A DNA stretch of 30,630 bases from a virus, in the IMG/VR virus record IMGVR_UViG_3300017748_000062, positions 1-30,630 of that record, one strand, 5' to 3'. Numbering within the stretch: the stretch's first letter is position 1; each line of letters starts with the position of its first letter. Of the stretch, positions 1 to 30,630 are shown one piece after another. The notes under the pieces are model-generated. The model did no database searches and was not told where the DNA came from. It worked only from the letters and a program-made list of their open reading frames with translations. The position numbers and the translations under genes are program-made.

Positions 1-147
1 TTGCAAGTAGAATACTTCACGAGCCGTTGAAGGCTTCACGCGATACCATAGACCGTCGGCAGTATCGACAGGAAAGCGGAAATCCGCCCCCTCATCTATT
101 CGGGTGATGAACTTAGGCCCTACTTCTGGTTCACGTTCTTGGAACAT
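1..147 (-). CDS. Unknown protein, N-terminal part only
   Basis: This is an open frame of 49 codons read leftward from an ATG whose first base is 147; it runs off the left edge of the window with no stop. The peptide starts MFQEREPEVGPKFITRID and shows no domain I recognise. The start is supported by a perfect TATAAT on the minus strand (153-158) that ends 5 nt before the ATG, the same geometry as other starts in this window. It lies 46 bp downstream of the small terminase candidate on the same strand, so it could also be co-transcribed with it. Function unknown. Confidence 0.6.
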   Translation of the reverse strand, partial: MFQEREPEVGPKFITRIDEGADFRFPVDTADGLWYRVKPSTAREVFYLQ

Positions 148-152
148 CGTTA

Positions 153-158
153 ATTATA
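153..158 (-). promoter_or_regulatory. Candidate -10 box (TATAAT), leaderless geometry
   Basis: Read on the minus strand this is TATAAT followed by 5 nt and then the ATG of the partial gene. No TTGACA-like -35 sits 16-18 nt upstream. Transcription would start at or next to the ATG, giving a leaderless mRNA. The surroundings are very AT-rich, so a chance match is possible. Confidence 0.45.
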
Positions 159-193
159 TTTATCGATATATTAAGGAATGTGAAGGAAAAAAT

Positions 194-844
194 TCAATCT
201 TCCTTGGGGATGATCTCAACGTCCACTACATCACTTCTCATCCGCGACACCGCCCCCTTACCTTTATCCGCTAGACTGTTGTTAAGGACAGACACGTCGA
301 TTACGAGCTTACCCTGTCCTGAACCCCCTCCCTTAGCATTTAAACCTAAGTTCCTTCTTATAAGTTGGTCTAGTTCGGAGAGTTCCCTTACGGTTCGAGG
401 TGCCTTAAGGTTCTTTATCGAGTCTCTAAGTAGTTTAATACTGGCACTAGCAATATAGCTTTGATATTGGTCAGCGGGGGTTACTTGGGCGTCAGCTATT
501 TCTGCTAACTCCGCGTCTTCTTTAGCGGAGGCTATCCGCCGAAGCTCACTAGCCACATCACCATGGTAGTCCTCTAAGATGTCGTCGGCGTGTTCCCCCT
601 CTTCGATTCGTTTTTCAACCGCCTCCACTGCCTTGTTGTCGGCCTCAATAAGGGGGCGAAACACACGAGCGGGTAGGCTGGCTTTCTTGAACCACTTCCT
701 CACCGTCTCTCGGTGGACGTGCATCTGATTAGCTATCCCTTTATTAGAGAGCCCCTGTTGTAATAGAGTGTAAGCCTCTTTGAAACGGGGGTTCTTTGCC
801 ATCTGTTCATCAAAGAGTTTCTTGTCAGTTGGTTCTGAGTCCAT
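194..844 (-). CDS. Probable terminase small subunit
   Basis: A 216-residue protein. Residues about 24-54 form a helix-turn-helix of the resolvase/Hin-like type (LSNKGIANQMHVHRETVRKW). This is followed by a charged helical region (about 65-110, KRIEEGEHADDILEDY) and a C-terminal segment ending in acidic residues. An N-terminal DNA-binding helix-turn-helix with a helical oligomerisation core is the usual plan of phage TerS, which recognises the packaging site and loads TerL. It lies directly beside the large terminase but is transcribed in the opposite direction, which is unusual because TerS and TerL are normally co-oriented. The ATG at 844 is preferred over an upstream TTG at 889, because the TTG extension would overlap the TerL start. 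Without the TerL neighbour it would be called only an HTH protein. Confidence 0.65.
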   Translation of the reverse strand: MDSEPTDKKLFDEQMAKNPRFKEAYTLLQQGLSNKGIANQMHVHRETVRKWFKKASLPARVFRPLIEADNKAVEAVEKRIEEGEHADDILEDYHGDVASELRRIASAKEDAELAEIADAQVTPADQYQSYIASASIKLLRDSIKNLKAPRTVRELSELDQLIRRNLGLNAKGGGSGQGKLVIDVSVLNNSLADKGKGAVSRMRSDVVDVEIIPKED

Positions 845-847
845 TAA

Positions 848-859
848 AGTGATGTCACT
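848..859. promoter_or_regulatory. Palindrome between divergent terminase starts
   Basis: Only 15 bp separate the two divergent ATG codons (844 minus, 860 plus). They contain AGTGATGTCACT, an inverted repeat with 5-bp arms (AGTGA/TCACT) around a 2-bp centre. No room remains for promoters, so each promoter must lie inside the opposite gene. The palindrome could be an operator that controls both genes, or the pac/cos recognition site of the terminase. Both ideas are inference. Confidence 0.35.
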
Positions 860-2647
860 ATGAGTAAGCGGGTCTCTAAAAGCAAGCAAGTTCTTGAGCC
901 AAGGGTCAACCCTACGACGAAGGAGATGGACGTGGGTGGTCTGGCTATTAAGACAACTAGCCTTATTACGGCCTTACTATATGGGTTCGCACACCACCCT
1001 AAGGTAATTGCGAAGGAATATTACTTCTGGAGAATATGTGACGAACTTTGGAACCGCGACGATTTACCAGAGCCTATGATGGTCCGGCACCCTTGGGCGG
1101 AACAAATGATACGGGCCGCAATTAAACATAAATATTTAGCGATTGGGGGTTCAGCTTCGTCTGGTAAGTCACACACGATGGCCGCGTGGGGTATCGTCCA
1201 GTGGCTAAGTCAGCCTCGCGATACACTGGTCCTGATGACATCGACCACCTTACGGGAAGCACGGAAAAGGATATGGGGTTCAGTAATGTCTTTGTTGTCG
1301 GTGATTGACGGTGCGCCGATCAAGATAAGGGACTCAATCGGGAACGCCGCGTATATCGATGAAAACGGGACGCTTATCGAACGGGCTGGATTATCACTTA
1401 TCGCAGCGGAGAAGTCTAAAACACGGGAGGCAATCGGCAAATTCATTGGAATCAAACAGAAGCGTATAATACTTGTCGGTGACGAACTCAGTGAAATCAG
1501 TGAGGCTATCCTTAATGCTGGACTGACTAACCTATCTAAAAACCCGTTTTTCCAGATGATTGGTATGTCCAACCCAAATAGCCGATTCGACGCTTTCGGT
1601 GTCTGGTCAGAGCCTAAGAAGGGTTGGGAGTCCATAGATACACAGACCGCTGATGAGTGGACAACGAAATGGAGGGGACATTACCTACGACTAGATGGGG
1701 AGAGGAGTCCTAATATTACGTTAGGGGAAGTTAAGTATCCTTGGCTACCGACCGCTGAGAAACTAGCGGAAGACAGGGCTCTATTAGGCGCGGAGTCTAG
1801 GGGCTACATGCGAATGGTCCGAGCCGTTTTCTTCGACAGCGATGAGACAACCGGAATCTATTCGGAGGCGGAGATGACTAAAAGCGGGGCCTTAGGTGAC
1901 GTAGATTGGGTAGAAAAACCGACGATTATCGCCGGATGTGACCCTGCTTTCACTACAGGCGGGGACCGTACTATATTATATACCGCTGAGGTTGGCTACG
2001 CTCGTAATGGTCAGTATGTTTGTAAATTAGGGGAGGCGATACATCTTAATGATGACGCTACAAACAAAGCGGTTCCACGCACCTACCAGATTGTCCATCA
2101 AATTATCGACCACTGCAAACGACGCGATATTTCAGCTAGTAATCTAGCTATTGACTCCACCGGAGCTGGCGCACCTTTCTGCGATGTGTTAGCTGGCGAG
2201 TGGGAGAGTTCATTCATGCGCGTTACTTTTGGCGGTAAAGCGTCCGACAAGCGTGTCAGTATGAACAGTCAACTTACAGGTGAAGAACTCTACACGAACC
2301 GTGTGTCAGAACTCTGGTTCGTTGGTAAGGAGCTGATGAGGACAAGGCAGATCTACGGAATATCGTCGGATTTAGCTAAAGAGATGTGTGCCAGAAACTA
2401 CGATATGGTGAAAACCGGATCACTTAAAGTGAAGATCGAATCAAAATTAGAGTTCAAAGCTCGGTTCGGTAGGTCACCTGACTTAGCGGATGCCGCGTTC
2501 CTTGCTCTTGATTGCGCTCGACAGCGGCTAGGGCTCGTGGCTGTTGACCCCCCGAAAGACGAAGATGGTAAGGGGTTCAGGAAACAGGTAACGATTAAGA
2601 GCCTGAGTGGTGCCTTAGATAACCCAAATACGACTCTATTGAGTTGA
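860..2647 (+). CDS. terL: Terminase large subunit (packaging ATPase-nuclease)
   Basis: A 595-residue motor protein that pumps DNA into the prohead and cuts it. The ATPase half shows a Walker A motif GGSASSGKS at residues 96-104, a Walker B motif IILVGDE at 203-209 with catalytic E209, and a coupling segment MSNPNSRFD near 236-244. The RNase H-like nuclease half shows its acidic residues in order: D361 (AGCDPAFTTGGDRT), D432 (LAIDSTGAGAP) and D541/D544 (SPDLADAAF). Length and motif order fit a full, intact TerL. The start has no Shine-Dalgarno. It is divergent from the small-subunit candidate and is followed by a regulatory intergenic region rather than by the portal, which here lies 22 kb away. 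Confidence 0.95.
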   Translation: MSKRVSKSKQVLEPRVNPTTKEMDVGGLAIKTTSLITALLYGFAHHPKVIAKEYYFWRICDELWNRDDLPEPMMVRHPWAEQMIRAAIKHKYLAIGGSASSGKSHTMAAWGIVQWLSQPRDTLVLMTSTTLREARKRIWGSVMSLLSVIDGAPIKIRDSIGNAAYIDENGTLIERAGLSLIAAEKSKTREAIGKFIGIKQKRIILVGDELSEISEAILNAGLTNLSKNPFFQMIGMSNPNSRFDAFGVWSEPKKGWESIDTQTADEWTTKWRGHYLRLDGERSPNITLGEVKYPWLPTAEKLAEDRALLGAESRGYMRMVRAVFFDSDETTGIYSEAEMTKSGALGDVDWVEKPTIIAGCDPAFTTGGDRTILYTAEVGYARNGQYVCKLGEAIHLNDDATNKAVPRTYQIVHQIIDHCKRRDISASNLAIDSTGAGAPFCDVLAGEWESSFMRVTFGGKASDKRVSMNSQLTGEELYTNRVSELWFVGKELMRTRQIYGISSDLAKEMCARNYDMVKTGSLKVKIESKLEFKARFGRSPDLADAAFLALDCARQRLGLVAVDPPKDEDGKGFRKQVTIKSLSGALDNPNTTLLS

Positions 2648-2649
2648 CT

Positions 2650-2716
2650 TTTGGTGCTGTAATTATTTCCCTACATATATAAAAACTTTTCTTTAAACCC
2701 TTTGGTGCTGTAATTA
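2650..2716 (+). repeat. 67-bp exact direct repeat, copy 1
   Basis: These 67 bp are identical to 24568-24634. The unit opens and closes with the 16-mer TTTGGTGCTGTAATTA (2650-2665 and 2701-2716), separated by an AT-rich stretch containing CTACATATATAAAAAC. It starts 3 bp after the TerL stop. An exact copy 21.9 kb away cannot be chance and implies a conserved function or a recent duplication. It is a regulatory or replication element by inference. Confidence 0.95.
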
Positions 2717-2733
2717 GTAATAACAGCACCAAA
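2701..2733. repeat. Large dyad formed by two iterons
   Basis: TTTGGTGCTGTAATTA (2701-2716) faces TAATAACAGCACCAAA (2718-2733) around a single base, with 15 of 16 arm positions complementary. It could be an operator for a dimeric regulator or fold as a strong hairpin. A run of eight T follows at 2748-2755, about 14 bp away, which is too far for a standard intrinsic terminator. The rest of the gap up to 2781 holds nothing else I recognise. Confidence 0.8.
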
Positions 2734-2781
2734 GGCTATACGCGGACTTTTTTTTCCGATATACATAGAATTACCACAGCG

Positions 2782-2810
2782 TTGACATTACGTAGCTAAA
2801 AAGCTATTCT
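2782..2810 (+). promoter_or_regulatory. Sigma-70 promoter, leaderless geometry
   Basis: Perfect TTGACA (2782-2787), 17-bp spacer, TATTCT (2805-2810). The predicted start of transcription (about 2817) is 1-2 nt before the GTG start codon at 2819, so the mRNA would be essentially leaderless. This is the best -35/-10 pair in the window and probably drives the virion-gene run that follows. Confidence 0.75.
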
Positions 2811-2818
2811 CACCCGTC

Positions 2819-3112
2819 GTGGCAAACTCCCGCTTTAAACGTCTCCCCTCAGGCCGTATACAGTATCACGGCGAAACCTTTGCTGGTTTCAACAAGCCTA
2901 AGAGAGCGCCAAAAGGGTCTAAAAAGAAGTTTGTCGTTCTAGGCAAAGAGGGAGACAAAATCAAGAAAGTTTCTTATGGCCACCGCGATTACAGCGATTT
3001 TACAAAACACAAGAACCCTAAGCGACGTGCGAACTTCCGTGCTCGCCACAACTGCAAAACCGCAAAAGATAAAACCACCGCTCGCCACTGGGCTTGCAAA
3101 CACCTTTGGTAA
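2819..3112 (+). CDS. Small basic protein of the marine-virus ARHNC/WxCK type
   Basis: A 97-residue, strongly basic protein. The first half is rich in Lys/Arg (APKGSKKKFVVLGKEGDKIKKV). The second half carries HRDYSDFTKHKNPKRRANF and ends ARHNCKTAKDKTTARHWACK. I recall the pattern SDFTxHKxPxRRxxFxARHxC...ARxWxCK from small uncharacterised proteins of phages and algal viruses, but no function is established. The conserved Cys and His residues could bind metal. The start is GTG, directly after a sigma-70 promoter, and there is no Shine-Dalgarno. The next gene begins 2 nt after the stop, so the two are probably coupled. Association with the virion or with DNA is inferred from charge and context only. 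Confidence 0.75.
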   Translation: MANSRFKRLPSGRIQYHGETFAGFNKPKRAPKGSKKKFVVLGKEGDKIKKVSYGHRDYSDFTKHKNPKRRANFRARHNCKTAKDKTTARHWACKHLW

Positions 3113-3114
3113 CT

Positions 3115-4293
3115 ATGGCTAGATATAGAGACGACGAAGAAGATTTAGACACCGCCCCCGTAGACGAAAACGGGATGCCCGATTCTACACAAAGCAAGGC
3201 CGCCCTTTTAAAGGACGCTAGACCTAACCCTAAAAAGTCTTTTACTGAGGATAACCTACCTGAAGGTTATATGGTAGGTGGAATGTCTACCGCTGAGTTT
3301 AGAGACGCAAATAATAATGGGCTAGAGGATAGAGGCGAAGGTATATATCTAGGTAGGGACCTTGAGCCTAAGCCGTCCAACTATGGGGTCCCACCTACTG
3401 GGGGAATGTCGGGGCCTTCGGGCCCTACACGAGGGTCTGTATTCAACCCCCCATCGGCGCAATCCGATGAGTTTTATTTCGCAGCAGCTGGAGCTGACAC
3501 CCCTCCAACTCCATCTGATCCAGTAGGGGCGGTTTCACCGCAGCCTGCCGTAGCTCCAGCAGCCCCCGCTCGAAACTTCTTTGATTACTTACCAGATAAG
3601 GATGAGAAAGGGTTCTCAGCACTACCTAAAGCCGAGACTTATGATCAGGCAACCGAAAGGGTCTCTTTCTTTGAACAGACCGGACAAGACATGAAGGCGT
3701 TTGTTGCTCGTCAAGACCCTCTGTTTAAACGTTCCTTTGCTAAACAGGCTCAGACAGGCAAAAGCACTTCTCCTTTAATGTTGAGGGGCCAACCTTTAGA
3801 GGGTAACGAGAGGAGAAGGGCCGCTAGAGAAGAAAGAGAGGCTGATAAAACAAAAGACCCCGCCGTCGCGAGAGCCTTACGGGCGAGTGCCGCTCAGAGA
3901 AGGGCAAGCCAGCCTTCCATCAGAACCCCTCAAGATAAGAGGCAAGAAATGGAAAGAGGTATGCAAAAAAGGGACGTGCTACAGGACACCTTGGAAATGG
4001 GCCAACAAGCCGCTGGCGGGGCTGTTGTGAAAGAATCGACTCTCGGAACCAGCGACGGTAAAGGTCTATCGAACGGGTATCGTCTCGAAACCACCGCTAA
4101 AGGGGGGGTAGGAGCGAAAGCTCCATTAGGTGATAGGGGAGGGAAAAAAGATGACAATAAAAAAACAGGGGCCTTAGCTTACCAAGATGACGACAAACTT
4201 TTAGGGATGTCCGATGGAATATCTACTTACCAGTATTCACGGGTCGCCCCGCTACAGATAATGTTACAGGACCTCAAATCTAGAAGAGCATAA
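3115..4293 (+). CDS. Low-complexity virion-like protein, function unknown
   Basis: A 392-residue protein. The N-terminal half is acidic, then Pro/Gly/Ala-rich (about residues 85-150) and probably disordered. A short middle segment (about 150-230, FFDYLPDKDEKGF) is more ordered. The rest is charged, with Arg/Glu-rich and Lys/Gly-rich stretches and no recognised domain. I prefer the ATG at 3115, 2 nt after the upstream stop, over a TTG at 3094 that would overlap the upstream gene. The stop is followed after one base by the next ATG, so translation is probably coupled. The position just before the giant virion protein suggests a structural or internal virion part, but the sequence itself does not show this. 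Confidence 0.75.
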   Translation: MARYRDDEEDLDTAPVDENGMPDSTQSKAALLKDARPNPKKSFTEDNLPEGYMVGGMSTAEFRDANNNGLEDRGEGIYLGRDLEPKPSNYGVPPTGGMSGPSGPTRGSVFNPPSAQSDEFYFAAAGADTPPTPSDPVGAVSPQPAVAPAAPARNFFDYLPDKDEKGFSALPKAETYDQATERVSFFEQTGQDMKAFVARQDPLFKRSFAKQAQTGKSTSPLMLRGQPLEGNERRRAAREEREADKTKDPAVARALRASAAQRRASQPSIRTPQDKRQEMERGMQKRDVLQDTLEMGQQAAGGAVVKESTLGTSDGKGLSNGYRLETTAKGGVGAKAPLGDRGGKKDDNKKTGALAYQDDDKLLGMSDGISTYQYSRVAPLQIMLQDLKSRRA

Positions 4294-4294
4294 T

Positions 4295-5371
4295 ATGGCA
4301 CAGGAAATAGACAGATCGGATTTCGCTGATATTGCGGGGACATTCTTTGGGGGGTCATACACACCCCCTTCTCCTGTAACTGATCAAGCGGGTTTTGAAC
4401 GGTATGCTTCGTTTGCTCAGAACGAGTTGATGCCCTTAATAGATAAGCAGGTTAAGTATCAAGAGAGCATTAAGAGGCAGCGTAATGCTGATCTAGCTTA
4501 CCAACAGACTCAGCTAAGTATGCAGAAGAGTCTAGATGAAGCAGCAGCACAACGTAAGAACTTCCAGACACTTTCCTCGATTGGTAACTATGTTGATAGT
4601 TTGATCGAAGGAGGGGGCGACGCCTCCGATATGCTGAATAGTTTTTATGAGATAAGGTCTAAATCGCCCCTCTTTGACCCTCAATCCATAAAGTTTTTTA
4701 GCCGCTACGAGGATCGTATTAAAGCCATAGGTGTGCAACAGAAAGCAGCAGAAGCCCCCCAAAAGATGGCAGATCAGAATCTAGCGCAAGCTTATGCCTA
4801 CGGTATGCCTAAAGACTTGCTAGACCAAAACATCCTTACCGGAATCTATAGAGGGGACCCCGAAGCTAAGGAAATAGCGTCGCAAAGCCTAAGCACGGTA
4901 AAAGAGTTAGAAAAGCAGGAGAAGAGGGAGAGTGAATACCTTAAACTACAGAAAAGTGAACTTGAAAAGTTAGCTAGTTTCTCCCCCACCCCAGCGGATT
5001 TTACTACAATAGTCGAGGTGGCCGGAGGGGAAGATGAAATGAAGTTTAAAGCATTAGACTTCGATACTATGTATAAAGCTATACAAGCACGGATGCGGAT
5101 TGACGGTAGCTCAGATGATCCCGCTGTATTCAAAATGCTCAGTGATAAATTTATTATAGATCCTGAAGAAGCAGTAAAGAGTGGTTTATCCCCTGAAGAG
5201 GTGTTAAGAACCCAACTTAATTTTATACAGACTATTAAGAGAGACTCTAATATAGAGCTGAAAAGGGTTACAACTACAGCAGACCCAGCTTCACCATTCC
5301 AAATGTCTCCCGCTAAAAGAAAAGAACAAGAAGATATCTACGGGTCTTTTGGCCTGACACCACCTAAATAA
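4295..5371 (+). CDS. Helical virion-like protein, function unknown
   Basis: A 358-residue, mostly helical protein. Residues about 40-85 (KYQESIKRQRNADLAYQQTQ) and 195-220 (STVKELEKQEKRESEYLKLQ) look like coiled coils. No signal peptide or membrane segment is seen. The start ATG is one base after the previous stop, and a 31-bp gap with a TATAAT box separates it from the giant gene. Its place in a run that ends in the giant internal-virion protein suggests a partner in the capsid interior or ejection complex. This is inference. Confidence 0.75.
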   Translation: MAQEIDRSDFADIAGTFFGGSYTPPSPVTDQAGFERYASFAQNELMPLIDKQVKYQESIKRQRNADLAYQQTQLSMQKSLDEAAAQRKNFQTLSSIGNYVDSLIEGGGDASDMLNSFYEIRSKSPLFDPQSIKFFSRYEDRIKAIGVQQKAAEAPQKMADQNLAQAYAYGMPKDLLDQNILTGIYRGDPEAKEIASQSLSTVKELEKQEKRESEYLKLQKSELEKLASFSPTPADFTTIVEVAGGEDEMKFKALDFDTMYKAIQARMRIDGSSDDPAVFKMLSDKFIIDPEEAVKSGLSPEEVLRTQLNFIQTIKRDSNIELKRVTTTADPASPFQMSPAKRKEQEDIYGSFGLTPPK

Positions 5372-5391
5372 AAACTCTCCCAACCCTTACA

Positions 5392-5397
5392 TATAAT
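5392..5397 (+). promoter_or_regulatory. Candidate -10 box (TATAAT) for the giant gene
   Basis: TATAAT ends 5 nt before the ATG at 5403. There is no -35 match at 16-18 bp. The 5-nt gap equals that of the minus-strand box at 153-158, and transcription would begin at or beside the ATG. It would give the giant gene its own leaderless transcript. Confidence 0.45.
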
Positions 5398-5402
5398 CAG
5401 CC

Positions 5403-8400
5403 ATGCCTGAACTTACTCCATTCCAAGAATGGTCCCCATCTAGCGGACCTATTGCCGACCCTATTGAAAATAGGAAACAGTATTCTAACTACGTTCGGGA
5501 GGAGTATTTAAAAAGCGGAGAGTATACCCCAGAGGTAGAAGAAGATATTTTAGGGGCGACGGCCAAGGGTTTAGTAGAAGTTGAAGGGGTTTCCCCCCAA
5601 GACCTAGAAGGAACACTTTCGCCCCCTCCACTCACTTTCGAGGACAAGACACGAATACTCGAAAAAGTTTTAAGAACGGGTTACCTGTATACAGAGGGTC
5701 GTGAAAGCAGTGCCCTATACGACTTCACTAATTTTATCGACGATGGGTCAGAGGAGGCTCAGAAACGTAAGCAGCCAATACAAGAGGCCGCTGAGTCATT
5801 CGTCGAGAAGTATTATAATCAAGCCGCTAAGACAGCCGTAGCTAGAGAGCTTACCCCATACGCCCGTATCCAAGCCGATGACGGTAGCATTACCCTCATT
5901 GGAGGAGGTGCCGCAGAGGGCCTTAGTCCTTATAAGGCTTACAAGCAGTCCCTAGACAGTGGGATGATTCAAGCTGATGACGCTCCACTTATATTCAGAG
6001 GACAACAGAAAGACGAACAAGGGTTTGAGATATTCAGATACGAAAACGTTTCCACCGCTTTCCACGCCTTTCAACAGGTAGAGGAATCATTTTTCAGTGA
6101 TTCCATTAATAGGTTAGCCGAAGGTATGGCAGAGACGGGCGAGTTGAACGAACAGGACACTGAGTTCTTAATACGCCAACTCAAAGAACAGGTACCTGCC
6201 GCCAAAGAAATCCCTGAGGGGGACATCGTAGCTGCCCTTGATTACTATGTGGGTAGGCAGTCTCTCAATTACACAGATTTCGATGATGAAGATCTAAGCA
6301 ATAACGTAAGACGTTTCGGTTTAGGTCAGGTGGCCGTCCACCCTCAAGCGATGGATAACACTGAGGTCTTTGAGGCTACGATCTCTCAGTTAGCTGATCC
6401 AGAAAAAGAAAAGCTTAGAGCGGACCGTGAGGCCTACCGTGAGGCAGCCTTCACTGAGTATAGCCAAGCGTTCCAAAGGAGTTACTTAGCGGATGAGTGG
6501 ACCACTGCTGTTTCGGAGGGTAAGGATAAGGGCATGACTAACGGAGAGATCATTGACGCTTTCACGGCGGAGCATGATGAAGAGTCTTACGGGTATATCA
6601 GAAACGAGGTCTTAGGGCTCGTCGGTAACTCTATCCCTGAGTCCATCACTGATATTGTCTGGGGTGTTGGCGCGATGTCTGGAAATGAGTTCGCTAGGGA
6701 ATCTCTACTTGAAAACGAAAGAGACAGACAGGCTAAACGAAGAGTAGCTCAAATTTTAGGTGAGGAAGTAAACTGGGGTATCGAATTATCCTCAATGGTC
6801 GCCCCCGTTATTACGGACCTTACCGCCACCGCTTTAATCACTAAAGGCACCGCCGGAACCGCTACTGCCGCTTACTTAGGCACTAGGCTTACAGCTAAGG
6901 GGTTAATGAATACCGTCATCAAAGGTAGTTTACGCCAAGGCGCGAAAGAATCATTGGAGGAAGCCGCAGAAAGGGTATCAATAGACCTCATCCGTAAAGT
7001 CGGATCTAAAGAAGCGACTACGGCTAACGCCAAGACAGCTATCCAAGCCTACACAAAGATGCTCCACTCTAAGGTCCCTACTGTTTCGAGTATCTTTATC
7101 ACCGCCGGAACCCGTAGCGGGACCATGACCTACGCATCTGTGTATGACGCACTAGGCAGGACTGAAGAAGGGAAAGCCCTTACCGACGAAGAGAGGCACC
7201 AGAGGGCCCTGAAGACAGGCCTCATTGCGGCTGTAACTACAGGGGCTATTACTTCTGCCTTTACCTTAGGTGGTTTAGGCGGTCTTGAGAGTTACCTCAT
7301 GACACGCGCTACAGTAGGAGACGCGAGGAGAATGTTTACGGTCCTCGCTAAAGGTTTATCCGCTTCTGATGAAACCCTAACTAAGAGTCAGTTTGGTCAA
7401 ATCTTAGGGGCCATCACTAAGAAACACGCGCCTAAATACTTTAACGCAATAGCCGTCCCCAGAGGCGTAGCCGCTGTTGGTATGGGGGCAATAGGTGAGG
7501 GTCTAGAGGAGGGGCTCGATGAGTATATCAACACCCTTATTCAGACCGTCGCAACCGCGAGGGATGATTTAAGTTTTGGAGAACTGATGGCTCATACCGG
7601 AACCGCTGCTGCTTACGGCGCAACATTTGGTGCAGGCATGCAAGGGGCTCGACGGGCCTTCAGCCGTATATCCGGTGCTTCTGATGTATTTGAAACGCAA
7701 GAGTCCCGTAAGCTTATGGGTGAGAGGGTGCGCGAGGACATGGTCAGCAGGTTAGAAGAAGCCGGTAGCCCAATGTCCGCAGAGGTAGTAGGTGAGAAAC
7801 TACAGGGTATTATCGATAAAGGGGAAAAGGTTTCCGCCGACAGTGCTAAAGAGACTGAAGAGAAACCAGATGAAGAACCTAAAGAGAAAGCACCTGAAGA
7901 GAAAGCAGCTAAGAAAGCAGCTAAGAAAGTAGCTAAGAAAGTAGCTAAGGACAAAGTTGAATCTGAGACTGGCGGCTTTGTCTTCACCATCGAGAACAAC
8001 GATGTAGGCTTTGTCTTAGAGGTTAAAGAGAAGTTCTCGAAGACAAGAAAGAAAGTAAATAAAGCAGCTGAGGAAACAGCAGCTAAGGAAACAGCAGCTA
8101 AGGAAACAGCCGCTAAGAAAACTGACGCTAAGAAAGCAGCTAAGAAAGTAGCAGCTAAGAAAGTAGCAGCTAAGAAAGCAGCTAAGAAAGCAGCTAAGAA
8201 AGCAGCTAAGAAAGCAGCTAAGAAAGCAGCTAAGAAAGTAGGAAAACCTTCAGTCACCCTTGAGGTAAAAAAGAAAGCAGTCGACAGACAACCTCAGGAG
8301 AACAAAAAAATAGCCGAAGATACCATAGATGATAAAGAAGGTAACTTCGGAACTGAGACTATAGAGACAACAGAGGAGCAAAGAGATAGACAAGCTAATG

Positions 8401-11400
8401 ACGCCCTTGAGTTCCTTATCGATAAAGGATACCCTTATTCTTTTTATTCTGAACAGTATGGGTTTCCTCGCCTAACAAGACCTCAGGTAAAAGAGTTTAA
8501 GGAGAAACTAAAAGCTGGTATCAAGAAGAGATACCCAGTCTTCTCTGTCAAAGAGGTCGCTACACTTTATAACATCGACCCCTCTAACATTGTAGTCCAA
8601 AAGAAAGGTGTAAGGGAGGGCAATAGGGGTCCGTTTCTTTTCAACAACGACCTCAAACAGATTAAAGCCCTCGTTGATGCGGGTCATAAAATCAAAACCC
8701 CCGACAACCTTAATAAGACAAAAGGTTACAACCCCTCGATTGTTATATTTAACAACGTGGTAGACTCAGTCAAAGGAGTCGACCCCGCTACTGGTGAGGT
8801 GATTACTTTAAATAAAGTGTCACTAGATAAGTCAGATATGTTTTCGGAGGTGGACATAGCTAGAGTCCTCCTTGACCGACACCTACTTGAAGGGGTTGAT
8901 CTGAAATCACTCAATACTATTATTGACGAGTTCAATATTGCAGGGTTTTACCCTAAGTTTACGAGTGATAACAAGGACATCATGGAGAAACTAGCGGCTC
9001 TCGATGAAGAAGAAAACCAGATCGACCCGCCCAATAAGAAAAAGTTTAAGAATGAAGAAGACTACCAAGCCGCAGTAGCGGCCTTCAACAGGGCCGCTAC
9101 TGAGAAAACTAAGATCCTTACAAAGCTGGCACAAGAAGGGGCAGACTTCGACGGGAAACAGTTCGTCCTACACGGCCCTATGGACATATCCGATGCGGTC
9201 CCAGCCATTAAAAAATGGATGTCTAAAAACTATGAGCAACTCGCTGAACGTAGCACCGCTACGGGGCGTAAGTTCGCAACAGCCACTAAACTTCACCGTC
9301 TCGGCTACAGAACAAGGGAAGGGGCAGATGAGTTTTTTGCTAAGGCGGCGGTCAAGTTCTATTTTGAACTGTCACTAGCTGTAAAAGTAGCGGGACTAAG
9401 AAAGATGCTCCTCGACAGGGGGTTCTTAGACATTGATGTGAAGGGCGGTAAACCTGTCTACTCCTTCAAAGAGGGTCTATTCCCTGAGATTGACCCAACT
9501 AAAACGGTTGGTGGGGACCCTGAATCCCGTGCCGTTAAGAGCAATCTAGGTGAAGTGGAGTCCGATGTGACTAACGCTATCATGTCTGCGTTCCCTATGG
9601 ATAGCATATCTCAATGGTTCCAGACTGATTTACTCGAAAAAGGCGAGTCGATCAACATTGGAAAAACAAAAACACCCGAAACGGACCTTGTTATATCCTC
9701 TAAGACAAGTAAGCTTCAACAGCTCGCAACCTACCTCTACTCTACTAACAAAGGTACAGGAAACTTCGGAACCGCTACCGCAGATGAGATGAAGAAAGTG
9801 AGGGCGTTAGACCAGAGGTCTATGGCAAAAGGAGGTAGGCAGTTAAAACTTACAAAGAACTGGGAGCACTTCGTTATTAAGCGGTCTATCGAGAAGCTTA
9901 TCAACTATAATGCCTATAATCCTACTAACTCTGTATCTCCTTTCCCTAACTTTTTACTAGCGGCTAAGAGGGCAGGCGACTCTATTAACAAGCAAGTATC
10001 TGACTTTATTAATAACGACAGGCTTGTTAGCGCGGGAGAACTTGGCGTCGAGCAGATGTCAGACACGACCCAGACCCAAGCAGAGCAGGACGTTGAAGAG
10101 ACTACAGAAGAAACTGGAATCGCTTCCCCTGAAGAAAGGGCTAAGGATTACGATGAGGTCTCTAGCGATGTTAGGGAATTGTTTAAAACTAGCCTCAACC
10201 AACTTGAGGCCCTTAAAGGTAGTAAACGGACTAAGTTACTTGATAACTTACGACTAATTTCTGGTAAATCAGAAGCTTTCACTAAAAAAGAAGGTGTAGT
10301 AGGTCCTTTAGTATCCACCCTCAATAGCTCATCTAAAGATCACCTAGCTTATCAGACCGCGTTCAGAGATCTACCCCCCGTTGTGCGGGCAATGTTCTAT
10401 GTAAGAGGGTATGACCCAACCCCTCAAGCAGAGGCGGAGCTAAAGGAAAAGTTCGGTCAAGCTCGTTTGGTTCTCTCACAGGACAACGCACCTAACTGGT
10501 TCTTAGGACTAGAGATTGAGGCGGTCGTTAATCGTAACCAAGAGGACGTAGACAGACTAGGTCTTGTCAACGGGGACCCCGCTTCTGTTGTTGAGGCGAT
10601 CAGAGAGATCTCTAAGACGGGTGTAGATGAGTCCCACCGACTGATAGCTAAACTACTCCTCCAGAATAAGGACGTGATCTTAGGATCTAAGTTCCTTATT
10701 AAGCAAGACAAGGACGCACAAGCCGGAGCGTTTGAGGTGTTCTCAGATGGAACGAGTCAGGTAACCCTTAACATCGCGGGTTACTACGGTAGCGGTGTAG
10801 AGTCTATTGTTCTTCACGAATACCTACACGCCCTTACGGACAAGCTTCTTAAGACAGACAAGGCGAAACTTACCCCTAAACAGAGGGCCGCTATCCAGCG
10901 TCTAGAGGGTCTCCGTAAGATCGTCCAGAAAGAATACGCTAGATCTTTGGAACTAGGTAGTAAAGAGAAGCTAGAGGTTAACTACGGCTTAACTAATATT
11001 TCAGAGTTCATCTCTACGATGTTCACCTCGACCGCGTTCCAGAACGCCGTTAGGGGAATGCCTCGTAAGGGTCTCGTTCAGCGGTTCGTCGATATCGTGA
11101 AGGACTTAATTGGGCTAGGTAAGAACACAAGACTCTCACGCGCTTTCGATGATCTGGTCGACTTCATTAACATGGATGTCTCAGAGAACCTGACACCACT
11201 CGCGAAGCTCGATACCTTTATCGAATCTCATGAGGTTACAGAAGCTTCACCGGAAGGTAAGATCTTCAGTAAGTTTATATCGGACATGAAGAAGGCAGTC
11301 GCCCCCGATACGACCGAAAGACTCTCAAGTTTCTCCGGTCTTGATACCGGAGCTACTTTGGATGCAGAAGGGCAAGCACAACTAGAAGAGATCCTTGAGC

Positions 11401-14400
11401 AAGCTGTAGCTCAGGTCATCCCGTCTAATGTTCCTGTAAAGTTAGTATCTGACATCACAGGCACCCCATTAGAGAACGACCCCAAGGCTGCCTTCATGGC
11501 AACGATTGTTGAGGAGGATGGGGTAGGCATCCCTACCATGTTCATCAACCAAGCTAACTTGGAGTCTTACTTAGCTGAGACAGGAGGAGAACTCTTCTCT
11601 CCTAAACTAACTAAGATGCTTACTGAGTCCCTGCTTAGTGAGGAGTTGATACACGTCACTGAGTTCAGGACAATATCTACTGAGGAACTTGACACGATAG
11701 TTGACTCATTAGCAGACAGCACACTAACGGGAATCGTATCTCAGTATACGGCTAAAAGTAGTAATACAGAACTCAGAGATAGACTCAACAAAGGTATCGC
11801 AGAGAACGATGCGGTAATTAAACGCCAGATCGTAGGAGAGAAGTTACGCATGTCTGTCCAGAAGATCATGCGGGGTTCTACCACTGAGGAAGATATCGCC
11901 TTCTACATGGGCGAGCCTTTCTTCGCTCGTATCCTTTTCCGTTACCTTGCGAACGTGTTCCGTAAAATATCTGCGAGGTATAACCTCCGTAAGGAGAACC
12001 CATACATGGCTGCCGCGATTAACGCGATGGCCCATGAGCTTAACTCGCTACGTCAAGGTAGTTTCTACGCATCAACAGTATCACGGTTTGATGTTAATAG
12101 GCCTAACGAATCGCTTGAAAACCTGAACCAAAGGTTAGCCGCCACCTTCGCGGGGGACCCTGATATAGAGATCGATGAGAACACCAGTCTTGCGGACGTT
12201 TACAAACGGTTCTCCCATCTAAAGGTTTTCGAGATCGCTTATGGGGTGTTTGAAAAGAAGAAATACACACCTAACAAAGGACTTAAGAGACTGCTGAATG
12301 GGGATAGTGATTCACGCGTTCTAGAATTAGATCTCCAAGCGGAGGCTGCCGCTAATGGGGTAACCCAGAAAACGATAAGTGACGCCGCGATTGTCATGGA
12401 CCTTCTAGAGAAGAGCCCAGAGGTTACTAATGATCTCCTCGCCGATTACTTAGGTAGGCCTGACAACTTAACTCCAGATGACAATGTCATGGAGGATATC
12501 CAACAGAGGCACCTTAGGCAGATCGCTATCGCGAAAGAGAAACTAGCGAGAGGGGAGACAACTGAGCCTATTGATTATAAAGCCTTAAAGAAAGCGCACT
12601 ACGACGCGCCCCTTGAGGCTTACCAGAAAAAGGTTCGGGCTCAACTCCTCACAAAGAGGGACGCCGCCGCTACTCAAATCGAGAAGAAGAACCCTAAGCT
12701 TTATCAAGCGTTGAAGAACATGCGGGACCATTTGGACGCGTTATCAAAGGTCTTCGCTGAACAATATGACGTTGATGGTAACCTAAAAATGGTCATCGAC
12801 CGTAATCTTGGTATCTACGTTATAAGACAATACAGGGCGTTCACTGAAGAGGGATACCTCGATAAGATACTCAAGGTCGCTTCCGGTCAGCGTGAAGTAG
12901 GCGATATCCGTATGGTTGAGAATTACGATAAGGCCCACGAGTTTATCGAAGGTCAGTTTATACAGCAGTTCGTCCGCGATAAGAGAAGCGAAGAGAAACA
13001 GAAGAACATCCCCCGCAGTAGGCGGTCAACAAAAGAACAGTTGGCGGACGAAGGGCGGATACAGCTCCATACAAAGGGGGGTCAGATTCAAGTCAGGCAA
13101 GCCATCGTCGCTTATCTCCAGTCACTTGATACCAGATATGGTAGCGTGAATGAGGTTACTAAACCAGCCGCCAGTATGTCGCGGGCTATCTTCGACCAAG
13201 TAAGGAGAAGACAGGACATCCCTAAACCTATCCGCGATCTTCTCGGCCAATACGATGAGTCGGATGTGGTTAATAATGTTGTCCGTTCTATTGATGCTAT
13301 AAACAAGGCCACCTCTAAGCAGTCCTTCATTAAGAACCTGATCCAACTCGGTCACCAAGATAAGAACCCTGATACAGGGTTCATATTCACGCAACAAGAA
13401 TTAGACACGCTCCAGTTAGATGGTAAGGCCTTACCTGCCCCCTCTATGTTGAACGTAAGAACGGGGGAGCCTTACGCATATAACGCGGATGTCGCTAAGT
13501 CAATTAAGGATGAGGTAGAACAGACCTATGATATAAGGGCAGACTACTATATTCCTGAAGAGGCATACTCCCACATTAGAAACCAGTTCAGACCGGAGCC
13601 TAGTGTGTCATCACTCTCGCCCGACAAACAAGCGGTAGAAGCAGCGGTGACACTTGTCAGAACGCTCACAGGAGCATCACTGGCGGCTAAGACTTTAGGG
13701 TCGTTCGGATTCTATGTCCGTAACGTGCTTGGTAACGCACTGTTCTTCGCCCCGATGAACGGTATGTCACCGATTACCGCATTGAAATCAATGAACTCAC
13801 TGCGACGCGCCTTTAGCCTATCTCCTACTAAAATGAAGGAGATCTCTGATTATGAGGCGAGACTTATCGCGCACAACGTGCTGGGGGGTGATATCACAGC
13901 GGGGTTGATTCGCGACATTGTTGATAGTAACTTCGATCCGAATGAGGCGAACAAGGAACTCAACGGCCTTCTCGATAAACTAAAAGCGGCCACTAAGAAG
14001 GCAGCCGACTCTAAGGCGGTTCAGAAGATCAAGACCCAGTTGTTCGACAGAGCCTTACTCCTTTCCGAAAGGGTGGATGCCTTCTACAAGATAGCTTACT
14101 TTGAACACGAGGTGAAGGTATACGAAGAGGCAGTGGCGTGGGACAAGGCGAACGGGAATGTAGGAGACCTCGCTACCTACTCCCCATACGAAATTGACAC
14201 AGCCGCCGCTCACAATGTCCGTAGGACATCGCAGTCCTACAAAGACAGATATGAGCTGGTCAAGACCCTCTCGTCTAAGTATGGATACTTACTCGCTCCG
14301 TTCTTAGGGTTCAAGACTGACATGCTCCGCATTACGTTTGACGGTATCCCTAAAACTATTTCTCGTGACCTAAAGAGCAACAACGCTGTTCTTAAGAAGC

Positions 14401-15413
14401 GGGGCTACCAGAGGGCTATCGGGCTCTCCACTGTAGCGGTTGGTTTTGGTATGATTATACCGACCGTCATGAGACTGATGTATGGTATAGGAGAAGAAGA
14501 GGATGAAAACTATCGTGAGACCGTCCCCCTCTACCACAAGAACGCGACCTTCATTTACTACCGCGATAGCGAGGGTGTTATAAGGGCTTACCCGTTCACC
14601 TTCCTCTTACCGTTCTCGGACTACGCGGAGCCCGCCCTTCGTCTCACAGAGCACACCATGAGAGGCGAGTTCGGAGAAGGTCTCCTAAAATCAACAGGTA
14701 TGATCTTTGGTAGTTACGCCGACGATCAGATATTCGCTGCCGCCATTAAAGACGCTATCGTCAACAAGGATGATGCGACAGGTGACCCGATCTTTGAGGA
14801 CGGTGACGGGTTCATGATTCCCGCTAAGATATTCAGCTACATTTATCAGAACTCGTTTGAGCCAAGAACCGCCAAGGCGTTGAGAGACGCCCTCAAGGCG
14901 AGCATGGGTGATGAACCTACTGATCCAGACAAGAGGGCGGCTGCTATCCTCATGAAGGAGCTATACCCTGTCAGAGGAAGTAAGGTGGATCCTGTCCGCG
15001 CTCTTTCTACCTTCATTGCCCGCAAGAGGTCAGAACGTAACCGACTTAGGTCGAAGCTCAACAAGCTCAAGTCACAAGGCTCCCTTACTGAAAGGGAGAT
15101 CGAAAGAATGGGCATCGAATACATCGAAGGCCTACGTCAGATTGACAGGAAGATCTTATCCGCTACTAAGTCTTTCGAGGCCTTTGGTCTTACACCTAGA
15201 CAAGGTAGACAGGTTCTCAGCGAGAGCTACTTAGGTATAGGTAAGGACAGACAGAAGAACCTCCTTAGGGGCCGTATGAGAGTGTCGAGAGTAAGTGAGG
15301 CCTTCAGAGAAGACGTAAAGTCTCTGGGCGAGGTAGGCACCCAGAGACTCCGTATCTTAGATAATATTATTAGAAAAAATTATCCTACGTTTATAAGGCT
15401 GGAAGACGATTAA
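5403..15413 (+). CDS. Giant internal-virion / polyvalent protein with zincin domain
   Basis: One uninterrupted frame of 3,336 residues, a third of the window. Features in order: an acidic helical N-terminal region; a Gly/Ala-rich hydrophobic stretch at about 605-630 (possible membrane segment); Lys/Ala-rich tracts at about 833-850 and 887-946, resembling histone H1 or AlgP tails; a metalloprotease motif VLHEYLHALTD with HEYLH at 1805-1809 and a possible third zinc ligand E1868 in NISEFIS; a degenerate EELIH at 2080-2084. The C-terminal region (about 2750-3336) has VRNVLGN, LSERVDAFYKIAYFEHE and a hydrophobic segment near 3005-3030, patterns I associate with phage polyvalent or ejected virion proteins. 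The likely role is ejection with the DNA, with peptidase activity on peptidoglycan, host or phage proteins. It is the size of the N4 virion RNA polymerase, but I found no polymerase motif. There is no Shine-Dalgarno; a TATAAT lies 5 nt upstream. Confidence 0.85.
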   Translation: MPELTPFQEWSPSSGPIADPIENRKQYSNYVREEYLKSGEYTPEVEEDILGATAKGLVEVEGVSPQDLEGTLSPPPLTFEDKTRILEKVLRTGYLYTEGRESSALYDFTNFIDDGSEEAQKRKQPIQEAAESFVEKYYNQAAKTAVARELTPYARIQADDGSITLIGGGAAEGLSPYKAYKQSLDSGMIQADDAPLIFRGQQKDEQGFEIFRYENVSTAFHAFQQVEESFFSDSINRLAEGMAETGELNEQDTEFLIRQLKEQVPAAKEIPEGDIVAALDYYVGRQSLNYTDFDDEDLSNNVRRFGLGQVAVHPQAMDNTEVFEATISQLADPEKEKLRADREAYREAAFTEYSQAFQRSYLADEWTTAVSEGKDKGMTNGEIIDAFTAEHDEESYGYIRNEVLGLVGNSIPESITDIVWGVGAMSGNEFARESLLENERDRQAKRRVAQILGEEVNWGIELSSMVAPVITDLTATALITKGTAGTATAAYLGTRLTAKGLMNTVIKGSLRQGAKESLEEAAERVSIDLIRKVGSKEATTANAKTAIQAYTKMLHSKVPTVSSIFITAGTRSGTMTYASVYDALGRTEEGKALTDEERHQRALKTGLIAAVTTGAITSAFTLGGLGGLESYLMTRATVGDARRMFTVLAKGLSASDETLTKSQFGQILGAITKKHAPKYFNAIAVPRGVAAVGMGAIGEGLEEGLDEYINTLIQTVATARDDLSFGELMAHTGTAAAYGATFGAGMQGARRAFSRISGASDVFETQESRKLMGERVREDMVSRLEEAGSPMSAEVVGEKLQGIIDKGEKVSADSAKETEEKPDEEPKEKAPEEKAAKKAAKKVAKKVAKDKVESETGGFVFTIENNDVGFVLEVKEKFSKTRKKVNKAAEETAAKETAAKETAAKKTDAKKAAKKVAAKKVAAKKAAKKAAKKAAKKAAKKAAKKVGKPSVTLEVKKKAVDRQPQENKKIAEDTIDDKEGNFGTETIETTEEQRDRQANDALEFLIDKGYPYSFYSEQYGFPRLTRPQVKEFKEKLKAGIKKRYPVFSVKEVATLYNIDPSNIVVQKKGVREGNRGPFLFNNDLKQIKALVDAGHKIKTPDNLNKTKGYNPSIVIFNNVVDSVKGVDPATGEVITLNKVSLDKSDMFSEVDIARVLLDRHLLEGVDLKSLNTIIDEFNIAGFYPKFTSDNKDIMEKLAALDEEENQIDPPNKKKFKNEEDYQAAVAAFNRAATEKTKILTKLAQEGADFDGKQFVLHGPMDISDAVPAIKKWMSKNYEQLAERSTATGRKFATATKLHRLGYRTREGADEFFAKAAVKFYFELSLAVKVAGLRKMLLDRGFLDIDVKGGKPVYSFKEGLFPEIDPTKTVGGDPESRAVKSNLGEVESDVTNAIMSAFPMDSISQWFQTDLLEKGESINIGKTKTPETDLVISSKTSKLQQLATYLYSTNKGTGNFGTATADEMKKVRALDQRSMAKGGRQLKLTKNWEHFVIKRSIEKLINYNAYNPTNSVSPFPNFLLAAKRAGDSINKQVSDFINNDRLVSAGELGVEQMSDTTQTQAEQDVEETTEETGIASPEERAKDYDEVSSDVRELFKTSLNQLEALKGSKRTKLLDNLRLISGKSEAFTKKEGVVGPLVSTLNSSSKDHLAYQTAFRDLPPVVRAMFYVRGYDPTPQAEAELKEKFGQARLVLSQDNAPNWFLGLEIEAVVNRNQEDVDRLGLVNGDPASVVEAIREISKTGVDESHRLIAKLLLQNKDVILGSKFLIKQDKDAQAGAFEVFSDGTSQVTLNIAGYYGSGVESIVLHEYLHALTDKLLKTDKAKLTPKQRAAIQRLEGLRKIVQKEYARSLELGSKEKLEVNYGLTNISEFISTMFTSTAFQNAVRGMPRKGLVQRFVDIVKDLIGLGKNTRLSRAFDDLVDFINMDVSENLTPLAKLDTFIESHEVTEASPEGKIFSKFISDMKKAVAPDTTERLSSFSGLDTGATLDAEGQAQLEEILEQAVAQVIPSNVPVKLVSDITGTPLENDPKAAFMATIVEEDGVGIPTMFINQANLESYLAETGGELFSPKLTKMLTESLLSEELIHVTEFRTISTEELDTIVDSLADSTLTGIVSQYTAKSSNTELRDRLNKGIAENDAVIKRQIVGEKLRMSVQKIMRGSTTEEDIAFYMGEPFFARILFRYLANVFRKISARYNLRKENPYMAAAINAMAHELNSLRQGSFYASTVSRFDVNRPNESLENLNQRLAATFAGDPDIEIDENTSLADVYKRFSHLKVFEIAYGVFEKKKYTPNKGLKRLLNGDSDSRVLELDLQAEAAANGVTQKTISDAAIVMDLLEKSPEVTNDLLADYLGRPDNLTPDDNVMEDIQQRHLRQIAIAKEKLARGETTEPIDYKALKKAHYDAPLEAYQKKVRAQLLTKRDAAATQIEKKNPKLYQALKNMRDHLDALSKVFAEQYDVDGNLKMVIDRNLGIYVIRQYRAFTEEGYLDKILKVASGQREVGDIRMVENYDKAHEFIEGQFIQQFVRDKRSEEKQKNIPRSRRSTKEQLADEGRIQLHTKGGQIQVRQAIVAYLQSLDTRYGSVNEVTKPAASMSRAIFDQVRRRQDIPKPIRDLLGQYDESDVVNNVVRSIDAINKATSKQSFIKNLIQLGHQDKNPDTGFIFTQQELDTLQLDGKALPAPSMLNVRTGEPYAYNADVAKSIKDEVEQTYDIRADYYIPEEAYSHIRNQFRPEPSVSSLSPDKQAVEAAVTLVRTLTGASLAAKTLGSFGFYVRNVLGNALFFAPMNGMSPITALKSMNSLRRAFSLSPTKMKEISDYEARLIAHNVLGGDITAGLIRDIVDSNFDPNEANKELNGLLDKLKAATKKAADSKAVQKIKTQLFDRALLLSERVDAFYKIAYFEHEVKVYEEAVAWDKANGNVGDLATYSPYEIDTAAAHNVRRTSQSYKDRYELVKTLSSKYGYLLAPFLGFKTDMLRITFDGIPKTISRDLKSNNAVLKKRGYQRAIGLSTVAVGFGMIIPTVMRLMYGIGEEEDENYRETVPLYHKNATFIYYRDSEGVIRAYPFTFLLPFSDYAEPALRLTEHTMRGEFGEGLLKSTGMIFGSYADDQIFAAAIKDAIVNKDDATGDPIFEDGDGFMIPAKIFSYIYQNSFEPRTAKALRDALKASMGDEPTDPDKRAAAILMKELYPVRGSKVDPVRALSTFIARKRSERNRLRSKLNKLKSQGSLTEREIERMGIEYIEGLRQIDRKILSATKSFEAFGLTPRQGRQVLSESYLGIGKDRQKNLLRGRMRVSRVSEAFREDVKSLGEVGTQRLRILDNIIRKNYPTFIRLEDD
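7901..8240 (+). repeat. Lys/Ala-rich coding repeats (AAKK units)
   Basis: Two blocks inside the giant gene, 7901-7950 and 8061-8240, are built from tandem GCTAAGAAAGCA-like 12-mers encoding AAKK, plus diverged AAKET and VAAKK units. They give a strongly basic helical tail of the kind found in histone H1-like and AlgP proteins. Such tracts bind DNA nonspecifically and change length by slippage. The opposite strand shows a spurious long frame here. Confidence 0.9.
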
Positions 15414-15711
15414 TGAAACCCTCCAAGCCTTCTGGCGAGTATGGGTATCTGAATTCTTCAACCTTGCTTATCAGTTTTTTGCATCTGTAAGGGCTTATCT
15501 CTAAGGCATACCCGACGGACTTGTAACCCATCCGAAGGTATTTGATACCCAGCCATGCAGCGTAACCGATGTATGGCTGGGTCTTTGATAAGTCATAATA
15601 CAGAGAAGGGTGGAGAAGGAGGTTGAGCCTGAAGTAATCCCTAAGCGTATCTTCCTTCTCCGTTATTTGGTGTTTGTAATCGACAACCCTCCATCGTTTA
15701 CGTCGACTCAT
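15391..15711 (-). CDS. Helix-turn-helix protein, possible regulator
   Basis: A 106-residue basic protein. Residues about 58-84 (YLRMGYKSVGYALEISPYRC) read as a helix-turn-helix: a helix ending in Gly-Tyr-Lys, then SVGYAL, a turn EIS, and a recognition helix PYRCKKLISKV. The N-terminus is very basic (MSRRKRWR). It is the last gene of the minus-strand unit and its 3' end overlaps the 3' end of the giant gene by 23 bp, convergently. Its ATG overlaps the upstream stop as ATGA, so translation is probably coupled. A role as transcription regulator of the block or of late genes is inference. Confidence 0.65.
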   Translation of the reverse strand: MSRRKRWRVVDYKHQITEKEDTLRDYFRLNLLLHPSLYYDLSKTQPYIGYAAWLGIKYLRMGYKSVGYALEISPYRCKKLISKVEEFRYPYSPEGLEGFINRLPAL

Positions 15712-15983
15712 TTGATAACCTCTTCAATAGCTTTGATTATCTTGTCAGTGTTATTGGCGTCAACAGAATGCACATCGTTAACATACAGCAATGCTGACGT
15801 GAAGTCCTCAAGAAGGGCCTGATGTTTAGTGCTAGTGGTTCTAATCGACAGGTTCTTAGACCACCCAACGATAGACCAGTTACCATCCTTAAGTTCACGG
15901 CAGCTTATCTTCACCGTATCATTAGTCTGGTATCCGTCTTCGTCAGTGTGTTCGACAATGACCGTAATATGTTCTGTGTCCAT
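15708..15983 (-). CDS. Small acidic protein, function unknown
   Basis: A 91-residue acidic protein beginning MDTEHITVIVEHTDEDGYQT. The first two thirds look beta-rich (ITVIVEH, TVKISCREL, WSIVGWSKNLSIRTT) and the end is helical (TDKIIKAIEEVIK). I recognise no family. It sits one base after the stop of the upstream gene and overlaps the downstream helix-turn-helix gene by ATGA, which supports it as a real member of the operon. Pairing with the HTH protein is possible but not shown. Confidence 0.65.
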   Translation of the reverse strand: MDTEHITVIVEHTDEDGYQTNDTVKISCRELKDGNWSIVGWSKNLSIRTTSTKHQALLEDFTSALLYVNDVHSVDANNTDKIIKAIEEVIK

Positions 15984-15984
15984 G

Positions 15985-16620
15985 TTAGTAGTCTAGTTGT
16001 TTTTCTTCTGTAAGTCCACCCCAAGCGTCTCTAATTACACACCAGATCGTAGCCTGATAATGGCAGGGGGCTTGTTCAACAGCCTTAGCTTCCTCAAGGG
16101 TTATATCCTCAAGCCGCTTGTATTGTCTATAGGTCGGCGCACCCTGACAGTCTACCCGACCCTCTTTTGGCTTAGTGATACACGCCCTTGTATGCCAGAC
16201 ATCTACCACTATACAGTTTGCAGTGCTTCCATGTAGGATAGTATCAGCGAACGCTGAAACCTTAGGTGAGGTAGCAAGCACGTCATCATCCCCTTCAAGG
16301 ATTCTCCACGCCTTGTTTTTGTTAGCGTTGAAGGTGCATACTCGCACGGACGCAGGGTCTTCACCCCTCGACCACGCTTTGCATAAGGACCACGCGTCAT
16401 CTATGTTCCTCTCCCACTTGTTACGTGGGGAGAGAGCGGCGATAACGGCTCCAGCCGTATGAACCTCGACTCCAGTGCAGGCGGAGATGTTAGTCGCTAC
16501 CTCCTCTGCTTCGTCATACCATAGACAACCCCTCATGTGTTGTTCTTCAGTCGCCTCGGAATACCACGCTCTGAGGGAGTTACGGACCTGTCTGTCAGTG
16601 TAATGTTTAATAAGTCTCAT
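15985..16620 (-). CDS. Phage protein with SPRxxWxxN motif (DUF7178-like)
   Basis: A 211-residue protein. Diagnostic stretches are IAALSPRNKWERN (about 60-72), a following helix DAWSLCKAW, FNANKNKAWRIL (about 98-109), SPKVSAFADTIL and IVVDVWHTRAC (about 136-147). I associate the order SPRxxWxxN, N-KA-IL, K-xAF, VDVWH with an uncharacterised phage family (DUF7178-like) whose layout recalls HhH-GPD DNA glycosylases. That relation is from memory and untested. If right, it could act on modified or damaged bases in phage or host DNA. It overlaps the upstream stop by one base (TAATG), so it is translationally coupled within the minus-strand unit. Confidence 0.7.
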   Translation of the reverse strand: MRLIKHYTDRQVRNSLRAWYSEATEEQHMRGCLWYDEAEEVATNISACTGVEVHTAGAVIAALSPRNKWERNIDDAWSLCKAWSRGEDPASVRVCTFNANKNKAWRILEGDDDVLATSPKVSAFADTILHGSTANCIVVDVWHTRACITKPKEGRVDCQGAPTYRQYKRLEDITLEEAKAVEQAPCHYQATIWCVIRDAWGGLTEEKQLDY

Positions 16621-17723
16621 TATCCCAGATACAGGTTACAGGTTTCAGTTGTCTCCTTTAAGTAGTCGCGTGTGCTCCCAAAATACGGTGCGAATATCTT
16701 TTCTCCAAGCAACTTAGCATCCATATGCTTCTTGAAGTTGAAATACGATTCAGCACTTACGTCATGAAAAGCAGCTAGCCTATACACAGACTCCAAACTT
16801 AGGTCTTCGCCAAAAGGTCTTGGTATGTTAATGCCAAGGTTCGTTAGGAACTTAGAGAAATCTACCCACCCCTCGATGATGTTAGGGTTCTGGATCGAGA
16901 AGATACCATCCCCCGCAAAGCCATCTGTAAAGCGGTCTTGGGGAACGGCCTCATCCTGCCATCTAGCGATAGAACGGTAACGAATACGACTCGATGCCCG
17001 TTTAGTATCGTCTAGGATTCTAGAGGCGGCTGACAACATACCTGCCAGACTGTGTACACACCCTGTGAGGTTATCGTAAGTATCTTCCGCTTCTGACAAG
17101 TCATCACCCATAACCTGCTTATGTAGCTCCTTTAAGTTACTATTCATGTCTGTTACATGGGCGCAGGTCACCGCCTTATTCACTTCTAACTCAAGAGTCT
17201 TCTTAGACTTCGCGTATTTAGAAGCGGCTTCGGTGATCGCGAACTCCCAAGCTATCTTGCGACACTCGGCAAAGTAGACCTCCGAAGCCCGCCCCTCTTC
17301 AGGACACGCAGTAGAACGAGGGCCACTATAGGGAGCTGGCTTCATAAGATGCTCCATTATATCTCGTATATAACACTGGCGGCTAGGCACATTACGTAGC
17401 TTAGGCGGTTGGTATAGTTCTTTGGGGACCGATATGTGAGACCCATCGGATGAGATCACCGTAGAGTTCCCACGGAAACTCTCGGCGGCTCGTGTCATAG
17501 CATTCCAACAGGCGTTCGCTCCTCTGTCAGGGAATATCCCCCAAGGGGGAGGGATGAATAATATCACCTCCGATACGATGAATATGGGGCACCACGCTTT
17601 CACGCGCCCCCAAGGATCACTGCTTTTGATGAACAGCATACCGTTCATAGATCGGAAATAACTGGAGCGCATATTACGAGTTGGGTCCAATGCGAATGAA
17701 TCAATTAATGTTTCGTTAGTCAT
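16620..17723 (-). CDS. Unknown protein of the AAA-VWA operon
   Basis: A 367-residue protein that I do not recognise. The N-terminal third is hydrophobic and aromatic (CPIFIVSEVILFIPPPWGIF at about 45-64) but without a clear membrane helix. The middle (about 150-245) is helical and charged, and the C-terminal third contains GINIPRPFGEDLSLESVYRL. It lies 19 bp downstream of the VWA protein gene and is coupled to the next gene by a one-base overlap. The leader is A/C-rich (ACTACAAATACAAATG) without Shine-Dalgarno, like others in this unit. As the neighbour of an AAA+/VWA pair it may be a substrate or cofactor of that complex. This is inference from position only. Confidence 0.7.
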   Translation of the reverse strand: MTNETLIDSFALDPTRNMRSSYFRSMNGMLFIKSSDPWGRVKAWCPIFIVSEVILFIPPPWGIFPDRGANACWNAMTRAAESFRGNSTVISSDGSHISVPKELYQPPKLRNVPSRQCYIRDIMEHLMKPAPYSGPRSTACPEEGRASEVYFAECRKIAWEFAITEAASKYAKSKKTLELEVNKAVTCAHVTDMNSNLKELHKQVMGDDLSEAEDTYDNLTGCVHSLAGMLSAASRILDDTKRASSRIRYRSIARWQDEAVPQDRFTDGFAGDGIFSIQNPNIIEGWVDFSKFLTNLGINIPRPFGEDLSLESVYRLAAFHDVSAESYFNFKKHMDAKLLGEKIFAPYFGSTRDYLKETTETCNLYLG

Positions 17724-17742
17724 TTGTATTTGTAGTTAGTTT

Positions 17743-18996
17743 TTATTGTTGGGCCTTGAGGATTTCGGAGAGGCTAATTACATCGCCGAAAGGGAAGTGG
17801 GATTCACTAAGGCCATAAGTGACCCACAAGGTTGGGGTTGAAGGTTCATGGTCAGGGAAGTCGCCGTAGCCGTCAGTCAAGTAGATGACGACACGGGCGT
17901 CCTCGATGTTATCCTCGACATGCTTGAGAGCGGGGCGGAAGCTTGTGCCACCACCACCCTTGTAGTCGAGGGAGATCGTATCGAACGGAGAATACTCAAC
18001 CGTGTCACAGACTTGGGCATCAGCATCGATGACCACAATCTTCTCAAAGTCGAGTTCATCACACGCTTGTTGAACGACACTCGTAACGCTACCCATGGTC
18101 TTGTCGTCCATAGAACTGGAGGTATCACGGACGAACACCAAGGTGCCGTGCCGCTCATCCTCTATACCAGCTATACATATGTCATGCATGGCGAGGAACT
18201 TACGGTCGGGTCTGGTGCTACCGTCTCCAATACAGAACTCGGTGACATACTTGCTGAGTATATCTTCGAGGCTAAGGGGAGTCTCGTAGAGGTCCTCCAG
18301 CTTTTTCTGGAAGTCCCCACCTAACTCACCACGTAGCTTGGAGGTTTGGATACACGAGCCCAGTAGCTCGCGCCACTTGTCGTTGAGTTCTTTGGAACCC
18401 CCATCGTTGGGGATCTCGAACTCGCCTACACCGCTGCCACCTTTGCCGCCACCGTCGCCGCCATCATTGTCGCCCTCATTGTCGCCGCCCCCGCCCCCGC
18501 CGTCGCCGTCGCCATTGACTTCGACTTCGCCGTCAGGGTTGCCACGAGGGGGTGGTGGCGGTGGTATGTCAGGCATCTCCAGTTTCTTGAAGATAACTTC
18601 AGCCGATAACTCACCCCACTTGTCGACATCGATACAGCCGTCAGGGGGTAGGATTACAGGTATGGCGGCGTCATTGTTGTATGAGGTAATGAACCCATTC
18701 AACTCATAGTCAGCCGCTGCATTAGCTCGGCGGTGGTCAGTCTTGAACTGAATAGCCAACCGTTCTAGGTGTCCCAACAGGGGGTGACATAGCTCGTGGA
18801 TCACGAGCCCCACTGTCTGGGCTTTGGTAAGCCCGTCTACAAAGGACGGGTTATAACGGACCACCGTGCCATTGGTGCATGCCGTGTCGATACGGGTATC
18901 TTCATTCCAAGGCATTGCCACTACGGCAGGACCAAAGAACCCATGATGAACCACTACTTGACGTAGGGCGTAGTTTATTTTCTCTCTCGCGTTCAT
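17743..18996 (-). CDS. VWA protein with metallopeptidase-like N-domain (DUF2201-like)
   Basis: A 417-residue, two-domain protein. The N-domain has a zincin motif VIHELCHPLLGHLER (HELCH at 67-71, further His at 76) and ADYELN (96-100), as in the putative metallopeptidase domain found with DUF2201. A disordered linker of Pro, then Gly/Asp repeats (about 145-190), joins a von Willebrand A-like domain. The metal-ion site is visible as DTSSS at 291-295, GGTSF at 349-353 and TDGYGD at 374-379. VWA proteins of this kind work with MoxR-family AAA+ ATPases in remodelling complexes, and one is encoded just upstream on the same strand. The start context is A/C-rich (ACTAACGCAAAATG) without Shine-Dalgarno. 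Whether the peptidase centre is active is unknown. Confidence 0.85.
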   Translation of the reverse strand: MNAREKINYALRQVVVHHGFFGPAVVAMPWNEDTRIDTACTNGTVVRYNPSFVDGLTKAQTVGLVIHELCHPLLGHLERLAIQFKTDHRRANAAADYELNGFITSYNNDAAIPVILPPDGCIDVDKWGELSAEVIFKKLEMPDIPPPPPPRGNPDGEVEVNGDGDGGGGGGDNEGDNDGGDGGGKGGSGVGEFEIPNDGGSKELNDKWRELLGSCIQTSKLRGELGGDFQKKLEDLYETPLSLEDILSKYVTEFCIGDGSTRPDRKFLAMHDICIAGIEDERHGTLVFVRDTSSSMDDKTMGSVTSVVQQACDELDFEKIVVIDADAQVCDTVEYSPFDTISLDYKGGGGTSFRPALKHVEDNIEDARVVIYLTDGYGDFPDHEPSTPTLWVTYGLSESHFPFGDVISLSEILKAQQ

Positions 18997-19225
18997 TTTG
19001 CGTTAGTTTTAGTATTTGTGTTTGGGTGGACATGACATCCACAGGAACGTTGTTAGCCTCCTCCGATATGAGGTAGTAGCCCATCATTGATGTAGTGTAG
19101 TGATCAGGAGCATAAGCTCGCAGCCAGCGCACTAGATTGACGACATCTACATCCCACCCCGCCCTAAGAATAGAGGGCGGGTTTGCAGGGGGCTTGGCTA
19201 GCTTAGTCAACGATGAATTCTCCAT
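18902..19225 (-). CDS. Small protein between AAA+ and VWA genes
   Basis: A 107-codon frame that fills the 206 bp between the AAA+ and VWA genes. It starts at an ATG overlapping the 3' end of the AAA+ gene by 23 bp and runs 95 bp into the VWA gene. The first 80 residues (VDVVNLVRWLRAYAPDHY, then TTSMMGYYLISEEANNVPVD) look like real protein, while the Ser-rich tail within the VWA gene does not. The long overlap is unusual for this compact block, so it could be a short gene with an atypical end or a chance frame. I do not recognise a family. Confidence 0.45.
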   Translation of the reverse strand: MENSSLTKLAKPPANPPSILRAGWDVDVVNLVRWLRAYAPDHYTTSMMGYYLISEEANNVPVDVMSTQTQILKLTQNERERENKLRPTSSSGSSWVLWSCRSGNALE

Positions 19226-20285
19226 AGTGTGCAAGCCATGAGAGCATAGTCTCAGTCCGATGCAAGTCTGATCTACGTCTACGTAGCCCATTACCTACAA
19301 ACATCTGCATCATAGCAGGTTCCTTGCGGGACTTCCAGTCTGGGTCGTTAGGGGTGGATAAACGCTGGGCAAGCGTTAGGATGTTCTTGATGTTCTCCTT
19401 GGTAGCTAGTGTGATGAGGCGACAGGCCACCAACCATTGCAGGTTGGGTTCCCTCGGTATGTCACAGGTGCGACACTCGTCGACCATTCTACCTACGTCA
19501 CCCACCTTGCTGGCGAGCTTGATGAACTCAGCGAACATGGAACCGTATTTAGGACCCACGCAAGACTGTGCATGTTGCAGGAACAGGGGATCAGATGTAG
19601 CCTCGACTGCTGAGTCGTAGCTGGCCACAAGCTCATCGAGACGGCTGAATGACCTGAAGGTCGGCAGGTTCTCCTCACCAGACCAGTCTTCTATCTTGAA
19701 GTTATAAGGCGCGTCAGAGTTAGCGTTGATGAACGCCAACACTTCTGGAGACTTACCCTCCCGCTCAAGGTGAGACTGGAAGCTCACGATGTCAGGGCGC
19801 ACCTCATAGATAGCGAAGCGGTCGACTAACGCCGCCAGCATACGCTGACAACCTGTCTTCTGATCCAGCTTGTTACTGGCAGCGCACACAATAGTGCCTT
19901 CAGGAAACTTCATCTTGCCGACACGACGGTCGAGCATGGCCTGCATGAGGGCCTTGAAGGTCGAGGTCTGGGCCTGACCGATCTCATCAAAGCATATGAC
20001 GTTACGCTTAGTAGGATGGAAGTCCCAGTCTTCATCTGGAAACCACTCCATGATACCTGTCTCACGGTTCGGGATCGGGAAACCCCTTACATCGTTGAAG
20101 GTCTTGTATGCGGCGCGGAAGTCGATGAAGTGGAAGCCGTTATCGTCGGCGAACTTCTTGACCATGAAGGACTTCGCGAGGCCATACCAGCCCAAGAACA
20201 GGGGCGGCTTTCTGTTGCCAGCTTTCGCTGAACGCTCAAGGACGGGCACGATGTCAGATGACGTAATGGTAGTATGATTAGACAT
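19203..20285 (-). CDS. MoxR-like AAA+ ATPase
   Basis: A 360-residue AAA+ ATPase. The P-loop is atypical: GWYGLAKS at 32-39, where the usual GxxGxGKS has Ala at the last Gly position. Walker B is VICFDE (96-101), sensor 1 is AASN (135-138), and LVDRF near 153-157 fits the conserved arginine of MoxR-type proteins. RGFPIPNRETG (about 67-77) matches the substrate-loop region. The enzyme probably uses ATP to remodel targets delivered by the VWA protein encoded downstream. The start is preceded by an A/C-rich leader (AACAAAAACAAAAACC) and TATTATATT, with no Shine-Dalgarno. The altered P-loop raises the question whether it hydrolyses ATP normally. Confidence 0.85.
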   Translation of the reverse strand: MSNHTTITSSDIVPVLERSAKAGNRKPPLFLGWYGLAKSFMVKKFADDNGFHFIDFRAAYKTFNDVRGFPIPNRETGIMEWFPDEDWDFHPTKRNVICFDEIGQAQTSTFKALMQAMLDRRVGKMKFPEGTIVCAASNKLDQKTGCQRMLAALVDRFAIYEVRPDIVSFQSHLEREGKSPEVLAFINANSDAPYNFKIEDWSGEENLPTFRSFSRLDELVASYDSAVEATSDPLFLQHAQSCVGPKYGSMFAEFIKLASKVGDVGRMVDECRTCDIPREPNLQWLVACRLITLATKENIKNILTLAQRLSTPNDPDWKSRKEPAMMQMFVGNGLRRRRSDLHRTETMLSWLAHYGEFIVD

Positions 20286-20352
20286 AATATAATATTTGTT
20301 TGGTTTTTGTTTTTGTTCGCGTGATCGACGGATGCGCGGCCCCCGTTAGTAT

Positions 20353-21177
20353 TTAGATTAGAGAAGATGCGATGGCACTAGCCTTGGCTCTCACATCTTG
20401 AGCGATGATCTCACTCGACTTGATCGAGTCAGCATCGTAACCGTCGAGCATACGCTTGGCGTCTTCGATGGCGTTGAGCAGGTCGGGGTCGTCACCGACT
20501 AGCATATCAGGGATAAGCTCACACAGATCAATGACATTCGTCACGTTGGTTGTGTAAAACTTACCCGCCGACTCACCACCTACGCTGGCACACTTGTCAG
20601 CAAGGTGGGTAAGCTTGTCGATGAGACGAGTGCGGAGTTCCTTACCCGCCTCTTTGATACGCTCATCGAGCACGGCGTTCATCTCATCCTGTAGGTATGA
20701 GGGTAACCTACCGTTGTCGGGCATAGGCATGAACTCGACCTTCATGGCGAAGCGGCTACGGATCGAAGAGGCAGACGGATACTTCGCGGGGTCGAAGTCC
20801 CCGTTGAGCCGCTGACGGGCGTCATCGAGGATTACCTCCCACTTGACGACGAAGTCCTCTACTGCCAGCTCCCACTTCTTCTTGACGCGGGCTAGTGCAT
20901 CTTGATAAGTGGTGATGCGAGCGGTGGGTAAGAGCCGCATACCTCGCCGCTGATACGAGAGAGTGTTCTCGTGGTAGAGAACACGGGCCTCCGATTCAAG
21001 GCTCTTGATCTCACTGAGCCAGCTCGACTCGACGAGGTCGGTGCGGGCTCTGTGCATACGGGCGTCACTCTGTGACGCGGCGGCATACATGGATACCGCC
21101 GCCTTGTTCTGCTTGGTCGGCGCGAACTTCTCAAAGGAGAGGTCCGTAAGGATGCCGATGTTTATTTTGTCTGACAT
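20353..21177 (-). CDS. DUF3150-like partner of the AAA-VWA module
   Basis: A 274-residue, largely helical protein and the first gene after the promoter at 21241-21269. The central part (YHENTLSYQRRGMRLLPTAR, then YQDALARVKKKWELAVEDFV and a W.VIL segment) resembles DUF3150, a family I recall next to MoxR/VWA genes in phages and bacteria. The assignment is from memory of the pattern. The C-terminal third has Ala/Asp-rich helices. It is probably the third component of the AAA+/VWA complex, perhaps substrate or adaptor. Its ATG is preceded by a leader of tandem AACCAA-type repeats ending CAAAGACTATG, the same start context as the gene at 23096. A 67-bp gap follows before the AAA+ gene. Confidence 0.7.
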   Translation of the reverse strand: MSDKINIGILTDLSFEKFAPTKQNKAAVSMYAAASQSDARMHRARTDLVESSWLSEIKSLESEARVLYHENTLSYQRRGMRLLPTARITTYQDALARVKKKWELAVEDFVVKWEVILDDARQRLNGDFDPAKYPSASSIRSRFAMKVEFMPMPDNGRLPSYLQDEMNAVLDERIKEAGKELRTRLIDKLTHLADKCASVGGESAGKFYTTNVTNVIDLCELIPDMLVGDDPDLLNAIEDAKRMLDGYDADSIKSSEIIAQDVRAKASAIASSLI

Positions 21178-21185
21178 AGTCTTTG

Positions 21186-21211
21186 TTTTGGTTTTGGTTT
21201 TGGTTTTGGTT
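21186..21211 (-). repeat. Tandem CCAAAA leader upstream of an SD-less start
   Basis: On the plus strand this is four TTTTGG units. In the mRNA it reads CCAAAA repeated four times, 8 nt before the ATG at 21177. Related CAA-rich leaders precede the genes at 17723, 18996, 20285 and 23096. Such unstructured A/C-rich leaders can promote Shine-Dalgarno-independent ribosome entry. The tandem run may vary in copy number. Confidence 0.7.
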
Positions 21212-21240
21212 AGCGTTGGGCTCTTCCCAACTGTATATAT

Positions 21241-21269
21241 AGTATACTATATTCTGGTGGCTTAATCAA
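21241..21269 (-). promoter_or_regulatory. Duplicated sigma-70 promoter, copy A
   Basis: On the minus strand: TTGATT (21269-21264), 17-bp spacer, TATACT (21246-21241), then about 57 nt of leader to the ATG at 21177. The region aligns over about 75-80 bp with 23152-23180, including CAACGATTTACC immediately upstream of the -35 and ATATATACAGTTG downstream of the -10. Conservation beyond the core boxes suggests a regulator site or a recent duplication. It drives the AAA+/VWA unit. Confidence 0.8.
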
Positions 21270-21283
21270 GGTAAATCGTTGGT

Positions 21284-21508
21284 TTAGAGGCGTTTAAAGG
21301 CATTTAATGCGATTACTCGATTACTTTTAATCTCAGCGCGGGCTCTCACTCGCAACTCCCGTCGACGGTTCTCGGTCTTCATCATGTTGAGCACGATGAG
21401 GTAGAGAGCGACAGGGATCGCAAGGACACACGCGATTAAGAGTAGGACTTCCGGCCCCTTCATTCCTTGAAGGGACTCGCCGATAGTTGCTGCTATTATT
21501 TCGTTCAT
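21284..21508 (-). CDS. Small single-pass membrane protein
   Basis: A 74-residue protein with one membrane helix at about 21-43 (VLLLIACVLAIPVALYLIVL) followed by a basic tail (NRRRELRVRARAEIKSNR), which predicts a cytoplasmic C-terminus. Size and topology fit small phage inner-membrane proteins such as holins, spanins or superinfection-exclusion factors, but nothing decides between them. It is the last gene of the upstream minus-strand unit. Its start overlaps the previous stop (ATGA) and carries the CTGAACTATG context shared with two neighbours. Its 3' end lies within the duplicated promoter region. Confidence 0.65.
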   Translation of the reverse strand: MNEIIAATIGESLQGMKGPEVLLLIACVLAIPVALYLIVLNMMKTENRRRELRVRARAEIKSNRVIALNAFKRL

Positions 21509-21642
21509 AGTTCAGTGTTGGTGAATTTTACACTGGTGACATCGTCGTCAGTGTTTGTGTGGATGTCTATCTTATTGAAGCAGAGGCTCCGGCCCAACCA
21601 TATGAATAGGTCGAGCTTGAGTCCGTTGATTAGTTCTTTCAT
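21505..21642 (-). CDS. Very small protein, function unknown
   Basis: A 45-residue frame, MKELINGLKLDLFIWLGRSL..., from an ATG at 21642 to a TGA overlapping the next ATG (ATGA at 21508-21505). It is amphipathic in the first 25 residues and Asp/Thr-rich at the end. Support comes from the exact start/stop overlap, the CTGAACTATG start context shared with the genes at 21508 and 21819, and a 15-bp gap to the preceding stop. No family recognised. Confidence 0.5.
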   Translation of the reverse strand: MKELINGLKLDLFIWLGRSLCFNKIDIHTNTDDDVTSVKFTNTEL

Positions 21643-21657
21643 AGTTCAGGTTACAGG

Positions 21658-21819
21658 TTAGTCGTTGCGGTTTTCCCACCAGTCGGAGAACATAAGGTCT
21701 GCCCTCCACATTGGGTTAATGATTGCTAGAGTTAGCAGCGTTACCAAGCTAGCGGCTATAGTGACCACCGCCAACAGCATGAGGTCGGCATTGTGATGTT
21801 TGTTTATTCTTATTTTCAT
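21658..21819 (-). CDS. Very small membrane protein
   Basis: A 53-residue frame with one strong membrane helix at about 12-36 (ADLMLLAVVTIAASLVTLLT) and an acidic/aromatic tail (MFSDWWENRND). Its ATG overlaps the stop of the preceding gene (ATGA at 21819-21816) and has the shared CTGAACTATG context. Together with the 74-residue protein it makes two single-helix membrane proteins in tandem, an arrangement reminiscent of holin/antiholin or spanin pairs. No endolysin is seen nearby, so this remains a guess. Confidence 0.55.
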   Translation of the reverse strand: MKIRINKHHNADLMLLAVVTIAASLVTLLTLAIINPMWRADLMFSDWWENRND

Positions 21820-22121
21820 AGTTCAGGGTTGTAGGATAATACTCTCTCAAGGTAAGGCTTTGGGAAGCTGAAATAGAAGGGCCACCCATAACTTAGGGGA
21901 CGAAAATCACGGAGCGAATGAAGTTGCTCCGGTTTTCGGATACCTTCATGACCGTAAACCTCAATCGCCTTCTCTTCGTCGTGGTGCAGGCTGAAGGCCG
22001 CAGTAAACCAACCTTCGGGGCATACGCGGAGTAGCCCTTCCATGTCTTCAGGAAACATGAAGCCGTAGATCTCGGTATACCCGACATTGCCTAGGTCGTC
22101 AAAGTGTTCAAATCTACTCAT
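21816..22121 (-). CDS. Small protein, function unknown
   Basis: A 101-residue protein starting MSRFEHFDDLGNVGYTEIYG, rich in aromatic residues (SYGWPFYFSFPKPYLERVL near the end), no recognised domain. The ATG at 22121 is preferred because it overlaps the phosphoesterase stop by only 8 bp; an upstream start at 22187 would lie deep in that gene. Its own stop overlaps the next ATG as ATGA. Its place in the chain of overlapping genes is good evidence that it is translated. Confidence 0.6.
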   Translation of the reverse strand: MSRFEHFDDLGNVGYTEIYGFMFPEDMEGLLRVCPEGWFTAAFSLHHDEEKAIEVYGHEGIRKPEQLHSLRDFRPLSYGWPFYFSFPKPYLERVLSYNPEL

Positions 22122-22812
22122 TGGATAATAGGGGCTTGTAGACTGTCTGCCAGTCGAGTTGCTTCTTCGCGGCCTCATCTGTCTCATATATCAGGCACGT
22201 ATCGCACCGCTTGCCGTCAGGGAGAATACCCCTTAGCCCGCCCTGTCCACTACACTCGGGGCAATCTGGGTGGTCCTTCGTGTCGATTATATGTCTGGCA
22301 TATAGCTCAGTGATACGCTTGAGCCACACGGGCTGGTAGCCCACCCACTCAAGGCTGAACAGGTGGTGGAACGGACTGTCGAGGGAATACCACTCGGACT
22401 CCTCCTCACGGTGCGACATGGTATGTAGGTGCCCGTGAATGTTGAGGTCCCCCGCAAACTCTTTCTGAGGTTTATGGGTGAATAGTATATCGAGGCCATC
22501 ATACCTCAGGCTAAACGAGTCGACGACAGCATCGAACCCGCTTTTGAGATACCAGAACACGCTCTTCGTGTCATGGTTGCCGCGCACCAGTATCTTACTG
22601 GCGCACGGGAAGTCGAGGAAGCGCGGCAGCTCAGGCTGGTTCGCGAAGATGACGTCCCCTAAGTGGATGAGGATGTCGTCCTCACCTACGCGGTGCTTCA
22701 ACTTCTTGAGGGTCCGGTCGCCGTGAAAGTCGGGCCTTACACGGCGTTCGACTATGCCTTTGTGGTTGAAGTGGGTGTCAGAGATCACCCATATCTTTGG
22801 TGTAGTTTTCAT
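22114..22812 (-). CDS. Calcineurin-like phosphoesterase with C-terminal zinc-knuckle-like element
   Basis: A 232-residue metallophosphoesterase. The metal-binding motifs are complete: DTH (12-14), GD (52-53), GNHD (78-81), TH (112-113) and GHLH (127-130). The order and spacing fit the single-domain calcineurin-like family, which hydrolyses phosphodiesters or phosphomonoesters. The last 50 residues are unusual: CPECSGQGG (184-192) and CDTC (203-206) form two Cys pairs with a DnaJ-type CxxCxGxG pattern, suggesting a zinc-binding add-on. Substrate is unknown; nucleic acid ends, cyclic nucleotides or signalling nucleotides are possible. The stop is TAG, one of several in the window. It overlaps both neighbours by 1 and 8 bp. 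Confidence 0.85.
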   Translation of the reverse strand: MKTTPKIWVISDTHFNHKGIVERRVRPDFHGDRTLKKLKHRVGEDDILIHLGDVIFANQPELPRFLDFPCASKILVRGNHDTKSVFWYLKSGFDAVVDSFSLRYDGLDILFTHKPQKEFAGDLNIHGHLHTMSHREEESEWYSLDSPFHHLFSLEWVGYQPVWLKRITELYARHIIDTKDHPDCPECSGQGGLRGILPDGKRCDTCLIYETDEAAKKQLDWQTVYKPLLSNE

Positions 22813-23096
22813 TAGTCTAGGTATTCTACCTCTTCAATTACATGGTGGTTAGTGCCACTTCTCCACGGTTTTTGCTCAGACTTCTCCTCTGAGGAGAGGA
22901 GAGCTCCAAAATCATCTAAAGGAACCCACCGATCATAATCGTAAGGGTCTCCGTAATCCTCCACTTCCTTATATGCTCTGTGATATTCTTCATCGTAGAA
23001 CTCTTCGAGCTTTTCGCGGTCTGAAGAGACCGCTACGGTTTTAACGTATTCACCACACTGATAAATGTGATGATTTAATTGGTATATGGTTTTCAT
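22812..23096 (-). CDS. Small acidic protein, first gene of its unit
   Basis: A 94-residue acidic protein beginning MKTIYQLNHHIYQCGEYVKT, with an Asp/Glu/Tyr-rich centre (EEFYDEEYHRAYKEVEDYGD). No family recognised. The ATG at 23096 is chosen over an upstream start at 23180 because the promoter (23152-23180) lies between them. The start context CAAAGACTATG matches that of the gene at 21177. The stop overlaps the phosphoesterase ATG by one base. Small acidic proteins at the head of early units are often host-takeover or anti-defence factors, but nothing shows this here. Confidence 0.65.
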   Translation of the reverse strand: MKTIYQLNHHIYQCGEYVKTVAVSSDREKLEEFYDEEYHRAYKEVEDYGDPYDYDRWVPLDDFGALLSSEEKSEQKPWRSGTNHHVIEEVEYLD

Positions 23097-23151
23097 AGTC
23101 TTTGTCTTTGGTTGTTGGGGTTGGCCTTGTGCCCTCCTCAACTGTATATAT

Positions 23152-23180
23152 AGTATACTACATTTTGGCACCTTAATCAA
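23152..23180 (-). promoter_or_regulatory. Duplicated sigma-70 promoter, copy B
   Basis: On the minus strand: TTGATT (23180-23175), 17-bp spacer, TATACT (23157-23152), and the same flanks as copy A (CAACGATTTACC upstream, ATATATACAGTTG downstream). The leader is about 49 nt and A/C-rich toward the ATG at 23096. It lies divergent to the plus-strand promoter near 23261; the 80 bp between them hold no gene. Confidence 0.8.
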
Positions 23181-23260
23181 GGTAAATCGTTGATTAAGAG
23201 GGCTTTAAGAGCATTTTATTGTGTATAGGGGCACGGTTTTTGCTGGGTCGCGGGTTGCAG

Positions 23261-23266
23261 TATAAT
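23261..23266 (+). promoter_or_regulatory. Candidate -10 box (TATAAT) of the stand-alone gene
   Basis: Perfect TATAAT preceded by GCAG; the -35 position (TTTTGC at 23238) is weak. The predicted leader is about 98 nt, unlike the leaderless pattern elsewhere. It contains GGGAAAC (23294-23300), GGGATAC (23308-23314) and GGGAAAC (23321-23327) at 13-14-bp spacing, which look like regulator sites. It also has a palindrome GGTGGGTCCACC near 23330-23341. Confidence 0.5.
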
Positions 23267-23370
23267 GTTGATAGGAAACCCGAAAAAGGGTGCGGGAAAC
23301 AGGATACGGGATACGGTGAAGGGAAACACGGTGGGTCCACCGCTTTGCCTTTCCTCCTATTTAGGGTGCT

Positions 23371-24072
23371 ATGACAGCAAATACAAAAACAAAGACGGTC
23401 CAAGTTTCTACTTGGAAGAACATAGTTGCAACTTGTATTCGCATTGCGAAAGATGAGGCAACGTTGGACAAGGCCAAGCAATCGATTAGCCATGAGATCG
23501 CTTCTCTCCTTGTCGATAAGATGAAAGGCAAAGGCGAAACGATGGATCGCGCAAAAGACTGGTTTAAAAACCAGTGTGCGAAGCATTTACCGAAGGGTGA
23601 CAAAAAGGTTCATCTTGAGAAGGTTTCAAACCGCTTGAAAGATGCGGTGATCTTTGTGCCCTACCTTGAGAGCGGTGTTTCTTTCGATAAGCCATTGACC
23701 AAAAAGCAAGCCTTGCTCGTAAATGGCCATTCTACTAGCGCGATAAGTGGAAAGGAGATTGCCGAAATGAGGGGAGAAGATTGGGCGAAAGCTTACCAAG
23801 ACATTAGAAAGCGTTTCGGAGTTGCTACGCTCAAGAAGCAAATGGCAGCAAAGGGTACCGATGATGAGACAGAAGAAGAGCTTGATATGGATCTTTTCTT
23901 CGATACCGCTCGAATCGGTTTAGCGACTGCCCGCAAGACGGTCGACCCATTAGAAAAGGCAAAGGATCATTTCACTGAGATGGTTAATCTGTTCCCTAAT
24001 CTAAGCAAGCAAGAGGTTTCCTTTCTGGAAGCTCATATGTCAAAAAGAGGCTACAAGCTGGTAAAGGCTTAA
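23371..24072 (+). CDS. Stand-alone (moron-like) helical protein, function unknown
   Basis: A 233-residue protein, basic in the first half and acidic at about 164-175 (DDETEEELDMDLFF). It is predicted largely helical, with no recognised domain. It is the only plus-strand gene between the minus-strand block and the promoter at 24294, has its own promoter and ends at a perfect intrinsic terminator 14 bp after the stop. That organisation is typical of a moron, an autonomously expressed cargo gene, often for repression, exclusion or anti-defence. The flanks share an 11-bp direct repeat (ATGTTGATAGG at 23265 and 24261) and inverted GGGAAAC motifs. GGGTGCT lies just before the ATG, but no good Shine-Dalgarno is present. 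Confidence 0.75.
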   Translation: MTANTKTKTVQVSTWKNIVATCIRIAKDEATLDKAKQSISHEIASLLVDKMKGKGETMDRAKDWFKNQCAKHLPKGDKKVHLEKVSNRLKDAVIFVPYLESGVSFDKPLTKKQALLVNGHSTSAISGKEIAEMRGEDWAKAYQDIRKRFGVATLKKQMAAKGTDDETEEELDMDLFFDTARIGLATARKTVDPLEKAKDHFTEMVNLFPNLSKQEVSFLEAHMSKRGYKLVKA

Positions 24073-24085
24073 CCTCACCAAATGC

Positions 24086-24121
24086 AAGCCCCGTGCGGAT
24101 CAAACCGCACGGGGCTTTTTT
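24086..24121 (+). terminator. Intrinsic terminator
   Basis: A 13-bp perfect stem AAGCCCCGTGCGG / CCGCACGGGGCTT (24086-24098 and 24105-24117) with a 6-nt loop ATCAAA, running into six T (24116-24121). It ends the stand-alone gene. It is the only textbook terminator in the window. Confidence 0.95.
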
Positions 24122-24293
24122 CGTGCCTGCATCCCAAACCCTTCCCAGTGTTTCCCGTTTCCCGATCCTTGCGCCCCGATTCCCGAAACCGGATCCACGA
24201 TTTACCGATCAAAGATTTATTGACCACGCCACCGGTGGGGGGTCCACTTTTTATGGCGCGATGTTGATAGGTATATATGTGTAGAGAAAAAAA
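24122..24293. other. Intergenic region with inverted GGGAAAC motifs
   Basis: No gene seen. It holds GTTTCCC at 24150-24156 and 24157-24163 and GATTCCC at 24178-24184, the reverse complement of the GGGAAAC motifs in the leader of the preceding gene. It also has a CCACCGGTGG palindrome near 24228 and the second ATGTTGATAGG at 24261. These mark it as the right-hand counterpart of the left flank of the stand-alone gene. Confidence 0.6.
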
Positions 24294-24321
24294 TTGACGG
24301 ACCCCCTCTAATAAGCATAAT
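24294..24321 (+). promoter_or_regulatory. Sigma-70 promoter, leaderless geometry
   Basis: TTGACG (24294-24299), 16-bp spacer, CATAAT (24316-24321), then 5 nt to the ATG at 24327. Transcription would start at the ATG. This is the same architecture as at 2782 and 25143. Confidence 0.65.
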
Positions 24322-24326
24322 GAGAT

Positions 24327-24566
24327 ATGGAAGAATCGTATTATCAAAAGAATAAGAAGGCGCGATTGGATTACCAAAATAAGTATTACGAGCGCAATAA
24401 ACAGGAGCGACTACGAAAATTAGAGCTGTTGGCTTTCCTTGAGCCAGAAGAATTTGAAGAATCGCGGAAAAAGTTAGCGCGTTATAATGCTGCTTACTAC
24501 CGTAAAAACCGCAAACGTATTCGCCAACAGAGAAAAAACCTTATAAAATCAAGGAAAAGGCAATAG
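24327..24566 (+). CDS. Small, highly basic helical protein
   Basis: A 79-residue protein, very rich in Lys, Arg and Tyr. It holds two related segments, YYQKNKKARLDYQNKYYERN (about 5-24) and AAYYRKNRKRIRQQRKNLIK (about 54-73), separated by an acidic stretch LEPEEFEES. The repeated YY-x-KN-x-K pattern suggests a nucleic-acid-binding helix. I recall similar YYxKNxxK segments in uncharacterised viral proteins, with no function known. It has its own promoter and ends in TAG just before copy 2 of the 67-bp repeat. It could bind the iteron array next to it, which is inference. Confidence 0.65.
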   Translation: MEESYYQKNKKARLDYQNKYYERNKQERLRKLELLAFLEPEEFEESRKKLARYNAAYYRKNRKRIRQQRKNLIKSRKRQ

Positions 24567-24567
24567 C

Positions 24568-24634
24568 TTTGGTGCTGTAATTATTTCCCTACATATATAA
24601 AAACTTTTCTTTAAACCCTTTGGTGCTGTAATTA
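24568..24634 (+). repeat. 67-bp exact direct repeat, copy 2
   Basis: Identical to 2650-2716, starting 2 bp after the stop of the basic-protein gene. As in copy 1, the element sits directly after a stop codon and before a short divergent-looking control region, and again begins and ends with TTTGGTGCTGTAATTA. Confidence 0.95.
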
Positions 24635-24701
24635 CTAATTACGGCACCACATCACATTTATAAAAGTTTTTTCTTTGCAAATGAAAATAATTACAGCACC
24701 A
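24619..24701. repeat. Iteron array with near-symmetric arms
   Basis: Forward iterons at 24568-24583 and 24619-24634 face reverse copies at 24636-24649 (TAATTACGGCACCA) and 24688-24701 (TAATTACAGCACCA). The spacing on both sides is 51-52 bp, so four sites lie nearly mirror-symmetric about 24635. The spacers CATATATAAAAACTTTTC and CATTTATAAAAGTTTTTTC are direct, not inverted, relatives of each other. Such arrays suit cooperative binding of a regulator or initiator protein. The NUMOD4-like gene begins 9 bp later. Confidence 0.75.
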
Positions 24702-24709
24702 TAGATGAA

Positions 24710-25132
24710 ATGAAGATGACCTTAAATGAAATCGAAGGCGCACGAGACTACTCGCTCACCGACACAAACCACGTTTACAACAACCAAACGAACAAGCGAT
24801 TAACTCGATATTGGTCTTCACGTGGTTACTATACAACGATACGCTCTGATGGGGGCCGCCCATGCCGTTTCTACCATGACGAACAGCAACTAAAGTTACC
24901 AGAAACAACCTCGCTCCCAAAAAACATCAGAACTATACCAGATTACCCTAATTACGGAATCACCCCTTACGGAGCAGTGTGGCGTATGTCAGGGACTAGA
25001 AACATCCGCCCACACATCGTCACAGAACAGGATAGGGGAGACACGCCTTACGTTCAAATACGCAACAAGTATGGTAAACGGCACAACAAAAAGGTCTCAG
25101 GGTTGGTGGAACAGGTCTGGCCTGAGGTGTAG
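24710..25132 (+). CDS. Protein with two NUMOD4-like units, no nuclease domain
   Basis: A 140-residue protein. Two stretches resemble NUMOD4, the DNA-binding module of HNH homing endonucleases: about 12-45 (DYSLTDTNHVYNNQTNKRLT, then GYYTTIRSDGG) and about 76-136 (IPDYPNYGITPYGAVWRMSG, then YVQIRN and VSGLVEQVW). No HNH or GIY-YIG nuclease motif follows, so it may be a degenerated homing endonuclease or a DNA-binding protein derived from one. It lies directly after the iteron array, which makes it a candidate to bind those sites; this is inference. The ATG at 24710 is used; another in-frame ATG lies 6 bp later. It ends in TAG. Confidence 0.65.
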   Translation: MKMTLNEIEGARDYSLTDTNHVYNNQTNKRLTRYWSSRGYYTTIRSDGGRPCRFYHDEQQLKLPETTSLPKNIRTIPDYPNYGITPYGAVWRMSGTRNIRPHIVTEQDRGDTPYVQIRNKYGKRHNKKVSGLVEQVWPEV

Positions 25133-25142
25133 GGACCTAATC

Positions 25143-25170
25143 TTGACATATAACAATAAATATATAGAAT
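25143..25170 (+). promoter_or_regulatory. Sigma-70 promoter of the head operon, leaderless geometry
   Basis: Perfect TTGACA (25143-25148), 16-bp AT-rich spacer, TAGAAT (25165-25170), then 8 nt to the portal ATG at 25179. Transcription would start 1-2 nt before the ATG. It overlaps the region right after the upstream stop (25132). Confidence 0.7.
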
Positions 25171-25178
25171 AATCCCGC

Positions 25179-27395
25179 ATGTCTAATCTCCACGAACTTG
25201 ACGGCCTAGAACTCAGCCCCTTTGATGAGAAAGGCAAGAAGGTCGAAACACGCTTACGGGACGTAAAAAGTGCGGTATCTATATTCAACACTTTACTAAA
25301 AGCTGATGAAGGTAGCGCCGTAAATCGCTCACGAATTGACAGTATGTTTGACGGTGTTGCGCCCTACAGCCAATCACAGTTAGCGGCTAGTGGTCAGGGA
25401 CTCAAGACCAACTTGAACTTTGGAGAAGCACAGCGTTTACTAGATATCTCTCTTTCGGCCTACGTTGACCTCTACAGCTCTTTGGAGCGCCTTGTGGAAG
25501 TCAAGTCCACAACAGGTGAGCGGAGCGAGCAGGGGCCAAAAGAGGACATTGTAGCGGAAGAACTAACAAACCTCTTCCGCCGATGGCCAGAGTTTCACAG
25601 CAGCTACCTAAGGTTATGCACACAGTTCGTTAAGCATGGTGTTGGGATTACTTATTTTGATTCACCAGAAGACTGGAAGTTCCGTGTCGGGGGTTTCTCA
25701 GACATCTTAATACCGCGACAGTCTCAAGCAACAGAAGACGCAATCGATATCGCTGTTGGACGCCGACGTTACCACTTACATGAACTTCATAACTTCATTA
25801 AAAATGAAAAGGCCGCTAAAGCGGTCGGTTGGAATATAGCAGAAGTAAAACGTGCGATGCTCAAGAACGTCCGCACATCAAGCCGAAGCAATGGTGGTAA
25901 CACCTACTCTGACTACGAAGAACTACAAGTAGAAATTAAGAACAACGATCTCTATACTGGACACCAAAACCCTACCGTCGACGTGCTCCATTACTGGGTG
26001 CGTGAACTCGACGGTAGTGTGAGCCATTACATATCCGCTGAGACTGATCCTAAAAATTTCATGTATAAAAAGGTCAGCCGCTACGATACACCCGAGCAGG
26101 CGTATATCTTCTTCACATATGGAGTTGGTAGCAATGGCACTTATCATTCCATTAGAGGACTCGGCCAGCGGATCTTCTCCCACGTTCAAACAAGTAACCG
26201 ACTACGTTGCCAGCAGATAGATGGTGCAATGTTAGCGTCGGCTGTAATGATTCAGCCAGAAAACCAACGCTCGTTGGACGAACTCAGCTTTACTTTCTAT
26301 GGCGCGTATGCCGTGATGTCACCTAACGTCAAGATTGTTGAAAAGGCTATCCCGAACTTAGGCACAGCGGTCCAACCAGCCTTGCAGGATTTGACGCAGC
26401 AACTTTCGTTGAACACCGACACAATGTCTCCGTATGGGCCAAACCAGACTTCGCCCTACAAGAACCAGATGCAGGTTGTAGCGGACATGGATGTAGCTAC
26501 ACGTATTAGTGGATCAACACTAAACCTCTTTTATTCAAGTTGGACTCGCCTGATGCGCGAGATGGTGCGCCGTGTTATTCAGGTAAAACGACCTGACGCG
26601 GCGATTAAAGATTTCTTCGACCGTTGTGAGAAACGGGGCGTAGATAAAGAATTCATTAAAAAATTAGATGTCGCACAGACCAAAGCAGTTCGTTCCATTG
26701 GCAATGGATCGCAAGCAAACAGACTCGTCTCGCTTCGCGAGCTTCAAGGAATTAGTGGGCAATTCGATGACATTGGTCGCCGCAACCTTACTCGTGACAT
26801 CGTTAGCACTCGTGTCGGTCACGACCTCGCGGATCGCTACGTTCCGGCGCAAGAGTCAGAAAGACAGTCGGTAGATACTAAAATCGCCTACCTTGAGAAC
26901 CAACAGTTGCAACAAGGACGACCTGTCCCAGTTGTGTCTAGTGAGTTACATGGTCAACACTTACAGTTACATGTCCCATTGCTTCAGCAGTTTATACAAT
27001 CAATGGATGAAGGGCAAGCAGACCCACAGCAAGTTCTTCCAGCATTGCAGGCACTTTACCAACACATTAGTGAGACCGCCCAATACGCCGCTGGTGATCC
27101 CGCATTGGAGCCAGTAGTTGCCAACACAAGACAGGTCCTTCAATTCGCTGAGGAAGCAATCAACAACACCATGAAGGCGTTGGAAAAGATTCAGAGAGAA
27201 CAACAACAAATTTCTGAAGATGGGGGTGGACAACCTCAAATGTCTGAGGTAGACATGAAGCTACAGAAGGCGCAAGTCGATATGCAGATCACGCAGCAGA
27301 AGGCTGAACTAGACATGGCTATCAAGCAAAGAAAGTTCGACCAAGAGCAAACGATTCGCGACGCGGAAGCCGCCTTGAAGTTTCGTGAACAATAA
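25179..27395 (+). CDS. Portal protein (head-tail connector)
   Basis: A 738-residue protein with the features of a podovirus-type portal: an alpha-rich N-terminal wing (about 75-140, LNFGEAQRLLDISLSAYVDL), a central clip/stem region with SPYGPNQTSPYKNQMQ (about 417-432), and a long C-terminal helical barrel or coiled coil rich in Gln/Lys/Asp (about 660-738, KLQKAQVDMQITQQKAELDM). Gene order portal, small protein, scaffold, major capsid is the usual head operon and supports the call. It forms the dodecameric ring through which TerL pumps DNA. A sigma-70 promoter ends 8 nt before the ATG and no Shine-Dalgarno is seen. The next gene starts 2 nt after the stop. I recognise it from architecture and context rather than from one diagnostic motif. 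Confidence 0.85.
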   Translation: MSNLHELDGLELSPFDEKGKKVETRLRDVKSAVSIFNTLLKADEGSAVNRSRIDSMFDGVAPYSQSQLAASGQGLKTNLNFGEAQRLLDISLSAYVDLYSSLERLVEVKSTTGERSEQGPKEDIVAEELTNLFRRWPEFHSSYLRLCTQFVKHGVGITYFDSPEDWKFRVGGFSDILIPRQSQATEDAIDIAVGRRRYHLHELHNFIKNEKAAKAVGWNIAEVKRAMLKNVRTSSRSNGGNTYSDYEELQVEIKNNDLYTGHQNPTVDVLHYWVRELDGSVSHYISAETDPKNFMYKKVSRYDTPEQAYIFFTYGVGSNGTYHSIRGLGQRIFSHVQTSNRLRCQQIDGAMLASAVMIQPENQRSLDELSFTFYGAYAVMSPNVKIVEKAIPNLGTAVQPALQDLTQQLSLNTDTMSPYGPNQTSPYKNQMQVVADMDVATRISGSTLNLFYSSWTRLMREMVRRVIQVKRPDAAIKDFFDRCEKRGVDKEFIKKLDVAQTKAVRSIGNGSQANRLVSLRELQGISGQFDDIGRRNLTRDIVSTRVGHDLADRYVPAQESERQSVDTKIAYLENQQLQQGRPVPVVSSELHGQHLQLHVPLLQQFIQSMDEGQADPQQVLPALQALYQHISETAQYAAGDPALEPVVANTRQVLQFAEEAINNTMKALEKIQREQQQISEDGGGQPQMSEVDMKLQKAQVDMQITQQKAELDMAIKQRKFDQEQTIRDAEAALKFREQ

Positions 27396-27397
27396 AA

Positions 27398-27694
27398 ATG
27401 CCAACTAGAAAGAAAACCACTGTCCCAATTAAGCTGGAGCACTGGTTCAAAGATTTAAAGTCAGTTACAAAGTTGCGGGAGTTACTAGAAGACCCCTGCT
27501 TGCAGCAGGCTATTGCTATTTTGAAAGAGGCCTCTGGCCCAACGGTTACGTCGTTGGACGCAGACCCGCAAGCGAACAGCCATAAACTGGCTTGGTATGC
27601 GGGATACAGGGATGCCTTTAATGATCTGGAGAAGCTGACCCATAGGCCCTCCACAACTAAACCTAACCAACCAGACGAATGGACTCACCTGTAG
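27398..27694 (+). CDS. Small protein of the head operon, function unknown
   Basis: A 98-residue protein between portal and scaffold. The N-terminus is basic (MPTRKKTTVPIKLEHWF), the middle helical (LRELLEDPCLQQAIAILKEA), and a second helix (HKLAWYAGYRDAFNDLEKL) precedes a Pro/Thr-rich tail. Small helical proteins of this kind are common between portal and scaffold genes in podoviruses, without an established role. The ATG follows the portal stop by 2 nt. Its last 16 bp overlap the scaffold gene in another frame. It ends in TAG, and a second in-frame TAG follows within 20 bp, so here TAG clearly acts as a stop. Confidence 0.75.
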   Translation: MPTRKKTTVPIKLEHWFKDLKSVTKLRELLEDPCLQQAIAILKEASGPTVTSLDADPQANSHKLAWYAGYRDAFNDLEKLTHRPSTTKPNQPDEWTHL

Positions 27695-28290
27695 AAACCC
27701 CCGAAGCCGTAGAAGCCGAAGTTGTTGATAACGTAGAAAGCTTACCCGACGCCAACGAACCCCAAAGTTTTGAAGCCTCACTAGAAGCCGCCTTTGCTAA
27801 TATTAACCAAGAGATCTCTGAACCCGAAGAGGAAACTATTGAGGAAGAACCTGTCGCAGAAGAGGTTGAGGAGGAGGTCGAAGCGGTAGAGGAGACCGAA
27901 GAAGTTGAGGAAAGCGAACCCGTCGCTGAAGAAACAGAAGAAACCTCTGACGAAGAGACCAGCCCCTTAGATGAGCTAACAGAAGACATCGGTGACGAGT
28001 GGACCCCGAAAGCGGCTAACCGATTCAAGGAACTTAAAACCGAGTTAAAATCTAACCGTTCCGAATTAGACCAATTAAGGCAAAAGTCTACAGAATACGA
28101 GTCCAAGATACAGGAATTAACAGCCCTTGCAGATAATAAAGATGTAGAACAGCTACAATCACGCCTTGCTGAGTTTGAACAGCAGCAAGCACTCACAAAC
28201 CTTGAACAAACCGAGGCATATCAAGCCGCTGTATCTACCCCTTTATCTGAATTAGTAGAGCAAGCAGACCAAATTGCTGACAAATACTAG
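27679..28290 (+). CDS. Scaffold protein, N-terminal half ending at an in-frame amber
   Basis: 203 residues up to a TAG at 28288-28290. The first half is extremely acidic (Glu-rich, about 45-105), then DEWTPKAANRFKELKTELKS (about 111-130) leads into a heptad-rich coiled coil (LDQLRQKSTEYESKIQELTA). Acidic, coiled-coil proteins encoded between portal and major capsid are capsid scaffolds. The same frame stays open for 201 further codons after the TAG (to 28896) with matching composition, so the intact product would have about 405 residues. Either the amber is read through, giving a short and a long form, or the gene is broken by a point mutation or base-calling error. The start overlaps the previous gene by 16 bp; no Shine-Dalgarno. 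Confidence 0.85.
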   Translation: MDSPVETPEAVEAEVVDNVESLPDANEPQSFEASLEAAFANINQEISEPEEETIEEEPVAEEVEEEVEAVEETEEVEESEPVAEETEETSDEETSPLDELTEDIGDEWTPKAANRFKELKTELKSNRSELDQLRQKSTEYESKIQELTALADNKDVEQLQSRLAEFEQQQALTNLEQTEAYQAAVSTPLSELVEQADQIADKY

Positions 28291-28410
28291 GTAGATTCAG
28301 ACGCTTTAGTAGATGTTATCGCTTTAGACGACCCCGACGAGCAGGAAGCGCAGCTTTCTGAGCTATTACCAGACGCCTCAGACAGAGATAAAGCCCGAAT
28401 CTTCCGTATT

Positions 28411-28896
28411 ATGGAGGACGTAAACCCTATTTTAGACCGAAGACAACACCTTTATGAGAACGCAGAGGCCGCTTTAGCTGAAGCAACACAACTAGAAGAA
28501 CAAAAAACACTAGCCGCGACAGCAGAAAAAGCACAATTAAGACAAAATGTGACCCGAAATGTAGTCGAAAGAGTGCAACAGAAGCTACCTTTCCTTAAAG
28601 GACTCGAAGAAGTCAATATGGAGAGTATCCAACAGAAGGCTTCTGATACAGATCCCTCTGTCCTGCACCCCGTAGACCATGCCTATAACTCTGTTTCCGC
28701 GCAGCTTTTACCTACTATCGTCAAAAATTACCTACGATCACAGAAAGAGATCGAGGTATTAACGAATCAGTTAGCTGAATACGAGGAAGCAGAGCCAGCG
28801 ATGTCTGGCCAGACTAAAGCTACCGCAGATCCCTCAGGTCTTACAGATGATATGACCTTTGAGCAGCGAATCAACGCCGCCTTAGGAGCCGTGTGA
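28411..28896 (+). CDS. Scaffold protein, C-terminal half (after the amber)
   Basis: In the same frame as the upstream half; the open frame actually resumes at 28291, straight after the amber. The 40 codons before the first ATG (28411) also look coding (VDSDALVDVIALDDPDEQEA), which argues for a continuous protein rather than a separate gene starting at 28411. The region is helical and acidic (AEAALAEATQLEEQKTLAAT), then KLPFLKGLEEVNMES, and ends with a typical scaffold C-terminus, SGLTDDMTFEQRINAALGAV, of the sort that contacts the capsid protein. If the amber is not read through, this half could be made only by internal initiation, for which no signal is seen. Confidence 0.75.
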   Translation: MEDVNPILDRRQHLYENAEAALAEATQLEEQKTLAATAEKAQLRQNVTRNVVERVQQKLPFLKGLEEVNMESIQQKASDTDPSVLHPVDHAYNSVSAQLLPTIVKNYLRSQKEIEVLTNQLAEYEEAEPAMSGQTKATADPSGLTDDMTFEQRINAALGAV

Positions 28897-28902
28897 CCCC
28901 CG

Positions 28903-28930
28903 TTGACAGATCTCCAGACAATGATAAGAT
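28903..28930 (+). promoter_or_regulatory. Candidate sigma-70 promoter upstream of the capsid gene
   Basis: Perfect TTGACA (28903-28908), 16-bp spacer, TAAGAT (28925-28930, 4 of 6 to consensus). The predicted leader to the capsid ATG is about 160 nt and holds two direct repeats. This separates capsid expression from the scaffold gene and would allow higher capsid output. A second, AT-rich -10-like stretch (TTATTTATTTAAAAT, 29083-29097) lies directly before the ATG and may add a leaderless start. Confidence 0.55.
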
Positions 28931-28944
28931 GCACTTATCAGTTG

Positions 28945-29026
28945 GGTTGCTCTAGCCTTAAATAGTTCTAAACAACTGGTAAAGCACATAGAAACTCCGG
29001 TTGCTCTAGCCATTGATTAGTTCTAA
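28945..29026 (+). repeat. Direct repeats in the capsid leader
   Basis: GGTTGCTCTAGCC...TAGTTCTAA occurs at 28945-28971 and 28999-29026, spaced 54 bp; the 7 central bases differ. The first copy lies in the loop of CAGTTG/CAACTG arms (28939-28944, 28973-28978). They may be protein-binding or RNA-structure elements that set capsid expression. The AACTGGTAAAGCAC stretch resembles a tRNA D-arm, but no tRNA folds. Confidence 0.7.
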
Positions 29027-29098
29027 GAGGTTCGCCCTAAAACTCTTTAGTTTCCGACCACGTTGGCTGGAAGCGCAAACCCTTATTTATTTAAAATC

Positions 29099-30433
29099 AT
29101 GTCTACATTTGACCTCGCTGGTGGCACCACTGTCATCGACACTATCCTCGCTCAAGAAGCTAACCGCATCGGTAGCGATATCTACTCACGCACACTCCAC
29201 ACCTCTCCTTGGTTGGACCTCACTAAACAGTCCGCATTTCCTGATGGAATGGGCTACCAACAGACCACGCTCGTATATGACCGCGCCATCGCATTGAATG
29301 ACTCAAATGCTTCGGATGGGACGGATGATCCTAATACTGTTGGCGCAAAATGGGCTGACGTATCTAACCAGTTCGGTGCCACAGCACTCGGTGAAGGAAA
29401 ACTTGTTGGTGGAGCACAAGACGCCGCTGGCCGCAGTGGACTCGGAGCTGACACACGCTCCTTCGTTCAGTTCAGCAAGAAACTCAAGTCGTTCAAACTT
29501 GAGCGGGCCGTAATCGAGTCACCAAAGATTTCTTTGGAGGACCTACGATTCGCTTCACACCGTCAAGAGCAGCTCCGTGCAATCATGGACCTCATGACGC
29601 AGGTTACCCGTAACACTTGGGAGAACCGTTACCGTGACGAATACGAGAAAGTCGCCGCTAACTTGACCTGCTGCCTCGCTGCTGGTTCTGTTACCCGTTC
29701 GACTGTTGACGCTGACGCTGATAACACTTCAGACGATCCGTTTGAAGGAAATATTCTTACTGCACTTGACTTAGCTAAGTCCGGCGCAAGTAACGCTGAT
29801 ATTAGCCCCGACGCTAACGTCTCTAACGCTGTCCTTGACAAAATCTACTACCAGCTCATCCGCGCAGGTGCAGGTTCAAACGCATACGGTCGCGAGAATG
29901 GTCGCCCAGTCTTCTCGATTGTTATTTCTTCTGAAGCTTCTTACCAGCTCCAGACTGAAGCCGGATTCCGTGATGACGTTCGCTACAACAACGCCAAGGT
30001 CAGTGACCTGATCGCTCCATTGGGAATCGAGAAGTCCTTTAGAGGATTCTACCACCTTGTTGACGATCTTGCCCCTCGCTTCACTATCTCTAGTGGAGCC
30101 TTGACCAAGGTCGATCCTTACAGCTTGTCTGGCGGAGTCGTTATCCCGAACACAGCTTACGAGACCGCTCCTATCGAAGCAGCGTTCGTAATGCACCCTG
30201 AAGTTTGCGAAGCCCTCATTCCTAACCCAATGAGCGGAGGCAACGGAGTTAGCTTTAACCCTGTTAACTACCGTGGTAAGTTCGACTGGAAGAACATCAT
30301 CAGTGAGTCCACCAACCCTGACGGAACCCTTGGTTTCTTCCGTGGTGTTCTTGCGAGCGCAACTAAGCCCATCAAGACTGAGTTTGGTTACGTTGTTCTC
30401 TTCAAGCGCGACTCCAGCACTCCTGCTACCTAA
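29099..30433 (+). CDS. Major capsid protein
   Basis: A 444-residue protein from the ATG at 29099 (MSTFDLAGGTTVIDTILAQE). An upstream in-frame TTG at 29063 is rejected because the leader shows no coding character there. The composition is balanced and soluble, with a helical N-arm, a long central helix (DLRFASHRQEQLRAIMDLMT, about 149-168) like the HK97-fold spine, and a beta-rich C-terminus (FGYVVLFKRD). Position directly after the scaffold, its own promoter and C-rich codon use unlike the accessory genes (a sign of high expression) support the capsid call. I do not recognise the specific family. It is followed 12 bp later by a strong stem-loop. Confidence 0.8.
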   Translation: MSTFDLAGGTTVIDTILAQEANRIGSDIYSRTLHTSPWLDLTKQSAFPDGMGYQQTTLVYDRAIALNDSNASDGTDDPNTVGAKWADVSNQFGATALGEGKLVGGAQDAAGRSGLGADTRSFVQFSKKLKSFKLERAVIESPKISLEDLRFASHRQEQLRAIMDLMTQVTRNTWENRYRDEYEKVAANLTCCLAAGSVTRSTVDADADNTSDDPFEGNILTALDLAKSGASNADISPDANVSNAVLDKIYYQLIRAGAGSNAYGRENGRPVFSIVISSEASYQLQTEAGFRDDVRYNNAKVSDLIAPLGIEKSFRGFYHLVDDLAPRFTISSGALTKVDPYSLSGGVVIPNTAYETAPIEAAFVMHPEVCEALIPNPMSGGNGVSFNPVNYRGKFDWKNIISESTNPDGTLGFFRGVLASATKPIKTEFGYVVLFKRDSSTPAT

Positions 30434-30445
30434 TTAATCTAGTTG

Positions 30446-30471
30446 AGTAGGGGTAGTTCGCTGCCTCTACT
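30446..30471 (+). terminator. UUCG-capped stem-loop after the capsid gene
   Basis: AGTAGGGGTAG (30446-30456), loop TTCG (30457-30460), CTGCCTCTACT (30461-30471): 11 pairs including two G-U wobbles. It starts 12 nt after the capsid stop. No T-run follows, so it may be a weak or factor-dependent terminator, or a stabilising 3' end for the abundant capsid mRNA. Confidence 0.7.
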
Positions 30472-30492
30472 TAGCGTAACTTATATATAATT

Positions 30493-30630
30493 ATGCCAAC
30501 ACTAGACGACGCACCAACTTTGGAAGCACTCGCCACAGTAGAGCTTGACGCCTCAAACGCAGGCACTCCAACCACCATTTCTACGAAAGACCTCGTCCTA
30601 ATCTACGATATCTCTCAGTCGAAAGTTAAA
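30493..30630 (+). CDS. Probable virion protein, N-terminal part only
   Basis: 46 codons from an ATG at 30493 to the window edge, with no stop. It begins MPTLDDAPTLEALATVELDA and contains TKDLVLIYDISQSKVK; I recall similar segments in small uncharacterised proteins that follow capsid genes. An AT-rich stretch TTATATATAAT directly precedes the ATG, which would again give a leaderless or nearly leaderless transcript; no Shine-Dalgarno is seen. A head-decoration or head-completion role is likely from position only. Confidence 0.55.
   Translation, partial: MPTLDDAPTLEALATVELDASNAGTPTTISTKDLVLIYDISQSKVK

Follow-up and report, generated by a model that had tools for sequence, protein, structure and literature searches.

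The window analysed here is the entire IMG/VR virus record IMGVR_UViG_3300017748_000062 (30,630 bases), probably a fragment of a virus genome: it measures 30.6 kb, whereas records of relatives reach about 55–60 kb, so that a portion of the genome is unseen. Its head region comprises a putative portal gene, a gene for a 98-aa protein, a putative scaffold gene and a putative major capsid gene, in an order common to the window and its relatives. The features considered below are as follows.

25179–27395, + strand: putative portal gene, named from position and size; intact, with close relatives at about 90% identity
27398–27694, + strand: gene for a 98-aa protein between portal and scaffold, with a genuine TAG end, overlapping the scaffold start
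27679–28287, + strand: codons 1–203 of the putative scaffold gene, forming its first half; start ATG conserved in close relatives
28288–28290, + strand: in-frame TAG at codon 204, where 82 of 82 distinct relatives have sense codons, chiefly GAG, GAA, GAC or GAT
28291–28896, + strand: remaining half of the putative scaffold gene, with 201 codons followed by TGA (28894–28896), ungapped and conserved like the first half
29099–30433, + strand: putative major capsid gene, intact; identity assigned from position and size

The interruption described in the earlier note is present as stated: the TAG is codon 204 of the frame running from the ATG at 27679 to the TGA at 28894–28896, the frame stays open for 201 codons past it, and the next in-frame ATG is that at 28411. 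At the second half's own base composition, the chance of 201 stop-free codons is about 2e-5, and this half aligns with close relatives over all 201 positions at 69–74% identity with no gaps. The improbable open run and the ungapped identity together indicate a genuine coding sequence broken by one stop. A frameshift or a decayed gene was ruled out, there being no gaps and no additional stops; the other genes of the window are intact.

Identification of the interrupted gene as a head scaffold is suggested by gene order and by its acidic, helical composition. The gene lies between the portal and major capsid genes, as expected of a head scaffold, both neighbours being named by position and size. 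Residues 1–100 are acidic and weakly conserved, and a conserved helical part follows. Searches against protein families and folds linked it to known scaffolds by weak, non-significant matches only (phrog_1879 at E 0.017–0.079, and one BFVD scaffolding entry at E 0.1). An AlphaFold2 prediction from 65 relatives (mean pLDDT 74, pTM 0.43) leaves the first ~90 residues disordered, with a helical region thereafter. The TAG site corresponds to residue 192 of relative L061, a short predicted turn within a continuous, confidently predicted helical region spanning residues 98–359. Since the TAG falls inside this helical stretch, the short product would, according to the model, end mid-region and lose more than half of the stretch together with the entire C-terminal part. 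In phage P22, the scaffold binds coat protein via its C-terminal helices, and loss of 11 C-terminal residues abolishes binding (PMC9965877); by analogy, a half-length protein would probably fail as a scaffold.

Relatives were gathered with three queries. The portal protein retrieved 24 related viral contigs, 20 of which span the TAG site; the scaffold alignment retrieved 71 loci on viral contigs and 4 on MAG contigs; and the capsid protein retrieved 24 further loci, partly on contigs already collected. After identical proteins were merged and only those longer than 200 aa kept, 82 distinct relatives from viral and MAG contigs remained. The closest is about 69% identical in the scaffold protein, with saturated synonymous sites, and a degenerate DNA pattern built around the TAG site matched only the close relatives already known and none closer. 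The comparison may leave out near-identical records, so that a very close relative sharing the TAG would have escaped it. Searches of 50,697 phage records (INPHARED) by tblastn with the portal and capsid proteins returned no matches, which points to a tailed-phage group of marine type that has no close relative in that collection and is known here from IMG/VR contigs. The four MAG contigs that carry relatives are labelled Opitutae, Verrucomicrobiales, Acidimicrobiaceae and Blastopirellula; the unrelatedness of these bacteria suggests mis-binned phage rather than an indication of the host.

All 82 distinct relatives encode the scaffold protein in a single frame, usually of 370–420 aa, with no internal stop. 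The codon in the TAG column is GAG in 22 of them, GAT in 17, GAC in 15 and GAA in 13; the other 15 have AAT (4), AAC (2), glycine codons (7), GCT (1) or CAA (1), and none has TAG. Close relatives carry GAG at the site (GAA in L010) and share the local sequence ADKY-E-VDSDAL, and a single base separates GAG from TAG. The earlier note had named a sense codon in relatives as the sign of an error or a private mutation, and this is the state found in every relative compared. Its suggestion of a nonsense mutation or sequencing error thus gains support from the relatives, while the origin it offered as an example, CAG, does not, the ancestral codon having been acidic, as judged by GAG in nearly all close relatives. 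Measured against relatives, the first half has a pN of 0.17–0.21 and the second one of 0.16–0.20, and pS lies at about 0.8 or higher in each; this pattern shows that the full-length protein has been functional over the long term. Saturated synonymous sites and a long branch mean that the change is not datable in this lineage, and the pN/pS comparison is silent on the time after the stop arose. Internal stops were also sought in the relatives' genes for portal, MCP, terL and the 98-aa protein, and none turned up in 262 distinct sequences (~109,000 codons); their absence marks the TAG as a rare one-off in the phage family. Apparent TAA stops in four terL loci of relatives proved to be an alignment effect, their positions lying upstream of the true ATG. 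A chimeric contig was likewise ruled out, as the terL-to-portal layout is that of the relatives and the remaining record is intact with matching gene order.

The most economical interpretation, held here with high confidence, is that of an ordinary, conserved phage head-scaffold gene in which the TAG reflects a private nonsense change at a single base. Under this interpretation, either the assembled sequence would be wrong at one base through a sequencing or assembly error, or the genome itself, or else the population consensus in the sample, would bear a recent and probably deleterious mutation; we consider the two about equally likely. No translational recoding mechanism would be needed. The change would then be recent or would never have been present in the virus, and the truncated product, if made, would be expected not to function as a scaffold.

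The alternatives to a private change, namely readthrough, suppression and gene splitting, are improbable even taken jointly. Programmed or tolerated readthrough in the phage lineage, giving a short scaffold of 203 aa and a long one of 404 aa, was the possibility that the earlier note found most consequential, and it draws on a second half that is open and conserved and on a site that accepts E, D, N, G, A and Q in relatives, so that any inserted residue would probably be acceptable. The conserved open second half does not discriminate, however, because a recent change or an error predicts it equally well. A stop conserved at the site, as expected for programmed readthrough, is present in 0 of the 82 distinct relatives. 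Three RNA segments around the TAG were compared with dinucleotide-preserving shuffles and showed no folding advantage (z +0.91, +0.84 and −0.47), the RNA 3' of the stop scoring +0.8 to +0.9; no conserved nucleotide context was detected either, third codon positions nearby varying freely among close relatives. In the literature covered by the search, readthrough is not described for any scaffolding gene, the nearest wording concerning a tail-gene frameshift in P2. With sense codons in all relatives, no downstream structure and no conserved context, the proposal of paired short and long scaffolds is unsupported, and we regard it as very unlikely. A similarly low probability attaches to the variant in which the amber is real and fixed in one lineage, and low-level readthrough or suppression sets the ratio of half- to full-length scaffold.

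Suppression, with a tRNA from the host or from the missing portion of the genome reading TAG as sense, is slighter still in its probability. The difference in length between the 30.6 kb record and relatives of ~55–60 kb means that the unseen portion could encode such a tRNA. However, no tRNA was detected in the 30,630-base window, and a suppressor, which the earlier note had listed among its options, was found neither there nor in the complete records of close relatives; tRNA-Thr(tgt), present in two distant relatives, is the sole tRNA seen among the relatives. Moreover, TAG is in regular use as a terminator. Four genes of the window close with it, at 22114 (− strand), 24566, 25132 and 27694, as had been noted before; of the 24 gene frames examined, these four end at TAG and one is interrupted by it. 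In about 20 relatives, the scaffold gene too closes with TAG. The earlier judgement that global reassignment of TAG is unlikely was thus right, and this possibility was ruled out on the strength of these functional stops. The TAG end of the 98-aa gene recurs in 20 of the 25 loci compared in relatives, a set in which certain contigs are represented more than once; this is weaker evidence than it appears because that stop lies across the beginning of the scaffold frame. Least probable of all, to the point of being scarcely credible, is a gene split in which the second half forms a separate protein from an independent start. The ATG at 28411 would yield a protein of 161 aa, yet no Shine-Dalgarno-like sequence precedes it, the 40 codons ahead of it are conserved like the remainder but would be lost, and all relatives encode a single chain.

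Several other features of the record deserve mention independently of the interrupted gene. Between the scaffold gene and the ATG of the capsid gene lies a leader (28903–29098) that is far more conserved than the adjacent genes and contains two copies of the motif GGTTGCTCTAGCC-N5..9-TAGTTCT, at 28945–28969 and 28999–29024, preceded by a promoter-like sequence, TTGACA-16-TAAGAT. In relatives, the copies are 54–81 nt apart. The motif, itself invariant, was located on 85 viral contigs, a large share of which are scaffold-bearing contigs of this phage family; the flanks of each copy vary between phages yet stay mutually complementary. In predicted folds, 97 of 116 distinct units form 5 or more flank-flank pairs, whereas 20 shuffled controls averaged 39 such units and never exceeded 50, and an Rfam search gave no match even at E≤1. 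The leader is a candidate for a new tandem structured RNA 5' of the major capsid gene, as far as fold predictions allow. Elsewhere, at 17743–20285 (− strand), a DUF2201 metallopeptidase/VWA-like protein adjoins a phage ATPase (phrog_1297), constituting a MoxR/VWA-type pair on a phage, and a 3,336-aa open frame at 5403–15413 (+ strand) combines a lysine/alanine-rich repeat stretch with a HEYLH metallopeptidase-like motif; its product is possibly a giant internal virion protein.

The case underscores that a lone in-frame stop in a metagenome-assembled virus needs comparison with relatives before recoding is proposed. Should the stop nevertheless be real and used, it would represent a new means of setting scaffold dosage in capsid assembly.

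Set against known systems, the protein resembles the head scaffolding proteins of tailed phages, such as P22 gp8, in its place before the major capsid gene, its acidic and mostly helical character and its length, whereas a significant sequence or fold match to scaffolds of this type is absent. TAG-recoded phages (code 15, crAss-like phages, phAss-1) offer a likeness in carrying in-frame TAG within a structural gene. They differ in bearing many such codons, with 41 TAG-interrupted ORFs in phAss-1 (PMC10607447), whereas the present record has a single in-frame TAG, uses TAG as a real stop and yielded no suppressor tRNA. The closest parallel is with private nonsense differences in metagenome-assembled genomes, which likewise affect one record and one base while all relatives are intact, and from which no feature distinguishes the present case.
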